A DNA stretch of 64,000 nucleotides from Desulfobacteraceae bacterium (lineage in GTDB: Bacteria; Desulfobacterota; Desulfobacteria; Desulfobacterales; Desulfobacteraceae). Where the stretch lies: assembly GCA_004796375.1 (NCBI GenBank), contig QZLA01000226.1:1-64000 (forward strand), given 5' to 3'. A program made the translations under genes and the position numbers. Of the stretch, positions 1-64,000 are shown one piece after another (the first letter of the stretch is position 1; each line of letters begins with the position of its first letter). The notes under the pieces are model-generated. The model ran no database searches. It worked only from the letters and a program-made list of their open reading frames with translations, and had not been told where the DNA came from.

Positions 1-102
1 CTCCTGTGGGGCAAGAGTTTACGCATATGCTTGCCCTGGCACAGTTCGCACTTGTGGATGCTTTTTCAAAAATCCGTTACCGTTGCAGCGTCCGCAAGCC
101 AT
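1..102 (-). pseudogene. Small DnaJ-type zinc-finger-like protein, frame-broken and cut by the window edge
   Basis: Reading leftward from an ATG at 102, the first frame encodes a CxxCxGxG motif (CGRCNGNGF) and then stops at about position 19 after 27 residues. In the neighbouring frame the sequence continues without a stop to the window edge and encodes a second motif, KCELCQGKH. Together they would form a paired CxxC zinc module like half of a DnaJ central domain. The frame changes near a T5-G-A5 tract (about 65-75), so a single-base indel, a sequencing error or a real break would each explain it. No function can be given beyond probable zinc binding. Confidence 0.35.
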
Positions 103-330
103 TGTTCTCTACCACTCTAGGGACGATAAAATAATACATATTACGTACTATGTAAATGGTTATTTTTTGTTGGGTGTTAAATTTTAAATAGTACTACCAT
201 TTATAAAGAAATTTTATCAAATTTTGGGATAAAAAGTACATAATTGCAACTGTGAATTAATGGTATTGTGACCTAAGGCGTTGAAAATTATCCATATAAT
301 TCTAATATATAAAATATTTTGGTTTTTGTA

Positions 331-359
331 TTGACACAGGGGGTGAGATTTTGTATTGA
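331..359 (+). promoter_or_regulatory. Sigma-70-type promoter of the GntR-Liv operon
   Basis: A perfect -35 hexamer TTGACA (331-336) is followed after 17 bases by TATTGA (354-359), a weak -10 match. It lies 45 bases before the regulator start codon. The -10 is poor, so the prediction depends mainly on the -35 and its position. Confidence 0.45.
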
Positions 360-366
360 TTTTTTG

Positions 367-382
367 AATGGTACGATCATTT
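367..382 (+). promoter_or_regulatory. Candidate operator for the FadR-type regulator
   Basis: An interrupted palindrome with AATG and CATT arms around a 7-base centre lies just downstream of the predicted -10. Its left arm AATGGTA recurs three times upstream (once inverted and once as AATGGTT). FadR-type regulators commonly bind short palindromes in their own promoters, so autoregulation is a reasonable inference. Confidence 0.35.
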
Positions 383-404
383 AACCCGTAACAATGGTTT
401 TCAA

Positions 405-1166
405 ATGAGCAGTGACCCCAAATTCACGCCGGTCAAGGGCACTAATATCAGTCAAAAGGTGGCGGATCAGATAGAATCCGCTATCCTCAACGGCGGTATC
501 CAGCCGGGAAATCGATTGTCAAGCGAAAGAGATCTCCAGACCCAGTTTGAAGTGGGGCGGGGTGCGATTCGAGAGGCACTGCAGGCCCTCAAACAAAAGG
601 GGATTATTGAGATCCGAAAAGGGGTTAAGGGCGGCGCCTATGTCAAGAAAATGGAGATCGGCAACGCCAGTGAATCCCTGTCCCTGCTCCTCAAGCAGAA
701 TAAAGTCCCTATAGATGATCTTGTCGAGTTCAGGGATGCCGTTGACCAGACCGAAGTCATCCTGGCCTCCATTCGCGGGGACAGGCAGGAAAAGCAGAGG
801 CTGGTTGAAATGGCCATGAAGCTCTCGGAACTGAGCACCCGGTCCGATGATCCCGATGTTGATGCGATCAAGGCCATTGACCGCGAGATGAACATGCTCC
901 TGGCCCAGATGACTAAAAATTCCGTGTTCGAGTGGATTAAGAATACCATCCAGATGAGTATCGGGTCATACGACTCTTTGCTGTACGAAAGCGCAAATTA
1001 CCGGGATAAAACCATTGATAACTGGATTAAAACCGCAAAAGAAATTGCTGCGGGCGAACCCCTGAAAGCCCTTTCACGGTGCTCCTATCACTATGTGCTC
1101 CTCCAGAGCTGTATAAAAGACCAGGAACTTGGCAAAACCGAATCGAATGACGTTAAGGAGAAATAG
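405..1166 (+). CDS. FadR-subfamily GntR transcriptional regulator
   Basis: This 253-residue protein is a metabolite-responsive DNA-binding regulator. Residues about 14-80 form a GntR winged helix-turn-helix (GNRLSSERDL, RGAIREALQAL). Residues about 95-235 form the helical FCD effector domain. The usual FCD metal-ligand set is incomplete: the Asp-x-x-x-His motif reads DREMN, with Asn replacing His, while a late His (YHY) remains. The ligand pocket may therefore not use a metal. It is the first gene of the Liv/AOR/GMC cluster, only 2 bases before livG, so it probably senses the imported substrate or an oxidation product and controls the cluster from the promoter upstream. The family call is firm and the effector is unknown. 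Confidence 0.9.
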   Translation: MSSDPKFTPVKGTNISQKVADQIESAILNGGIQPGNRLSSERDLQTQFEVGRGAIREALQALKQKGIIEIRKGVKGGAYVKKMEIGNASESLSLLLKQNKVPIDDLVEFRDAVDQTEVILASIRGDRQEKQRLVEMAMKLSELSTRSDDPDVDAIKAIDREMNMLLAQMTKNSVFEWIKNTIQMSIGSYDSLLYESANYRDKTIDNWIKTAKEIAAGEPLKALSRCSYHYVLLQSCIKDQELGKTESNDVKEK

Positions 1167-1168
1167 AC

Positions 1169-1879
1169 ATGCTGAAACTCTCGAATGTGACCAAGCGGTT
1201 TGGCGCACTCATTGCGGTCAACAACCTGAGCTTTGAAGTCAGCCAGGGGCAGGTGTTCGGGATTGCCGGGCCAAACGGAGCCGGCAAGTCAACCGTGTAC
1301 AACCTGATTACGGGATTTTACGACTTTGAAGGGTCCATCCGGTTTGACGGCAAGGAAATATCCGGCATGAAGCCTCATCAGATTGCCCAGCTGGGCATTT
1401 CGCGTACCTTCCAGATACCGCAGACATTTCCCAGCCTGACCGTCGAACAGAGCCTGGAAGTCGGTAACCGGTTCGGCAACCGTGCCAAACACGATGCCAG
1501 ACGGATTGAAAGAATCATCGATTTTGTTGAGCTCCAGAGTGAACGTCATGAGTTCACCGGGACCTTGAACCTGCTGGGAAAGAAAAAGCTGATGATCGGG
1601 GCCGCACTGGCCACTGATCCCAAGATATTGATGCTGGATGAGCCCATGGCCGGATCCAATGCCCACGAAATCAAGGCGTTGATGGAACTGATACAGCGCA
1701 TGAATCAGGAGCTGGGGATCACCATCATCATTATCGAGCACTTTATGAAAGTGCTCACCGAACTTACCGAAACATTATTAATCATAGAGACCGGCACTGA
1801 AATCTGTTGTGGCGACCCCGAGGTGGTTACCAGTGATCCCCGGGTGATCGAGTGCTATCTGGGAGGCGATGATGATTAA
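1169..1879 (+). CDS. livG: Liv-type ABC transporter ATP-binding protein (LivG-like)
   Basis: This is a cytoplasmic ATPase subunit of a branched-chain-amino-acid/amide-type importer, 236 residues, slightly shorter than typical LivG. The Walker A motif is GPNGAGKST near residue 35, and Walker B with the catalytic Glu is ILMLDEP near 155. The ABC signature, normally a form of LSxGQ, is degenerate here (NLLGKKKLMIG). The partner LivF keeps a good signature, so one ATP site of the pair may be weak. The start is set by an AAGGAG ribosome site 8 bases upstream. The gene follows the regulator after 2 bases and overlaps livF. The substrate cannot be read from this subunit. Confidence 0.88.
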   Translation: MLKLSNVTKRFGALIAVNNLSFEVSQGQVFGIAGPNGAGKSTVYNLITGFYDFEGSIRFDGKEISGMKPHQIAQLGISRTFQIPQTFPSLTVEQSLEVGNRFGNRAKHDARRIERIIDFVELQSERHEFTGTLNLLGKKKLMIGAALATDPKILMLDEPMAGSNAHEIKALMELIQRMNQELGITIIIIEHFMKVLTELTETLLIIETGTEICCGDPEVVTSDPRVIECYLGGDDD

Positions 1880-2576
1880 GGTTTCCAACTTGAATGCCTA
1901 TTACGGCCAGTTCCATGTCCTGAAGGATGTCAATATCACTGTTGAGGAAAAGGGAGTGGTGGTGATTCTCGGTCCCAACGGTCATGGTAAAAGCACCCTG
2001 CTCAAATCGATCTGCGGCCTGGCCGAGAGGATCACCGGGGATATCTCCCTGAACGGTACCCCCATCAGCCAGCTGCCCACAGAAAAAATTGTCGATCTGG
2101 GTGTGGTGTATATTGCGGAGACCCGGGAACTGTTCCCCAACATGACCGTGCTGGAGAACCTGAAACTCGGGGCCTATTCCAAGCATGCCAGGCCCTTTGA
2201 GGCGCAGAATCTTGAAAAGGTCCTGGATCTGTTCCCCAGGCTCGCTGACCGACGGGGCCAGATGGCCTCTACCATGAGCGGTGGCGAGGCCAAAATGCTC
2301 GCCATTGCCAGGGGCCTGATGTCCAATGCCACTTTCCTGGCCGTTGATGAACCCTCGTTGGGGCTGCAGCCCAATCTGAGAACAGAGGTGTTCAACACCA
2401 TTCAAACCATCAATGAACAAGGGATGACCATCCTGCTGGTTGAGCAGAACATTCCCCAGATCGCCCAGCTGGCAAGTAAAATCTATGTTCTTGAGGAGGG
2501 CCAGATCACCTTTGAAGGTAGCAAGGATGAGGCGGTCAGTGATGATCACCTCAAGGAAATATTCCTGGGGATGTAA
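1869..2576 (+). CDS. livF: Liv-type ABC transporter ATP-binding protein (LivF-like)
   Basis: This is the second ATPase of the importer, 235 residues, the normal LivF length. It shows Walker A GPNGHGKST near residue 35, a clear signature MSGGE near 135 and Walker B FLAVDEP near 158. It overlaps the end of livG by 11 bases, which indicates translational coupling. Two adjacent ATG codons (1869 and 1872) are possible starts; a GGGAGG site at 1861-1866 is better spaced for the second. Confidence 0.9.
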   Translation: MMIKVSNLNAYYGQFHVLKDVNITVEEKGVVVILGPNGHGKSTLLKSICGLAERITGDISLNGTPISQLPTEKIVDLGVVYIAETRELFPNMTVLENLKLGAYSKHARPFEAQNLEKVLDLFPRLADRRGQMASTMSGGEAKMLAIARGLMSNATFLAVDEPSLGLQPNLRTEVFNTIQTINEQGMTILLVEQNIPQIAQLASKIYVLEEGQITFEGSKDEAVSDDHLKEIFLGM

Positions 2577-2628
2577 CCCATGGCCGTTTTAATGAAGACC
2601 CTTAACATTTTATTGAAAAGAAAACACC

Positions 2629-3531
2629 ATGTTTAATGAAGACACCATCTTACTGCTGTATGAGATCACCGATGTCATCATCGCAGGGCTCTCCAATGGT
2701 TCGGTTTACGCATTAATGGCCATTGGGATGACCCTGGTTTACGGTGTGACAAAAGCCTTCAACTTTGCCTATGGCGACTTTTTCAATATGGGCGGGTACT
2801 TTGCCTGGATCCTGATTGTCGGTCTCGGCCTACAGTTCGGCGGCTATATCACCGTTTTGATCATTGTTCTGCCGCTATTATTCCTGGTTGGATACGGGCT
2901 GGAAAAATTTATGGTGGCACCTCTGAGGAAACGGGCAGACTGGGAGAACCGGGTGATGATGCTGACCCTGGGGCTGGCGTTGTTCCTGAGCAATTTGTAC
3001 ATGGTCCTGTTCGGTACAAAGCTGAAATCCCTTCCCCCTATCATGGACGGGATTCTGGAGATCGGGCAGATTGTTTTCTCCTATCAGGATATCATGATCT
3101 TTGTCCTGTCTCTGGGCGGTATCCTGACCTTTGGCTGGCTTTTGAACAATACCCGGACCGGCATGGCGGTCCGGGCCGTTGCCCAGAACCCGGAAGGGGC
3201 AAAAATCGTCGGGATCAACATCAAGCGGATCTTTGCGTCCACCTTTGCCATATCCACGGTGATGGTCGGGTTTGGCGGCATTCTGCTGAGCCAGAAACTG
3301 TTTATCAATCCAACCTCAGGCGGTTCGATTATGGTCAAGGCCTGGGTGGTGACGGCATTCGGCGGCATGGGATCCATCAGGGGGGGGCTGTATGCCGCGT
3401 TCATTATCGGCATGATGGAAGCGTTTGTGGGCTGGATATTCGGCATGAGCTACACCATCATCGCTCTTTTTGTTCTTCTTCTGGCAACACTGGTCATCAG
3501 ACCGCAAGGATTAATGGGAAAGGGTGCATAG
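2629..3531 (+). CDS. livH: Liv-type ABC transporter permease (LivH-like)
   Basis: This 300-residue inner-membrane permease has about eight hydrophobic helices. Family landmarks include SNGSVYALMAIGMTLVYGV near the N-terminus, RAVAQNPEGAKIVGIN (about 184-199) in the loop that contacts the ATPases, and AFGGMGSIRGG near 245. It pairs with the next gene to form the channel. The ribosome site is weak, but no better start is seen. It lies 52 bases after livF. Confidence 0.9.
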   Translation: MFNEDTILLLYEITDVIIAGLSNGSVYALMAIGMTLVYGVTKAFNFAYGDFFNMGGYFAWILIVGLGLQFGGYITVLIIVLPLLFLVGYGLEKFMVAPLRKRADWENRVMMLTLGLALFLSNLYMVLFGTKLKSLPPIMDGILEIGQIVFSYQDIMIFVLSLGGILTFGWLLNNTRTGMAVRAVAQNPEGAKIVGINIKRIFASTFAISTVMVGFGGILLSQKLFINPTSGGSIMVKAWVVTAFGGMGSIRGGLYAAFIIGMMEAFVGWIFGMSYTIIALFVLLLATLVIRPQGLMGKGA

Positions 3532-3534
3532 ATC

Positions 3535-4500
3535 ATGAAATTAAAACAGATGGCAGCGATCATCGTTATTGCATACGGGGTTCTGGCGGTTTTGCCCATG
3601 TTCGTGGGAGACATCCCCTATATCATGAATATATTGATCATGTGCCTGATCTGGGCGGTGGTGGCCTCAAGCTGGGATGTGATCATGGGGTTTGCAGGTA
3701 TCTTTTCATTCGGACAGGTGGCCTTTTTTGTCATGGGGGCCTACTGCTCGGCCATCCTGGCCATTAATTTTCATATCCCACCGGTGTTCACAATCATTAT
3801 TGCCGGCTTCTTTACTGCCGGCATGGGGGTACTGGTCGGCCTGCCCTGTCTTAAGCTGGCCGGTCCATATGTGGCCCTTGTGACCTTCGGGGTACACATG
3901 GCCCTGCAGCCGCTGCTCAAAGGCCAGATCGGTATCGCGCTGGGTTCCGGCGGGGCGCTGGGGCTTCTGGCGATTCCCCCGATCAGCATTTTTGGCTACA
4001 CCTTTGGTACGGATAATATCGTCCCCACCTTTTACCTGATCCTGGTCATCTCCATGGCCTGTGCACTCACCATCATGGCCATGGTCAAATCCTACTGGGG
4101 GCTGGCATTTCTTGCTCTGAAAGATTCACAGCCTTTTGCCACCAGCCTGGGCATCAGCGCATTCAAGTATAAGTTGATGGTGTTTGCCGTGACCTCGTTT
4201 TTAACCGGGATCATCGGCGGGGTTTACGGTCATTTTTACGGGGTGCTGTCGGTCCGGATGCTGGATCTGGACCTGTTCAGTATCCTCATGGTCATGATCC
4301 TGGCAGGCGGCCTGGGGCATTTCCCCGGTGCGATCATCGGGTCCTTTTTAGTGGTTGCCGCTTCAGAGCTTATGGCACCCCTGGGTGTCTACCGGGCGGT
4401 GACCATGGGGGCGATCGTTGTGGTCCTGGTGCTGGCACTGCCGGACGGCGTAATGGGAGTCTTCTCAAAACGGCTCAACAATCATGCGCAAAAAGCATGA
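3535..4500 (+). CDS. livM: Liv-type ABC transporter permease (LivM-like)
   Basis: This second channel subunit has 321 residues and multiple membrane segments. It carries the LivM landmarks SFGQVAFFVMGAY near residue 60, ALKDSQPFATSLGI near 196 (contact loop for the ATPase) and GGLGHFPGAIIGS near 260. It begins 3 bases after livH and is preceded by an AAAGGG ribosome site. Together with livG, livF, livH and the downstream binding protein it completes the importer. Confidence 0.9.
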   Translation: MKLKQMAAIIVIAYGVLAVLPMFVGDIPYIMNILIMCLIWAVVASSWDVIMGFAGIFSFGQVAFFVMGAYCSAILAINFHIPPVFTIIIAGFFTAGMGVLVGLPCLKLAGPYVALVTFGVHMALQPLLKGQIGIALGSGGALGLLAIPPISIFGYTFGTDNIVPTFYLILVISMACALTIMAMVKSYWGLAFLALKDSQPFATSLGISAFKYKLMVFAVTSFLTGIIGGVYGHFYGVLSVRMLDLDLFSILMVMILAGGLGHFPGAIIGSFLVVAASELMAPLGVYRAVTMGAIVVVLVLALPDGVMGVFSKRLNNHAQKA

Positions 4501-4588
4501 GCGTTGCCCGGACAACGTTGGGGAGACCTGAACATATCACCGGTTTTTGATAGGTGGGTTTTCGTTTATAACAAAGGAGGAGGGTTTT

Positions 4589-5809
4589 ATGAAAAGATTC
4601 AAAGTATTGCCGTTAATTTTGATTATCTGCTGTTTTATGATCAAGGGAGCATTTGCCGCCGATACCATTCCCATTGGCGTACCCATCCCCATGACCGGAT
4701 GGGCCGCCGGTTCCGGTACCGATTATTTTCACGGGATTAAGATGGCCATTGATGAAATCAATGAGAGCGGCGGCCTTTTAGGCAAGCAGATCGATATCAT
4801 CCGGTTTGACTCCAAGGGGTTTGAACCCGAGATCGTCATGCAGGCCGCGGATTACCTGTGCGGCCAGAAAAACGTGGCTGCGGTCCATGCCGGATGGGCC
4901 GGATGGGGACAGGATGTTCGCGCTTATGGTAAATATGACGCACCGTTTTTTGCGGATGACGGTTCTGAAGCAGCCGTTAATGTATTCAGGGAAGACCCTG
5001 CAAAATACTACAATATCTACCAGCTGACCCCCACGGGACCGGACCAGGCCGGCTCCATGTTCCGTGCGTTGACCAGCCTGCCGTATGAGTATCCCAACAA
5101 AAAGATCGTCATCATTAATACGGATGACTCCTGGGGACTTGAAATCGGTGATACCATCCAGAAAAATTTTGAAAAAATCGGATGGAAAGTGGCCAAACGG
5201 GAAACGGTTCCATATGGGACGACGGAATGGGGTGTGATCCTGTCCCAGATCCGCCGGATCAAACCGGCTCTGATCCATTTTGAGATTGCCAGCGGCCAGG
5301 AAAACATCTCCTTTTTTCAGCAGTTCCTGAAACGGCCCACCAACTCCATCGTCAGCCTGGGTTGGGGAATCACGCCCCGTGAGGTGATCAACGTTCTGGG
5401 TACCAAGGCAGACGGTCTTGTGGGCGAGATGCCTTCTGGTCTGCCTGCCCCTAAAGCGCCTAACGCGGAAGGCCAGGCCTGGCTTGAAAAATGGTATACA
5501 CTTTACAAGCATCAGGTGCCTGCGGGTGCATGGATCTCCTATACTGCGGTCAAGGCATGGGCCAACGCCGTAACTCAGGTGGGTGATGCCTATGATTTTA
5601 AAGCGGTCAATAAATACCTGAAAGAAAACGGGTATGACGGGATCCAGGGCAAGATCATGTGGGATAAGGACAATGTGCTGCGCCTCCAGAAAGGGTCTCC
5701 TGTGGTCCATTACCAGGTCCAGGGTGGTGAACTCCAGGCGATCTTCACGGATCCGGACATGACACCCTATCCGGGTTCCAAGTTTATCAAACCGCGCTGG
5801 ATAAAGTAA
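4589..5809 (+). CDS. Periplasmic Liv-type substrate-binding protein
   Basis: This 406-residue secreted receptor captures the substrate for the Liv transporter. The start at 4589 is chosen because AAAGGAGG ends 8 bases upstream and because it gives a clean signal peptide (MKRFKVLPL, hydrophobic core, then AFA-AD). The mature protein fits the Peripla_BP_6 fold (IPIGVPIPMTGW, AIDEINESGGLLGKQI). The family covers amino acids, amides, urea and various aromatic or aliphatic acids, so the ligand is open. Placing the binding protein after the permeases is unusual, since it is often first. A strong hairpin follows the stop codon and may raise its expression relative to the enzymes downstream. Confidence 0.9.
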   Translation: MKRFKVLPLILIICCFMIKGAFAADTIPIGVPIPMTGWAAGSGTDYFHGIKMAIDEINESGGLLGKQIDIIRFDSKGFEPEIVMQAADYLCGQKNVAAVHAGWAGWGQDVRAYGKYDAPFFADDGSEAAVNVFREDPAKYYNIYQLTPTGPDQAGSMFRALTSLPYEYPNKKIVIINTDDSWGLEIGDTIQKNFEKIGWKVAKRETVPYGTTEWGVILSQIRRIKPALIHFEIASGQENISFFQQFLKRPTNSIVSLGWGITPREVINVLGTKADGLVGEMPSGLPAPKAPNAEGQAWLEKWYTLYKHQVPAGAWISYTAVKAWANAVTQVGDAYDFKAVNKYLKENGYDGIQGKIMWDKDNVLRLQKGSPVVHYQVQGGELQAIFTDPDMTPYPGSKFIKPRWIK

Positions 5810-5832
5810 ATATCAACAGATCTGCCTAGTAT

Positions 5833-5862
5833 GGGAAAGCGCTGTGCTGGCGGCGCTTTCCC
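5833..5862 (+). terminator. Strong hairpin after the binding-protein gene (attenuator-like)
   Basis: A perfect 10-base stem, GGGAAAGCGC (5833-5842) and GCGCTTTCCC (5853-5862), encloses a 10-base loop and lies 24 bases after the stop codon. No T-tract follows, so it is more likely an mRNA-stabilising or partial-termination hairpin than a full terminator. That would give more binding protein than enzyme from one transcript. Confidence 0.6.
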
Positions 5863-5900
5863 TTCCGGGCAGAAAAGAAACACAGAACCAGGAGACAGAT

Positions 5901-6323
5901 ATCAAATCCCTTATTCACATAAATTTTGATAAATGCACGGGATGCAGTCTGTGCCAGCTTGAATGCAGCATGGATCTCACCGGCGGATACAATCCCCGGC
6001 GGGCACGGCTGGCCATAGAGCACCGGCGTGAAAATCTGTACCATTTTCCCGTTGTCTGCAATCAATGTGATAATGCCTACTGTATGAATGTCTGTCCCAG
6101 CAAGGCGATCAGTCGGACAGATCAGGGCATTGTCTGTATCGATGCAGAGCGGTGTATCGGTTGCGGGCTGTGTGTGGAGTACTGCCCCATTGACATGGTG
6201 GCCATCCATCCGGGTACGGGAAAGGCGGCGAAATGCGAGATGTGCCAGGGTCACCCCCTGTGCATTGAGGTGTGTCCGACCGGTGCGCTTGAAATGGTTA
6301 CACTTGGGGGGGAACAGGAATGA
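5901..6323 (+). CDS. Polyferredoxin partner of the aldehyde oxidoreductase; probable AUC start
   Basis: This roughly 140-residue protein carries four Cys clusters (CTGCSLCQLEC, CNQCDNAYCMNVCP, CIGCGLCVEYCP, CEMCQGHPLCIEVCP), enough for up to four [4Fe-4S] centres. Its stop overlaps the AOR start by 4 bases, so it should be the electron-accepting subunit of that enzyme. No ATG, GTG or TTG precedes the first Cys except a GTG at 5844, which lies in the loop of the preceding hairpin and has no ribosome site. An ATC at 5901 sits 6 bases after AGGAG and would give a natural N-terminus ([M]KSLIHINFDKC). A rare AUC start or a point change from ATG is therefore inferred. Confidence 0.82.
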   Translation: MKSLIHINFDKCTGCSLCQLECSMDLTGGYNPRRARLAIEHRRENLYHFPVVCNQCDNAYCMNVCPSKAISRTDQGIVCIDAERCIGCGLCVEYCPIDMVAIHPGTGKAAKCEMCQGHPLCIEVCPTGALEMVTLGGEQE

Positions 6324-8161
6324 ATGCATATACCGGCAAGTTGCTCATCATTGACCTGACTGACAGATCCAGTGACATTTTTCCTGTTCCGGATGCAATG
6401 AAACAGGCATTTATCGGCGGTAAAGGGTATGGCGCACGGCTGCTATGCGACTGGGTGCCGCCGGGAACAGATCCCTTGGGCCCTGAAAACCCGATCATGT
6501 TTCTGACCGGTCCCTTGACCGGTACCCTGGCTCCGGCCATGCGGGGCTGCATCATCACCCGGTCACCCTTGACCGGCTTGTTTCTGGATTCCTACTTCGG
6601 CGGCAGTTTCAGTCCTGAAATCAAATATGCCGGGTATGACGGCATTGTCATTAAAGGCCGGGCCGATGCACCATCATACATCTGGATCGATGATGAGACG
6701 GTCGAAATAAGGGATGCCCGCCACCTTTGGGGGACCGATGCCCTTACCGCCAACCAGCGGATCAAGGAAGACCTTGGAGATGATACCGTCAGGATTGCCA
6801 GTATCGGGCAGGCCGGTGAAAACCAGGTCCTGTTTTCCCTGGTCAGCTGTGAGTTTAACCGACAGGCCGGCCGCGGCGGCGCCGGTGCGGTCATGGGGGC
6901 CAAAAACCTGAAAGCGATCGCCGTCAGGGGCGGCAATTCGGTTAAAGTCCATGATCCCCAAGGGTTTTCACAGGCCTGTAAAAATGCGTTTGAAGAACTT
7001 AGGAAAAGCCCGGATGTAGAGGCGTTGAGAGTGGCCGGGACAGCCTCTGCGGTTGAATTTGCCAACGAAACCGGGCTTCTGCCGAATAAAAATTATAAAA
7101 ACGGGACCTTTGCCAAGGCGTCCAAAATTGCCGATAAAGGGCAATCCAAACACCTGTGGCTGGGCAGTTCCGCCTGCCTGGGGTGTCCCATCCGCTGCAG
7201 CAAGATCGGTGCGGTCAGAACCGGGAAATTCAAAGGATTTGTCACCGATATCATTGAATATGAATCAGCCGCCCTTCTGGGGGCCAACCTGGATATTTCC
7301 GATATCCGGGCCGTGGCCCACCTGACGAAATTGTGTGACCTCTACGGCATGGATTCCATGTCTTCGGGCAACCTGATCGGGTTTGCCATGGAAGCGTGTG
7401 AAACAGGCCTGATAAAAACACCCAAAGGAATCGATCTCACCTTTGGGAATGTAGAGGCCGCTGAATACCTGATTCATGACATGGCCGGACAGAAAAGCGA
7501 ACTGGGAAGACTGTTGTCCAAAGGTGTAAAGCAGGCTGCAAAAGAGATCGGTGATCCCGCTGAAGCCTTTGCCGTTCACACCAAGGGGCTTGAAACCCCG
7601 GCATGGGGCCCGAGAGGCGTATCCGGAATGGGGCTGGCCTACATGACAACCGACAGGGGCGGGTGCCACCAGAGAGGGTTTACCGTGTCCTATGAACTCG
7701 GCGGCGAGTACAACGGGGTGCCCATGGATCCGCTCACCACTGAGAACAAGGCCCGTATGGTCGTAGAACTTCAGAATTACTCAGCCGGAACAGATACATT
7801 GGTCAAATGTGATTTCGGCAGTTTCGGTATTTCTGATACCACCTATGCGCAATTGCTCACAGCGGCTGTCGGAGGTGATGTCCAACCCGGTGCGTTTTAT
7901 GAAACCGGGGAACGTATTTGGAATCTTGTGAGGATGTTCAACCTGGCAAACGGAACCGATGAAAGCCAGGACACGCTTCCTGCAAGGTTTGTTAAAGAGG
8001 CCCTTCCTGACGGCCCTGCCAAAGGCCACCTGATTTCCGAAAGGGACATGGCCCGGATGAAACAGGAGTATTATGACTTAAGGGGGTGGGATAAAAGCGG
8101 CACCCCCTTGAAAGAGACCCTGGCCCGACTGGGGCTGGAAGATGAAAATACCAATCAATAG
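6320..8161 (+). CDS. aor: Tungsten-type aldehyde:ferredoxin oxidoreductase
   Basis: This 613-residue cytoplasmic enzyme oxidises aldehydes to carboxylic acids and passes electrons to ferredoxin, using a bis-pterin tungsten (or molybdenum) cofactor and a [4Fe-4S] cluster. The length matches the AOR family. Cluster ligands are visible as Cys286, Cys289 and Cys293 (CLGCPIRC) and the distant Cys497 (VKCDFG). The N-terminal domain shows IGGKGYGARLL and RGGAGAVMGAKNLKAI, both typical of the family. It is translationally coupled to the ferredoxin gene and followed by a GMC alcohol dehydrogenase. The aldehyde it handles is probably the product of that dehydrogenase. The family is certain and the substrate is inferred. 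Confidence 0.93.
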   Translation: MNAYTGKLLIIDLTDRSSDIFPVPDAMKQAFIGGKGYGARLLCDWVPPGTDPLGPENPIMFLTGPLTGTLAPAMRGCIITRSPLTGLFLDSYFGGSFSPEIKYAGYDGIVIKGRADAPSYIWIDDETVEIRDARHLWGTDALTANQRIKEDLGDDTVRIASIGQAGENQVLFSLVSCEFNRQAGRGGAGAVMGAKNLKAIAVRGGNSVKVHDPQGFSQACKNAFEELRKSPDVEALRVAGTASAVEFANETGLLPNKNYKNGTFAKASKIADKGQSKHLWLGSSACLGCPIRCSKIGAVRTGKFKGFVTDIIEYESAALLGANLDISDIRAVAHLTKLCDLYGMDSMSSGNLIGFAMEACETGLIKTPKGIDLTFGNVEAAEYLIHDMAGQKSELGRLLSKGVKQAAKEIGDPAEAFAVHTKGLETPAWGPRGVSGMGLAYMTTDRGGCHQRGFTVSYELGGEYNGVPMDPLTTENKARMVVELQNYSAGTDTLVKCDFGSFGISDTTYAQLLTAAVGGDVQPGAFYETGERIWNLVRMFNLANGTDESQDTLPARFVKEALPDGPAKGHLISERDMARMKQEYYDLRGWDKSGTPLKETLARLGLEDENTNQ

Positions 8162-8187
8162 TAACGTGAACGTTGTATGGGAGAGGA

Positions 8188-9843
8188 ATGGTGAGGATTA
8201 AAGAGAAATATGATTATATTATTGTCGGTGGCGGATCAGCCGGGTGTGTTCTGGCAAACAGACTGAGTGAGGATCCCTCGAACAAGGTACTGGTGCTGGA
8301 GGCTGGCCGTCCGGATTATATCTGGGATGTATTTATCCACATGCCTGCAGGACTGACCATTCCCATTGGAAATAAGAATTATGACTGGTGCTATGAATCT
8401 GAACCGGAACCGTTCATGCACCAGAGAAAGGTGTTCCATGCCCGAGGAAAAATCCTGGGCGGTTCATCCAGTATTAACGGGATGATCTATATCCGGGGCA
8501 ATGCCATGGACTATGAAAAATGGGCCAGGGATGAGGGCATGGGACACTGGGATTATGCGCACAACCTTCCCTATTTTATCAAAGCGGAAAACCGTCTCAA
8601 AGGTCCGGATAACTATCACGGGACCAACGGACCGCTGATTCTCGAGACCGGTCCCTGTAAAAACCCCTTGTTCGGCGCATTCCTTGAAGCGGTCCAGCAG
8701 GCCGGCTACCCATTGACCGATGATGTGAACGGGTATCAGCAGGAGGGCTTCAGCCCCTTTGACAGGAACATTCATCGCGGCAGGCGTTTGAGTGCGGCCA
8801 GGGCCTATCTCCACCCGGTCATGAAACAAAGAAAAAACCTGGATGTCATCTGCCGGGCCTTCACCACGCGGATCCTGTTTGAAGGGAAGCGTGCCGTGGG
8901 GGTCGAGTTTGTCAAAGGTAAAAATACGCAGCAGGCCTATGGCGGAGAGGTGATCAGCTGCGGCGGCGCCATCAATTCGCCCCAGCTGCTTCAGTTGTCC
9001 GGTATCGGAAATGAAGAGGAACTCAAATCCCTTGGGGTCAATGTGATCCATGATCTTCCCGGTGTCGGCGAGAACATGCAGGATCACCTCGAGGTGTATG
9101 TCCAATACAAAAGCAAGAAGCCGGTGTCCATGAACCCGGCACTGAAGTGGTGGAAAAAGCCGTTTATCGGGTATCAGTGGCTGTTCCACAGAAGTGGCGC
9201 TGCCGCCACCAATCATTTTGAAGCCGGCGGATTCATCCGGACCAATGACGATGTTGAATATCCCAATGTCCAGTTTCATTTCCTGCCACTGGCCATCCGG
9301 TACGACGGCAGCCAGCCCAGCAGTGACCATGGTTACCAGGTCCATATCGGCCCCAACAACTCCGATGCCGTGGGATCCATCAAGATCAAATCCACGGATC
9401 CACGGGTGCACCCGGCCCTGAAATTCAACTACCTGTCCACGGACCAGGACCGGCGGGAATGGGTGGAGGCGATCCGGTGTGCCAGAAAGATATTGAACCA
9501 GCCGGCGTTTCAGGAGTTCAACGGGGGTGAGATTTCACCGGGTATGCATATTCAGACGGACGAGGATATCCTGGACTGGGTGGCCAAGGACGGTGAAACC
9601 GCATTGCATCCCTCGTGTACCTGTAAGATGGGTAAAGATGATATGGCTGTGGTGGATCCGGATTCCATGAAAGTCCACGGCATTGAGAATCTGCGGGTGG
9701 TGGATGCCTCGGTCATGCCCTATGTCACCAACGGGAATATTTACTCCCCAGTGATGATGATCGCGGAAAAAGCCAGTGACATGATTTTGGGCAATACCCT
9801 GGAACCCCCGTCAACTGCGGGATTTTACCGCCACTCTGCCTGA
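8188..9843 (+). CDS. GMC-family FAD-dependent alcohol dehydrogenase
   Basis: This 551-residue flavoprotein is related to choline and long-chain alcohol dehydrogenases and oxidises an alcohol to an aldehyde. An FAD-binding [13 protein letters not shown] lies near residue 16, both GMC signatures are present ([33 protein letters not shown]), and the active-site pair appears as the His of HPSCTCKMG and the Asn of [15 protein letters not shown]. The ATG at 8188 (or GTG at 8191) is preferred; GGGAGAGG lies immediately before it, and an upstream TTG at 8173 is also in frame. It follows the AOR gene after 26 bases. GMC enzymes are better known in aerobes, so its electron acceptor in this setting is open. 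Confidence 0.92.
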
Positions 9844-9871
9844 AGTGCATTACACGGGATAGCTGAATAGC

Positions 9872-9910
9872 AACCGGTCAGGCATGGATCAATGACCTCC
9901 CTGACCGGTT
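9872..9910 (+). terminator. Hairpin ending the Liv/AOR/GMC operon
   Basis: A perfect 11-base inverted repeat, AACCGGTCAGG (9872-9882) and CCTGACCGGTT (9900-9910), begins 28 bases after the GMC stop. Only a weakly T-rich tail (CACTTTATCC) follows. It lies between converging genes and could serve both strands. Confidence 0.55.
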
Positions 9911-9942
9911 CACTTTATCCAAAAAGGATCGTATAAAAGATT

Positions 9943-10113
9943 CTAAAACCGGATAAACCGGGCCGCTCCAAATCCGCCGGCAAATCCAAGAACCAGGGCC
10001 AGAACGATTTTCGCCGCAATTTTATTGGCAGCGGGTGTTTTCTTTACCCTGGCCGGTTTGGGGATTTTGGGGTCGTTGATGGTATCTTTCAGGCTTCGTT
10101 TAACAGAGGGCAT
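9943..10113 (-). CDS. 56-residue basic single-pass membrane protein
   Basis: This small gene starts at an ATG at 10113 behind an AAGGTG ribosome site and ends at a TAG at 9943. The product has a strongly basic N-terminal half (KPARVKKTPAANK) and one hydrophobic helix of about 18 residues (IVLALVLGFAGGFGAARF) at the C-terminal end. It lies 31 bases downstream of the ParA gene on the same strand. The family is not recognised. A basic tail on a membrane anchor next to a ParA suggests, but does not prove, that it is a membrane partner or ATPase activator of that ParA. Confidence 0.6.
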   Translation of the reverse strand: MPSVKRSLKDTINDPKIPKPARVKKTPAANKIAAKIVLALVLGFAGGFGAARFIRF

Positions 10114-10144
10114 GGTCACACCTTATGCAGTTGTCTTCACAGGG

Positions 10145-10759
10145 TTATAGGATTTCATTCATCACTGCCTTGAATTCTTTTGCAGATTTTGATCCGGGCG
10201 CATATTCAAAAATGGTCTGGCCCGATATCATGGCCTCCACAGCCGCTATTTTCTGAGTCACTTCGGTTTTGAATACAGTAAACGGATACTCAGCGAGTGC
10301 ATCTTTGGCTTCCCTGCCGATCCGGGTGCCCGGGATTTTCCGGTATACCAGGATGCGGGCGGACAGTTTTCTGTTTTTTTTCATCATCCGCTGAATCAAG
10401 GCCACGGTTTCATTGGCAGACCAGATATCCAGGGGAGAGGGCGAAATGGGAACAATGGTCAGGTCACTGACGGCCAGATTTTTAACGGTTGTGTTTTCAA
10501 GGGCAGGGGGAGAGTCAATGACCACGGCATCAAACTCTTTCTTCACTGCCTGGGCCTGTCGGGATGTCAGTGGCCGAACCTGGTGCCGGACCTGAAAGGG
10601 TGGATCAGGATTTACGGCCTGCCATTGAACCATACTGCCCTGGGGATCGGTATCCAGGAGCAACACGCTCTTTTTCAATGTGTTTAATGCACCGGCCAGA
10701 TTCACGGCAAGTGTTGTCTTTCCAACGCCGCCCTTCTGATTGACGATACTGATAATCAT
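10145..10759 (-). CDS. Orphan ParA/MinD-family ATPase
   Basis: This 204-residue protein is a short ParA of the deviant Walker A type: KGGVGKTT at about residues 9-16, LLLDTDPQG near 34-42 and VVIDSPP near 80. It lacks the N-terminal DNA-binding extension of plasmid P1-type ParA, so it resembles ParF or orphan chromosomal ParAs that position cargo such as chemoreceptor arrays or microcompartments. No ParB gene and no replication gene is adjacent. Instead it is flanked at 10 and 31 bases by two tiny membrane-protein genes. A role in positioning something at the membrane is an inference. Confidence 0.9.
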
Positions 10760-10769
10760 GGCCAGGGAA

Positions 10770-10967
10770 TTATTTTTTTCTCGTGCTCAGATAATGGTGC
10801 CAGATGGAAAATCCCACCATGGTGATTCCTGCCCATGGGTGAAGCAGGCGGATCATCCTGGCTCCTGCAAATCCGGAGTAAACAGCCGCACCCATGGATA
10901 CGATCATGCCGGCCTTTGCCAGCTCCCTGGAGGTATCCAGCTTGTCGGTGTTGACGCTCGCTTTCAA
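10770..10967 (-). CDS. 65-residue membrane protein upstream of ParA
   Basis: This small protein has two hydrophobic stretches (about residues 19-37 and 41-59). The second contains [21 protein letters not shown], whose spaced His residues recall heme-ligating helices of small cytochrome b-like or DUF4405-type proteins. The start is supported by AAAGGAG 5 bases before the ATG. Its stop lies 10 bases before ParA, so the genes are surely co-transcribed. It could be a haem-binding or structural partner; neither is established. Confidence 0.65.
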
Positions 10968-11138
10968 TGAGAACTCCTTTAGTTTTTGGTGAGCGGGTTG
11001 TTAGTTAGACCTACCATACCGATTTTATGTTTGCAAATATTTAATTCCGGCAAATTCCCTTGACCGGGTGCCTGCAGTTTTGCATAGTGTTGCCAGGCCG
11101 GTTTTGGAATACACAGAATCCATGGATGGGAGGCTTGT

Positions 11139-11461
11139 GTGAGAAAAACGTTTTATCTTTACGGCCGGAGTAAACAATTACCCAAACCGGTGAAAAAGGG
11201 GGTGAAACAGGCGTCGGGATATCGTTACCGCTGCTGGTCCGGGAAGAGCTCCCCTTTTTCTCTGACCCCCCAAGACGGACGGAACCCGGCACTCCGGGTA
11301 AACTGTTCAAGAAGATCCTGCCGAAGAATCTGGGCAGTGCCCTGTTTGATATCACCCCGCCCGTGGGGTGGCGCCTTGACATCGATGCTTCGGTATATGA
11401 TCAGCACCCGGTGCTGTATTTGTCTGGTGCGTTATTCACCATTGATATCCAGCGCTGGTAG
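11139..11461 (+). pseudogene. Small gene split by a -1 frameshift at A AAG GGG
   Basis: A GTG start at 11139 with GGGAGG 5 bases upstream opens a frame reading MRKTFYLYGRSKQLPKPVKKG. A second frame, lacking any usual start codon, reads on from GETGVGISLPLLVREELPFF and ends with LFTIDIQRW at a TAG (11459-11461). The two frames join exactly by a -1 slip at the heptamer A AAG GGG (11195-11201), inside an A5G5 run, giving a 107-residue product. The join may reflect programmed slippage, an indel in the sequence or a decayed gene. The protein family is not recognised. Confidence 0.45.
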
Positions 11462-11482
11462 ATCACCCGGCTGACTTCGCTG

Positions 11483-12223
11483 CTAAAAGGTCAACCGCTT
11501 TTTTATCATCATGGGTTCATACCCGAATATCGCATTCAGGTGATGCAGCAGGGCATGCTGGCCCTCATTGTGCCAGAGATGTGTAATGGCGCTCTCAGCG
11601 TTTCCATAACGTTCCAGCATCGCGGGGATATCAAGGCCGTCAACAGGTTGATCGGCCAGTGCTTCATCAATCAATCCCAGCCACAGTGCGCTGACCCCCA
11701 TGATATAGGCGGGCCAGTGTCTCTGCATGGCAGGGCTCCAGGAACGGTCACTGGTATCTTCAATCCGCGGGTTCCGCGACCTGGACGGTTTGTCCATGAT
11801 TACCTTTTCGATCAATCCGTGATTCAGGGCCGAATCAAGCACCGGGTGCTTTTCCAGGTCTGACATCACGCTTTGGGCGGTGCGTTCATCCGTATAAACC
11901 ATGAAGCTGAACTGGTGACCTGACCGGTCCCGGGCAGCCCGGCGGTGGAACCGCCACAATTGGATATCCCTGGAATGGTCTGTCAGGAGCGGTTTGATGA
12001 TGGCATGGGCGATCAGCAGATCAGCGGTAAAATTGATCCGGGTATTTTCGGGCCAGTGGATTTTGAACCGGCATTTGAACCAGCCCATGGCCATATTTGT
12101 TTCTGTCGTCTCTTGAGTTGAAATGTTCAGTCCCGGGCGGATTGGAGAAGGAGGTTCAGGTGCACAGGCGCTTAACAGCACCAGGAAAATAAACATATAA
12201 AGATATAAGGTTTTTCTTGCCAT
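11483..12223 (-). CDS. Lipoprotein of unknown function
   Basis: This 246-residue protein starts with a short basic N-terminus and a hydrophobic segment ending in a lipobox (LLSAC, Cys about residue 19), followed by a Pro-rich linker (APEPPSPIRPG). It should be anchored to the periplasmic face of a membrane. The remainder is polar and rich in His, Arg and Trp, with no motif I recognise. The ATG at 12223 is preferred over a GTG three codons earlier. It is convergent with the frameshifted small gene and divergent from the dehydrogenase. Confidence 0.7.
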   Translation of the reverse strand: MARKTLYLYMFIFLVLLSACAPEPPSPIRPGLNISTQETTETNMAMGWFKCRFKIHWPENTRINFTADLLIAHAIIKPLLTDHSRDIQLWRFHRRAARDRSGHQFSFMVYTDERTAQSVMSDLEKHPVLDSALNHGLIEKVIMDKPSRSRNPRIEDTSDRSWSPAMQRHWPAYIMGVSALWLGLIDEALADQPVDGLDIPAMLERYGNAESAITHLWHNEGQHALLHHLNAIFGYEPMMIKKRLTF

Positions 12224-12468
12224 GGCCGTCACCAGGTGGATATGGGTATAAAGATACCCGGAACTCTAACATGTTTTTACCGGTTAAAGAAGTCTTGAGC
12301 GACATTGCAGTCAAACCGGTATGCATCGTTTTTTAACCTCCTGTACTCAGTGTTTAATCTCTTTACAGATAAATGTTATATTGCTAAGGAGCATGAAGCG
12401 ATGCCGTTTGTCTGTCATAGTAAATAAGCGCTTTTAATGTTACTCCGTGTGAATTGAGAGATATTGGG

Positions 12469-13467
12469 ATGAAAATACTCAGAACTGATATGGAACTTGA
12501 AGTTCCGCTTGTAGACAAAACGCTAAAGAATTGGGGACATCAATTACGGCTTGTTCCGGATCACATCAGTGAAGATGAACTTTGTCATGTGGTGGCTGAC
12601 TGTGAACTGGTGCTCATGTGCTACACCCCCATTACGGCCAAGGTGATAAAATCCGCCTCAAGGCTGAAGGGCATTGTCAAATATGGTGTGGGGATTGATG
12701 CAATTGATATTCAGGCAGCACATGCAAAGGGTATCACTGTAGTAAATATTCCGGAATATGCAGAGGAAACAGTTGCTGAAGGCGCCTTTGCCATGCTTCT
12801 GTCTCTGGCCAAAAGGATGCCGGAAATTCAAAGCACCATGAAACACCATTCGTGGGCCTGGCCTGAATCCAGGTGGCTGGGGAGTGATATCAATGGGAAA
12901 ACCGTGGGCCTTGTCGGGTGCGGAAAGATCGGCTCGAGTATGGCGCGTATGGCAGGCCAGGGATTTCGTGCCCGGGTCGTCGGTTATGACCCTTTCCTGA
13001 CGGCGGAAGATATGCGTGGAAAAGGTATCGAAAAATTCAACAGTTTACAGAAAATGCTTTCCATCTGCGACTTTGTTTCCATTCATGCCGTATTGAACCC
13101 CGAGACCCTGCACCTCATGGGCAGGGATGAACTCAAGTCGATGAAGCCGACAGCATTCCTGGTTAATTCCGCCCGTGGTGCACTGGTTGATGAGACAGCC
13201 CTGCTCGGAGCGCTCAAAGACGGGCGCATTGCCGGTGCAGGATTGGATGTTTACAGCATGGAACCACTGAATAAAAAGGATCATCCATTGCGTGAGCTGT
13301 ACCAAATGGAAAATGTTATCCTGTTTCCACACCTCACCTTTTATACCCGGGAAGCGATGCAGCGGCTGGAGGAGGAAACCCTTGAACGATGCCTTGAAAT
13401 CATTGAGGGCCGGCCGGTTACCATCAAATCGACAGATCCCCGTTTGAATAGAGACGCGCGTTCTTGA
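12469..13467 (+). CDS. D-2-hydroxyacid dehydrogenase (phosphoglycerate dehydrogenase-like)
   Basis: This 332-residue NAD-dependent oxidoreductase interconverts 2-keto acids and D-2-hydroxy acids. The nucleotide fold shows VGLVGCGKIGSSMARM near residue 145. The catalytic set is present: an Arg in NSARGALVDE, a Glu further on, and a His in LFPHLTFYTREA near the C-terminus. It lacks the C-terminal ACT regulatory domain of many serine-pathway SerA proteins. The ATG at 12469 is chosen over an in-frame TTG at 12454. The following reductase and acetyltransferase genes are spaced closely enough to share a transcript. The exact substrate is not evident. Confidence 0.88.
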   Translation: MKILRTDMELEVPLVDKTLKNWGHQLRLVPDHISEDELCHVVADCELVLMCYTPITAKVIKSASRLKGIVKYGVGIDAIDIQAAHAKGITVVNIPEYAEETVAEGAFAMLLSLAKRMPEIQSTMKHHSWAWPESRWLGSDINGKTVGLVGCGKIGSSMARMAGQGFRARVVGYDPFLTAEDMRGKGIEKFNSLQKMLSICDFVSIHAVLNPETLHLMGRDELKSMKPTAFLVNSARGALVDETALLGALKDGRIAGAGLDVYSMEPLNKKDHPLRELYQMENVILFPHLTFYTREAMQRLEEETLERCLEIIEGRPVTIKSTDPRLNRDARS

Positions 13468-13520
13468 ATGGCGATTGATCCTAAACGTAACATGAATCTT
13501 AAATGATCAGGGGGTTCAGT

Positions 13521-14156
13521 ATGAATGTTTTATCACTTTTTGGCGGTCCCCGTAAAAAAGGGAACACCGCAACCGTCCTGGGTTGGGTTGAAAATGAACT
13601 GCAGGCGCTTGGTCACCAGACCGAACGTATCTTTCTTGGAAGCAAGACAGTGAACGGGTGTCTGGGGTGCATGACATGTAAGGACAACGCGGATGAGCCC
13701 GGGTGCATCCAGAAAGACGACGGCGCAGAGATTATCCGGAAAATCACGGCAAGCGATGCGGTTCTCTTTGTATCCCCACTGTATTTCTGGGGATTCAGTG
13801 CACAGATGAAAGCCTTGGTGGACAGGTGTTTCTGTCTTCATAGAGGGGTGTGCGGATCCAGCGGGCACACCTCTTTTGTTGAAGGCCAGCGGCAGGCCCT
13901 GATCGTTACGGCGGCTGATCCTTTTGAAAACAATGCCGAACAACTGCTGACCAGTTTTCAGCGAATGCTGGTATACAGCAAAGCGTCATGCGCCGGAGAA
14001 TTCCTGGTCCACAACTGTAAGGAACCTGATCAGCTCGGCAGCGACATCAAAAAGGATGCAACCCGGTTTGCACGCCAGATGTTCAATGATCGAGAGGCAC
14101 CATATGCCATTCTGATTCCGGGAGGCGCACCCCATTGGGTGCCCAAGGCGGATTAA
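13521..14156 (+). CDS. Flavodoxin-fold NAD(P)H:FMN reductase with Cys-rich loop
   Basis: This 211-residue protein has a flavodoxin-like fold: the FMN phosphate loop [13 protein letters not shown] near residue 8 and SPLYFWGFSAQMKALVDR near 85. A Cys-rich loop (GCLGCMTCKD...GC) lies about residues 45-62, as in iron-sulfur flavoproteins of anaerobes, so it may carry an Fe-S cluster or a redox dithiol. AGGGGG 6 bases before the ATG supports the start. It shares order and motifs with the gene at 54663, so the two are paralogues. Only 4 bases separate it from the acetyltransferase gene. The physiological substrate is unknown. Confidence 0.85.
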   Translation: MNVLSLFGGPRKKGNTATVLGWVENELQALGHQTERIFLGSKTVNGCLGCMTCKDNADEPGCIQKDDGAEIIRKITASDAVLFVSPLYFWGFSAQMKALVDRCFCLHRGVCGSSGHTSFVEGQRQALIVTAADPFENNAEQLLTSFQRMLVYSKASCAGEFLVHNCKEPDQLGSDIKKDATRFARQMFNDREAPYAILIPGGAPHWVPKAD

Positions 14157-14160
14157 GGCA

Positions 14161-15027
14161 ATGGAGCTGTTCCTGAGAACCGAATACTGGGATGATCAGA
14201 AGGCCCGGGAAGGGTTTAAGGTATTTATCAAACAGATCCACAATCTTGACTTTACGGCTTGGGAATCTGCCGGGTACTGGGATGACTGCTATACGCCCTT
14301 TTCTTTTTTCAAGGGAGGTCAGGTGGTTTCCAGTGTGTGCATCTATCTTCTTGATGCAGTGATCCATGGGGCACACACACCGATTGCCCAGATATCCGGC
14401 GTGGGTACAGATCCCTATTTGAGGCGCCAGGGCCTGAACCGGACACTCACGGAGCAGGCACTGGCATGGGCAGAGGATAAAACCCGTAACGGTTTTTTTC
14501 TGTTTGCAGACAGGGGGGCGGTTCCCTATTACAAGGCCTTGGGGTTCTATCCGGTCACAGCGTATGTGGAACAGGTGAACGCCTTCAGGGTTAAGCCTGC
14601 CAGCGGGATGGTAAAGCTTGATCCGGCCCGGCCCCAAGACCTTCAGAAGATAGATACCTATGCAGCAAACAGGGCGCCTGTCTCAGATATATTCAGTATA
14701 ATGAATAAAAAACTGCTCATGTTTCATGTGCTTTATTCATTCCGGGATCATCTCTTTGAAATTCCGGCATTGGAATGCCTGGTCTCTATCGAGCACAAAG
14801 GGGACACTCTCAATGTTTATGAGATCATCGGAGCACGGATCCCGACCTTAGAAGAACTCTATCCCTATATCACCAGCACTCGGGAAAGCGTTGTCACGTT
14901 TCATTTTCATACAGACAAACTCGGGGTTAAGAAGGCAGTCCCAACACCGGTTGCCAGCAGCAACGGGTTTGCAAAGGGGCCGTTTCCTTTTGAGCGGCCG
15001 GTATTTCCATTTACGTCACATGCATAG
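14161..15027 (+). CDS. GNAT-family N-acetyltransferase
   Basis: This 288-residue predicted acyltransferase has a GNAT core at about residues 50-145. The acetyl-CoA loop is seen as GVGTDPYLRRQGLNRTLTEQAL, followed by FADRGAVPYYKALGFYPV. A C-terminal part of about 140 residues resembles the extra domain of Eis-like GNAT proteins only loosely. It starts 4 bases after the flavodoxin-fold reductase stop and is therefore probably translated with it. The acceptor substrate is unknown. Confidence 0.82.
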   Translation: MELFLRTEYWDDQKAREGFKVFIKQIHNLDFTAWESAGYWDDCYTPFSFFKGGQVVSSVCIYLLDAVIHGAHTPIAQISGVGTDPYLRRQGLNRTLTEQALAWAEDKTRNGFFLFADRGAVPYYKALGFYPVTAYVEQVNAFRVKPASGMVKLDPARPQDLQKIDTYAANRAPVSDIFSIMNKKLLMFHVLYSFRDHLFEIPALECLVSIEHKGDTLNVYEIIGARIPTLEELYPYITSTRESVVTFHFHTDKLGVKKAVPTPVASSNGFAKGPFPFERPVFPFTSHA

Positions 15028-15061
15028 GACTTGACAGCGAATTGAACAGGATAAAGACATC

Positions 15062-18000
15062 ATGAACCCCACACTCTACTCGCTTAAAAAAGATCTTGAC
15101 CAGCTGAAATCAGATTTTTCAAAACGGGCGTATGAACTGGAGCGACGGATCCGGCTGTTGGAAAGGGAGCAGGATCATAAAAAACGGCCTGAACCGCCGC
15201 TGGATCCGCCACCTCTGGAACCGGATCATATTGACCCGGATTTAGAGGGCTCAATCACTGAAAAATGGGTGACCGTGCCGGTTGCCCCGACAGAACAGCC
15301 GGCAGATGCTCAGACCGTTTTACAGCTTGAAGAAAACCAGGGCACCGGGCCTGTGACGCCCGTGGACCAAAAGGAGGCCGGGAAAACCATATTAACCGGT
15401 TTGTTTGAACATCTCCTGCCTGTTTTGGGGCCGTTTACGGGCCTACTGGGAAAATTGGTCAAGGCTTACCGGCATTATCATTCCCAGGGCAAGGCACCGG
15501 TCTTCTTCATGACCATTGCCGGTATTCTGGCCCTGGTCACGGGCATGGGATATCTTCTGCAGTATTCATTTTCAGCGTTCCTCGGTCCTGTCGGAAAAGT
15601 GTCCTTTGGTTTTATTAGTGCCGTACTGATTATCATGTGTGGAATCATTATCAGCAGGAAACGACCGGAGATGGATGACTATGCCTCCAGCCTGATCGGG
15701 CTTGGGGTGATTATTTCCTACCTGTGCGCATATTTTACCGGACCGTTTTACCACCTGTTGCCGGATATCGGTACATTTGGTTTGCTGGTGATATTGACCG
15801 GTGCAGCCTATGGACTGGCCGTGGCTTTCCAGACCCGTGTCGTGGCAGTGATCAGTCTTTTAGGCGGGGCACTTGCCCCTTTGCTCATGGCCGGTGCAGT
15901 CCAGTCTCCCCAGGTCTATCTGGCTTATATCCTGATCCTTGCGGCGGCCATGCTGGTCCTTTCTCATCAAATTCAATGGTCCACGCTGGCTCACCTGAAC
16001 ATGGCCGTCAGTTTTATCGTGATTGAATCAACCGTCATGGCCTTGCCGTCCTTTGGTCCGACACCGGTTATCCTGCTGTTGATCTTTCACCTGTTTTACT
16101 ACCTGTTTTTCGGGTTCACCGGACTCCAGGTGTTACACCAGGCATCATTGACCCGGGTGAGTGCGGTCCTGTTCAGTTCCAACCTGTTCTTTTTCCTGAT
16201 CCTGGTCCCCCAGGTGGTTTTCAGGGGCAAGGTTATCGGCGGCATTTATCTCTTGAATGCAGTGTTGGCAGCTTTGATATTCCCCATCATCCCTGCGCTA
16301 ATGAAAAGAGCAGGTTCTGAGCAGAAGTCCAGAGAAATTCTTCAAATGATTTGTATCCTCTCTGCCGGGCTGTTTACCGGTCTGGGTATCCTTTCCCTGA
16401 CCATGCCGGAACTGTTGGGCCTGGTCTGGGGCGTTGAGGCATTGCTGCTGATGTATCTTGCCAACCGTTACCGGATGTTTCAGGTAAGGGTTGAGTCCTA
16501 TGTGATCCTGGTGCTCTCTTTGTTCTTTTCATTATATTACGGAGTGTCGTGGGTTCTGGATTCCATGGCCCCGGTGCCTCAAATCATTCAACTCAGTTGG
16601 GATCACGGGTGGATCAACCTGGTATTTGCCAGTGCTGTTTTAGGGGCGTTTGTCTTTCTGATGGAGAGATCAAAATCAATGTTGCGCCCGGTGGAGGAAA
16701 AGGGAATGATTTTGGGCAATGAAATGCTGTCCGTTATTCTGTCCCTTGTTTTTCTGACAACGGTGGGGCTGTTCTGGACCGCCGGGATATGGCTGCTTGC
16801 CGTGGTTCCCATGATCGCTCTTGTCTACCGGTCCAAAGTCTGTAAACTTTGGTTCACGGAATATTTCGCACACGCCCACTTGATCCTGCTTTTTATTCCC
16901 ATGGTGATCAGCGCCATGACCGTGGAGAGCCTGTACTTTTCAGAACAGGTCCTGATCGGAAAAATCGCCCGGGCAGAAGCGTTTTTTTGCCTGCTGCTGA
17001 TCGCGGAATTTTATCGTCGGCTTCACCCGGACAGCCGGCTGAGAGCATTCACAGAAGGGTTGCGGCACACCTTTTATCTCCTGATTCCCCTGTCCCTGCT
17101 TCCGTGGGTCTGGCACTGGCATGTCAAGTTTTTTCCCATGGCAGTATGGGGGGCTGCCGGTATCTGTCTGGTCTTATACCGGATATTTCAATACAAGTCC
17201 CTCTGCGTGGAGCTTTACGGATTGGTTATCAGTGCCAGCCTGGTTTCGATCCTGGCTTGCGCATGGGTGGAGTTTTTCAGATGGGACGGGTATGCGTTTC
17301 AAGGCCTGACTGCCGGGCTGGTGTTTTATGCGGCAGTGATGTTTTTGTGGAAGGGGTGGGAAAAGACACCTGCTGGCACGCCACCCTTTATACAGATCCG
17401 GGGTGCCTTATCCCGGGTTTTTACCCTGGCCTTTTATTACCTGGGCATTTTCTGTTTTATCCTGGCCTATGCCGTAAATGGATCGGCAGCCCTGGCCCTG
17501 GTGCTGATGACCGGCTATTTTTTATTGATCTATACACTCGCGCCCGGGGTTGGGCCGCTGGTACAAAATCACCGGGTGCTGTTTTCAATCATTGCCCTGT
17601 GTGCTGCAGGACTGATCACCACTCACCTGGCCGGGGTGTTGGGCCTGCATTATATGTCAGCAAAAGGGTTTACATGGCTTCACCGGCTCGGGCTGTATAA
17701 TATACTGATCCTGGGCATGTACGGCATGATCCTCTTCCAGAAAAGACCCCACTTCAGGGAAGCCATGGAGAAACTCGGTGGGGGGTATCTCCATTTCTGG
17801 GTTTTTCACATACTGGCAGGATTCACCTATGTCATCACGCTCGGCCGGGTATTCAACCAGGGTTTTGGGCCGGCATTGTCTGTGGGCCTGGTGCTTCATG
17901 CCACCGTGGTCTTGTTTTTGACCCTGAAAGAGCGGTTTCAAAAATTGATCTATCTTGCGGTGATTCTTTACGGGACTGCAGCCTTAAAAGTCATCCTGTT

Positions 18001-18121
18001 TGATCTTAACGACTTTTCCCTGGTCCAGAAGATGATCGCGTTTATCATCATCGGTGTCCTGCTGCTGGCCGGTGCGTACCAGTACCAGAGAATGAAAGGG
18101 CGGATCCTTAATCCGGGCTAA
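15062..18121 (+). CDS. DUF2339-type polytopic membrane protein
   Basis: This 1019-residue protein begins with a coiled-coil segment (about residues 5-40, rich in Leu, Lys and Glu), then a Pro-rich linker, then some 25 or more hydrophobic helices filling the rest of the sequence. This layout matches the DUF2339 family of predicted inner-membrane proteins, whose function is not established. The coiled coil would lie in the cytoplasm. It follows the acetyltransferase by 34 bases and may share its transcript. Confidence 0.8.
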   Translation: MNPTLYSLKKDLDQLKSDFSKRAYELERRIRLLEREQDHKKRPEPPLDPPPLEPDHIDPDLEGSITEKWVTVPVAPTEQPADAQTVLQLEENQGTGPVTPVDQKEAGKTILTGLFEHLLPVLGPFTGLLGKLVKAYRHYHSQGKAPVFFMTIAGILALVTGMGYLLQYSFSAFLGPVGKVSFGFISAVLIIMCGIIISRKRPEMDDYASSLIGLGVIISYLCAYFTGPFYHLLPDIGTFGLLVILTGAAYGLAVAFQTRVVAVISLLGGALAPLLMAGAVQSPQVYLAYILILAAAMLVLSHQIQWSTLAHLNMAVSFIVIESTVMALPSFGPTPVILLLIFHLFYYLFFGFTGLQVLHQASLTRVSAVLFSSNLFFFLILVPQVVFRGKVIGGIYLLNAVLAALIFPIIPALMKRAGSEQKSREILQMICILSAGLFTGLGILSLTMPELLGLVWGVEALLLMYLANRYRMFQVRVESYVILVLSLFFSLYYGVSWVLDSMAPVPQIIQLSWDHGWINLVFASAVLGAFVFLMERSKSMLRPVEEKGMILGNEMLSVILSLVFLTTVGLFWTAGIWLLAVVPMIALVYRSKVCKLWFTEYFAHAHLILLFIPMVISAMTVESLYFSEQVLIGKIARAEAFFCLLLIAEFYRRLHPDSRLRAFTEGLRHTFYLLIPLSLLPWVWHWHVKFFPMAVWGAAGICLVLYRIFQYKSLCVELYGLVISASLVSILACAWVEFFRWDGYAFQGLTAGLVFYAAVMFLWKGWEKTPAGTPPFIQIRGALSRVFTLAFYYLGIFCFILAYAVNGSAALALVLMTGYFLLIYTLAPGVGPLVQNHRVLFSIIALCAAGLITTHLAGVLGLHYMSAKGFTWLHRLGLYNILILGMYGMILFQKRPHFREAMEKLGGGYLHFWVFHILAGFTYVITLGRVFNQGFGPALSVGLVLHATVVLFLTLKERFQKLIYLAVILYGTAALKVILFDLNDFSLVQKMIAFIIIGVLLLAGAYQYQRMKGRILNPG

Positions 18122-18231
18122 CTGTGGAACGTCGTTTCCGTCATTCGGTTGCTTAAGGGTCATTGACTTGGCATCTTGAAAACAGATAGAATGGTCCTGA
18201 ACTGGCCGGAAACAATAAAATCGGTACCTTA

Positions 18232-19602
18232 ATGGATACAACCTTGAATCTTAAAACACTGGGGCGTTACCAGATTCTTTCCAAGATCGGTGAAGGCGGG
18301 ATGGGGGTTGTTTACAAGGCCGTGGACCCGGTTCTGGAGCGGCATGTTGCCTTGAAGGTGGGCAAGCTTGTCCAAGGGAAACAGGCAGACGCAAAGGGGC
18401 GTTTCATCAAGGAGGCACGCCTGGCTGCCCGGTTTATCCATCCCAATATAGCGATTATCCATGATGCCGGTTTTGAGGAGGAACTGTGTTACATGGCCAT
18501 CGAGCTTGTGGAGGGAGACGGCCTTGAAAAACACACTGCCGCGGAAAATCTTCTGCCCCGGATCACTGTTCTGGAGATTATCTATACCATCTGCCATGCA
18601 CTGGCATATATCCACGAAAAGGGATATATCCATCTGGATATCAAACCTTCGAATATCATGCGGACCCGCATGGGAGAGGTCAAGCTCATGGATTTCGGTA
18701 TTGCACGGTTTCTCAAAGAGAAACGGCAGGTGACCGAGGAGGTGGCCGGATCATTCAACTACATGTCTCCGGAACAGGCGGATACCGGCGGCAGGCTTTC
18801 TCCGCAATCCGATGTTTTTTCCCTTGGCGTGGTCCTGTATGAACTGTTGAGTGGTAAACGTCCCTTTTATGGGGACAATCTTTTTCAGATTCTCCACAAG
18901 ATGCATAATGAAGCACCGATACCGTTGGAAAAACATATCCCTGATATTTCGCCTGATCTTGCAGCTGTGGTGAAAAAAAGCATTTCAGTTGACTGCGGTC
19001 ACAGGTTCGCTTCGGCAAAGGAACTTGCCGACGCCCTTCTGCCCCTGATCAAGGGAGAGGATACCCAGGCCCTTGGCAGGGAAGACAAAAAGAAGATGGC
19101 ATTTCTCAAAAAGGTATTGTTTTTCAGGCACTTCGAGTATTCCGATCTGGTTGATGTGCTCAAGCTTTCCTCCTGGAGTATCCATAAGGCCAAGGACTGT
19201 GTCCTTGAAGCAGATAATAATGACAGTAATATCTATTTTATTGTTCACGGAAAGGCGTCCATCTGCATTAACCATGCTACCAAGGGGTTTGAAAGGGGGG
19301 ATTGCTTTGGTGAATCCGCCGTCCTGTACAATCTGCCCAGGCAGGGGCGGGTCATGGCGGAAACCGACTGTGTGGTCATGGCCATTAATGCGAACCTGCT
19401 TAACCAGGCCAGGGACTCGCTGCAGGTAAAATTCCTAAAGGAGTTTTACAAGGGAAAGCTCCAGCAGCTGGTGGATACCAACCTGAAACTGATCCAGTCG
19501 CAGAGCAGGGAGCCCCATTCCACACCGACCCATGGATCGTTAAAGTATACTGAAAGTGATACCGGCCTGCTCTTGACCCACCTGTCTCAAAGAGAGGGGT
19601 GA
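18232..19602 (+). CDS. Ser/Thr protein kinase with C-terminal cyclic-nucleotide-binding domain
   Basis: This 456-residue soluble kinase has a Hanks-type domain at about 10-265: glycine loop GEGGMGVVYKA, Lys42, HLDIKPSN with the catalytic Asp at about 135, and DFG at 154. The usual HRD Arg is replaced by Leu, so it is a non-RD kinase that need not be switched on by activation-loop phosphorylation. A cyclic-nucleotide-binding domain (about 295-400) carries FGESAVLYNLPRQGR, close to the phosphate-binding cassette. The likely mode is kinase activity gated by cAMP or cGMP or by a degenerate ligand. It converges on a PP2C phosphatase gene 47 bases away. Confidence 0.9.
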   Translation: MDTTLNLKTLGRYQILSKIGEGGMGVVYKAVDPVLERHVALKVGKLVQGKQADAKGRFIKEARLAARFIHPNIAIIHDAGFEEELCYMAIELVEGDGLEKHTAAENLLPRITVLEIIYTICHALAYIHEKGYIHLDIKPSNIMRTRMGEVKLMDFGIARFLKEKRQVTEEVAGSFNYMSPEQADTGGRLSPQSDVFSLGVVLYELLSGKRPFYGDNLFQILHKMHNEAPIPLEKHIPDISPDLAAVVKKSISVDCGHRFASAKELADALLPLIKGEDTQALGREDKKKMAFLKKVLFFRHFEYSDLVDVLKLSSWSIHKAKDCVLEADNNDSNIYFIVHGKASICINHATKGFERGDCFGESAVLYNLPRQGRVMAETDCVVMAINANLLNQARDSLQVKFLKEFYKGKLQQLVDTNLKLIQSQSREPHSTPTHGSLKYTESDTGLLLTHLSQREG

Positions 19603-19649
19603 CACCATCGGCAGGATTTGAGCATTGCCTGCTGACAGTCGAGGTTTAT

Positions 19650-20462
19650 TTACGAAAGAAACTTTCTGAATCCACTCTTGAGCCTGTTTGACAGACGTTT
19701 CAGCCTGTTCGGTGACGTGAGCTCGAGAACAATCACAGTGATATTATCATCTCCGCCCCTGTGGTTGGCGATATCAACAAGGTGACGGCAAGACATCGAA
19801 GGCGGGTGTTTTAAAACCATCTCCCTGATCTCGAAAGGTTCAACCTTTTCACTGAGCCCGTCCGAGCAGATCACAACCCGATCTCCCTCTAAATATTGAA
19901 TCTCCCTGATATCCGCCCGGTGGTCCCGGTCTCCGCCCATGGCACGTGTCAGCATATGCCGGAAGATTTCCCTGGAGGGTTTTGTCCCTTCTTTTGAGAG
20001 CTTTTCGTACTCTGCCCTCACCGTGTGGAGTACTGAAATCATCTCTATGCGGTCTTCACGGACAAGATAAATGGGGCTGTCACCCACATTGGCCGCCACA
20101 AAGGTGTGTTCGCCTGAAAAAAAAACGGCTGATACCGTGGCCCCCATCCCCTTGTACATGGTGTTTTGCGCCTCTTTTTCATTGATCATCATATGGGCAT
20201 TATGAATTCCTGCAAGCAGGCGGCCTGCATCGGGTGACAGGGCCTTTCTTGAATTCTCCAATGCGTTATCGGAGGGGCTTGCTGCCATGAAAGTATGGAG
20301 GGCGTCAACCACGATGCGGCTGGCCACCTCTCCTGCCCGGTGACCTCCCATCCCGTCGGACACCACATACAGTCCAAGGGTGTCGTCAATTAAACATGCA
20401 TCTTCGTTGACTGCTCTTTTTCTTCCTATGTCGGTAAGGCTTGCCGAACTGATTATTGGCAT
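19650..20462 (-). CDS. PP2C-family Ser/Thr protein phosphatase
   Basis: This 270-residue soluble phosphatase has the full PP2C metal-ligand set: RAVNEDA near residue 16, VVSDGMGGHRAGE near 34-46, VICSDGLSEKV near 195 and GGDDNITVIVLE near 238. It should remove phosphate from Ser/Thr residues using two Mn or Mg ions. The CHASE2 kinase gene ends 66 bases upstream of its start on the same strand, and another kinase converges on it, so it is the probable antagonist of one or both. Confidence 0.92.
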   Translation of the reverse strand: MPIISSASLTDIGRKRAVNEDACLIDDTLGLYVVSDGMGGHRAGEVASRIVVDALHTFMAASPSDNALENSRKALSPDAGRLLAGIHNAHMMINEKEAQNTMYKGMGATVSAVFFSGEHTFVAANVGDSPIYLVREDRIEMISVLHTVRAEYEKLSKEGTKPSREIFRHMLTRAMGGDRDHRADIREIQYLEGDRVVICSDGLSEKVEPFEIREMVLKHPPSMSCRHLVDIANHRGGDDNITVIVLELTSPNRLKRLSNRLKSGFRKFLS

Positions 20463-20528
20463 ACCGGCTCCCCTGGATCAGGCAGTTCAATGAAAAGGAA
20501 CAACACGTGAGAGTGGTAATATCCCATG

Positions 20529-22736
20529 TCAGCCGCTCCTGTTGCGGGCCTTTTTTTTTGCCACGGCATCGTCAATGAGCCTGCCGAGTTTCCTTAAATG
20601 GGCGGCCATATCTTTGGCCTTGGGGTACCGGTCAGCCGGCTCCTTTTCCAGTGCCTTGTTGATGATGGCACTCAAGGGTTTGTATATTCGGGGATTGATC
20701 TTTCTCGGATCCGGGTGGGGGTCGTTGAGGATCTTGTGCATCAGTGCCACGGGATTGTCGTCTGAAAACGGACGCTCTCCGGTGAGGCACTGAAAAAGCA
20801 TGACACCCAGGGAAAAAATGTCGGATCTGCCGTCCACCTTTTGTCCGGTAATCTGTTCCGGGGACATGCATAGCGGGGTTCCCTTTATTATCCCGGTCCT
20901 GGTCTGGGAAGTGGCGGTGATCCTGGCAATGCCGAAATCGGTAATTTTTACGGTACCGTTCCTGAGCAGCATGATGTTGGCCGGCTTGATATCCCGGTGA
21001 ACAATACCCTTTTCATGGGCGAAATCAAGGGCATCGGCAATGTCCGCAGCGGCATCGATCACCTTTCGCATGGGAAGGAGCGCGTCCTTACGGGTATACT
21101 TTGTCAGTTCCTCGCCCTCAAGGTATTCCATGGCAATATAGGCCAGGCCCTGATCCTCACCCGCATCGTAGATGGTAACGATATTGGGGTGGGAAAGGGT
21201 GCCCGCGCTTTCGGCTTCCCTGAAAAAGGCTGCTTTGGCCGTTTTTGCCTCCCCTGGATCGTATTCCTGGTCAAAGCGGACGGTTTTGATGGCTGTAATC
21301 CGGTTGATTCGGGGATCTTTGCCCTGGTATACGACACCCATGGCACCTCTGCCAAGCTCCTTGAGAATTTCGTAACGACCGAGAACGGTGGGTGCATCCT
21401 CTGGGAAATATGCAGTATCGGCGCCGGTGTCAACGGTTTTGGCAAATGTGTCCTCCTGATCCGCTTCATCAGCGGTCCTTTCAGGTTTGAGGATCATTTT
21501 TTCGGAGCTGTGGATATGGTTTTGAAGGGCTGACCGGTCAGACGCCCCCTGCAGGTATCGAATCCAGGTCAACCCGATAAACCCGGCTGTAAGCTGGAGT
21601 GAAGGAAGCATTAAGGGCATGTGCAATCCGCTAACCAAGATACAGACCGCAGAGCTCCCCAGGAAGCAAAAAAGAAAACACCCCGTAAAGGTAAAGGCAA
21701 GTCCCGGGCGCAGCCGGGGGAGGAGCAGGACCAGCAATACGCCCGTAACCAATATCAGGCCTGCGCGGATCCAGGGTGCCCAGGCAGGATGCTGGATCTG
21801 TGTGCCGTCGATGATTGAGGCCACTGCATGGGCAGTAAGCTCGCCGGGTGACATGATGGGGTGAACCGGTGTCGAGATATAGTCGGTTGTCCCGGGCACG
21901 ACCGGTGTAACCAAAACGATCCGGTTCTTGAAAAGGGACGCGGGAATTTTTTTGGCGATCACATCCGTCCAGGCGCATCGTGAAAAACCGTGGGGCGATT
22001 TTCTGAACCGGATCCCGATCCTTCCAACTCTGTCAGCTGCAACCCGGAGTGACCCGACCCGGATCCCGGATGATTGGCGTGCCGTAATCTGTCCGGGGGA
22101 TATCCCCTCAAAGGCAGCGGCCAATCTCAAGGCATAGGACGGGACATGGGTATTGTGAAAGGGATAGATCAGCCTTTCCATCCTGACCCTTGCGTCAAAA
22201 TCATATGCCACACCTGTATGCCCTGTTCCCAGGGCAGCATTTAAAAGCACTCGGGAAGGAAGAACGATCCCTTTTGCCGGAGAGCCCGATTCCAGGTTAA
22301 CACTGCTGACGCGGTGCACTTCCGGCAGGGCGAGCCCTTTCGGGGAGATGACCGCCTGATCTCTAAGACGTATGGGAAGGATGACGTTGCCGCCTTTTTT
22401 AACAATCTCGGAAAGTGCTCTTGTTCCGTTCTCATGCCGGAGAACATCCGGCATGATGCCAAGGCCGATCACCTTTGGGCCGGCATCGTGGATCATATCA
22501 AGTCCTTTTGCAAGCGCCGGCCCGGACCATGGCAGGCCGTCTATGGTTGCCATGGACCCTTCGTCGATCTCAACGATCACGATTTTTTCGTGGGGAGGCT
22601 TTTTGGCGGACAGATTTATGACAATATCGTAAAACCCGAACTCTATGCGGTCTGTAAGGGTGTTGGGATAAAGAGAAAGAAAAAGAAAAAGGGCGGTGGC
22701 ACAAACTCCCAAGAGAATTTCGGGATACTTTTTCAC
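20529..22736 (-). CDS. CHASE2-domain transmembrane Ser/Thr protein kinase
   Basis: This 735-residue receptor kinase has an N-terminal membrane helix, a CHASE2 extracytoplasmic sensor (about 30-300, with IVIVEIDEGSMATIDGLPW), three hydrophobic helices (about 320-395), a linker, and a cytoplasmic kinase domain (about 437-715). The kinase looks active: GRGAMGVVYQG, a Lys in TAIKTV, canonical HRDIKPANI near 579 and DFGIAR. The CHASE2 ligand is unknown. It lies upstream of the PP2C phosphatase on the same strand and probably forms a sensor/phosphatase pair with it. Confidence 0.92.
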   Translation of the reverse strand: MKKYPEILLGVCATALFLFLSLYPNTLTDRIEFGFYDIVINLSAKKPPHEKIVIVEIDEGSMATIDGLPWSGPALAKGLDMIHDAGPKVIGLGIMPDVLRHENGTRALSEIVKKGGNVILPIRLRDQAVISPKGLALPEVHRVSSVNLESGSPAKGIVLPSRVLLNAALGTGHTGVAYDFDARVRMERLIYPFHNTHVPSYALRLAAAFEGISPGQITARQSSGIRVGSLRVAADRVGRIGIRFRKSPHGFSRCAWTDVIAKKIPASLFKNRIVLVTPVVPGTTDYISTPVHPIMSPGELTAHAVASIIDGTQIQHPAWAPWIRAGLILVTGVLLVLLLPRLRPGLAFTFTGCFLFCFLGSSAVCILVSGLHMPLMLPSLQLTAGFIGLTWIRYLQGASDRSALQNHIHSSEKMILKPERTADEADQEDTFAKTVDTGADTAYFPEDAPTVLGRYEILKELGRGAMGVVYQGKDPRINRITAIKTVRFDQEYDPGEAKTAKAAFFREAESAGTLSHPNIVTIYDAGEDQGLAYIAMEYLEGEELTKYTRKDALLPMRKVIDAAADIADALDFAHEKGIVHRDIKPANIMLLRNGTVKITDFGIARITATSQTRTGIIKGTPLCMSPEQITGQKVDGRSDIFSLGVMLFQCLTGERPFSDDNPVALMHKILNDPHPDPRKINPRIYKPLSAIINKALEKEPADRYPKAKDMAAHLRKLGRLIDDAVAKKKARNRSG

Positions 22737-22886
22737 AACGCCTCACATTTCAGGTTAATTCAAGGGATTGTTCCCGCCACCAATGCTTTAACGAATCATT
22801 ATCAATTATCTTGCATATTAGCGGTTTTCAAAATTTTGATCAATGATCTTCAATGATCTGCATCAGATCTTCGTCATATATTAGAC

Positions 22887-22916
22887 TTGCTGTATCAGGG
22901 CGGAGTACGTTATAAT
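22887..22916 (+). promoter_or_regulatory. Sigma-70-type promoter of the SBP_bac_5 gene
   Basis: TTGCTG (22887-22892) is followed after 18 bases by a consensus TATAAT (22911-22916), 47 bases before the start codon of the binding-protein gene. This is one of the clearest housekeeping-type promoters in the window. Confidence 0.6.
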
Positions 22917-22963
22917 TTTATGATTCTGATTTAATCAAAGCAAAGATACGGGAGGAGAAACAC

Positions 22964-24655
22964 ATGGCCACCATTTCAAGGATTGTTCTGCTGCTTCTTT
23001 TTATTCCGTTCATTTGTTCTCCATTTGCGGTTGCTCAAACCGCTTCAGACAAGACCACTATGCCGGAGGTTTTGGTATCTGATTCTTCGCATCAACCAAC
23101 CATGGCAAAACAGATGGACAATGTTCTTGATTTTGCCCTCCATGTCACCAAGATGGGAAAGACGGACCCTCATTTTGCCGCCGGTTCACAGGACAGAACC
23201 TTTGCCGATCTGGTTTTCAATGGCCTTCTTCGCTATGTGCCCGGAGGGGCACCGAAAATTGAATCGGATCTTGCCGTTGGAATGCCCGTATTAAGCACTG
23301 TCAATGGAAAACAGACCTGGACAGTCACGCTTCGTAAAGGGGTCATGTTTCATTCCGGTCCCATGACCGCTTCATACGAGCTGACTGCCGATGATGTGGT
23401 GTTTTCTTTTTCTAAGGCCGCAGACCCGGGTCAATCCGCGTATGCAGGAGACTATGACGGCATGACCGTAAAAAAGCGGGATCAATACACGGTCGAATTT
23501 GTCATGGAGAAGCCGATTTCATCGATCCTGTTTTTCCCCAAGATCACAAATTATAATGGTGGGTTCATTGTCAGTAAAAAAGCCGTCGAAAAAATGGGGT
23601 ATGACTCGTATCTTAAACATCCGGTGGGGACGGGTCCGTTTATGTTTAAGGAACACATTCCGGGTGTCAGGCTGAGCCTTGGTGCACATACGGGTTACTT
23701 CAGGGGGAAGCCTGCTCTGGATGGCGTGGCACTGCATTTTGTCCCTGATACTGAAAAGCGGCGTGCTGGACTTTTGGACCATACATTTGATGTGATCATC
23801 GGAAGTGGGAATCAAGGATTTGCAGAGACGCTCTTAAAAAATCCCGGCATAGCGATTAATCCGCATGGACCTGGTGAGGTGACCACCGTTTATTTGAATA
23901 CAAGCATCCCGCCCATGGATGACATCCGTGTCAGAAAGGCCGTGACCCTTGCGCTGAACCGGGACGATTTTTTACAAGTTTACGATGAGAATAGTGCTGG
24001 ACCGGTTTTTTCGCCCGTACCTGCTGACTTTCTTCCAGGGGGGCTCACCCGAGACGAGGTGGTGAAGTTGGGGATCAATTTTGAAACAAATCTTGTAAAG
24101 GCCAGGTCTTTGTTATCGGAAGCGGGATACCCCAAAGGATTTAAACTGGCACTGGTCGGATCTGAAAAACGGGTTTACCGGGCGTGTTATAGAATTCTAC
24201 AGGAGCAGCTCTCCAGAATTGGTATTGAGTGCGAGGTTAAGATCCTCCCGCATTCAGAAATGCATAAAACCATACGGAAAAACCCCAGGCCGATCGTTAT
24301 ATATACGGCATGGCGGCCCAATGCCGATGTTTTTCTGACCCGGTTTTTTCATTCAAATTCCATTCTGCTGACAGGTGAGAAACCGGATACGAATTTTTCA
24401 AACTATGGGTTAATTGATCAACTGATTGAAGGTGCCCGTTTTGAAATTGACCCTGAAAAACAGGTCTCATTATGGCAGCAGGCACAGATTAAACTATTGA
24501 GTGATCATGCGGCTTATCCGGTCATGTACGCGATAATGAATACCCCGCGTCAAAGCTATGTGGATTACGGTCATCCGCTGAAGGCGTCAATGGCGCTCTA
24601 TCCCCAGTTTACCGAAAGAACACGGCTCTTAAAGGAAAACGCTATAAATGAATAG
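22964..24655 (+). CDS. Peptide/nickel-type ABC solute-binding protein (SBP_bac_5)
   Basis: This 563-residue protein has a signal peptide (hydrophobic core VLLLLFIPFICSPFAVAQ, cleavage after about residue 25) and the family-5 binding-protein fold typical of oligopeptide, dipeptide and nickel uptake. Family features are TWTVTLRKGVMFHSG (about 120) and VRKAVTLALNRDDFL (about 323). A GGAGGAG site precedes the ATG. No permease or ATPase gene is adjacent. It may serve a distant transporter or act as a sensory binding protein for the convergent Cache-domain gene. Confidence 0.88.
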   Translation: MATISRIVLLLLFIPFICSPFAVAQTASDKTTMPEVLVSDSSHQPTMAKQMDNVLDFALHVTKMGKTDPHFAAGSQDRTFADLVFNGLLRYVPGGAPKIESDLAVGMPVLSTVNGKQTWTVTLRKGVMFHSGPMTASYELTADDVVFSFSKAADPGQSAYAGDYDGMTVKKRDQYTVEFVMEKPISSILFFPKITNYNGGFIVSKKAVEKMGYDSYLKHPVGTGPFMFKEHIPGVRLSLGAHTGYFRGKPALDGVALHFVPDTEKRRAGLLDHTFDVIIGSGNQGFAETLLKNPGIAINPHGPGEVTTVYLNTSIPPMDDIRVRKAVTLALNRDDFLQVYDENSAGPVFSPVPADFLPGGLTRDEVVKLGINFETNLVKARSLLSEAGYPKGFKLALVGSEKRVYRACYRILQEQLSRIGIECEVKILPHSEMHKTIRKNPRPIVIYTAWRPNADVFLTRFFHSNSILLTGEKPDTNFSNYGLIDQLIEGARFEIDPEKQVSLWQQAQIKLLSDHAAYPVMYAIMNTPRQSYVDYGHPLKASMALYPQFTERTRLLKENAINE

Positions 24656-24668
24656 ACCGGAATAGGGG

Positions 24669-25709
24669 TTATTCTTTGCCGGCGTGCGGGGTTTTTTTAA
24701 ACCACATTTTATCACCGTATAAATCCTCAAGGCACTCGGGGCACATGCCATGGCTGAAAAATGCGTCAGAGTGTTCTTCAATATATGCTTCAAGGTTGTT
24801 CCAATATCCTTTATCATCCCTGATCTTTTTACACTTTGCACAGATGGGGATAATTCCCTCAAGGGTTTTGATCTTGTTTAAAGCATGTTTGAGTTCATTG
24901 ATTAATTTTTCCCTCTCTTTTTCCACCTCTTCCTTTTGTTCTATTTCATTTTCGAGTTCATTGCGCGACACAGTAAGTTTCTGAAGATTATGGGCCATCT
25001 CATTGAACTCGTTGGATAAAATGCTGAATTCATCATTTGAATGGATGGAAATCCGGGTGTGAAGGTCTCCCTTTCCAAGCTGGTTTGCGCCTTGGGTGAG
25101 TAAATGCAGAGGTGTCATCAGCCGGCGGACCAGAAGAATGATAATCATGGCGATACTGATTGAACCCAAGATCCCTATGGTCAGAAGATAGGGTTTTATC
25201 CTGTTGGCCGGCCCATAGTAATCTTCAACAGGGTCAGCAGCAAAAACATACCAGTCCCACGGTCGGAAATATCCGGAAATGGCAAGGTGGGTGTTGCCGT
25301 CAGACATGAAGGTTGTTTTCTTTTCACCGCTTACTATAGCCTTAAACCACTCCTGCTCCATGATATTTGAATCAACTTCATCCGGATCCGGATGAATTTT
25401 AACGGTTCCTGTGGAATTCACCGCAAAGAGATACCCACGGTCCCCCATATCCATGGACTTGAAGAGTGCTGCCGCATCGATCTGGGCCTTGATTTTGCTG
25501 CCCAATATATTTTCCAGTCCATATTTGCGAAGATTGTTCTCCTGCTCAGTGAGAACCCCCATCGCCTCTGTCAGTTTTCCTGACAGCCAGGTGTCTGCTA
25601 ATTTGTTGAGTGCTTTGACCGATAAATGGTAATTGATGCCGCCCATGGCCAAAATAAATAGGACCACAGGTGGAAATAAAAAGGATAAAAATTTCGTCAG
25701 AATCTTCAT
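24669..25709 (-). CDS. Cache-HAMP membrane sensor with Cys-rich C-terminal module
   Basis: This 346-residue protein has an N-terminal membrane helix, a periplasmic Cache-like domain (about 35-175, with DRGYLFAVNSTGTVKIHPD and ISGYFRPWDWYVFA), a second membrane helix (about 178-200), a HAMP domain (about 200-255) and a coiled coil to about 290. It ends with a compact module whose CAKCKKIRDDKGYW and FSHGMCPECLEDLY supply two CxxC pairs. No kinase, cyclase or chemoreceptor output domain is present, so this Cys module is itself the likely output. The same type of tail occurs on sensor proteins in related bacteria, but I know of no defined function. It converges on the solute-binding gene 13 bases away. 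Confidence 0.82.
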   Translation of the reverse strand: MKILTKFLSFLFPPVVLFILAMGGINYHLSVKALNKLADTWLSGKLTEAMGVLTEQENNLRKYGLENILGSKIKAQIDAAALFKSMDMGDRGYLFAVNSTGTVKIHPDPDEVDSNIMEQEWFKAIVSGEKKTTFMSDGNTHLAISGYFRPWDWYVFAADPVEDYYGPANRIKPYLLTIGILGSISIAMIIILLVRRLMTPLHLLTQGANQLGKGDLHTRISIHSNDEFSILSNEFNEMAHNLQKLTVSRNELENEIEQKEEVEKEREKLINELKHALNKIKTLEGIIPICAKCKKIRDDKGYWNNLEAYIEEHSDAFFSHGMCPECLEDLYGDKMWFKKTPHAGKE

Positions 25710-25966
25710 AACCAGGGTGATTGTATGTTTACCGGTTCATTGCAACCCTATTCATCCGGGGTGCTCATTTATCGAGAATGGTTATATCTGTATCACACCA
25801 AAAGATCAACTCAGATGTTAACCAAGGGCCGGTGGTATAAATATTTAAGGAGATCCTGCAAAATATTGACGCCCAGGTGAAAGGTATCATGTTATACGGG
25901 TAGCATAAAGAAACACCCGGTGCATGTCAAGCCGGTGACCGGGTCAACCAGTGAGTTGAAGGTAAA

Positions 25967-26638
25967 ATGTATATGATAAAAGAAACGCTTGAAAGAATTA
26001 TCTCAGGGTATCTGCCGGGAGCACGATTGGTGTCCACGGCGCTTCCCCAGTGTAAAGAGATATCCCTTTGTCTGTTGACCCCGGATTACCCGGAGTCCCG
26101 ATTGAGCAGAGCACAGAGCGCACGCCTGCTAAAGGAACCCATGTTCTGGGTCTTCTGCTGGGCAAGCGGTCAGGCCCTTGCACGATTCATCATCGACCAC
26201 CCGCATTGGGTAAAAGGAAAACGTGTACTGGACTTTGGCTGCGGCTCTGGTGTGGCAGCAATTGCAGCTGCAAAATCAGGGGCACAAAAGGTCTGGGCAT
26301 GCGATTTGGATCCATGTGCCATAGATGCCACCCTTCTGAACAGCCAGGTGAATTCGGTATGGGTTGATGTGATCAGTGACTGGGAAACCCTGACAGAAAA
26401 ACCAGACATCATTCTGGCGGCAGACGTATTGTATGATAAAAACAATCTGCCGCTGCTCGAAAAATTTACGCTCCGCTCGCCAGAAGTCCTTGTTGCGGAC
26501 TCCAGGGTGGAGCACTTTAATGTGCCCAACTATAAAAAAATCGCAGAACATCAGAGTTTTACGGTCCCTGATCTGGGAGAAGAGCCTGAATTCGGGCAGG
26601 TGAATATCTATTACGCAAAGATCCCGGGTGTCGTTTAA
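25967..26638 (+). CDS. ETF-beta lysine methyltransferase-like SAM methyltransferase
   Basis: This 223-residue class I methyltransferase has the SAM motif VLDFGCGSGVAAIAAAKSGA near residue 88 and the acidic ACDLDP near 110. The segment FWVFCWASGQALARFI just before it, and LAADVLYDKN after, match the ETFBKMT/METTL20 group, which methylates lysines of electron-transfer flavoprotein beta near its acyl-CoA dehydrogenase contact site. A PrmA-like ribosomal-protein methyltransferase is the main alternative. The acrylyl-CoA reductase-like gene about 100 bases downstream fits an acyl-CoA/ETF context. Confidence 0.78.
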   Translation: MYMIKETLERIISGYLPGARLVSTALPQCKEISLCLLTPDYPESRLSRAQSARLLKEPMFWVFCWASGQALARFIIDHPHWVKGKRVLDFGCGSGVAAIAAAKSGAQKVWACDLDPCAIDATLLNSQVNSVWVDVISDWETLTEKPDIILAADVLYDKNNLPLLEKFTLRSPEVLVADSRVEHFNVPNYKKIAEHQSFTVPDLGEEPEFGQVNIYYAKIPGVV

Positions 26639-26735
26639 ACGGATATCGCAGATTTAGTGTCTTGTATATTTCAATAGGGCTGTCTATGATGGGTCGGCAA
26701 ACATCAATTATCCGGATGAAGGAGGCCTAAACGCT

Positions 26736-27740
26736 ATGACACAGCAGCAACGTTTTAATGCGCTTGTGGTTGACAAAGCAGGCGATGGACTGAAGGCAGA
26801 GGTAAAACAGTTGACGGTCGCGGACCTGCCGCCGGAGGATGTACTGATCCGGGTCGACTATTCCACCCTGAATTACAAGGAGGGGCTGGGATTTGCAAAC
26901 CTGAACAGGATATTCCGTATCTTTCCCATTGTTCCGGGATTGGACCTGGCCGGCACGGTGGTTGAATCCCAATCACCAGACTACAAACCCGGTGACAAGG
27001 TTATACTCAACGGCTGGAGCGTGGGGGAGCGATACTGGGGGGGCTACTCGCAGATGGCCAAGATCCGGTCTGATTTCCTGGTCCCCATGCCCAATGGGAT
27101 GAATTCGAAAAAGGCAATGGAAATCGGTACGGCCGGGTATACGGCCATGCTACAGGTCATGACCCTGGAGGAGGCTGGTGTTACCCCGGACAAGGGGCCG
27201 GTATTGGTGACCGGTGCTGCCGGCGGGGTGGGATCCAATGCCGTGGCCATCCTGGCCGGGCTGGGTTATGAGGTGACCGCACTGGTCAAAGAGGGGCAGG
27301 AGTCCACCCATGATTATCTCAGTGCCCTGGGTGCGAATGATTTTTCCGGTGGTGACGCGTGGTCAACAGATCCCGCTCCTCTGGAATCACAAAAATGGGC
27401 CGGCGCCGTGGATACGGTGGGTACCAAGGTCCTGGCCCGGACGCTTTCCGAGATGAAATACGGGGGATGTGTGGCAGCCTGCGGACTGGCCGGCGGGTTT
27501 GATCTGAATACCACGGTGATGCCGTTTATTCTCAGGGGGGTGAGCCTGCGGGGCGTGGATTCGGTCTGGTGCCCCTATCAAAGGCGGGTTGAAGCCTGGG
27601 ATCGGCTGGTAACAGACATACCTGATTCTGCCCTGGCGGAAATCAATCAGGTGATCCGGCTGGATGAAGTGCCCCATTATGCCAAAGAAATTCTGGAGGG
27701 TCAGGTGACCGGTCATATCGTGGTGGATGTCAACGCCTGA
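26736..27740 (+). CDS. acuI: Acrylyl-CoA reductase (AcuI/YhdH-type zinc-less MDR)
   Basis: This 334-residue NADPH-dependent medium-chain reductase is of the YhdH/AcuI quinone-oxidoreductase subgroup, which reduces acrylyl-CoA to propionyl-CoA. Features are DYSTLNYKEGL near residue 45, VPGLDLAGTVV near 66, the cofactor loop VLVTGAAGGVGSNAVAIL near 155, and no zinc-ligand cluster. A strong AAGGAGG precedes the start. It is followed after 45 bases by a MaoC-type gene, suggesting acrylate or 3-carbon acyl-CoA metabolism. The exact substrate is inferred from family membership. Confidence 0.85.
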   Translation: MTQQQRFNALVVDKAGDGLKAEVKQLTVADLPPEDVLIRVDYSTLNYKEGLGFANLNRIFRIFPIVPGLDLAGTVVESQSPDYKPGDKVILNGWSVGERYWGGYSQMAKIRSDFLVPMPNGMNSKKAMEIGTAGYTAMLQVMTLEEAGVTPDKGPVLVTGAAGGVGSNAVAILAGLGYEVTALVKEGQESTHDYLSALGANDFSGGDAWSTDPAPLESQKWAGAVDTVGTKVLARTLSEMKYGGCVAACGLAGGFDLNTTVMPFILRGVSLRGVDSVWCPYQRRVEAWDRLVTDIPDSALAEINQVIRLDEVPHYAKEILEGQVTGHIVVDVNA

Positions 27741-27785
27741 GCCCTATCAACTTTTTGAACTATCGATTCACAGGAGAGATCAATT

Positions 27786-28241
27786 ATGGCTCATGTAACA
27801 GCAGGTACGAAGATTCCCGGCCGTGTGGCCCGGACCTTGGATAAAGGGGATTTTTCCATCCTCCATCAGCTCACCTGGTTCAATATGGCGGTTCACAGCG
27901 ACTCTGAGTACGCCAAAGGCACCTGGTTCAAGGAGCGTTCACTGGCCGGACCGCTGATCTTTACCGTGGCCGACGGCCTGATTCACCATGCAGACACCAT
28001 TGCCGAACTGCTGGCAACGGATGGATATGAGATTTACGCCTATGTGGGTGTGGATAACATGAAGATTACCTCCCCTGTTTTGTTCGGGGACACCCTGAGG
28101 GCTGAGGCCGAGGTGGTGGATCTGCGGCCCACAAAAAATCCGGAAAGATTCCTGTTCATGTATAAGAACCGGGCCTATAACCAGCGTGACGAGCAAGTGG
28201 TTGAATACCAGACCACCATGATCGTGATCCAAAAGGAATAA
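27786..28241 (+). CDS. MaoC-like (hotdog-fold) acyl-CoA dehydratase
   Basis: This 151-residue protein belongs to the MaoC/(R)-specific enoyl-CoA hydratase group. The early segment DFSILHQLTWFNMAVHSDSEYAK matches the substrate-channel region, and GPLIFTVADGLIH and ITSPVLFGDTLRAEAEV follow the hotdog-fold pattern. The usual catalytic Asp...His is loosely preserved. A GGAGAG site precedes the ATG. It is in one operon with the AcuI-like reductase, and a hydratase acting on the same acyl-CoA is the simplest reading. Confidence 0.8.
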   Translation: MAHVTAGTKIPGRVARTLDKGDFSILHQLTWFNMAVHSDSEYAKGTWFKERSLAGPLIFTVADGLIHHADTIAELLATDGYEIYAYVGVDNMKITSPVLFGDTLRAEAEVVDLRPTKNPERFLFMYKNRAYNQRDEQVVEYQTTMIVIQKE

Positions 28242-28305
28242 CCAGGACAGACCATGACAGGCAGGGGCTTTTACAAGCGGTGTTCCGCATCGGCGGAGGA
28301 TGAAT

Positions 28306-29139
28306 CTATCCCAGAATATCTACAATTTTCTTGGCTGTTTCATCTGCCTTGGCCCGGGCAAATGCCCTGGCTTTCTGCAGGTTGGAGATCCTGTTCAAAA
28401 TGATGGATTCCTCGGCATAGTCGGTGTCACGGATCACCGACTCGGCGGCGGCAGTGTTGTTTTTTGCCGTGTACAGGTTGTTGATGGTGGAACTGAGCTG
28501 GTTCTGGGTAGAGCCTAAACCGGACCGCTGCTCATTGACATAGGCCAGGGCCGTGTCTGCCAACTGAATGGCGGCCTGAGCCCCCTCATCCGTGGTCACA
28601 TCGATCTCACTCAGGCTGCCCAACGTCTCATGGGTGATCTGGCCCGGGTCAATGGAGCCGATGGACAGGTCAACGGTTTCTCCTGAATTGGCCCCGATCT
28701 GGAAGGTTTTATCGGAAAAAGCACCGGACAGGAGTTTCTGCCCGTTATAGGATGTATTCTGCGCAATGTCACTCAGGCTGGACAGGGCCTTGCCGATGTC
28801 CGCCTGTATGGCTTGTCTGGATTCCTGGGACTGGGCGCCGCTGGCAGCCTGAAGCGCCTTGACGCGTATATCCTGAAGGATCTGTGTCGCTTGCCCCAAC
28901 GCACCGTCAGCGGTCTGAACAATGGAGATGGTATCGTTGGCGTTCCGGATCGCCTGGCCAAACCCCAGCCGCTGGCTGGCCAGCTTATCGGCAATGACCA
29001 TGCCGGCAGCATCATCTGATGCCCGGTTGATGCGGTGTCCCGATGCAATTCGCTCAAGGGACTGTTGAAGACTTTTCTGCCCGTTCTGGAGCTGAAAATT
29101 TCCATACAGGCTGTTGGGGGTATTAATCCTGAAACTCAT
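28306..29139 (-). CDS. fliC: Short flagellin
   Basis: This 277-residue flagellin has only the conserved coiled-coil ends: N-terminal D0/D1 (LERIASGHRINRASDDAAGMVIADKL, about 29-54) and C-terminal D1/D0. A small spacer takes the place of the variable D2/D3 surface domain. CAGGAGG precedes the start. The extreme N-terminus (MSFRINTPNSLYGNFQL) and C-terminal ADETAKKIVDILG differ from common flagellins. No other flagellar gene is in the window, so it may be an extra or minor filament protein. An MBOAT/SGNH acetylation pair lies immediately upstream on the same strand. Confidence 0.9.
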   Translation of the reverse strand: MSFRINTPNSLYGNFQLQNGQKSLQQSLERIASGHRINRASDDAAGMVIADKLASQRLGFGQAIRNANDTISIVQTADGALGQATQILQDIRVKALQAASGAQSQESRQAIQADIGKALSSLSDIAQNTSYNGQKLLSGAFSDKTFQIGANSGETVDLSIGSIDPGQITHETLGSLSEIDVTTDEGAQAAIQLADTALAYVNEQRSGLGSTQNQLSSTINNLYTAKNNTAAAESVIRDTDYAEESIILNRISNLQKARAFARAKADETAKKIVDILG

Positions 29140-29196
29140 GTGCGGACCTCCTGTGGCTGGCGGCGGGTTCTTACTTTATCCCTCAAGTATACGGAT

Positions 29197-30165
29197 TTAT
29201 TTCAAAAATGCAAATGAAAAGAGGTGCTTCAACAGCTGTTGGGCAATAACCCGGTGCCCCTCCCCGGTCCAGTGGGCCTCATCAGTAAACAGGAGCGCCT
29301 TGCCGCGGGGTTCCGGGTGATACTCGAAAAATTTTTTCGATGTGTTGAAAAAGGTGACGCCGGGTTCTTGGTAGGCTTTTAGGATATGATCAACCTGCCG
29401 GACCAGTTCTGAATCAAACCCTGCCAAGCCTTCGCGTTTTTCTGCACGGCCCACCAGGATCACCGGGACTTGGTGTTTTGTACACAATTGAATCATCCTG
29501 GCCGTATTCCGGTCAATGGATTGAAGCCATTGTTCCCAGTTGGCAGGATCCTCATTGGCCCTGATCTCTTCTTCTGCATCCCACACCCGGCCCTGATCTT
29601 TGAGGGTCATGTAGCCATATATTTTTTTCATCAGAACGATCAGGCGGCTTTGAAACAGGATGCCGTTCAGGCCCTGGTGAAGCTGCCTTTGGTATAAGGC
29701 ATCCCGTTCATCCTCATACTCGTTGGAGCCGTGTACATGCAGGATCACCAGATCCGGTGACAGGGGCATGATTTTTTGGAGCATCAGCATGATTCGCAAA
29801 GACCCTATGCCGTCGGCAGACAGGTTGGTCACGGTCCAGTCGCGTTCAGGATGTTCGGTTTCCAGGGCCTGTTTCAAGAAATAGGAGTAGTTGGTGTCAG
29901 CTCCTGATCTTGATACGGAGCTGCCCAGGGTGAATATGCGGAACGCATTGTCCGGCTTTGGATAGGGCAGGGTGTGGCCACGGAAATTCAGGTACTGGGT
30001 GGGTACAAATTCAATCCTGTTCCCTGATTTAAACCAGATGGGCTGGGTGGCATCAAAACCATAATCGTAAACAGGACTGAACCGGGTGTACAGCCGTTCC
30101 CCGATCACCATGGGATGCCACAGGACCCGAGCGAAGACCTCAAGGACCAGGAACAGGGCGATCAT
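29197..30165 (-). CDS. SGNH-hydrolase-fold protein, partner of the MBOAT acyltransferase
   Basis: This 322-residue protein has one N-terminal membrane anchor (MIALFLVLEVFARVL) and a periplasmic SGNH-type domain: nucleophile block TLGSSVSRSG near residue 80, HVHGSNEYEDE near 152 and the final catalytic block DEAHWTGEGH near 300. It resembles AlgJ/AlgX-type partners that pass acetyl groups from an MBOAT protein to a glycan. The ATG at 30165 is preferred because the frame upstream (from a TTG at 30258) runs into the MBOAT gene. Confidence 0.78.
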   Translation of the reverse strand: MIALFLVLEVFARVLWHPMVIGERLYTRFSPVYDYGFDATQPIWFKSGNRIEFVPTQYLNFRGHTLPYPKPDNAFRIFTLGSSVSRSGADTNYSYFLKQALETEHPERDWTVTNLSADGIGSLRIMLMLQKIMPLSPDLVILHVHGSNEYEDERDALYQRQLHQGLNGILFQSRLIVLMKKIYGYMTLKDQGRVWDAEEEIRANEDPANWEQWLQSIDRNTARMIQLCTKHQVPVILVGRAEKREGLAGFDSELVRQVDHILKAYQEPGVTFFNTSKKFFEYHPEPRGKALLFTDEAHWTGEGHRVIAQQLLKHLFSFAFLK

Positions 30166-30190
30166 CCATAGGATGCCTGCACCCGGGATA

Positions 30191-31615
30191 TCAGAACTGA
30201 AAATAGATGAACTCCTGCCCACCCTGTACACCTCCGATAATGATGGATAATAGAACAATCAGATAGATACCCCCCCGGATCAAAGGCGGCCAGTTCAGAA
30301 TGGTATATGGATCATTGGTGCGTTCTTTGAACACCTGAACCACGGTCAGCAGCGAGAGGCAGAAAAACAGTTTGATCAGTTGAGGATAGATGGCCGGATC
30401 AGGCTTCAAATCTACGAGCATTTGAAACAGGAACGATCGTATCTGACCGAAGCTCTGGGCCCTGAACATGAGCCATCCCAGACAGACCAGGTGGAAAGTG
30501 GTGCAGATACAAACGCATTTCCACAGGTAATCGGACAGCTTGGAGCGCAGCGATATCTTTCGCAGAAGCGGCATGGTCATCCGGTGAAGGATGAGCACCA
30601 TCCCGTGAAATCCTCCCCATAAAATAAAGGTCCAGGCCGCACCATGCCACAGGCCGCCAAGGAGCATGGTGACCATGAGGTTGCGATAGGTGTTCAGGGC
30701 GCCCGAACGATTGCCGCCCAGGGAGATGTAGAGGTAGTCTTTGAGCCAGGTGGACAGGCTGATATGCCACCTTTGCCAGAATTCGCGGATATTACCGGCA
30801 AAATAGGGTGCACGGAAATTCAGCATCAACTCAAATCCCAGAAGCTTGGATATACCCCTGGCCATATCTGAATACCCTGAAAAATCCCCGTAGATCTGGA
30901 AGGAAAAGGCATACACGGCAACCAGGATTTCGGCACCGGATGCGGTGCCGGTTGAGCCAAATACCGGGTCCACGATTTGGGCCAGGTTATCGGCTATATA
31001 CACCTTTTTAAACAGGCCCCAGAAAAAAAGCCAGCACCCCTGGCTCACCTGTTCCCGGGTAATCACCCGCGGGTTCAGAACCTGCGGCAGTAGGCGCTTT
31101 GCCCGCTCAATGGGGCCGGCCACCAGTTGGGGGAAAAATGCGACAAACAGGGCAAAATCAAAGAACCGGCGGGTGGGCTCAATTTTTTTTCGATAGATAT
31201 CAATGGTATAGCTCATGGTCTGGAAAGTATAAAATGAAATACCCACCGGAAGGACGATATTCAGTGTGAGGGGATCCGCATGCCATCCAAGGGTCTGCAT
31301 CAGGTCATGAAAGCTTGCGGCAAAAAAGTTGAAATACTTGAAAAAGCCCAGGATCCCCAGATTGGTGCACATACTGATCACCAGGAAGTGGCGGCGCTTT
31401 TTAACGTTGTCTGATTCATGGATCTTGAGGCCGCACAGATAGTCTACCCCGGTGGAAATCCATATCAGTCCTAAGAATTTCCAGTTCCAGCTGCCGTAAA
31501 AGATATAGCTGGCAATCAGAAGTGACCGGTTCTGCCAGCGATGGCCGGAATACAGGTAAATGCAGTAAACCGCAATGAAAAATACACCGAATTCAAATGA
31601 GTTGAACAGAATCAT
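30191..31615 (-). CDS. MBOAT-family O-acyltransferase (AlgI-like)
   Basis: This 474-residue polytopic membrane protein has about ten helices. The family's catalytic His appears in GGLWHGAAWTFILWGGFHG (about 325-343), with AnIREFWQRWHISLSTWL-type residues near 285. It matches AlgI/DltB-type proteins that move acetyl groups across the membrane for O-acetylation of exopolysaccharide or surface glycans. The following SGNH gene starts 25 bases after its stop. Flagellin or lipopolysaccharide glycans are alternative targets. Confidence 0.92.
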   Translation of the reverse strand: MILFNSFEFGVFFIAVYCIYLYSGHRWQNRSLLIASYIFYGSWNWKFLGLIWISTGVDYLCGLKIHESDNVKKRRHFLVISMCTNLGILGFFKYFNFFAASFHDLMQTLGWHADPLTLNIVLPVGISFYTFQTMSYTIDIYRKKIEPTRRFFDFALFVAFFPQLVAGPIERAKRLLPQVLNPRVITREQVSQGCWLFFWGLFKKVYIADNLAQIVDPVFGSTGTASGAEILVAVYAFSFQIYGDFSGYSDMARGISKLLGFELMLNFRAPYFAGNIREFWQRWHISLSTWLKDYLYISLGGNRSGALNTYRNLMVTMLLGGLWHGAAWTFILWGGFHGMVLILHRMTMPLLRKISLRSKLSDYLWKCVCICTTFHLVCLGWLMFRAQSFGQIRSFLFQMLVDLKPDPAIYPQLIKLFFCLSLLTVVQVFKERTNDPYTILNWPPLIRGGIYLIVLLSIIIGGVQGGQEFIYFQF

Positions 31616-31734
31616 GGCCGTCCCAAAAAGATTAGCGGTTCAGTTCGTTTGATCAGGTGGCAGCGTGGCGCCAGGAACAGTAAGAGCTGCAAAAACAGAT
31701 ATTCACAAGCAGGGTATCAACGTATACCAAAATG

Positions 31735-31763
31735 ATATAGTATGGCGGTCCGGATATTGTCAA
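31735..31763 (-). promoter_or_regulatory. Sigma-70-type promoter of the MBOAT/SGNH operon
   Basis: On the minus strand TTGACA (31763-31758) is followed at 17-18 bases by CTATATC (around 31740-31734), a fair -10. It lies about 120 bases before the MBOAT start codon. Confidence 0.45.
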
Positions 31764-31822
31764 CCCACATTTCATCCGGCTCTGGAACGGGGTTGACATT
31801 CTAATGAGAACAGCATAGAAAA

Positions 31823-32242
31823 ATGGTAAACATTCTTATAATTCTCGGCACCATCCGAAGCTTCAACTATCAGGGGATTTTCGAGCAGTCCGCCTCCCAA
31901 GGGACCAGCGGGGGGCACAAGTTGATGAACCTCGCGGTACAGGGCAACTTTGCAGCCGGTGTGCGGCTGAACAGCAGGAACAGCATGGTTAAGGACTGTA
32001 TCTTTTCCGGGAATGGCAAATCCGGGATTGTGTGCCAGTCCACCACCACCATTACCAACTGCGTGTCATACGATAATGATGATTATGGCATCTGGGCGGG
32101 CAACACCTGTTACAGAAATACCGGGTATGGTATTGATCCGGGTGCCAACAGTCTTGTCATTGACAATACCGCAATCAGCAATACGGCCGGGAATATCGAT
32201 ACCTGCCTGCTGTGCAATTCTGACCGGAATGAAGATTCCTGA
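31823..32242 (+). CDS. Right-handed parallel beta-helix fragment
   Basis: This 139-residue protein has short repeats typical of a parallel beta-helix (SMVKDCIFSGNGKSGIVCQS, TITNCVSYDNDDYGIWAG, NTCYRNTGYGID), as in NosD-like or pectate-lyase-fold proteins. It has no clear signal peptide and only about four coils, far fewer than a full solenoid. It therefore looks like the surviving end of a larger surface or secreted protein. The ATG lies directly after a possible promoter (TTGACA at 31793), with no ribosome site. Confidence 0.5.
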   Translation: MVNILIILGTIRSFNYQGIFEQSASQGTSGGHKLMNLAVQGNFAAGVRLNSRNSMVKDCIFSGNGKSGIVCQSTTTITNCVSYDNDDYGIWAGNTCYRNTGYGIDPGANSLVIDNTAISNTAGNIDTCLLCNSDRNEDS

Positions 32243-32359
32243 GAATCAAAATATCGGTTTTCACTTGATTTATCGTTGAGTTTGGTATTAAAATCCCCTC
32301 TTCTTTGGTTAAGATCATGGTGATCTGATTCAAATCCGTTCCTGAAAGGCCCAAAGATC

Positions 32360-33694
32360 ATGTTGAAAACCGATATCAAACAGACCGTAGTGTTGTCTGT
32401 TCCCATAGTCGTCGGACAGCTCGGACAATTGATGATGTCGGTGACCGACTCGGTCATGGTGGGCCGGGTGGGCACGGATGCCCTGGCTGCGGCCGCCTTG
32501 GGAAATGCCGTATTCATGTTGATCATGATCGTGGGCATCGGGCTGTCCATGGCAGTGACCCCGTTGACCGCCATTGCCTATGGTGCGGGGCGGCACGATG
32601 AATGCGGGATTGTGTTGAGGCAGGGACTTCTGGTCAATACGGCCGCCGGAATCGTTTTCTGTTTGTTTACCCTGTTCGTATCCCGGTTTCTCCATTTGAT
32701 GAATCAGCCCTTGCAGATTGTCGGGCCGGCAACGGTTTACCTCAGGGTCCTGGGCTGCTCCATGCTGCCGATCATGTTGTTCCAGAACTACCGCCAGTTT
32801 TCTGAAGGGGTGAGTATCCTCAAACCGGCCATGTATATCAATCTGCTTGCCAACATTGTCAATATCCTGGCCAACTGGATCTTTATCTACGGCAACTTAG
32901 GCATGCCGGCGCTGGGGTTGACCGGTGCAGGCATTGCCACCTTTTCATCCCGGTCATTCATGGCGGTATGCATGATCCTGGCCGTCACACGGTCAAGTCA
33001 GATGAAACCCTTTGATCCCTCATTCAGGTTCCGCAGGATCGATTTTGACATGATGGCCCGACTGCTCAAGGTCGGTCTGCCCATGGGGATCCAGTACTTT
33101 TTTGAGGTCAGTGCGTTTGCCGGGGCCTCCATCATCATCGGATGGATGGGTGCCAAGGAACTCGCGGCCCACCAGATCGCCCTGAACCTGGCCTCCATAT
33201 CCTTTATGGTGGTCCTGGGCATTGCCGCTGCCGGGACCATCCGGGTGGGTAATGCCGTTGGAAAACAGGATGTGGGAGCTGTCCGGCGGGCCGGTTTTAC
33301 GGCCAGCATACTGTGCGCCTTGTTCATGGCCTGTGCGGCAGTGATCTTTATCAGTCTGAAACGATATTTGCCCACATTGTATGTGTCAGATCCCGAAGTG
33401 ATTGCCATCACCGCCTCCCTGCTGATCATCGTAGCCGTGTTTCAGGTGTCTGACGGGGTCCAGGCCGCCGGCCTGGGGATCCTGAGAGGGATGACCGACA
33501 TGAAGATTCCCACCTTGATCACCCTGGCAGCGTACTGGGTGATCGGCCTGCCTTCGGGATACCTGATGGCCTTCAAGCTCAAGTTAGGGGTTTACGGGGT
33601 CTGGTACGGTCTGCTGTTGAGTCTGACGGCTTCTGCCGTGCTCATGATGATGCGGTTCAACTCCAAGAGCCGGGATCTGGGCAATACCTTCTAG
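32360..33694 (+). CDS. MATE-family multidrug/metabolite exporter
   Basis: This 444-residue protein has twelve predicted membrane helices in two halves, the normal MATE size. The N-terminal LSVPIVVGQLGQLMMSVTDSVMVGRVG and the repeated half at about 225 (LLKVGLPMGIQYFFEVSAFAGASIIIGWMG) show the internal duplication. It resembles NorM/DinF-type exporters that use a Na+ or H+ gradient. The substrate is unknown. It has its own upstream region and no evident partner gene. Confidence 0.9.
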   Translation: MLKTDIKQTVVLSVPIVVGQLGQLMMSVTDSVMVGRVGTDALAAAALGNAVFMLIMIVGIGLSMAVTPLTAIAYGAGRHDECGIVLRQGLLVNTAAGIVFCLFTLFVSRFLHLMNQPLQIVGPATVYLRVLGCSMLPIMLFQNYRQFSEGVSILKPAMYINLLANIVNILANWIFIYGNLGMPALGLTGAGIATFSSRSFMAVCMILAVTRSSQMKPFDPSFRFRRIDFDMMARLLKVGLPMGIQYFFEVSAFAGASIIIGWMGAKELAAHQIALNLASISFMVVLGIAAAGTIRVGNAVGKQDVGAVRRAGFTASILCALFMACAAVIFISLKRYLPTLYVSDPEVIAITASLLIIVAVFQVSDGVQAAGLGILRGMTDMKIPTLITLAAYWVIGLPSGYLMAFKLKLGVYGVWYGLLLSLTASAVLMMMRFNSKSRDLGNTF

Positions 33695-33785
33695 GCAACC
33701 CCCCTGTTTTTAATTGACTCTCCTTATCTAATGCTTAATTTACCGCAAAGTAAGTTGATCCTAACTTTTATGAGGAGGCGGTCTT

Positions 33786-35072
33786 ATGAAATATAAATTC
33801 AATACATTGGCCCTTCATGCCGGCATCCAGACGGATGAAACCGGGTCCAGGGGAGTCCCGCTTCACCGCACCAGCGCCTACCTGTTCAAGGATACAGAAC
33901 ATGCTGCCAATCTGTTCGGCCTAAAGGAGCTGGGTAATATTTACTCCCGGATACAGAACCCCACACAGGATGTACTGGAGCAGCGGGTGGCTGCGCTGGA
34001 AGGGGGGGCAGCATCCCTGGCCCTGGCATCCGGGACTTCGGCGGTGTTCTATACCATCATCAATGTCTGCGGTTCCGGAGATGAGGTGGTGTCCACTTCA
34101 AATCTTTACGGCGGAACCTTTACCATGTTCAGCACCATCCTGCCGGAACTGGGCATCACGGTGAGGATGGTACCGCCGGACAATTCCGATGCCATCCATG
34201 CTGCGGTCAACCAGAACACACGGCTGCTGTTCACAGAGACCATCGGCAATCCCTCCCTGGATGTGGCCAATATACGGGCCATGGCCGATATTGCCGATGA
34301 ACACCACATCCCCCTGGTGGTGGATTCCACCTTTACCACCCCTTACCTGATCCGGCCCATTGAGCATGGTGCCCATATGGTGGTGCATTCCCTGACCAAA
34401 TGGATGGGTGGGCATGGCACCGGCATCGGCGGCGTTGTCGTGGACAGCGGTACATTTGACTGGACCGATGACAAGTTCAGGCTGTTCAACGAACCGGACC
34501 GGTCCTATCATGATTTGAGATATGCCCATGACCTGGGGGATCTCAATCCCCTGGCATTCATCATGCGGATGCGGCTGGTTCCTTTAAGGAATCTCGGGGC
34601 CTGCATCAGTCCGGACAATGCATGGATGTTTCTCCAGGGAATTGAAACCCTTGGACTGCGCATGAGAGAGCATTGCAAGAATGCATTTGAAACCGCACGA
34701 TTTTTAAGCACCCATGATCAGGTCTCCTGGGTCAGGTATCCGGGCCTGGAAAGTGATCCCTCCCACAAAACGGCCCGTGAGCAGTTTGAAAACGGGTATG
34801 GCGGGATGGTGGTGTTCGGCCTGAAGGCCGGCCGCAAGGGGGGAGAATGCTTTATCAACAGCCTGCAGCTCCTGTCTCACCTGGCCAATGTGGGTGATGC
34901 CAAGAGCCTGGCCATCCATCCGGCCAGCACCACCCACTCCCAGCTTACGGAAGAGGAACTGGAGAGCGCTGGTGTCACGGCCGACATGGTCCGGCTATCC
35001 ATCGGCATCGAAGATATTGAAGATATCATCAACGACATTGATCACGGGTTGAGCGCCTGCCGACTGATATAA
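33786..35072 (+). CDS. metY: O-acetylhomoserine sulfhydrylase (Cys/Met-metabolism PLP enzyme)
   Basis: This 428-residue PLP enzyme makes homocysteine from O-acetylhomoserine and sulfide, a direct route for sulfide assimilation. The PLP Lys lies in [16 protein letters not shown] (about 205). Other landmarks are [15 protein letters not shown] (about 50), [11 protein letters not shown] and the C-terminal [17 protein letters not shown]. The length fits MetY (about 430) better than cystathionine gamma-synthase (about 385). A GAGGAGG precedes the ATG. Confidence 0.9.
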
Positions 35073-35077
35073 TAAAA

Positions 35078-35153
35078 AAGGGAATTTTCCAAGCACACAG
35101 CGTTTCTACGCGCTCGGTGCTATTAAGTAAAGCGTGCGGTGGAAAATTCCCTT
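35078..35153. terminator. Bidirectional terminator between metY and the MttB-like gene
   Basis: A perfect 13-base inverted repeat, AAGGGAATTTTCC (35078-35090) and GGAAAATTCCCTT (35141-35153), encloses 50 bases that themselves contain shorter inverted repeats (AGCAC...GTGCT type). It begins 5 bases after the metY stop and ends 30 bases before the MttB stop. An A-tract precedes it on the plus strand, giving a U-tract for the minus-strand transcript. Confidence 0.65.
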
Positions 35154-35183
35154 GATCTATAGGTCCGCCATTCGGATTCAAGC

Positions 35184-36620
35184 TTATTTCCAGGAAGCCT
35201 GCATGCGGTCCAGTTCTTTGATGACATCCTCCGGCAGGGCAGCCGGTCGGTGTTTCATCTTTTCTATGGTCAGCTCCTGGAGGCGCTGTTCCATTTTCTT
35301 GGCCCCCTTGGTTTTCCAGTTTTCATAGACCTCCCGTTCGAACAGGTCGGAATACTTGATTTTCCTAAAGTTTGCCATGGTGTGGGGATCTGCCAGGTAA
35401 TGGCCGCCCGGGCCGACCCGGTCGATCACATCCAGCGCCAGGGTTTCTGCCGTTACCGGGATTCCCTCCATGTAGTGCTTGACCGATGTGACAATGTCGT
35501 TCACCAGGACCATAAACTCAGGCGATACCAAGTTGCCGTGGTCCATCCAGGAGGAGCAGTCATGGACCAGACCTGATCCGATGGCTGCCGAACTCAGGCA
35601 TTGGAACGCAGCTTCTGCACCTGCCTGGGCATCGCAGAACTTGGCATCCGTGGCCCCGGCCGTACCAAAAAACGGGAGTCCGTAATACTGGGCCATCTGG
35701 GCCAAGGCGCCGGTCATCAGGCTCAATTCGCAGGCGCCATAGGAGAATATGGACGTTTTCATATCCATGATGGTGGTGAAGGCACCGTAAATAAACGGGG
35801 CACCCGGGTTGGCCAGCTGGTGGATCACCAGCCCGCTCAATGATTCGGCACTGCCCTGTACAATGGCACCGGCAAAGGTTGCCGGCGCTGACCCGCAGGC
35901 CTGCGGGGCCGGAAAATTAATCAGTGGGATCTTTTTCTCCGCGCAGAACAGGACCTTGTCCACGGCCGGATCATAATAGACCAGAGGAGAGATGGGCTCA
36001 GAATAGTGGACGATATAGGGGGCCGCCTCAAAGTTTTCCTTTCCACCGCACAGCAGCAGGGCCATTTCGTAGATATCGTTGACGCTGTTGGTGTCCTTGC
36101 AGCAGAAAACCAGTGGTTTCTCACAGAACTGCATGGTATGTCGCGCCACGATCCGGTCGGCAGTATCGGCAGGAACGTCGTCTGCCATGCCGATGGTCAT
36201 ACACCAGTCAAATCCGGGCAGGGCATCACACAAGGCCGCCGTGGTTTCCACGTGATGGCTTTGGAACCGTCCACGCTCATGGGTGACCGGGTCCATATAA
36301 TCGATGCAATCCAGGCTGGGGCCGAAATAGGACTTGTCACGTTCCAGCGTCACGGTCCGTTCTCCGGTTCTCTTACCCAATACCAAGCGGTTCGGGGCTT
36401 TACGGAGTGCATCTTCCACCAGCCAGGCCGGAATATATACACGGTCGCCGTTCACCCGGGCACCGGCACCGGATAGCAGCTCCAGCGCCTTCGGGTGGGT
36501 AAGTTTGATGCCGGTTCTCTCCAGCACCTCCAGCGTGGCCATATGGATCTGGTGGATCTGGTCCTCGTTAATCACCTGGAGCTTTGGTTTAAAATAGAGT
36601 TCGTCTGTGTACATTCCCAT
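35184..36620 (-). CDS. MttB-superfamily (non-pyrrolysine) trimethylamine/betaine methyltransferase
   Basis: This 478-residue protein is of the MttB superfamily, which moves a methyl group from a quaternary or tertiary amine to a corrinoid protein. The archaeal trimethylamine enzymes carry an in-frame amber codon for pyrrolysine. This frame is uninterrupted, so it belongs to the non-Pyl branch that demethylates glycine betaine, proline betaine, carnitine or similar compounds. AAGGAGA precedes the ATG. The gene follows the racemase-family gene after 36 bases under a predicted sigma-54 promoter. No corrinoid protein or second methyltransferase is in the window. Which amine is used is unknown. 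Confidence 0.88.
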   Translation of the reverse strand: MGMYTDELYFKPKLQVINEDQIHQIHMATLEVLERTGIKLTHPKALELLSGAGARVNGDRVYIPAWLVEDALRKAPNRLVLGKRTGERTVTLERDKSYFGPSLDCIDYMDPVTHERGRFQSHHVETTAALCDALPGFDWCMTIGMADDVPADTADRIVARHTMQFCEKPLVFCCKDTNSVNDIYEMALLLCGGKENFEAAPYIVHYSEPISPLVYYDPAVDKVLFCAEKKIPLINFPAPQACGSAPATFAGAIVQGSAESLSGLVIHQLANPGAPFIYGAFTTIMDMKTSIFSYGACELSLMTGALAQMAQYYGLPFFGTAGATDAKFCDAQAGAEAAFQCLSSAAIGSGLVHDCSSWMDHGNLVSPEFMVLVNDIVTSVKHYMEGIPVTAETLALDVIDRVGPGGHYLADPHTMANFRKIKYSDLFEREVYENWKTKGAKKMEQRLQELTIEKMKHRPAALPEDVIKELDRMQASWK

Positions 36621-36656
36621 GGTGTTGGTCTCCTTGTCTGTATGCGTATTGGCTAA

Positions 36657-37442
36657 TTATACATGTCCGTAATAGTCTCTGTGGGCAACCACCGAATAGG
36701 CATAATCCAGTATGGTTCCCCATGAAAATACCGGCAGGTCGACCTCCCGTTGGATGGCCCGTGCAAAGGGCTGCATCCCGGTACACTCCAGCATGATGGC
36801 ACCGATACTCGGGTTGGTTTTACAAAAATCCACGCAGGCATTGACCATCTGCTGCTCCTGAATGTCATAGGCGGCTTCGGGTTTTTCCGGTCTGACCTCC
36901 CAGCTCCATAGCTTGTCCAGTTCGGTGCAGCCGTAGTCGTCGCTGGCACCGGCGATAATGTAGTTGGAGTCCGGCACGATCCCCACCTTTTCCAGGTGGG
37001 CGGGGGTCAGGAATTGTTTCTGGTAACACAGGATACCCACATCCTTTTTGGGGCCGATCAGCTGCTGGATAAAGGGAACCTGAAGCAGGCTGGACATGAA
37101 CACCGGGATATCCACGCAGTCAGTAACCTCCGGCTGGAAGTAGGCAAAATACCCGCACTCAGCGGCAATCGCGCGGCATCCCATCCGCTCAAGGCGTTTG
37201 GCTGCTTTGAGAATAGGGTCCAGGCAGGGGGATTTGTCCTCGTGCCACAGCAGTTGTTTGATATCGATCCCTTCGACGATATCGTACTGAACAGGAAAGG
37301 GGAAGGCGCTGGCATTCCTGACATCGCCGGGAAATCCGGGATAAACGTCATCCAGGATCATGATACCGATCCCCATACCATAACAGGTGTGGTTTTTCCG
37401 GGTATAAATGTGTTTTATCCCAAAATCTCTGTTTTGATGCAT
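36657..37442 (-). CDS. Asp/Glu racemase-superfamily protein
   Basis: This 261-residue protein has the aspartate/glutamate/hydantoin racemase fold with two candidate catalytic Cys residues: one in AAECGYFAYFQ (about 95) and one in MLECTGMQPFA (about 219). Such proteins invert or isomerise carboxylates; some are decarboxylases or maleate isomerases. It is the first gene after the sigma-54 promoter and immediately precedes the MttB-like gene. It may prepare the right stereoisomer of a quaternary amine or act on a demethylated amino acid. The family is clear and the reaction is inferred. Confidence 0.82.
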   Translation of the reverse strand: MHQNRDFGIKHIYTRKNHTCYGMGIGIMILDDVYPGFPGDVRNASAFPFPVQYDIVEGIDIKQLLWHEDKSPCLDPILKAAKRLERMGCRAIAAECGYFAYFQPEVTDCVDIPVFMSSLLQVPFIQQLIGPKKDVGILCYQKQFLTPAHLEKVGIVPDSNYIIAGASDDYGCTELDKLWSWEVRPEKPEAAYDIQEQQMVNACVDFCKTNPSIGAIMLECTGMQPFARAIQREVDLPVFSWGTILDYAYSVVAHRDYYGHV

Positions 37443-37492
37443 GATGGTCTTCTCCTTGACTGGTTAATGGTGTGGTTCTTCAGGAAGTAGAC

Positions 37493-37508
37493 TGCAACAG
37501 CTGTACCA
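37493..37508 (-). promoter_or_regulatory. Sigma-54 (-24/-12) promoter of the racemase/mttB operon
   Basis: On the minus strand TGGTAC-N5-TTGCAG (reading 37508 to 37493) matches the sigma-54 consensus TGGCAC-N5-TTGCA with one change and the strict 5-base spacing. Transcription would start near 37482, about 40 bases before the racemase ATG. The gene directly upstream encodes a sigma-54 activator, which fits. Confidence 0.75.
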
Positions 37509-37529
37509 GAAGGGGGTGGGATACCCAAG

Positions 37530-37555
37530 ACCCTTAAAGGCCATGCTTTCAGGGT
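37530..37555 (-). promoter_or_regulatory. Candidate upstream activator site
   Basis: The inverted repeat ACCCTTAAAG-N6-CTTTCAGGGT matches in 9 of 10 arm positions and is centred about 60 bases upstream of the predicted start of transcription. This is the expected kind of binding site for a dimeric Fis-type activator, though somewhat close to the promoter. Confidence 0.5.
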
Positions 37556-37590
37556 GATTCGGCTCAAAAGAGGGGTAGAGAAATAACCCC

Positions 37591-37616
37591 AATAAATCAA
37601 ATTTTTTTGATTTATT
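37591..37616 (+). terminator. AT-rich hairpin downstream of the activator gene
   Basis: AATAAATCAAA (37591-37601), a TTTT loop and TTTGATTTATT (37606-37616) form a perfect 11-base stem. A long T-tract follows on the plus strand. For the minus-strand activator gene ending at 37629 it lies 12 bases after the stop, preceded by the matching A-tract. It could help separate the activator transcript from the sigma-54 promoter. Confidence 0.45.
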
Positions 37617-37628
37617 TTTTTCTCTTTT

Positions 37629-39137
37629 TTATAAATTTGACAATTTTGATTTGAGCAGCGGTTTAAAATCTGCTGCCTGGATCCCATACTTCTTCAGTTT
37701 ATAATGCAGAAGCTGGGGGGAAAGCTTCAGCTCCCTGGCCGCCCGGGCCACATTGCCGTGGGTATGGTTCAGGATGTTTCGTATCACCCGGATTTCATGG
37801 GATTGACGGCTTTCGGAAAGGGCTTCTCCAGGCTCAGGCAGGGGAGTCTGTTGCGGTATGCCGGTCCGGGCCACAGAGGGAAGATCCCCGATATGAACCG
37901 AGAGGTGCCGGGTCAGGATGGTTTGATAATCTTTGACCATGTTCATGGCGCCCTCAATCACATGCTCCAGTTCACGGACATTGCCCTGCCAGGAATAGGA
38001 TCTGAACAGGTGCATCACCTCCGGAGACACCGAGTGAACGGTTTTGCCCATGATCCGGTTAAACTTGCTGATAAAATGAAACAGCAGGGGGTCCATATCT
38101 TCGCTTCGTTCCCTGAGCGGTGGAATCCGGATGAATACGACCCCCAGACGGTATAAAAGATCGGCTCGAAGACTGCCACGGGTAACCGCATCATGGGGAT
38201 CCTCATTCACCGAGCTGATGATTTTCAGATCCAGCAAGGTTTCTTCCAGCGCCCCGACCCGTCTGATTTTTCGTTCCTGGAGCACCCGAAGCAGCTTTGC
38301 CTGAAGCCCCATGGGCATGGAGTTGATCTCATCGAGAAACAGGGTACCGCCGTTGGCTTTTTGAAACAGGCCGGGTTTGTCCGTTGAGCCGGTAAAGGCA
38401 CCTTTTGCCGTACCAAACAGGATCCCCTCCAGCAGGTTTTCAGGGATGGCGGCGCAGTTCAGCGCCACATAGGGATACTGTCGTCGGCTGCTCTTGTTGT
38501 GTATGGACTGGGCAAAAAGCTCCTTACCGGTTCCGGTCTCTCCAAAGAGCATGACCGTGGATGCAGATCCGGAGGCCAGCCTGGAGGCCTCGACCGCATC
38601 CAGAAAGCCTGGCGACTGTCCGATAATGTCGTCAAATGTATAGCGCGTGCCATTCCCCAGGTCATTGATACTGGTTTTGAGATGAGAGCGGTCGCTTTCC
38701 CTGATGTACTGTATTTTCTCCGGAACCCTGAAGGATTCCATATCCTGTTCCAGCAAGCTGTAGGCCCGGATAAAACACACGGTGCCGATCAGTTTTCCGC
38801 GGGCATGGAGGGGAACCACATTGTGGATGGAGTTGACCACCTTGCCCTTGGAGGTCCGGTAAAAGCAGGGGATGTTATTGACCCGCTTTCCGGTTTTCAG
38901 GCATGCCGTGGCCGGGCTTTCATCCGCGTCGACCCGGTATACCTCCCTGACGCTTTTCCCGATCACCTGGGACAGGTTCAGGTCATCCAGCTTTTCCTGC
39001 AGGTGATTCATGTACAGGATAACCCCTTGGTCATCGGTCACAATCACCCCTTCATGAAACTGCTCCAGCAGTGGGAAAAAGGTGATCTGGGAAGGATCGA
39101 TATCCGGGAAGAGCTGCTTGAATTCGGGTGTGGTCAT
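37629..39137 (-). CDS. Sigma-54-dependent transcriptional activator (PAS-AAA+-Fis)
   Basis: This 502-residue activator has a PAS sensor (about 20-125), an AAA+ domain (about 170-400) with Walker A GETGTGKE and Walker B GGTLFLDEI, and a C-terminal Fis-type helix-turn-helix (about 455-490, GNVARAARELKLSPQLLHYKLKKYGI). The sigma-54-contact loop is GAFTGS in place of the usual GAFTGA. There is no receiver domain, so it senses a small molecule directly. It starts 4 bases after the RND gene stop, and the predicted sigma-54 promoter lies just downstream. It most likely switches on the racemase/mttB operon in response to the amine substrate. Confidence 0.92.
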   Translation of the reverse strand: MTTPEFKQLFPDIDPSQITFFPLLEQFHEGVIVTDDQGVILYMNHLQEKLDDLNLSQVIGKSVREVYRVDADESPATACLKTGKRVNNIPCFYRTSKGKVVNSIHNVVPLHARGKLIGTVCFIRAYSLLEQDMESFRVPEKIQYIRESDRSHLKTSINDLGNGTRYTFDDIIGQSPGFLDAVEASRLASGSASTVMLFGETGTGKELFAQSIHNKSSRRQYPYVALNCAAIPENLLEGILFGTAKGAFTGSTDKPGLFQKANGGTLFLDEINSMPMGLQAKLLRVLQERKIRRVGALEETLLDLKIISSVNEDPHDAVTRGSLRADLLYRLGVVFIRIPPLRERSEDMDPLLFHFISKFNRIMGKTVHSVSPEVMHLFRSYSWQGNVRELEHVIEGAMNMVKDYQTILTRHLSVHIGDLPSVARTGIPQQTPLPEPGEALSESRQSHEIRVIRNILNHTHGNVARAARELKLSPQLLHYKLKKYGIQAADFKPLLKSKLSNL

Positions 39138-39141
39138 CGGC

Positions 39142-42100
39142 TCAATTCCTGGTTTCTCTTATTCTCACCGGCTCCTGCTTATATTCAAGCGGTTCGTGCG
39201 TTACGGCAGCCGGTGGGGAAGGTCCATAAATCCATTTAAATACCCGGATGACATCTTCAAGGATCATATAGAGGCAAGGCACCATGACCAGGGTGATAAA
39301 GGTGGCAAAAAGGATACCGAATCCCAGGGAGATGGCCATGGGGATGAGGAACTTTGCCTGGCGGGAGGTTTCCAGGATAATGGGCGCCAGGCCGCCGCAG
39401 GTGGTCAGCGTTGTCAGCAGAATGGGCCTGAATCGCTGAACACCGGCCATGCGGACCGCATCCTTGAGCAGCATACCCTCCCGACGCCGGCGATTGGCAA
39501 AATCGATCAGGACGAGCGAGTCGTTGATCACCACACCGGTCATGGCCACCAAACCGAACAGGCTCATCACGGACAGGGAGTATCCCATGATCAGGTGACC
39601 GGCCACTGCGCCGACCATGCCGAAGGGGATACAGAACATGATGATCAAGGGCTGAAAATAGCTCTTAAACGGAATGGCCAGGAGCGCAAAAATACACACC
39701 AGGGCTATCAGCAGCCCTTTCATGAGCACCTTGATGCTGTCCCGGATACTGGCCTGGTGTCCCCGGAAGGTATAAGAGAGCCCCGGATACATACTGACCA
39801 GTTCCGGCAGGATCTGCTTTTTCATATCTGAAATCACGTTTTCCGCCTCACTGGGCGGCCTGACATTGGCGGTGACCGAGGTGATCCGTTTTCCATCCAC
39901 CCGCCGGATGGAGGTAAATGCCCTGTCGATTTCGATTCTGACCGCATCCCTGAGCATGATCTCTCCCTGGGGGCTTTTCAGTACCAGGTTTTCCAGGGAT
40001 ATCAAAGCGTTGCGTTCTGCTTCGGGCAGCCGGACCCGGACCGTAATCTCATTGCGGTCCCGCTGGTTCCTGACGGCATTAAATCCCTGGAATGCTCCGC
40101 GGATCTGCAGTGCGACTTCCCGGGATGTCAAACCCATACGTTTTCCGGCATCGTTCAGGGAGAAGTTATACTGCAGTTTGCCTTTTGCAGATCCGTCATC
40201 AATATCATGAACAATGGTATAGGATGACAGCTTTTCTGCCAATAGGGTGCCGGCCTTCTCCAGAAGGTCATTGTCCCGGTGGCTCAAAGATACGGTCAGG
40301 TTTTTACCTGATCCCGGTCCGCCCCGGTTGGATTGGAATGATATGGATTCGATCCCCATTGGCCGGCCCACACGATCCTGCCACAGGCGGGTGACGTTTG
40401 ACGTACTCTTCGGCCGGATTTCCGGCGGAACCAGGAACACCCTTACCCGTACCCGGTTGTTCCTGACTTCGGAAAAGATACCGGTGGAGAGGGATTCGGA
40501 ACCGTTTTCCTCAACAACCGCCTTGGCATGGTTGACCAGTTCCTGCTCGATGCGGATCACTTCCGAAATTGGTGCACCAAACGGCAGGTTCGCCTCAACA
40601 AAGGCGTAGTCAGACTCAATTCTGGGGAACAGGACCATACCCATACGCCCGGAGGAGACATAACCGGCGGTGATCATGAGCAGGGCCATTCCAAAGGCGA
40701 TGACGGCATATCTATAAGAGATGGTCAGGGACAGGAACGGGCCGTAAACCTTTTTTACAAAGGCGATGAATTTTTTCGAAAACCATGCCTGTCCCTGCTC
40801 AAGATAGTTCAGGGGCCAGAAAAGCGGCCTGCCTTTCTGGTGGCCCAGGTGGGCCGGCAGGATAAACAGGCTTTCAATGAGGGACACGCCGAAAACTGCA
40901 ATCACCACGTAGGGGATGGTATGGAACACCTTACCGATGATGCCCGGAACAAACAGCAGGGGAATAAAGGTGATCATATTGGTGATGACGGAGAATACCA
41001 CGGGCATGGCGATTTCCCGGGTACCTTCGATGGCCGAACGAAGCATCGGCACCCCCTCCTTTCGACGGGCATAGATGTTCTCGCCCACCACGACCGCATC
41101 ATCGACCACGATTCCCAGAGTGACGATAAAGGCAAACATGCTGACCATGTTGATAGAAAAAGAAGTGGGGGACAAAAACAGGAAGGATCCCAGAAAGGAG
41201 ATGGGAATCCCCAGGCTGACCCAGAAGGCCAGACGGATCTCAAGGAACAGGGCCAGGAAGATAAACACCAGGCTCAGCCCGATATAGGCGTTCCTTAACA
41301 GAAGGTCTGCCCTTTGGTTGAAGATATTGGACAGGTCTCGGATCTGGTCCAGGTGAATACCCGGAGGGAGGTCGGCATTGATCTCCTCGATCGCTTTCTT
41401 GCCTGCCCCGGCAACCTGGATGGGGGTCTGGTCACCCACCCGGTAGATTTCGATCAGTACCGCCCGTTTTCCGTTATAGGATGCCCAGGCATCTGTATCC
41501 TCGAATCCCTCTTTGACCAGTGCGATGTCCTCGAGCAGGATTTTAGACCCGTCAGCCAGGGAGATGATGGGAAGCTGGGCATATTCGGTGGCATAATCCT
41601 TCCGGTCATTGATGCGCAGCAGGATATCCCCGCCCCGGGTTTTGATGCTTCCCCCGGCAGAGTCGACCGATGCCCGGGCAAGCGCCTGGGCCACATCCTG
41701 GAGGGTGAGGTTATAACGCCGCAGGGCAGCCTGGTCGACTTCCACATGAATCTCCTGGTCCCGGATGCCCTCCAGCTCCACCTGGGTGATCTCTTCAATG
41801 GCCAGGAACCGGTCCCGAACCTGGTCGGCCAGGCGCCGCATGGTGATTTCATCCGTATCCCCGAAAAGGGCCAGCCGGAGGACTTCGCGCTTGCGCACGG
41901 CAATGGATACCTGGGGGTCTTCCGCATTTTCAGGAAGGGTTGAGATGCGATCCACTTCGCTTTTGATCTCCTGCCACAGGCGGTTGATATCCGTATCCTC
42001 CAAAGCCAGGACACTGATACTGGCATGGCCTTCGCTGGCCGTGGAAGAGATCTCATCGATGCCTTCAAGGTCCTGGATCGCCTCTTCGATGGACAGGATG

Positions 42101-42333
42101 ATTCCGCTCTCCACCTCTTCCGGGCTGGCGCCCGGGTAGGATACGGAAACAGAGATCCTGTCCAGGTCAAATTCAGGGAACACCTCCTGCTTGATCTGGA
42201 ACCCCATAAACAGCCCGCCGATAAGGAGAATGAACATCAGCAGGTTGGCCGCTACGGAGTTGCCGGCCATCCAGGAGATGGCGCCGCGTGTGCGCAGCCC
42301 TTCAGGGGTCAACTCTTTTGGGGATGGCGTCAT
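39142..42333 (-). CDS. RND-family efflux pump inner-membrane transporter
   Basis: This 1063-residue proton-driven pump is of the AcrB/MexB (HAE) superfamily, the expected length. It has twelve membrane helices and two large periplasmic loops. The proton-relay Asp pair is in TM4 (GIVVDDAVVVGENI), and GVVINDSLVLIDFANRRR marks the second half. It overlaps the HlyD-type gene by 4 bases (ATGA) and completes a tripartite system with the TolC-like protein. The substrate is unknown; the Asp pair and general sequence favour organic compounds over metals. Confidence 0.93.
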   Translation of the reverse strand: MTPSPKELTPEGLRTRGAISWMAGNSVAANLLMFILLIGGLFMGFQIKQEVFPEFDLDRISVSVSYPGASPEEVESGIILSIEEAIQDLEGIDEISSTASEGHASISVLALEDTDINRLWQEIKSEVDRISTLPENAEDPQVSIAVRKREVLRLALFGDTDEITMRRLADQVRDRFLAIEEITQVELEGIRDQEIHVEVDQAALRRYNLTLQDVAQALARASVDSAGGSIKTRGGDILLRINDRKDYATEYAQLPIISLADGSKILLEDIALVKEGFEDTDAWASYNGKRAVLIEIYRVGDQTPIQVAGAGKKAIEEINADLPPGIHLDQIRDLSNIFNQRADLLLRNAYIGLSLVFIFLALFLEIRLAFWVSLGIPISFLGSFLFLSPTSFSINMVSMFAFIVTLGIVVDDAVVVGENIYARRKEGVPMLRSAIEGTREIAMPVVFSVITNMITFIPLLFVPGIIGKVFHTIPYVVIAVFGVSLIESLFILPAHLGHQKGRPLFWPLNYLEQGQAWFSKKFIAFVKKVYGPFLSLTISYRYAVIAFGMALLMITAGYVSSGRMGMVLFPRIESDYAFVEANLPFGAPISEVIRIEQELVNHAKAVVEENGSESLSTGIFSEVRNNRVRVRVFLVPPEIRPKSTSNVTRLWQDRVGRPMGIESISFQSNRGGPGSGKNLTVSLSHRDNDLLEKAGTLLAEKLSSYTIVHDIDDGSAKGKLQYNFSLNDAGKRMGLTSREVALQIRGAFQGFNAVRNQRDRNEITVRVRLPEAERNALISLENLVLKSPQGEIMLRDAVRIEIDRAFTSIRRVDGKRITSVTANVRPPSEAENVISDMKKQILPELVSMYPGLSYTFRGHQASIRDSIKVLMKGLLIALVCIFALLAIPFKSYFQPLIIMFCIPFGMVGAVAGHLIMGYSLSVMSLFGLVAMTGVVINDSLVLIDFANRRRREGMLLKDAVRMAGVQRFRPILLTTLTTCGGLAPIILETSRQAKFLIPMAISLGFGILFATFITLVMVPCLYMILEDVIRVFKWIYGPSPPAAVTHEPLEYKQEPVRIRETRN

Positions 42334-43526
42334 GACTGCTCCCCTGGTCGCCGAAGTGCCATCCCGGATACCGGTATGGGCAGATCCGTGATCACAATCT
42401 CATCTCCGGGGTTCAAGCCTGTGGAGACATAGAGGGTCTGTTTTTCCTTGAACCGGATACTGACATTCCGGATATCCAGAAGGCCATTCTGGTATACCCA
42501 TACGGTGTCCCCCTCTCTTAAGGCCAACCGGGGAAGGGCATATACATCCTTAAGGGAACGGCCAAATATATCGACATGGACGTAATCATTGAGCATGAGC
42601 GGGTGGTCAGCGCCGTTGAGCAGGTTCAGCGGATCATTGACCTTGATGATCATACCGGCCATGCGGCTCTTTTCATTGATTTTCCCGGTGCTCCCATGAA
42701 CCAGGCCTTCCCAGGTATTGGTACCGGATTGGGACCTGATCAGTGCGCGGCAGCAGGAATCGGTTTCAAGATCAATCGCATTGAGCAGGTCCAGGGGGAC
42801 CAGTGCTTCCACCTTGAAGCGGTCATAATCCACCAGGGTGGCCAGGGTTTCCTGGGTGGAGACCCTTGAAGACACAGAGAGATTTTCCTCCAGGACCAGT
42901 GCATTGAATGGTGAGAAGACCCGTGTGCGATCCTGGTTGAGTCTGGCCTGCTCCAGGTCGGCGCGGGCATTGTCCACAGCCGCCTGTGCAGCCATGAGCT
43001 GTGGTTTTCTCAGGCTTAAATCCGTGGCCTGGATATTTTCGTTGGCTGCTTCATTGATCATTCTCAATGCTTCCCTGGCAATGGATTGGTTGCCCTGCTC
43101 GATGGCAAGATCTGCCAGGGCTTTGTCCAGGGCACTTTGTGCCTTCTTGCGGGCAATCTTGTAATCCGTGGGATCAATGGTCAGCAGAAGATCCCCTTTT
43201 TTGAGCAGTCCTCCCTGTTCGAGTTTCGGCGAGATCCAGATGACTTCACCGGCGACCCTGGATTTCAGGGAAAGGGTTTGATCCGGTTTAACGGTTCCCA
43301 TGACCTGGATCACCTGCTGGTGGTGCTTTGGGAAAACCTTGACCGTTTCTACAACAGGGGGGCGGGGTTTGGGTCGCTTTTTTTTCATCTTAGGAGCGGA
43401 CTGTTTGAAATGGGTCCATCCGGCTGCTCCGGCAGCTATAAAAAGGAGGGGAAGTAAAATTCTTATCAGCAGTTTCAATGTCCGAAACGAGTTGGTTCGG
43501 GGTAGTGGTTTGTCTTGTTCATCCAT
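42330..43526 (-). CDS. RND periplasmic adaptor protein (HlyD/AcrA-type membrane-fusion protein)
   Basis: This 398-residue adaptor has an N-terminal membrane anchor (LKLLIRILLPLLFIAAGAAGWTHF), a lipoyl-like half (VMGTVKPDQTLSLKSRVAGEVIW and the later VFSPFNALVLEENL), a coiled-coil hairpin (about 130-220) and beta-barrel and membrane-proximal domains. It links the RND pump to the outer-membrane channel. It starts 20 bases after the outer-membrane gene stop and overlaps the pump gene. Confidence 0.92.
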   Translation of the reverse strand: MDEQDKPLPRTNSFRTLKLLIRILLPLLFIAAGAAGWTHFKQSAPKMKKKRPKPRPPVVETVKVFPKHHQQVIQVMGTVKPDQTLSLKSRVAGEVIWISPKLEQGGLLKKGDLLLTIDPTDYKIARKKAQSALDKALADLAIEQGNQSIAREALRMINEAANENIQATDLSLRKPQLMAAQAAVDNARADLEQARLNQDRTRVFSPFNALVLEENLSVSSRVSTQETLATLVDYDRFKVEALVPLDLLNAIDLETDSCCRALIRSQSGTNTWEGLVHGSTGKINEKSRMAGMIIKVNDPLNLLNGADHPLMLNDYVHVDIFGRSLKDVYALPRLALREGDTVWVYQNGLLDIRNVSIRFKEKQTLYVSTGLNPGDEIVITDLPIPVSGMALRRPGEQS

Positions 43527-43546
43527 GATGACGTCCTGTTTGCAAA

Positions 43547-44965
43547 CTATTTACGGGTCAATGTCAGCCTCAGCTTCATATCCGGTGTATTCCATCCCAA
43601 AGCCCGGTAAAGTTCAATTTTTTCTTTGACCATCAGGGCTCTTTCCGAGATGAGCTGAACTTCAAGCCGTTGAATCCCCCCCCAAGCCGTAAGATAGGAC
43701 AGATAGCTGCTCTTACCGTTCTGGTATTGAATCCGGGCATCCTTGAGCGTGATCCTGGAAGCGGCAAGCTGCTCTTCCAGAAGATGGATATACTCCGCCT
43801 GTGTGTCAAGAGTGACCAGGCTGTCTTCCACCTCTTTAATGGCCTGAACGACCGCTTTTTTATAAGATTGAGCCTTTTCACGGCCAACTTCAATGGTCCG
43901 GTTCAGTTCCGCCTGCCGTTTACCGCCGTCAAACAGCGGCCCGGCAAGCGAAGCCGCAAGGGTCAATGCCCAGTTTTCAAGCAATAGATCCAGTTTTCCA
44001 CTGGAAAACAGGGCATTGGCAGAGATGGTCAGGGAGGGCATCAGGTCCGCTTTAGCCACGTGAACCTGTTGGCCTGCGGCCCGGAAACGCATCTGGGCGG
44101 CCCGAATATCCGGGCGGTTGGACAACAGATCCGCCGGTATCCCGGACGTTGGTATATCGATATTAAAAAAGACCGGATCGATGTCAACGGGACCTGACCG
44201 GTCAACCCCGCCCAAAAGCACATCCAGGGTGTTTAATAAAATGCGCTCCTGTCTTTTTAACGGGGGAATCTGAGCCTTTGCCGCTGCCAGGGTCTCCTGT
44301 TGCTGGGATACCTCCAGTGCGCTGGATTTTCCATTGATAAACCGCAGTTTCTGAAGCTCCAGAAGCGCTTCATTGGTGACAATCTGGGAGTTGAGAATAT
44401 CGACTTTCTGCCGGGCCGCAATAATATCTACAACCGTGGCAGCAATATCCGTAGTTAATTGAGCCGCAGTTTCATTCAGATCTTCAATGGCTGCCTGATG
44501 TGTCAGCACATCCGCTTTTTGCTCTGCTTCAAGACTGCCCCAGATGTCCGGGTCATAGGATCCGTTGAGCCCAGCGGACCAGGTCTGGCTGTCAGATGAT
44601 CCGGCCTTGGATGTATGGGAGAGTCTGCTATGGGAGATCTGTTCCGATGCATGGGTGGTCCAGCCCAGATAGGGGAGTAAATCCGCATTGGTTTTTTCCA
44701 CGGCAGCGGCAGCCTGACGGACCTTTGCTTCCTGGATCAGGATGCTGGGATTTCGGTTCAGGGCTGACTGGATCAGGCGGGTTACACTCCGGTTTTCGGG
44801 TGCTTCCCACCATGGGTTGGCAGGGGGCACCCCTGTCATTTCAAGGGTATAGGTATCCGGGACAGGCAGATCCGGTTCAGACACTTGTGGTGTTGATAAC
44901 TGGCAACCTGAAATCAGCAGACCGGAGATGATCACCAGAATCGGTATATTCAATGATGTGTTCAT
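43547..44965 (-). CDS. TolC/NodT-family outer-membrane efflux lipoprotein
   Basis: This 472-residue outer-membrane channel subunit has a lipobox in the N-terminus (ISGLLISGCQL, Cys about 21), giving a lipid-anchored form as in OprM/CusC. Two OEP repeats follow (about 60-250 and 270-455), with LIQSALNRNPSILIQEAKVRQAAAAV and GIPADLLSNRPDIRAAQMRFRAAGQQVHVAKADLMPSL. It is the first gene of the efflux operon. Confidence 0.93.
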   Translation of the reverse strand: MNTSLNIPILVIISGLLISGCQLSTPQVSEPDLPVPDTYTLEMTGVPPANPWWEAPENRSVTRLIQSALNRNPSILIQEAKVRQAAAAVEKTNADLLPYLGWTTHASEQISHSRLSHTSKAGSSDSQTWSAGLNGSYDPDIWGSLEAEQKADVLTHQAAIEDLNETAAQLTTDIAATVVDIIAARQKVDILNSQIVTNEALLELQKLRFINGKSSALEVSQQQETLAAAKAQIPPLKRQERILLNTLDVLLGGVDRSGPVDIDPVFFNIDIPTSGIPADLLSNRPDIRAAQMRFRAAGQQVHVAKADLMPSLTISANALFSSGKLDLLLENWALTLAASLAGPLFDGGKRQAELNRTIEVGREKAQSYKKAVVQAIKEVEDSLVTLDTQAEYIHLLEEQLAASRITLKDARIQYQNGKSSYLSYLTAWGGIQRLEVQLISERALMVKEKIELYRALGWNTPDMKLRLTLTRK

Positions 44966-45087
44966 GGGTCAATCGCTTTGGGTTAATGATGATACCATTT
45001 CTAATGAAATTCCTCAGGATAGTCAAGCAAAGAGCATACCATATTATGGACAGGTATCATATTGTTCCGGTAGTAAAATGTGTCGAA

Positions 45088-47235
45088 TCAGCTATCGGGT
45101 TGTTTCAGGTTGGAAAGGGTATCCATCAGTCTTTCGATGCTCAGGGGCTTGGAAAGATAGGATACCATTCCCACGGTTTGGCACTGCTGTTTGATTTCAT
45201 CCGTGGTATTGGCAGTCAGGGCGACAATGGCAGGTTTGGTTTTGACATCATCTGACGCGAGTATGGTCTGGGTGGCCTCAATCCCGTCCATCTCGGGCAT
45301 CTGGATATCCATCAGAACCAGGTCATAGGCTTTTTCTTTGCAGGCATCCACGGCCTGGAGCCCGTCCGGTACCACATCCGGTTGATAGCCCAGCCGGGTC
45401 AGCACCTTCTTGACCAGCAGCTGATTGACCATATTATCCTCTGCCACCAGGATATCCAAAGGCGTTTTCTTGGCAAAGGAGGGGTCGATTTTATATGGGG
45501 CAGGCCGTTTTTTCCTCGCGGAGAATGATTTTGGAACGACAACGGTGATCTCATCCAGTTCGCTGTGCGTTTCCGTTTCAAGGCCATTTTCCAAATCCAC
45601 TTCCTGGATCTGCAATGTGTTCTGATCGATGCTGAACGTGGCCATGGTTCCTTTTTTCAGGGTGCTTTTGATCTGGATATTTCCCCCGAGTTTCTGGGTC
45701 AGTTTCTGGGTGATGGCCAGCCCCAGCCCGGTGCCCTCAAACCGGCGGTGCAGCGAATCATCTGCCTGGGAAAAGGGTTGAAACAGTGCGTGCATTTTTT
45801 CATTGGAGATACCGATACCGGTGTCCTTGACAGTGAATAGGAGGTTCTGGGACACTGTATTTGAGGCAGAACAGGTCAGGTTGATCTGCACATGTCCCTC
45901 ATGGGTGAATTTAATGGCATTGTCGACGAGAAAACCGATGATCCGTTTGATCTTTGCGGCATCACCGTAGACCGGGATACATGCCTCTTGCGACATCTCC
46001 TGTTTTAAGATAATTCCTTTGGCTTTGGCGGCCGGTGAAAATGTGTTGATGATGTCTTCAAGGATCACCTTTGGAGAATAGAGGTTGGAGGTGATAATTA
46101 CTTCGTCGGATTCAAGAAGATTATAGAACAGAATATTCTGGATTTTATCCAGGAGGATCTTCCCGCTCTGAATAATGGACTGGGTGTACTCTTTCTGGCT
46201 GTTGGAAAGCGGTGTGGTATCCAGCAGGGAAGACATGCCAAGAATACCGTTTAACGGGGTTTTCAATTCATGACTCATCACGGACAGAAACCTCGACTTG
46301 GCCTTTGCCGTGGCTTCTGCATGTTCCTTGGCCTTGATCAGCGCCTGCTGGGACTGCTTTGCCCGGGTATGGTTCCGGAACACCACCACGGATCCCTCAA
46401 GCTGATCCCCTGTATCTGATCTGAGGCGGCTGCTGATGGCCTGGAGCCACACCCCTTCATCAAGGGCCGGGTTTTCCACGTAAATCTCGTCGGCATCCAC
46501 CAGGATACCCCGGTCCGCTTTGTTCATTGGCAGATCCCAGCTGTCCAGGATGGTCCTCTGGTCGGGTTCATACAGTCCAAGCCGATCCGGCCATTCAATA
46601 TAGTTTTTGGGAATCTCCACCCCGCCGACAAGTTCCCTAAAGGCCTGGTTGACGTGGACAGGCTGGCCAGATGCGTCTGTGACCACCACCCCGTCTGACA
46701 TGGAACCCAGGACAGATTGTAAAATAACGGACTTGTGGGCCAGTTCCTTTTTTTTCAGATGGAGTTCGGCGCTGGTTTCCTGGAAGCCGACCACTTTTTT
46801 AGTGGTCTGGGACAGGCGTTCAGTGAGGATGTCTGAAAATATCTTGTACCAGATACTCTGGACTTCTGCGTTTCCCGAGTCATTGATGGTTCCCGAGGGG
46901 ATCGCCAGTAATGCGGTCTGGTGGTCTGCCACCACGGTGGCGGATGCATGGGTGCCGGTGATGACGCTCATTTCACCGATCATGCTTCCTGGTGCATCCA
47001 TGGTTAAGATCAGTTCATCCTTGACCAGCACCCTGATCTGGCCCCCAAGGAGGATATAGAGCTTGTCATTGGGGGTCTCCTCCTTGAGGATTACTTCATC
47101 CTTCAAGCAGTGCTGGATATGGGAAAACGAAATCAGGCTCTGGATCTGGTCGTCTTTGAACTGTTCAAAAAACCGGGATGATTTCAGGATACTCAGGATT
47201 TTATCAGATTTAAAATCATGTCCCATAAGAGGCAT
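45088..47235 (-). CDS. Hybrid sensor histidine kinase with N-terminal cyclic-nucleotide-binding domain
   Basis: This 715-residue soluble kinase has, in order, a cyclic-nucleotide-binding domain (about 15-130, PGSMIGEMSVITGTHASATV), a PAS domain (about 180-290), HisKA with His322 (SHELKTPLNGILG), HATPase_c (about 430-550, DNAIKFTHEG, GTGLGLAITQKL) and a receiver with the phosphoacceptor Asp at about 643 (MDIQMPEMDG). The kinase should phosphorylate its own receiver and then an unlinked phosphotransfer protein, since no Hpt domain or separate regulator is adjacent. The ATG at 47235 is preferred to a TTG nine codons upstream. Confidence 0.9.
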   Translation of the reverse strand: MPLMGHDFKSDKILSILKSSRFFEQFKDDQIQSLISFSHIQHCLKDEVILKEETPNDKLYILLGGQIRVLVKDELILTMDAPGSMIGEMSVITGTHASATVVADHQTALLAIPSGTINDSGNAEVQSIWYKIFSDILTERLSQTTKKVVGFQETSAELHLKKKELAHKSVILQSVLGSMSDGVVVTDASGQPVHVNQAFRELVGGVEIPKNYIEWPDRLGLYEPDQRTILDSWDLPMNKADRGILVDADEIYVENPALDEGVWLQAISSRLRSDTGDQLEGSVVVFRNHTRAKQSQQALIKAKEHAEATAKAKSRFLSVMSHELKTPLNGILGMSSLLDTTPLSNSQKEYTQSIIQSGKILLDKIQNILFYNLLESDEVIITSNLYSPKVILEDIINTFSPAAKAKGIILKQEMSQEACIPVYGDAAKIKRIIGFLVDNAIKFTHEGHVQINLTCSASNTVSQNLLFTVKDTGIGISNEKMHALFQPFSQADDSLHRRFEGTGLGLAITQKLTQKLGGNIQIKSTLKKGTMATFSIDQNTLQIQEVDLENGLETETHSELDEITVVVPKSFSARKKRPAPYKIDPSFAKKTPLDILVAEDNMVNQLLVKKVLTRLGYQPDVVPDGLQAVDACKEKAYDLVLMDIQMPEMDGIEATQTILASDDVKTKPAIVALTANTTDEIKQQCQTVGMVSYLSKPLSIERLMDTLSNLKQPDS

Positions 47236-47362
47236 GGTATGCCTAATCAAACCGTAAGTCAATTATAAAGTGGTTATCAACCGGTTACGATGAAATGCAT
47301 GTTGACACAAACCGGTTTTGGTGCACATATGGGCATACATAAAAAATAACAGGGAGAAGATC

Positions 47363-48430
47363 ATGGAAAATATAGAATTAATCAAGCACCTTTCCAACGC
47401 TGCCGGGGTATCCGGGTTTGAAGATGATGTGATTGCGGTTGCCAGAAACTACCTGGGTGATGAGGCCGTCGTGCAGGAGGACCGGGTAAGGAATTTGTTC
47501 ATTCGGTCCGGTACGCCTGGAAAAGATCTGCCATGTGTGATGCTGGACGCCCACTCGGATGAAGTGGGATTCATGATCCAGTCCATCAACACCTCCGGAA
47601 CCATGAAATTCCTTCCCCTGGGCGGATGGAATGCCCAGACGGTCAGTGCACAGGCCGTTCGTATAAAAAACAGCAACGGCCTGTGGGTGAAGGGTGTTGT
47701 GGCATCAAAGCCATCTCATTTCATGGGACCAGGTGAGGCAAAGGCACCTATGGATATCAGCAACCTGGTCATTGATGTGGGTGCCTCATCCGGCCAGGAG
47801 GTGATGGAAAAGTTCCATATCCGCATCGGCGCCCCGGTGGTGCCTGATGTCGCATTCCATCATGATCCGGAAAACGGGCTGATGTTCGGCAAAGCCTTTG
47901 ATGACCGCCTGGGCTGCGCCGGCGTACTGGAGGTGTTAAAGCACCATATATCGGATATCCAGCACCTGAATGTGACCGGCGTGCTCTCCTCCCAGGAGGA
48001 ACTCGGCTTGAGAGGGGTGAGTGTGGCGGCAAGGGAAGCGGCGCCGGATGTTGCCATTGTACTGGAAGGTACACCGGCAGACGATACCTTTAACAGCAGC
48101 GATTTTATCCAGGCCGGAATGAAGCGGGGGCCCCAGATCCGGCATATGGATCGTTCCGTACTGTGCAATCCCCGGTTTGTCCGGTTTGCCATTGAGGTGG
48201 CCAGAGAGCATGACATCCCCTTCCAGGAGGCGGTCCGGTCCGGCGGGGGGAATAACGCCAGCGTGATCACGCTGCATGACAGGGGGATTCCGACCATTAC
48301 CCTCGGGGTGCCGGTCAGGTATATCCATTCCCACCACTGTATTGCTGCGGTTGAGGATTATGAAAACACCGTGGAATGGTGCGTAAAGATATTGAATCAA
48401 CTGACCCCGGACATCATTGAAGGATTTTAA
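47363..48430 (+). CDS. M42-family metallo-aminopeptidase
   Basis: This 355-residue cytoplasmic enzyme is of the glutamyl-aminopeptidase/FrvX type, forming large dodecameric shells that trim short peptides. Metal ligands are visible: His of LDAHSDEVGF (about 66), Asp of AFDDRLGC (about 179), the Glu pair of SSQEELGLRG (about 211), and His of YIHSHHCIAAVED (about 320). AGGGAGAAG before the ATG at 47363 fixes the start. It precedes cmoM by 14 bases. Confidence 0.9.
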   Translation: MENIELIKHLSNAAGVSGFEDDVIAVARNYLGDEAVVQEDRVRNLFIRSGTPGKDLPCVMLDAHSDEVGFMIQSINTSGTMKFLPLGGWNAQTVSAQAVRIKNSNGLWVKGVVASKPSHFMGPGEAKAPMDISNLVIDVGASSGQEVMEKFHIRIGAPVVPDVAFHHDPENGLMFGKAFDDRLGCAGVLEVLKHHISDIQHLNVTGVLSSQEELGLRGVSVAAREAAPDVAIVLEGTPADDTFNSSDFIQAGMKRGPQIRHMDRSVLCNPRFVRFAIEVAREHDIPFQEAVRSGGGNNASVITLHDRGIPTITLGVPVRYIHSHHCIAAVEDYENTVEWCVKILNQLTPDIIEGF

Positions 48431-48444
48431 GGCAAGGGGCAGTT

Positions 48445-49221
48445 GTGAGAAATTTTGATGATCTGGCCCCAAAGTTTGCCCGTAAAGTATACGGTGGTCT
48501 CAAGGGAAAAATTCGTCTCTCAGTTATTGAACGGGACCTGAAAGAACATTGTGCCCGGGCGGTCCAGGCGGCCGGAAAAGATCAGATGGTGATCCTGGAT
48601 GCCGGGTGCGGCCATGGCCCGGTATCTCTCAAGATGGCCCGGCATGGGCATCACATAGACCTGTGCGACATTTCACAGAATATGCTGGACCTTGCCGGAA
48701 AAACGGTTGAAGCCCAAGGCCTTGATGAGCGGGTCACATTCATTCATGGGGATGTCCATTCCCTTGACCCTTCGGCATACGGGCCCTATGATCTGATCCT
48801 GTGTCATGCGGTTCTTGACTGGGTGCCGGACCCGCCGGATATGCTCCGGCATCTGTCAGGCCTGATCAAGCCGGGGGGGATCCTGTCCCTGACCTTTTAC
48901 AACCTGGACGGGTTTATCTTTAAAAACCTGCTCAGGGCCAATTATAAAAAAATTAAAAAAGAGGATTTCAAAGGGTTCAGGGGCAGCCTGACCCCGACCT
49001 TCCCGAGAAGATCAGAGGACGTGTATGGATGGTTGTCTGGTCTGCCCGTGGACATTCTCTGCCACAGCGGCATCCGGGTATTCCATGATTATATCCTGGA
49101 CCCCGGGTTTCAAAACCAGGACCCGGATTCGGTGGTTGAACTGGAACTCAAGTTTTCAAGGCAGCCCCCATTCAGGGACATGGGAAGATACCAGCATATC
49201 ATGGCCCGGTTCAAACCGTGA
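48445..49221 (+). CDS. cmoM: tRNA 5-carboxymethoxyuridine methyltransferase (CmoM-like)
   Basis: This 258-residue SAM methyltransferase starts RNFDDLAPKFARKVYGGLKGK, a close match to the characteristic N-terminus of E. coli CmoM (SmtA). CmoM methylates cmo5U34 of tRNAs to its ester. The SAM motif is ILDAGCGHGPVSLKMA (about 48), followed by DLCDISQNML, and the length equals that of the E. coli enzyme. The start is a GTG. The CmoA and CmoB partners are not in the window. An alternative is a quinone or small-molecule methyltransferase. Confidence 0.78.
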   Translation: MRNFDDLAPKFARKVYGGLKGKIRLSVIERDLKEHCARAVQAAGKDQMVILDAGCGHGPVSLKMARHGHHIDLCDISQNMLDLAGKTVEAQGLDERVTFIHGDVHSLDPSAYGPYDLILCHAVLDWVPDPPDMLRHLSGLIKPGGILSLTFYNLDGFIFKNLLRANYKKIKKEDFKGFRGSLTPTFPRRSEDVYGWLSGLPVDILCHSGIRVFHDYILDPGFQNQDPDSVVELELKFSRQPPFRDMGRYQHIMARFKP

Positions 49222-49368
49222 GCAGCCGAGTCTTTTAGGGGATAATCCGGTTGTATTTTTTTAATAGGTTTGATTTAATAATCAGATACCTTAAGATAAC
49301 AACGTATTGAGCAGCCGGGTGACCGGTGGGTCAGATCAGGTTAAATATGATGTAAAAAAGGATGTATC

Positions 49369-50685
49369 ATGGATTTCACCGTAAAGGATATTCTCCATCT
49401 TGAAGTGGCACCGGCTTTGGGCTGTACCGAGCCTGTGGCCATCGCCCTTGGATCGGCGGCATGCCGGGTACTGGCAAAGGAAAAGCCGGTGAGCCGGCTT
49501 GAAGTATGGGTCAGCTCCAATATCTATAAAAACGGGCTGGCCGTTTCCATTCCAGGTACCCAAGGGCTTTCGGGTATTGACCTGTCAGCAGCCATCGGTG
49601 CATTTGGCGGCGACCCCCAAAGACGGCTGGAAGTCCTGGACGGGCTTGAACCAGAGGCGGTCGAACAGGCCGTTCAGTTTGTCAAGGCCGGTCATACCAA
49701 GATCCATATCCAGGAGGAGAAGACCGGGGTCTATATCAAAACCGTCCTGACAGCCGGGGAAGACCGGTATGAATCGGTCATTGAAACCCTGCATGATAAC
49801 ATCACCTATTTGTCCGTCAATGGCCAGGCTGTTGAGCATGACGACCTTCTGGGGAATACCGGGGATGGCGGCAGCAAGGGAGAGCAGCTTGGAAAACTCG
49901 AAGAGTGGCTCAAGAATTTGTCCCTGGCAGAGCTTCTGGATCTTGTGGATGATTTTGATGAGGAAGACCTTGAGTTCATCCAGACCGGTGTGACATACAA
50001 TACGCGCCTGGCCGAGTACGGCCTGAAACACGGCGTGGGCTTGGGGATCGGAAAGGCCATGCAGCGGTTGCTGCGGCAGAAGCTGTTGAGCAACGACATG
50101 GTGCTGGCGGCCCGGACCCTGACCTCTGCAGCGGCAGATGCAAGAATGTCCGGCGTGAAAATGCCGGCCATGAGTTCAGCCGGCAGCGGGAATCACGGGT
50201 TGACGGCAATCTTGCCCATCTGGGCCATCCGTGAGTTTATTGATGTGGCAAATGAGGAGGTTCTCCGGGCCATCGGTTTCAGCCATATCATTACCGGATA
50301 TGTCAAGGCATTCACCGGGAGGCTGTCTGCGGTGTGCGGGTGTTCCGTGGCTGCCGGCGCCGGTGCCACCGCCGGTGTAACATACCTGCTTGGCGGGGAT
50401 CTGAACCATATTTCAGGGGCCATTAAAAACCTGACCACCGACCTTGCCGGGGTGATCTGCGACGGGGCCAAATCCGGTTGTGCACTCAAGCTGGTAACGG
50501 CTGCCGGAACAGCCGTTCAAGCCTCTCTTTTTTCACTCCAGGGGGTGGTGGTGGAAGCCACGGACGGGATTATCTCCCACTCACCTGAACAGACCATGCA
50601 GAATATCGGCATCCTGAGCACCCAGGGCATGATCGATACGGACCGGACCATTCTGAAAATCATGCTGGACAAACAGTTTTCCTAA
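49369..50685 (+). CDS. cyuA: L-cysteine desulfidase-like protein (CyuA/UPF0597)
   Basis: This 438-residue protein is of the serine-dehydratase-alpha/UPF0597 family, whose characterised members break L-cysteine to pyruvate, ammonia and sulfide with an oxygen-labile [4Fe-4S] cluster. Candidate cluster Cys residues are in VAPALGCTEPVAIALG (about 21), CGCSVAAGAGATAG (about 325) and DGAKSGCALKL (about 368). MSSAGSGNHGLTAILPI (about 266) is a family signature. It is transcribed towards the HdrD-like gene, 19 bases away. Confidence 0.85.
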   Translation: MDFTVKDILHLEVAPALGCTEPVAIALGSAACRVLAKEKPVSRLEVWVSSNIYKNGLAVSIPGTQGLSGIDLSAAIGAFGGDPQRRLEVLDGLEPEAVEQAVQFVKAGHTKIHIQEEKTGVYIKTVLTAGEDRYESVIETLHDNITYLSVNGQAVEHDDLLGNTGDGGSKGEQLGKLEEWLKNLSLAELLDLVDDFDEEDLEFIQTGVTYNTRLAEYGLKHGVGLGIGKAMQRLLRQKLLSNDMVLAARTLTSAAADARMSGVKMPAMSSAGSGNHGLTAILPIWAIREFIDVANEEVLRAIGFSHIITGYVKAFTGRLSAVCGCSVAAGAGATAGVTYLLGGDLNHISGAIKNLTTDLAGVICDGAKSGCALKLVTAAGTAVQASLFSLQGVVVEATDGIISHSPEQTMQNIGILSTQGMIDTDRTILKIMLDKQFS

Positions 50686-50704
50686 AGTCCGGGTGCCTCA
50701 AGGA

Positions 50705-51913
50705 TCAGAGGACCAGGCATTTCGATGCCATGCTGGCAATGGTATCCACGGCCACATTCAGCTTGAAATGGGCGGATATCTCCCCGAGCTGACGGTGGCA
50801 TGACAGGCAGGGCGCTGCCACATGTGTGACGCCTGCAGCCGTGATCTGGTCTGCTTTGGCTTTTCCCGTCAGCATCCGTTTGGGTTTGCTGCTGCTGTCC
50901 TGGAGCATCCCGCCCCCGCCCCCGCAGCAGATACCGTTCTCACGGTTGGGGGACAGTTCCACCACCTCTTCGCAGCAATGGGCCAGGAGTTTTCTGGGCG
51001 GATCATACAGGTCAGATTTACGCGCCAGGTTGCAGGGGTCATGGTAGGCCACCTTGAACGGATGGATGGCGGGGTCCAGTTTAATCACCCCATTGTCCAC
51101 ATAATTCATCACAAATTCAGGAATGCTGATCACATCAAATCCGGGTTTACGGCCGATCAGTTTCTCCGTCAGCGTTTTCAGAACATGGTATCCATGGCCG
51201 CATTCCGACAGGACAAGGGTTTCGATACCCAGTTCCTCTGCCGGTTCTACAACCATGAGGGCCATCTTACGGGCCACCTCTTCATCGTTGATAAAGTACC
51301 CCCAGTTGGTGACATCGGTGTGGCGGCTGGACAGGGTCCAGGTTTCTTTTGACGCATAAAACAGTTTGGCCATGGCGGTCAGGTGCAGCAGATTGATGCC
51401 CAGTTCCCTGGGGTTGGGCAGGTACAGGAATTTCGATCCTTCCTGGTCGTAAGGGATGGTGGCCTGTGGGTCATCCATCTCATCAACGAATTCTTCAGCC
51501 AGCCACTCCACGGTTTCCACAAACTCTTCCTTGGTCAGGCCATTAACATCTCCGACTTCAAGACGGGTCTTTACCCCTTTTTGAATATCCTCGGGGATCT
51601 GGTCCCGGGCATCGGGATGGGAGCGGCCCTGGCCGATGATCTGTGACATGGTGATCCCCATGGGGCAGTTCTGGGTGCAGCGGTTGCACAGCAGACAGTC
51701 CCACAGGGCACCGCTTTGAACGATCAGGTCATCCAGTCCCATGAGGGCTGCGCGCATGATCAGTCTCGGTACCGGACCGCCCTCCTGGTCAAACCAGGAG
51801 CAGGCCGATGTGCACGCCCCGCAGGAGAGACACTCAAGAAGGTTCTCACCCCTCTGGTCTGCATCCAGGCGGGTAATGATATATGGGTTTTCAACTTGGC
51901 TCAGCAGTGTCAT
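50705..51913 (-). CDS. HdrD-like iron-sulfur protein (4Fe-4S plus CCG domain)
   Basis: This 402-residue cytoplasmic protein has two [4Fe-4S] motifs at the N-terminus (CLSCGACTSACSW, about 29; CLLCNRCTQNCPMG, about 74) and a C-terminal CCG domain (YHDPCNLARKSD, GICCGGGGGM, APCLSCH) that should bind a non-cubane cluster. The first CCG repeat is weak (LSECGHGYH). This is the layout of HdrD, TmcB and DsrK-type proteins that reduce disulfides or pass electrons from quinones. It lies 17 bases after the HdrA-like gene and surely forms a complex with it. Confidence 0.88.
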   Translation of the reverse strand: MTLLSQVENPYIITRLDADQRGENLLECLSCGACTSACSWFDQEGGPVPRLIMRAALMGLDDLIVQSGALWDCLLCNRCTQNCPMGITMSQIIGQGRSHPDARDQIPEDIQKGVKTRLEVGDVNGLTKEEFVETVEWLAEEFVDEMDDPQATIPYDQEGSKFLYLPNPRELGINLLHLTAMAKLFYASKETWTLSSRHTDVTNWGYFINDEEVARKMALMVVEPAEELGIETLVLSECGHGYHVLKTLTEKLIGRKPGFDVISIPEFVMNYVDNGVIKLDPAIHPFKVAYHDPCNLARKSDLYDPPRKLLAHCCEEVVELSPNRENGICCGGGGGMLQDSSSKPKRMLTGKAKADQITAAGVTHVAAPCLSCHRQLGEISAHFKLNVAVDTIASMASKCLVL

Positions 51914-51930
51914 GATTCTTCCTTCATTGG

Positions 51931-54477
51931 TTAGGATGGTTGGATGATGTTCAACAGTTGCCCGCCCTCATTGGCTGCGGCAGATGTCCAGAAAACCGAT
52001 TGATTTTCCCTGATACCGGGCAGGCTGTTTACGAAACGGGCAACGTCCTGGGCTTCGCTGCTCCCTTTATGGGACTGACAGTTGCCCTCATGGCATCCGG
52101 CCAGGATGACTTTTTCAGGGCCCCGGGCCAGGGATTTGAGGACCAGGCCGGTACTGATGCGGCAGGCACAGGGTACTTCGATCACCTGGCAGTCCTGATC
52201 ACCCAGGGTTCCATTTTCAAACACGGTTTTGGCGGCCAGGGCGGCGGAGCGTTGACAGGCAAACACCACACACTGCCCCTTTTGAATGGCGGCGATCATC
52301 TCATCATCGGAATGGTCGGTCTTTTCAATGGCCAGGGCCGGGCAGTTGGCCACACACAGGCCGCATGCATAACAGGCCTCCGGGACGATAGCCGGTTTAA
52401 CCCCGTTGTTGATCCGTATGGCTGAATGGGGGCAGACCCTCAGGCAGGTCAGGCATTTGGCACATTTTTTTTCATTGATCACCACCCCGGGATCTGCCGG
52501 GTCTTGGGGATGCTTTAGCTCCCAGAGCCGGGCACAGATGTTGAGCAGTTCCGCCTGAACATCATCCGGTGTCACATCATCGTGACCGGTGCCGGTATAG
52601 AAGACACCTTTTCTGAACGATCCGGTCAGCCGGTGGCGGATATTGGGAGATTGGAGTCCCCCTTCTCGATCCAGGGGTTCATTGACAAGATCGGCCAATG
52701 CATCAAAGTAAACATCAGGAACAGACCGGTCCGGTAGGATCAGCCACTGGCTTTCCACAGAAACCGCCATCCCTTTCAAGGATACTTCCTTGACGGTGAA
52801 TTGAATGATATCGGACTGATCTGCGGCCTGGATATCATCCGGTGTGTTGATCCTTAAAAACTTAACACCGTTCTTTCTGGCTTCATCATACAGGCGCTGG
52901 CCGTCCATTCCATGAACCAGCATCTTTTCCATGAATACCGTAACGGTTTTTTTCAGTTTGGCTGCCCGGGTTGCCAAAAGGAGCAACTGCCGGGAAGATT
53001 GTTTGGATTCCGGACCGGAAAAGTCCTGCCAGAACGCCAGTTTATCAGGGATCATTTCAGGATCCGTATCCAGTGTGCTTGCAAACCCTTCCAGGGAGAG
53101 GATCTTGTCGGATTTGATTCCAAGATCGTTACCCGCGGGCAGGAATTGGTCTTCCCCGGCAAGGATGATGGCCCGGCATGACAGTGAAAATGATTTTTTC
53201 TTTTCCTCGTCGCCTGCAGTGTAGGTCAGGAGATATTGGTTGGCATACCCGGTCACCGAAACGACCCGGGAATCGGGGATATAGTTGTTCAGAGTGGCCG
53301 GCAGATCCCTTCTATGGCCCTGGCCGAAGACCCAGGGGTCAAATCCTAGGGCAGACAGGGTGTGTGCCGTCTCGATTCCGGCATGACCGTCACCCATGAC
53401 CGCCACAGGGAACGGATCGGACGGTTGGGAAGCCTCAGCGGCCGATTGGATGATCCTATGGGCGCAATTTTCGCCTTCCACGACAGAGGTGATAATATCC
53501 TTGGGCCCGTCGGCACATCCTGCAACCAGGATTCCCGGATCAGAGGATTGACCGCTGCTTCCAGGGATGCCGTTGGTCAGGAATCCCCAGTCATTGACCG
53601 GCAGATCAAGACCTTGAACCATCCCGGCCGTTCCCGGCTGGGCATGAAGTCCCACGGACAAAACCACCAGGTCGAAATGCGATGCAGCCCTGGCCATGGA
53701 GTCAGGATTTTCGTGGATCAGGGTTAATGGATTGTCCGGGTTACCTTTTAGGATCTCCGCTGGAACGCCCTGGACCAGGCGGATATTGTCTTTGAGTGCA
53801 CCAAACTCCGTTCTGGCCTCTTTTCCGATCACCTGGAGGTCCATATAAAACATCGTGACATCCGCACCCGGAATCATGTGAAGGATCTTATTGATATGCC
53901 TCAAGGAAATTTTGCAGCAGACCTGCGAGCAAAAATCCCGCTTCTTTTCCCGGTTCCTTGAACCGACACATTGCAGGAATGCGATTCGGGGAGATTCTTT
54001 GTCTGTGAGGAACCGGTCAAGGTTCTGGTTGGTCAACAGGTGGTTCAACTGGTTGGTGGTGATGACACCGGGGTGTGCATCACATGCCTGACCCAGAAGT
54101 CCATCCGGTCTGAATGCTGAAAATCCGGATGCCAGGATCACATGATCTGCTTTCAGGGGGGGAGAATCCGGATCCAATATGGCAGAGTAGGACCCCTCGT
54201 TTTTCTCAATGGCCGTTACCTGTTGGTTGAGGTGAAGAGAGATGCCGTTCTTATTTGCAACGGATTGTGCAAGCTCCTGTGACAGGCAGGCCCCGCAGTT
54301 CTGGCAGGTATCCGTGGCCATGCATGCCCAAAGGGATGCATTTCCGCCAAGGGTAGGTGATTTCTCCACAAGATGAACATTGATATGATGTTGGGCCAGG
54401 TGACGGGCTGCTGACATTCCGGCGACACCACCGCCGACAACCACAACGGTTTTTTCCTCTAGCGCATGTTTGTTCAT
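51931..54477 (-). CDS. HdrA-like FAD/iron-sulfur protein with C-terminal MvhD-like domain
   Basis: This 848-residue protein has an FAD fold (VVVVGGGVAGMSAARHL, about 11-27), the HdrA-type Cys cluster CMATDTCQNCGACL (about 52-65), a large FAD body, two ferredoxin motifs (CAKCLTCLRVCP, CYACGLCVANCP, about 670-715) and an MvhD/FlpD-like domain (about 735-848, VPCACRISTG, AGCHEGNCQSHKG). The fusion equals that in QmoB and in HdrA-MvhD proteins that take electrons from hydrogenase, formate dehydrogenase or NADH. With the adjacent HdrD-like protein it would form a soluble flavin-based electron-transfer or bifurcating complex. The donor is not in the window. Confidence 0.9.
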   Translation of the reverse strand: MNKHALEEKTVVVVGGGVAGMSAARHLAQHHINVHLVEKSPTLGGNASLWACMATDTCQNCGACLSQELAQSVANKNGISLHLNQQVTAIEKNEGSYSAILDPDSPPLKADHVILASGFSAFRPDGLLGQACDAHPGVITTNQLNHLLTNQNLDRFLTDKESPRIAFLQCVGSRNREKKRDFCSQVCCKISLRHINKILHMIPGADVTMFYMDLQVIGKEARTEFGALKDNIRLVQGVPAEILKGNPDNPLTLIHENPDSMARAASHFDLVVLSVGLHAQPGTAGMVQGLDLPVNDWGFLTNGIPGSSGQSSDPGILVAGCADGPKDIITSVVEGENCAHRIIQSAAEASQPSDPFPVAVMGDGHAGIETAHTLSALGFDPWVFGQGHRRDLPATLNNYIPDSRVVSVTGYANQYLLTYTAGDEEKKKSFSLSCRAIILAGEDQFLPAGNDLGIKSDKILSLEGFASTLDTDPEMIPDKLAFWQDFSGPESKQSSRQLLLLATRAAKLKKTVTVFMEKMLVHGMDGQRLYDEARKNGVKFLRINTPDDIQAADQSDIIQFTVKEVSLKGMAVSVESQWLILPDRSVPDVYFDALADLVNEPLDREGGLQSPNIRHRLTGSFRKGVFYTGTGHDDVTPDDVQAELLNICARLWELKHPQDPADPGVVINEKKCAKCLTCLRVCPHSAIRINNGVKPAIVPEACYACGLCVANCPALAIEKTDHSDDEMIAAIQKGQCVVFACQRSAALAAKTVFENGTLGDQDCQVIEVPCACRISTGLVLKSLARGPEKVILAGCHEGNCQSHKGSSEAQDVARFVNSLPGIRENQSVFWTSAAANEGGQLLNIIQPS

Positions 54478-54531
54478 AACCGGTATAGCCTCTTGATTAA
54501 TAGCGATAAAATATTATGTTGAGTTTATGTT

Positions 54532-54545
54532 TAACAATTTTGTTA
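54532..54545. promoter_or_regulatory. Palindrome in the divergent hdrA/flavodoxin-reductase region
   Basis: TAACAA-TT-TTGTTA is a perfect 6-base palindrome centred between the divergent genes starting at 54477 and 54663. It could be an operator controlling both, but AT-rich palindromes also arise by chance and no known regulator consensus fits. Confidence 0.3.
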
Positions 54546-54662
54546 TCATATAGAGAAGAATCAAAGAAATCAATCTGGATTTCGTATACTGAAAATGAAT
54601 CCGCCATGGTGAATACTGCCGGGAGAATCCGGCGTACATGATGACGATAATCTGGAGAGCCA

Positions 54663-55229
54663 ATGAAAGTTCTTGTATTAATGGGCAGCCCTCGAAAAAA
54701 GGGTAACACAGCCAAAATCACCGGATGGGTGAAAGATGAAATGGTTTTTTTAGGGCATGATGTCGACTATATATACCTGAACGAGAAAAACATCAGCGGC
54801 TGTATGTCATGTGCGAGCTGCAAAGACCAGGCACAGCTGACCGCATGTATCCAGAAGGATGAGACCCCTCAGATCCTTCAGAAGATGGCACAGGCCGACC
54901 TGATCCTTTTTGCCTCGCCCGTTTATTTCTGGGGATTTACCGCTCAGATGAAAGCATTGATCGACAGAACATTCAGTCTGTACAGCAAATATAATCAACC
55001 CGGCCACTCCTCTTTGATCCAGGGAAAGAAAACCGCGCTCCTGGTTACGGGAGGCGGCGCATTCAAAGATAATGCAGAGCCCCTGTTTCTGGCATTTGAC
55101 CGCATACAGAAGCCCTGGAAAACCATCAAGTCGGGAGAGATGTTTATCGGGCCGTGCACCACACCGGACAAACTTGGGGACAATACCATGGACAAGGCCA
55201 GGCAATTTGCCAATAAAATCTGCCAATAA
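54663..55229 (+). CDS. Flavodoxin-fold NAD(P)H:FMN reductase (paralogue of the gene at 13521)
   Basis: This 188-residue protein has the FMN loop [18 protein letters not shown] (about 6-23), the Cys-rich loop [23 protein letters not shown] (three to four Cys, about 46-66, as in Isf-type flavoproteins) and [18 protein letters not shown] near 83. It is shorter than its paralogue at the C-terminus. It is divergent from the HdrA-like gene and followed after 61 bases by a NUDIX gene. Confidence 0.85.
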
Positions 55230-55290
55230 GCGCCACAGATTCTGCTTTTCATTGAAAATCACTGCATATTCGTATAGAACACCAGAAGAT

Positions 55291-55797
55291 ATGAACAGAT
55301 CCGCGGAATATAAATTTTGCCCCGTATGCGGTACGCCATTCATTAAAAGACGGCTGATCAGCCATGAACCCGAGCGCCTGGTATGCCCCTCCTGTGATTT
55401 CATACTTTACCTGGATCCCAAGCTGGTGGCCTGCACCATCGCGCGCACCAAAAACGGTATTGTGCTGCAGCAGAGAAACAAGTCACCCAAAAGAGGATAC
55501 TGGGTTCTGCCGGGTGGATTTGTGGACCGGGGGGAAACCCTTGAGCAGGCTGCCATCAGGGAGTTCTACGAGGAAACCGGCCTGCACACCCGGATTGACA
55601 GCCTGATCGGGACCTATTCCTATCCCGGCCAGGCCAATATCATCATCGTATTTAACAGCCGGATCACCGGGGGGATCCTCAGGCCCTGCCATGAATCCAT
55701 GTCTGTTGCCGAATTCGCAGTCAACCGCATCCCCTGGGATGATCTTGCCTTTGACACCACAAAAAATGCACTCCAAACATACGTAAAAAAATTCTGA
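55291..55797 (+). CDS. NUDIX hydrolase with N-terminal zinc ribbon
   Basis: This 168-residue protein has an N-terminal four-Cys zinc ribbon (FCPVCGTPF and VCPSCDF, about 9-34) and a complete NUDIX box [18 protein letters not shown] plus YEETGL (about 76-100). It hydrolyses a nucleoside diphosphate linked to another group, possibly NADH or ADP-ribose, since NudC-type enzymes share the ribbon. The ATG at 55291 is chosen because the ribbon starts directly after it; the frame extends upstream through unrelated sequence. Confidence 0.88.
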
Positions 55798-56097
55798 ATT
55801 TATAACCCACTGAAAAAATAAGCATATTTGGTTCCTTTGGGGCGATCTGGGAACTTCCCATGAAAAAATAGGGAAAAACCCCGGGCGAAATGGGCATTCC
55901 CCCAATTGTTTTTTGATCCTGGATATTGTTTTCTATTATCACGCCAGGGAATTACAGCCAGAGCCCGGAAATTTGAGGGCACCTCCGCTGGTTGTTTTCC
56001 ACAGCGGCCGGGCAGGGAAGGTCGGGCCCTGCCCGGTCAACCAAAATACATTAAAGGGGTTTAAAATCCATTGTATTCAAAAAAAGGAGAAAGGGTC
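55798..56097. other. Structured 300-base intergenic region
   Basis: No convincing gene is seen between the NUDIX stop and the secreted-protein start. The stretch is rich in G- and C-runs able to pair (GGGAA-C-TTCCC near 55850-55860) and has one strong hairpin at 56008-56036. It could be a long leader or a small RNA, but no known riboswitch consensus was recognised. Confidence 0.35.
56008..56036 (+). terminator. GC-rich hairpin upstream of the secreted repeat protein
   Basis: CCGGGCAGGG (56008-56017) and CCCTGCCCGG (56027-56036) form a perfect 10-base stem with a 9-base loop. No T-tract follows, so it is either a weak terminator for the upstream genes or part of a structured leader ending 61 bases before the next start codon. 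Confidence 0.5.
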
Positions 56098-56877
56098 ATG
56101 AAAAAGCTTATCAGTTTAACCATCGTATGTTTACTTTTTGGAACCGCAGCCACTGTATTCGGGGCAGGCGGGCAGGGACGCATGGCAGTCAGGAATGCCT
56201 ATTTTGACAAGGCCACCGGGCACAAGTATTTCAGGAATACGGACAACACCTACAGCGAGTATTCCAAGAAAGGTGTTTTTTTAAAAAGCGGGATTCCCAG
56301 CACCTCTGCGCTGCTGGTATCCGGAAAGCATATTACCCCCATGGGAAATGACACCTACCTGGTTTACCATCGTTACATGAACAACACCAATGATCTCCAG
56401 ATTCTGCCCTCCAATGCCCCCCATCCTGAGGGCTGGAGAAGTGAAAGCATCCTGTATTCAGGAAAGGCTCTCAATCAGCAGGAAACCGGTCTGGCCTATA
56501 CCAAGAGCAGCGGCTCCTACCGTCTGGTGGCCAAACGAATCATTGCCGTCGGTCCGGCTTACTTTGATACCGCCACCGGGCACAAGTACCTGAGAAACCA
56601 GGACAACACCTATACGGAATTTTCCAGACGGGGCAAAGTGCTGAAAACATCTGTCCCCAATACGCTTCCCCTGCTTGTTTCCGGTAGGAACATCATTGAA
56701 TTGAATAAAGACAGCTACCTGGTGTACGAAAAAGGGTTCAGCAGCAAAACTGAGCAGCAGGTGCTGCCCTCCTGGGAAAAACATCCGGACAACTGGCAGT
56801 GCAAGGATGTGTTGTTTACCGCAGATAATGTTTCCGGCATGAAGGGAAATCCCATTGGATATACACGCACCAACTAA
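56098..56877 (+). CDS. Secreted protein of two tandem repeats, unknown function
   Basis: This 259-residue protein has a clean signal peptide (MKKLISLTIVCLLFGTAATVFGAG) and two tandem copies of a module of about 110 residues. Each copy carries YFD(K/T)ATGHKY, then DNTY(S/T)E(Y/F)S, then a Leu-rich LLVSG, then YLVY and (Q)ILPS/VLPS with a Trp. The copies are roughly half identical. A GGAGAAAGG site precedes the ATG. No known family is recognised. The absence of membrane anchors suggests a periplasmic or exported protein, perhaps carbohydrate- or surface-binding. Confidence 0.75.
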   Translation: MKKLISLTIVCLLFGTAATVFGAGGQGRMAVRNAYFDKATGHKYFRNTDNTYSEYSKKGVFLKSGIPSTSALLVSGKHITPMGNDTYLVYHRYMNNTNDLQILPSNAPHPEGWRSESILYSGKALNQQETGLAYTKSSGSYRLVAKRIIAVGPAYFDTATGHKYLRNQDNTYTEFSRRGKVLKTSVPNTLPLLVSGRNIIELNKDSYLVYEKGFSSKTEQQVLPSWEKHPDNWQCKDVLFTADNVSGMKGNPIGYTRTN

Positions 56878-56889
56878 CCCGACAACCTG

Positions 56890-56929
56890 CCGGGTGTTGC
56901 CTTTTTACGGAGGAGCAGGCAGCACCCGG
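56890..56929 (+). terminator. Rho-independent terminator after the secreted repeat protein
   Basis: CCGGGTGTTGCCT (56890-56902) and AGGCAGCACCCGG (56917-56929) form a 13-base stem with one G-U pair, followed by TTTTGGGTCCTTTTT. It begins 12 bases after the stop codon. Confidence 0.75.
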
Positions 56930-57017
56930 TTTTGGGTCCTTTTTCCCGCCTTTTGACAATCCATCCATCACCATAGGCCCGTCCGGGCCGGAAACAGACA
57001 GAGATGATAACACCTAC

Positions 57018-57686
57018 TTAAACATCCAGGGATGATATGCCGTGTTTGATGGCAAACTTGGTGAGTGCGGGTATGGTGTGCAGGTCCAGTTTGCCCATGA
57101 TGTGACGCTTGTGATTGTCCACTGTTTTTTTACTGATGTACAATAGCTTTGAGATCTCTGCGTTATTTTTCCCCTCAGCGACCAGCTGGAGGATCTCCCT
57201 TTCCCTGGAGGTGAGGCTTGCGATGGCCTGGGATTCTGCCTCGTCATCCGAGCCGGGGGTAATGGCGGTCTGCACGATGAACTCCGTAATCTGGGCCGAC
57301 AGAAACACATTGCCCTCCATCACGGTATGGATGGCGGTGACCAGCTCTTCAAACAGGTTGTTTTTCAGGAGATATCCCTTGGCCCCGCTTTTGAGCATGG
57401 AGAGTACGTATTGCTTTTCTGCGTGCATGGACAGGGCAATGATGCGGGTTTGAGGGTGGCTTTTTAAAATGATCCGGGTGGCTTCGATCCCATTGAGGTC
57501 GGGCATGGAAACATCCATGAGAATCACATCCGGTGAATGAACGGCCATCAGCTCAATGGCCTCCTTACCGGTGCCGGCTTCGGCCACTATCCTGAAATTT
57601 TCCTGAGAGGAAAGGGACTGTTTTAATCCATAGCGGACGATATGGTGATCGTCTACAATCATAATGCTGATGGCTGGGTCGGGCAT
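57018..57686 (-). CDS. NarL/FixJ-family response regulator
   Basis: This 222-residue regulator has a receiver domain (about 5-120, VDDHHIVRYG, phosphoacceptor Asp in VILMDVSMPDLNG near 57, Lys in KSGAKGYLLK) and a LuxR-type helix-turn-helix (about 155-215, TSREREILQLVAEGKNNAEISKLLYISKKTVDNHKRHIM). AGGAGA 7 bases before the ATG at 57686 fixes the start. It lies 111 bases downstream of the multidomain histidine kinase gene, which is of the HisKA_3 type that pairs with NarL-type regulators. Its targets are unknown. Confidence 0.93.
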   Translation of the reverse strand: MPDPAISIMIVDDHHIVRYGLKQSLSSQENFRIVAEAGTGKEAIELMAVHSPDVILMDVSMPDLNGIEATRIILKSHPQTRIIALSMHAEKQYVLSMLKSGAKGYLLKNNLFEELVTAIHTVMEGNVFLSAQITEFIVQTAITPGSDDEAESQAIASLTSREREILQLVAEGKNNAEISKLLYISKKTVDNHKRHIMGKLDLHTIPALTKFAIKHGISSLDV

Positions 57687-57797
57687 ATCGGTTTCTCCTG
57701 CGGCTCTCACTGGCTTAGCAAAAGATGTCTATTAGGATTCAAAAAAAAAAGGGTTTTGTCAAGATTCCTTTGAAAAACTTATGGTTAAAATCAGGGA

Positions 57798-60700
57798 TCA
57801 ATCCGTGGTGTGATTGACAGGGACACGAAGATAAATGGCGCTTCCCTCACCTTTGACAGAGTCGATTTCCATGTCACCTTCAAGTATATTGATCCGTTCC
57901 GAAATACTGAACAACCCGAACCCGTCTCCTTTGCTGACCCGGCTGCGGTCAAACCCCATTCCATTGTCTTTGACGCAGACCGTTAGCCGGCCCTGGTTCA
58001 GGGACAGGGTCATGGATGCTTTATCTGCACGGGCATGCTTGATGATATTGATGATCAGCTCCCGGGACATCCGGTACAGGCTGACCTTCTGGGTATCATT
58101 CAGGGTCAGGGTCGGGGTGATGAAATTTTTGAATTCGATATGGATATCATTCTTGGTGCTGACATCCTCACATAGCCACTCCAGGGCCGCTTCAAGCCCT
58201 ACGTCATACAGAAGCGGGGAACTGAGCTGGAAGGTGAGTGAACGGATATTGGTCAGGGACTGTTCGAGAAGATCCAGGGTGATCCGCGCATTTTGAACAT
58301 GTTCCGGGATTTTCATGGTCTTGAACATGGAGATACTCATGGCCAGGGTCTGGGTGACACTGTCGTGCAGGTCATCGGCAATGGCTTTACGCTCCTGCTC
58401 CTCAACCTCCGCCAGCTGTGACGACATTTTCTGGAGCTGTACCTGGTGTTCCTTGATTTTCCGGGTGGCATGCACCTGCTTTCTGATCTCATTTTTCAGG
58501 TCTTCATACAAGGTTGAGTTGTCAATGGAGATAACCATCTGGTTGATCAGGATGTTCAATGTGCTCACCCGTTCTTCTGTGAATGCACCGCTGATGAGGT
58601 TGTTTTCCAGGTAAAGCACCCCTTTCGTACGCTTTTTCCCTACAACAGGAATACACAGAACGGATATGGGGCGATTTTTAAGCATGTATGGATCATGGTT
58701 GAACATCCCGCTCCGGGATGCATGCTCAAGGATGATTCGTTTTTGTGACATAAAGACATAATGGACAGTTGATGCGGGCAGCAGATCACTGGTCTGCGCC
58801 ACAATCGAGTCCTGAAGCACCTCGATCTCCTCTGGGTCTGTCTGTGCAGACGCCTGGATTCTGAGGTGATCATCGGTATGCAGGAGTAAAAAGGCCCGTT
58901 GTGCGCCTGAGTTCCTGATGATGAGACTGATCAGCTGTTTCATCAACTTTCTGGGTTGGACCTCTCTTGAAATGGCCTGGGATGCCCTGAGCACGGAAAG
59001 GACATCCGGGTCCCTGAAGGCACTGGACCCCGCAGCGCTGGTTTTTGGCGGCAGGGATTCCTTGAGCAGGGCATCAAACTCCTCTTTCAGCAGTTTGGAT
59101 TTTGGTGTGCAGCCCCATTCCTCAAAAAGGCCGATCGATTCCTGAATCAGGAATATGGCAAAATAGGGTTGTTTCTGCTCTAAAAAAAAACGGGCCGCCT
59201 GTTCGCAGCAAATCGCCTCCACATGGATATATCCGGCAGTTCTTGCGGCCTGGATGGCCAGGTGATAAAGCCGGGAAGCCTTTTGGAAACGGTTTTTAAA
59301 TTGATTGTATTTTGCTTGAAGCAGGTAATACATGTGAGGGTTGTTTTCAGGGGCCTGTCTGTATATCTTTTTAAAGAACCCAAGCTGGTCTTTGAAGGTC
59401 TTGAATAAGACGGCCGGGCCGGGGGACGAACCCGGTTTCATGCGATGGGCCAGGGCCAGGGCCAGGGCATGAAAAAACCGATGGGTCATCTGTGCGGTCA
59501 ACGTGACATAACTGTTGAAATAGGGTCTGCCCTTCTCGGCATATATCAGGGATCGGGTATGATCATCATGCAGATAGGCGATGATCTGGCGGTATAGAAA
59601 AAAGTCGGATACTGTCGCGATGGAGTAGGTTTTCTGCCAGGTTGCAACCAATTGCTCATCATAGATGTCCGTCGGGGACGGGGTGAGAAACGGTACATTG
59701 TCTTTGCCGCGCAATATCCGGATCACCTGGAAAAGCAGATCCAGATTCTGGTTCCATATGGCCTGTTTGGCGCCAAGGATATCATTTCGCCGCGCAGCCA
59801 TATCCTGTTCAATCTCGGAAAGTTTTGTTCCCGAGATAAAGTGTAGAAAAAAATACATCACATGGAGGTTGAATACATTCATAAAGATACCGGCACGCAG
59901 AGACTGTTTCAGGATCATGCTGATCTGATTCAAGTGATGCCTGGTTTTTCCGTGGCTGTTAATGGAAATCAGTATAAACAGGTATTCCGGCAGTATTTTC
60001 TGCTTCTCCTCCTTGAACCGGTCAATGGTGTCCACGGCAAGCCTGGCAAATTTGTATCCCTTTTCCAGCCTGTATTTCAGGTTGCTCAGGATGTGGGCGT
60101 AATAGGAGAATACATACCCGGCGTAGGGATTGATTCCTTTTTGGCAGATAAACCGCAGTGCCCGGAACATGACCACAATGGCCAGGGGATTTCCGTTTAG
60201 CGCACACGCCCGTGAAATGATGATCATAATGCGGATAATGGCACTCTGACGGGCATCGGTGATCTCCGGAAGGTCATCGATTTGATCGATGGGGGTTTTA
60301 ATAAGTGCCAGCCTGAATCCGAGAATTTCCCTGATCAGGTAAAACAGGTTGAAACGCCCAGGCAACTGAAATTCAAGCCGCTTGAGGATGGCCAGTGCAG
60401 ATTCTACCACTTCCCCGGCCTGGTATGCCTGCATGAGGTATGCGCTTTTGGCCTCAAGGATGGCCAGCATCTCGTCTGGGTGTCGGCTGTGTGATAATGC
60501 CCGGTCGTAAACTGTCTGGGCACTGGCCTGCTCTCCCATGATAAACAGGATTTCACACTGACGGATATGCAGCCCCATGGTCAGGTTGAAATCAGTGCGC
60601 CATCCATCTGAGCCCATCAGTTCAATCCCTGTTCTAAAATACTGCTCAGCGCTTTGAAGGGACGCCAGTTTCATTTTTTTCTGACCGGCTTTCAGGTTGA

Positions 60701-62882
60701 TGCCGGCCAGTGTGACGCGTTCATTGGGATCCAGAATAAGGCTTGATGCTGCATTCAGCTGATCCGCAATCAGCAGGCAGCGGTCTTCCAACTCATTTTC
60801 AGGGGTGATGGCCAGAAGCTGTCTGCCGATCTTCAGGTGCAGCTGCAGTCTTTCATCTTCAGGAATCAGTTCGGAGGCCGACTCCATGATGATATCATGC
60901 ATGAATCTGAGGTTATCTTTGTCCAACTCCATAATACCATTGGTGAGAATGGGGGCCAGGGCAGATTGAAATTCCAGGCTTGTTTGCGCATAAAGCTTTT
61001 CAAGGATAGGACTGGGTATGGATGATCCGGTACAGGCCGCCAGATTCAAAAGGGTTTTGGATGAGGTATCCAGATGTGCTGTCTTGCGGGAAAGAAAATT
61101 GTCCGGGGTGTTGGTGGCCGGAACCGTGTTGATCTTTTCCAGGTCCCAATGCCAGCTCCGATTTGATGTGCTCAGGATCAACTGTTTTTCCAGCAGGTAG
61201 TCCAGAAACGATTTCAGGTAAAACGGATTGCCCCCTGTCTTTTCATACAGCAGGACGGAGAAAGTCTCCAGGTTTTTTTCAGGTGCCTGACCAGATGCTG
61301 AAAACAGGTCTTTGAGCCAGTTTTTCTGCTGCGCCTCGCTGATGGGGGACAGCGCGATCTCATGGATCTTCATTCCCGAATGCCTGAGTTGATCCACCGC
61401 CCGGATAAACACGTGGTCCCGTGTCACCTGGCTGTCCCGAAAGGCACAGATGATATAAAACCCGTCGATGGGAGACATACCGATGATCTCAATCAGCCGG
61501 ATACTTTCCGGCTCAGCCCACTGGAGATCATCCAGGAACATCACCAGCGGTTTTTCCCGATCGGCAAGGGTTTCGATGAATTTGCGCATGGTGATATTGA
61601 TACGGATCTCATTTTCAATGGGTGACAGATTGATCAGGGGCGGCTGCTTTCCCACAATAAATTCCAGCATGGGAACCATATCTGTCATGATCCTGAGATT
61701 ATTGCCCAGAACGGTGTGGATCTGCTCCTTCCATTTGGACATGGCCGGTTTCCCTTCCGAAATAATCTGCAGGATCAGGGATTCAAATACAGACTGCACC
61801 ACGTTTCGGGTAGGAATCTTGTCATGTTTTCCAATGGCGAAATAAACCCGGTGGTTCAGGCGCCGGCCAACATGTTTGACAAATTCGGTTTTACCGATCC
61901 CGGGCGGGCCTGAAATCATGATCAGCGGGGTTGGGTCCCGTGTGGTGTCGGTCAAGGTATCCATCAACCGGCGGGTGTCGGTTTCCCGTCCATAGATCTG
62001 CTCTGAGAAATCGATACTTTGTATGGGATCATGCTCACCGGGTATGAAGGAAACCTGGGAGACCGGGTCATTGAGGACACTTTTACAAAGCTCAACATCC
62101 TTTTTCAGCACATCACAACTGGTATAGCGATCCTCCGGTCTTTTTTTCATCATTTTCATGATAATGGCTGACATGAACTCCGGGATTTCAGGACGGGTCT
62201 GGTGCGGGGGCACAGGATCCTTTGCCAGGTGGGAGTGAATCAGTTCAAGGGTATCATCCGTTGAAAAGGGGACCCGTCCGGTCATGATTTCATAAAAGGT
62301 GCATCCCAGTGAGTAGAGATCCGACGCCATACTCAGATCAAGGCTTGTCCGTCCGGTTTGCTCCGGTGCCATATAGGCCAGATGTGTTTCAGAGGATTCC
62401 AGAGAATGGATATGTGATTTTCCGGAATCGGTCCGGGAGGGCAGGGCATGTTCAAAACCGGTGATTTTCACATTCAGGTTCTCAGGGTCTACCCACAGGG
62501 TATCGGGGTTGACATAATTATGCAGGATGCTGTTTTGATGGATGTGAGCCAGTGAACCGGAAAGGTTGGCAAGCAGGATCAACTGATCTTCCAGGCCCAG
62601 GTCAGCCGGCAGGATGGATCGCAAGGGACGGGCATTGAAATCGTCATATACCAGGAACTTCAATTGTTCATGAGTCTCCAGTGCCGTTGGTTTGATCACC
62701 TGGCGGGGATCCAGGCCTGATGCAAGGTCATATTCCCTGGTGACCAGGGTATTGGCGGATTGATGGCGGGGAACCTTGATCATTGCCATCCTTCGGTTGG
62801 TCCGATCGCCGGCCCTGTAAATGTTCATCAATTCATTCTGGAAAAGCAGTTCTAAAATATCGAAACCCGGAATATTTGCCAT
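57798..62882 (-). CDS. Giant pseudokinase-AAA-GAF-histidine kinase
   Basis: This 1694-residue cytoplasmic protein has an N-terminal Ser/Thr-kinase fold (about 1-275), an AAA/NACHT-type ATPase (Walker A SGPPGIGKTEF near 327, Walker B MFLDDLQW near 445), a long helical repeat region (about 600-1260), a GAF domain (about 1290-1440), a coiled coil, HisKA_3 with His1506 (DDLHDSVTQTL) and HATPase_c (about 1580-1690). The kinase fold looks inactive: HRDxKPxN is replaced by HNYVNPDT and DFG by GFE. It probably acts as a binding or regulatory module. The NarL-type regulator downstream is the likely phosphate acceptor. Confidence 0.92.
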   Translation of the reverse strand: MANIPGFDILELLFQNELMNIYRAGDRTNRRMAMIKVPRHQSANTLVTREYDLASGLDPRQVIKPTALETHEQLKFLVYDDFNARPLRSILPADLGLEDQLILLANLSGSLAHIHQNSILHNYVNPDTLWVDPENLNVKITGFEHALPSRTDSGKSHIHSLESSETHLAYMAPEQTGRTSLDLSMASDLYSLGCTFYEIMTGRVPFSTDDTLELIHSHLAKDPVPPHQTRPEIPEFMSAIIMKMMKKRPEDRYTSCDVLKKDVELCKSVLNDPVSQVSFIPGEHDPIQSIDFSEQIYGRETDTRRLMDTLTDTTRDPTPLIMISGPPGIGKTEFVKHVGRRLNHRVYFAIGKHDKIPTRNVVQSVFESLILQIISEGKPAMSKWKEQIHTVLGNNLRIMTDMVPMLEFIVGKQPPLINLSPIENEIRINITMRKFIETLADREKPLVMFLDDLQWAEPESIRLIEIIGMSPIDGFYIICAFRDSQVTRDHVFIRAVDQLRHSGMKIHEIALSPISEAQQKNWLKDLFSASGQAPEKNLETFSVLLYEKTGGNPFYLKSFLDYLLEKQLILSTSNRSWHWDLEKINTVPATNTPDNFLSRKTAHLDTSSKTLLNLAACTGSSIPSPILEKLYAQTSLEFQSALAPILTNGIMELDKDNLRFMHDIIMESASELIPEDERLQLHLKIGRQLLAITPENELEDRCLLIADQLNAASSLILDPNERVTLAGINLKAGQKKMKLASLQSAEQYFRTGIELMGSDGWRTDFNLTMGLHIRQCEILFIMGEQASAQTVYDRALSHSRHPDEMLAILEAKSAYLMQAYQAGEVVESALAILKRLEFQLPGRFNLFYLIREILGFRLALIKTPIDQIDDLPEITDARQSAIIRIMIIISRACALNGNPLAIVVMFRALRFICQKGINPYAGYVFSYYAHILSNLKYRLEKGYKFARLAVDTIDRFKEEKQKILPEYLFILISINSHGKTRHHLNQISMILKQSLRAGIFMNVFNLHVMYFFLHFISGTKLSEIEQDMAARRNDILGAKQAIWNQNLDLLFQVIRILRGKDNVPFLTPSPTDIYDEQLVATWQKTYSIATVSDFFLYRQIIAYLHDDHTRSLIYAEKGRPYFNSYVTLTAQMTHRFFHALALALAHRMKPGSSPGPAVLFKTFKDQLGFFKKIYRQAPENNPHMYYLLQAKYNQFKNRFQKASRLYHLAIQAARTAGYIHVEAICCEQAARFFLEQKQPYFAIFLIQESIGLFEEWGCTPKSKLLKEEFDALLKESLPPKTSAAGSSAFRDPDVLSVLRASQAISREVQPRKLMKQLISLIIRNSGAQRAFLLLHTDDHLRIQASAQTDPEEIEVLQDSIVAQTSDLLPASTVHYVFMSQKRIILEHASRSGMFNHDPYMLKNRPISVLCIPVVGKKRTKGVLYLENNLISGAFTEERVSTLNILINQMVISIDNSTLYEDLKNEIRKQVHATRKIKEHQVQLQKMSSQLAEVEEQERKAIADDLHDSVTQTLAMSISMFKTMKIPEHVQNARITLDLLEQSLTNIRSLTFQLSSPLLYDVGLEAALEWLCEDVSTKNDIHIEFKNFITPTLTLNDTQKVSLYRMSRELIINIIKHARADKASMTLSLNQGRLTVCVKDNGMGFDRSRVSKGDGFGLFSISERINILEGDMEIDSVKGEGSAIYLRVPVNHTTD

Positions 62883-62897
62883 AACCGTTCCTTTTCT

Positions 62898-63038
62898 CTA
62901 TGAACTCCGGCCAGGGTCCAGGCTGGCGATACGGTCCAATGGCAAAGCCATGACCGGGATATCCCCGTGAATTGCTGCCGAAGATATCCCGACGGCGATC
63001 ATGATAATGATGAAAACGAACAGTCCGATTCCTTTCAT
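62898..63038 (-). CDS. 46-residue membrane/secreted peptide upstream of the giant kinase
   Basis: An ATG at 63038, with GGAG 7 bases before it, opens a 46-codon frame ending at a TAG (62898). It has a hydrophobic N-terminal helix (LFVFIIIMIAVGISSAA) and a short polar tail. Its stop lies 15 bases before the giant kinase start on the same strand. It could be a membrane anchor, a small sensor partner or a leader peptide. No family is recognised. Confidence 0.5.
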   Translation of the reverse strand: MKGIGLFVFIIIMIAVGISSAAIHGDIPVMALPLDRIASLDPGRSS

Positions 63039-63157
63039 GTCTGTGCTCCAGTATGAAACAATCAGCTATTCTACACTGCTGGCTGCTAGAGATACACGCG
63101 AGGTGCTTGATGAAATATCAACAATTATGAGAAAAATTGCAAGTTAAAATTCTAAGG

Positions 63158-63170
63158 GGTATTGAATACC
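63158..63170. promoter_or_regulatory. Palindrome in the divergent kinase/pirin region
   Basis: GGTATT-G-AATACC is a perfect 6-base inverted repeat about 80 bases before the pirin start and 120 bases before the small-peptide start. It could be an operator for either gene. The evidence is only the symmetry and the position. Confidence 0.3.
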
Positions 63171-63250
63171 ATAAATAAATGTTAGATTAACGCATGTTGA
63201 GGGTTTTATGGGTGCGATTCGAATCAAGTCAATCCAACAGGGGGAATTTC

Positions 63251-64000
63251 ATGTCAGCCATAAGAAAGATCAAACGTATCTTAACCCGCCAGCCCGTCAT
63301 GGAGGGTGCCGGGGTCCACTTAAACCGGGTGTTCGGATATCATGAGGCCCCGGCATTTGACCCTTTTCTGATGCTCGACGATTTTCGGTCCGATACGCCG
63401 GAGCATTATCTAAAGGGGTTTCCCTGGCATCCCCACCGGGGCATTGAAACCATCACCTATGTGCTGAAAGGCGATGTGGAACACGGGGACAGCCTGGGCA
63501 ATAAAGGCACGATCTCTTCCGGGGATGTACAGTGGATGACGGCAGGCAGCGGCATTGTTCACCAGGAAATGCCCAAGGGCGATGCCAAGGGATCCATGCA
63601 TGGATTCCAGTTGTGGGCCAATCTTCCGGCATCCCAGAAAATGATGCCGCCCAAATACCGCGACATTACGTCGGACAAGATCCCTGAGGTCCACACCCGG
63701 GACGGTGTCCGCATCAAGGTGATTGCCGGGGATGTGAACGGGGAAAAAGGACCCATGGATGACGTTGTTATAGATCCTGAATTCTTAGACTGTACCGTCC
63801 CTGGGAAACAGACCTATACCCATGACGTTGACCCCGGATATACCGCTTTTATTTATGTGATTGACGGCAACGGGACAACGGATGGCAAGGGCTTAGGAAA
63901 CGGCACCCTGGTGCTTTATGGTAAAGGGGATTACTTAACCGTAACTGCCTCTGATACTCCGGTAAGGTTCCTGCTGCTGACAGGCAAGCCCTTAAAAGAG
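63251..64000 (+). CDS. Pirin-family protein (incomplete at the right edge)
   Basis: This is the first 250 residues of a pirin, a bicupin metal protein of about 280-300 residues. The metal site is visible: two His in WHPHRGIETITYV (about 56-58) and the His and Glu of GSGIVHQEMP (about 101-103). Bacterial pirins include quercetinase-like dioxygenases and regulators of pyruvate dehydrogenase, so the role is open. AGGGGGAA precedes the ATG. The frame runs past the window end without a stop. Confidence 0.9.
   Translation, partial: MSAIRKIKRILTRQPVMEGAGVHLNRVFGYHEAPAFDPFLMLDDFRSDTPEHYLKGFPWHPHRGIETITYVLKGDVEHGDSLGNKGTISSGDVQWMTAGSGIVHQEMPKGDAKGSMHGFQLWANLPASQKMMPPKYRDITSDKIPEVHTRDGVRIKVIAGDVNGEKGPMDDVVIDPEFLDCTVPGKQTYTHDVDPGYTAFIYVIDGNGTTDGKGLGNGTLVLYGKGDYLTVTASDTPVRFLLLTGKPLKE

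Follow-up and report, generated by a model that had tools for sequence, protein, structure and literature searches.

Giant sensors in which a serine/threonine kinase (STK)-like domain is joined to a histidine kinase have been described from cyanobacteria to fungi. The cbSTKIII 'dual protein kinases' of cyanobacteria have an N-terminal STK-like domain, a GAF domain and a C-terminal histidine kinase, and in the part of the survey available to us all of them are KD kinases with a HisKA domain; the same part reports five cyanobacterial STKs without the catalytic Asp (PMC2176072), and STK-like sequences without this residue are tabulated in the accessible section of another survey (PMC1262709). The fungal Chk1 is described, in the excerpt on which we draw, with the domains S_TKc, AAA_16, GAF and histidine kinase, and a Chk1 without S_TKc and AAA gave an avirulence phenotype on mucosa that matched that of the full deletion (PMC9069115). 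Mak2 and Mak3 carry STK and GAF domains according to the corresponding excerpt, and all three fungal proteins are hybrid kinases with a receiver domain of their own (PMC9069115, PMC5383687). No title among the literature matches listed refers to a branch of such sensors with HisKA_3 ends, NarL-type regulators and dead kinases, and a printed account of one may exist.

Here we describe a locus in a 64,000-nucleotide stretch of DNA from a Desulfobacteraceae bacterium (contig QZLA01000226.1, hereafter the window), which encodes a protein of this known kind in a little-described, kinase-dead form. Three open reading frames, for a NarL-type regulator, a giant kinase and a short hydrophobic peptide, had been proposed to form an operon, and all three are found on the minus strand (Table 1). 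The peptide frame ends 15 nt ahead of the kinase start, and by eye a Shine-Dalgarno-like stretch precedes both starts. A promoter scan of 56800-63400 returned no sigma-70-like site on the minus strand; the total was 5 sites, where 8.0 were expected. A 268-aa frame (56071-56877, plus strand) runs convergently to the regulator gene, with a signal-peptide-like start and, by eye, two similar halves, for which no Pfam match was obtained at E 0.01. Further along, at 51931-54477 on the minus strand, is a gene for a flavoprotein of 848 aa that carries ferredoxin and FlpD domains and that we take to be HdrA-like.

Table 1. Features of the sensor kinase locus, in window coordinates.
Feature	Position	Strand	Basis
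NarL-type response regulator (REC + LuxR HTH)	57018..57710	-	PF00072, PF00196
Pseudokinase-AAA-GAF-HisKA_3 sensor kinase, 1694 aa	57798..62882	-	ORF; Pfam and NCBIfam domains
Ser/Thr-kinase-like N-terminal domain, residues 1-270, dead by motif	62073..62882	-	PF00069 and motif alignments
HNYVNPDT catalytic loop, residues 121-128 (family norm HKDINPSN)	62499..62522	-	Alignments
GFE replacing DFG, residues 142-144	62451..62459	-	Alignments
AAA_16 (STAND-like) ATPase domain, GPPGIGKT and FLDDLQWAE	61488..62000	-	Pfam, motifs
GAF domain, residues 1310-1454	58521..58955	-	PF13185, PF01590
HisKA_3 domain, residues 1497-1554; ADDLHDSVTQ holds His1506	58221..58394	-	PF07730, motif
HATPase_c domain, residues 1600-1690	57813..58085	-	PF02518
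Signal-peptide-like ORF, 46 aa; possible SBP_bac_5 N-terminus remnant or lookalike	62898..63038	-	ORF, sequence searches

By its predicted domains the window protein belongs to the STK-AAA-GAF-histidine kinase giants exemplified by HstK/cbSTKIII and the fungal Chk1. Pfam places Pkinase (PF00069) at residues 22-261 (E 8.3e-20; 71.7 bits, cut-off 31.7), with AAA_16 (residues 295-465) and GAF between it and the histidine kinase, and the retention of the AAA and histidine kinase ends, as originally predicted, is borne out by matches to AAA_16, HisKA_3 (24.6 bits, cut-off 24) and HATPase_c (38.1 bits, cut-off 26.4). A TPR-like middle is hinted at only (PF17874, 18.0 bits, cut-off 45). The mean hydropathy over 19 residues peaks at 1.64, a level typical of soluble proteins, in agreement with the earlier view that the sensor is otherwise soluble. 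Whereas the cbSTKIII proteins combine a KD kinase with HisKA (PMC2176072, available part), the window protein has Tyr for the catalytic Asp, a HisKA_3 end and a separate NarL-type regulator, whose gene lies downstream of the kinase gene, where it had been claimed to end the operon.

The N-terminal domain is homologous to PknB (E 7e-23), and in the alignment HRDVKPAN of PknB falls on HNYVNPDT and DFG on GFE. Judged against the family norm (HKDINPSN...DFG), the catalytic Asp has become Tyr, the loop Asn Thr and the DFG Asp Gly; the KD catalytic loop and DFG of the cbSTKIII proteins are thus absent here. The ATP-site Lys36, the alpha-C Glu50, the His of HRD, PEQTGR and Asp188 are retained. The original prediction held that HRD, the catalytic-loop Lys and DFG had all been lost, which is right for the Asp and for DFG, but the His of HRD is kept, and the missing Lys says little because most intact relatives also lack it (HKDIN, with Asn in its place, by eye). 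The designation as a pseudokinase is sustained by the combined loss of three catalytic residues, the Asp and Asn of the loop and the Asp of DFG, and the best-scoring relative, L072, is without the catalytic Asp as well. Intact motifs in close homologues would speak against it; the closest are not intact, but most relatives with other outputs are. By motif the domain is catalytically dead, and we would expect it to lack kinase activity. Against this, some pseudokinases still transfer phosphate or AMP, and the window protein does retain Lys36 and Glu50. An AlphaFold model of residues 1-290 was discarded, its mean pLDDT of 39.1 being too poor for judging the fold.

To place the protein among its relatives we searched 389 genomes of the order, of which 376 gave matches at E <= 0.001, many of them in the histidine kinase end alone. 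From this search and one of 145 relatives we drew 99 distinct members in which the AAA region is present, two to three candidates per genome being scored among the matches listed, and types that reach the C-terminus or end in HisKA_3 being sought on purpose. Outputs were sorted by motif (HisKA, GGDEF, SpoIIE-type phosphatase, sigma-54-type or unsorted), and the HisKA_3 type was assigned by BLAST with the window histidine kinase region, an earlier motif search having given 4 members. Thirty of the 99 members, the window protein included, end in HisKA_3, which is no measure of frequency because the set was chosen. A NarL-type regulator gene lies within 1.5 kb downstream on the same strand in 29 of these 30 (the exception is L068) against 0 of the 69 others, the flanks available for this count often being only about 1.5 kb. 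The best-scoring relative, L072, shares HisKA_3 and a NarL-type regulator with the window protein at 33% identity over the whole length and is dead by motif (HQN and DFQ), and L071 has kept AAA, body, HisKA_3 and NarL-type regulator without any kinase domain; no kinase piece was found ahead of L071, where the preceding gene ends 111 bases upstream of its frame. A search of 395 genomes of the phylum at E up to 1e-80 found matches in 23, and the single match from outside the order to reach near the C-terminus was G400 (residues 322-1676, 23%).

Among the aligned members of the order, the HisKA_3 output always goes with loss of the catalytic Asp: the residue is present in 0 of 28 alignable HisKA_3 members and in 56 of 66 members with other outputs (HisKA 17/21, GGDEF 10/12, SpoIIE 8/8, sigma-54 3/3, unsorted 13/17, cut-off members 5/5). 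Lys, Asp, Asn and DFG Asp occur together in 51 of the 66 others and in none of the 28. Excluded from the count were L071 (no kinase domain), L104 (frame reaching the contig edge), L070_1 and L074_0 (short N-termini), L107 (broken end) and L076 (a copy of the window protein), and L002 was removed as a copy of L072.

The loss is not spread evenly over the domain. Mean retention of the consensus sites across the 28 HisKA_3 members is 0.34 for the N-lobe and 0.32 for the catalytic region, but 0.79 between the APE segment and residue 270. The same site sets give 0.76, 0.79 and 0.86 for the 51 intact members on which the consensus is based, and as lower retention is to be expected relative to a consensus-defining set, the contrast between the N- and C-terminal halves is the informative part. 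With the distal C-lobe conserved and the ATP-binding and catalytic half decaying, a structural role is suggested for the retained lobe. We consider it unlikely that the whole domain is instead in decay, its role gone and the domain heading for loss. Such an explanation would account for L071 and for the N-lobes that are missing or unalignable in L046, L090 and L091, but not for the distal C-lobe sites, 13 of which, among those listed, are present in 28 of 28 HisKA_3 members despite much divergence within the clade. We likewise doubt that the domain is a nucleotide-sensing pseudokinase, which would bind ATP through Lys36 and Glu50 and gate the AAA and histidine kinase parts by its occupancy. 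Both residues are retained in the window protein, and each occurs in 4 of the 28 HisKA_3 members, the window protein included; on the other hand 24 of the 28 have no Lys (4 of these being gaps), and the DFG Asp and the loop Asn are both gone, so that binding of Mg-ATP is unlikely.

For the two trees we used the AAA and middle region and omitted the kinase-like and histidine kinase domains; both trees are quick searches with long branches. The HisKA_3 label has to change five times on the tree of 94 rows, where starred branches force four of the changes, and five times again on the tree of 48 hand-picked rows (14 of the 30 HisKA_3 members and 34 others), where they force two. A single HisKA_3 clade, constrained over the 14 rows, was rejected (p-AU 0.00138, in a test named after the first tree had been seen). 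A clade of the window protein, L072 and L071 was favored, its lnL exceeding that of the free tree by 18.65 (p-AU 0.83), the window protein itself sitting on a long branch with its placement unsure. Because the single clade is rejected and label changes are forced on both trees, the HisKA_3 state probably has at least two origins and perhaps as many as four. An independent-pairs sign test found two pairs on starred branches and five on all (median p 0.5), and it falls short of significance because the independent pairs are too few.

Outside the order we chose 10 plasmid-borne relatives with HisKA_3 ends from 803 matched records, which share with the window protein the HisKA_3 end and, except for L145, where the N-terminus is missing, a kinase-like N-terminus. 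A Nostoc plasmid relative aligns to residues 1-1690 of the window protein at 28%. In all six cyanobacterial proteins whose N-terminus is present (L139-L144, one Nostoc strain contributing three) HKDINP[GE]N and DFG are intact, and a response-regulator gene follows directly 3' in all 5 annotated cyanobacterial records. A HisKA_3 end with a regulator thus requires no loss of the kinase, and a general rule by which HisKA_3 would everywhere go with a dead kinase is ruled out by these intact relatives. All 3 Paraburkholderia proteins (L135, L146 and L147) keep HKD, yet GFG replaces DFG and His replaces the Asn; in the two annotated Paraburkholderia records the gene directly downstream is not a regulator. 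Three further plasmid relatives (L134, L136 and L138), whose output class is unsorted, have altered kinase motifs. On a Pseudoalteromonas plasmid (L137, 2456-7695) the architecture is naturally split, the STK domain and the ATPase-histidine kinase part being encoded by two neighboring genes.

The 46-aa peptide consists of an MKG start, a long hydrophobic stretch, SSAA and a short hydrophilic tail. The claim of a hydrophobic peptide with a ribosome site is accurate: among the 197 frames of 40-80 aa in the window, counted from the first ATG, it is the only one with both a strong N-terminal hydrophobic stretch and a Shine-Dalgarno-like motif. Its codon use is coding-like, at 0.142 per codon where true window genes have a mean of 0.202 (sd 0.097), a score that 28% of antisense windows in one register also reach. 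No Pfam or NCBIfam match to the peptide was found, and at 46 aa it does not hold a whole SBP_bac_5 domain. Of 86 family genomes searched, 31 contained at least one match at E <= 1. The seven best outside the window, and one in its own genome, lie near the N-termini of SBP_bac_5-type proteins of about 540 aa (E 0.0014 to 0.054 per genome, 37-40% identity), which are 73-75% identical to the own-genome copy, itself SBP_bac_5 and by eye preceding DppB/DppC-like genes. The tail motif VMA...D.I.SLDP is in register between the peptide and these binding proteins. Against a profile of the eight, a family picked by means of the peptide, it scores 27.3 bits, which none of 3000 shuffles of either kind reached. 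Against seven other own-genome binding proteins, chosen by hand among 16 loci because their signal peptides are plain, the score is 11.4 bits; 1 of 3000 full shuffles and 29 of 3000 tail shuffles reach that value, and the next decoy signal-peptide frame follows at 10.6. We regard it as possible to probable that the peptide is a remnant of an OppA/DppA-like binding protein, whose signal-peptide end it weakly resembles. One of the genome's 18 SBP_bac_5 matches lies within the window (23303-24358, plus strand), about 39 kb from the peptide.

A function for the peptide as tether or regulator had been put forward, and its conservation upstream of related kinases bears on this idea. We scanned 97 of the 99 members for frames of 20-130 aa with a mean hydropathy above 1.6 whose end falls anywhere from 150 bases upstream to 60 bases downstream of the estimated kinase start. 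Six of the scanned members have a hydrophobic short frame of some sort, and no homologue of the peptide was found upstream of any of the 96 other members, which are relatives from outside its own genus and thus distant; L072 and L071 likewise have no peptide of the window type. The tether idea is therefore not supported, and the peptide as a conserved operon member was rejected. It was also rejected as a lost N-terminus of the kinase, since the family aligns from near the annotated start and a stop codon intervenes. BLAST with the own-genome copy (E 1e-5, frames of at least 100 aa) revealed no binding-protein gene beside the kinases of other members in the loci that it covered. The nearest analogue is an unrelated 37-aa signal-peptide-like frame that overlaps the kinase start of the HisKA-type member L018 by 4 bases. 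This analogue, together with the coding-like codons, the ribosome site and the 15-nt gap, could be taken to mean that the peptide is a real functional partner of the sensor, be it a tether, a secreted ligand or a regulator, but given that it looks like the N-terminus of a binding protein and has no counterpart upstream of the 96 other members, such a partnership seems improbable to us, and we favor the remnant.

From the motifs, the domain order, the gene order and the counts over the collected members we infer, with a probability of about 0.65, that the window protein is a cytosolic sensor of the HstK kind, with a non-phosphorylating structural or docking remnant of an STK, a relay from HisKA_3 to the NarL-type regulator, and a non-conserved peptide beside it. 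The N-terminal kinase domain would no longer phosphorylate, and what remains of the fold, chiefly the distal C-lobe, would most likely serve as a structural or docking part beside the AAA/STAND body. Autophosphorylation of His1506 in HisKA_3 may then be controlled by the AAA, middle and GAF parts, through the binding of a signal or the turnover of ATP, and from this His phosphate would pass to the neighboring NarL-type regulator; both the HisKA_3 His and an adjacent REC-LuxR regulator are present at the locus. The 46-aa ORF, a signal peptide with a short OppA/DppA-like tail, is probably a leftover in the operon leader. More tentatively, and at somewhat less than even odds, we propose for the order as a whole that lineages which took up the HisKA_3 and NarL-type output, at least two and perhaps four of them, lost the STK active site and kept the distal C-lobe, which may act as a repurposed, non-catalytic clamp on the STAND body that relays to the histidine kinase.

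Natural variants of this kind bear on the role that the kinase-like domain plays in giant sensors from cyanobacteria to fungi. Having no active site but a conserved half of the fold, they separate a catalytic role from a structural one, and the residues that they single out are PEQTGR and the core that follows it.
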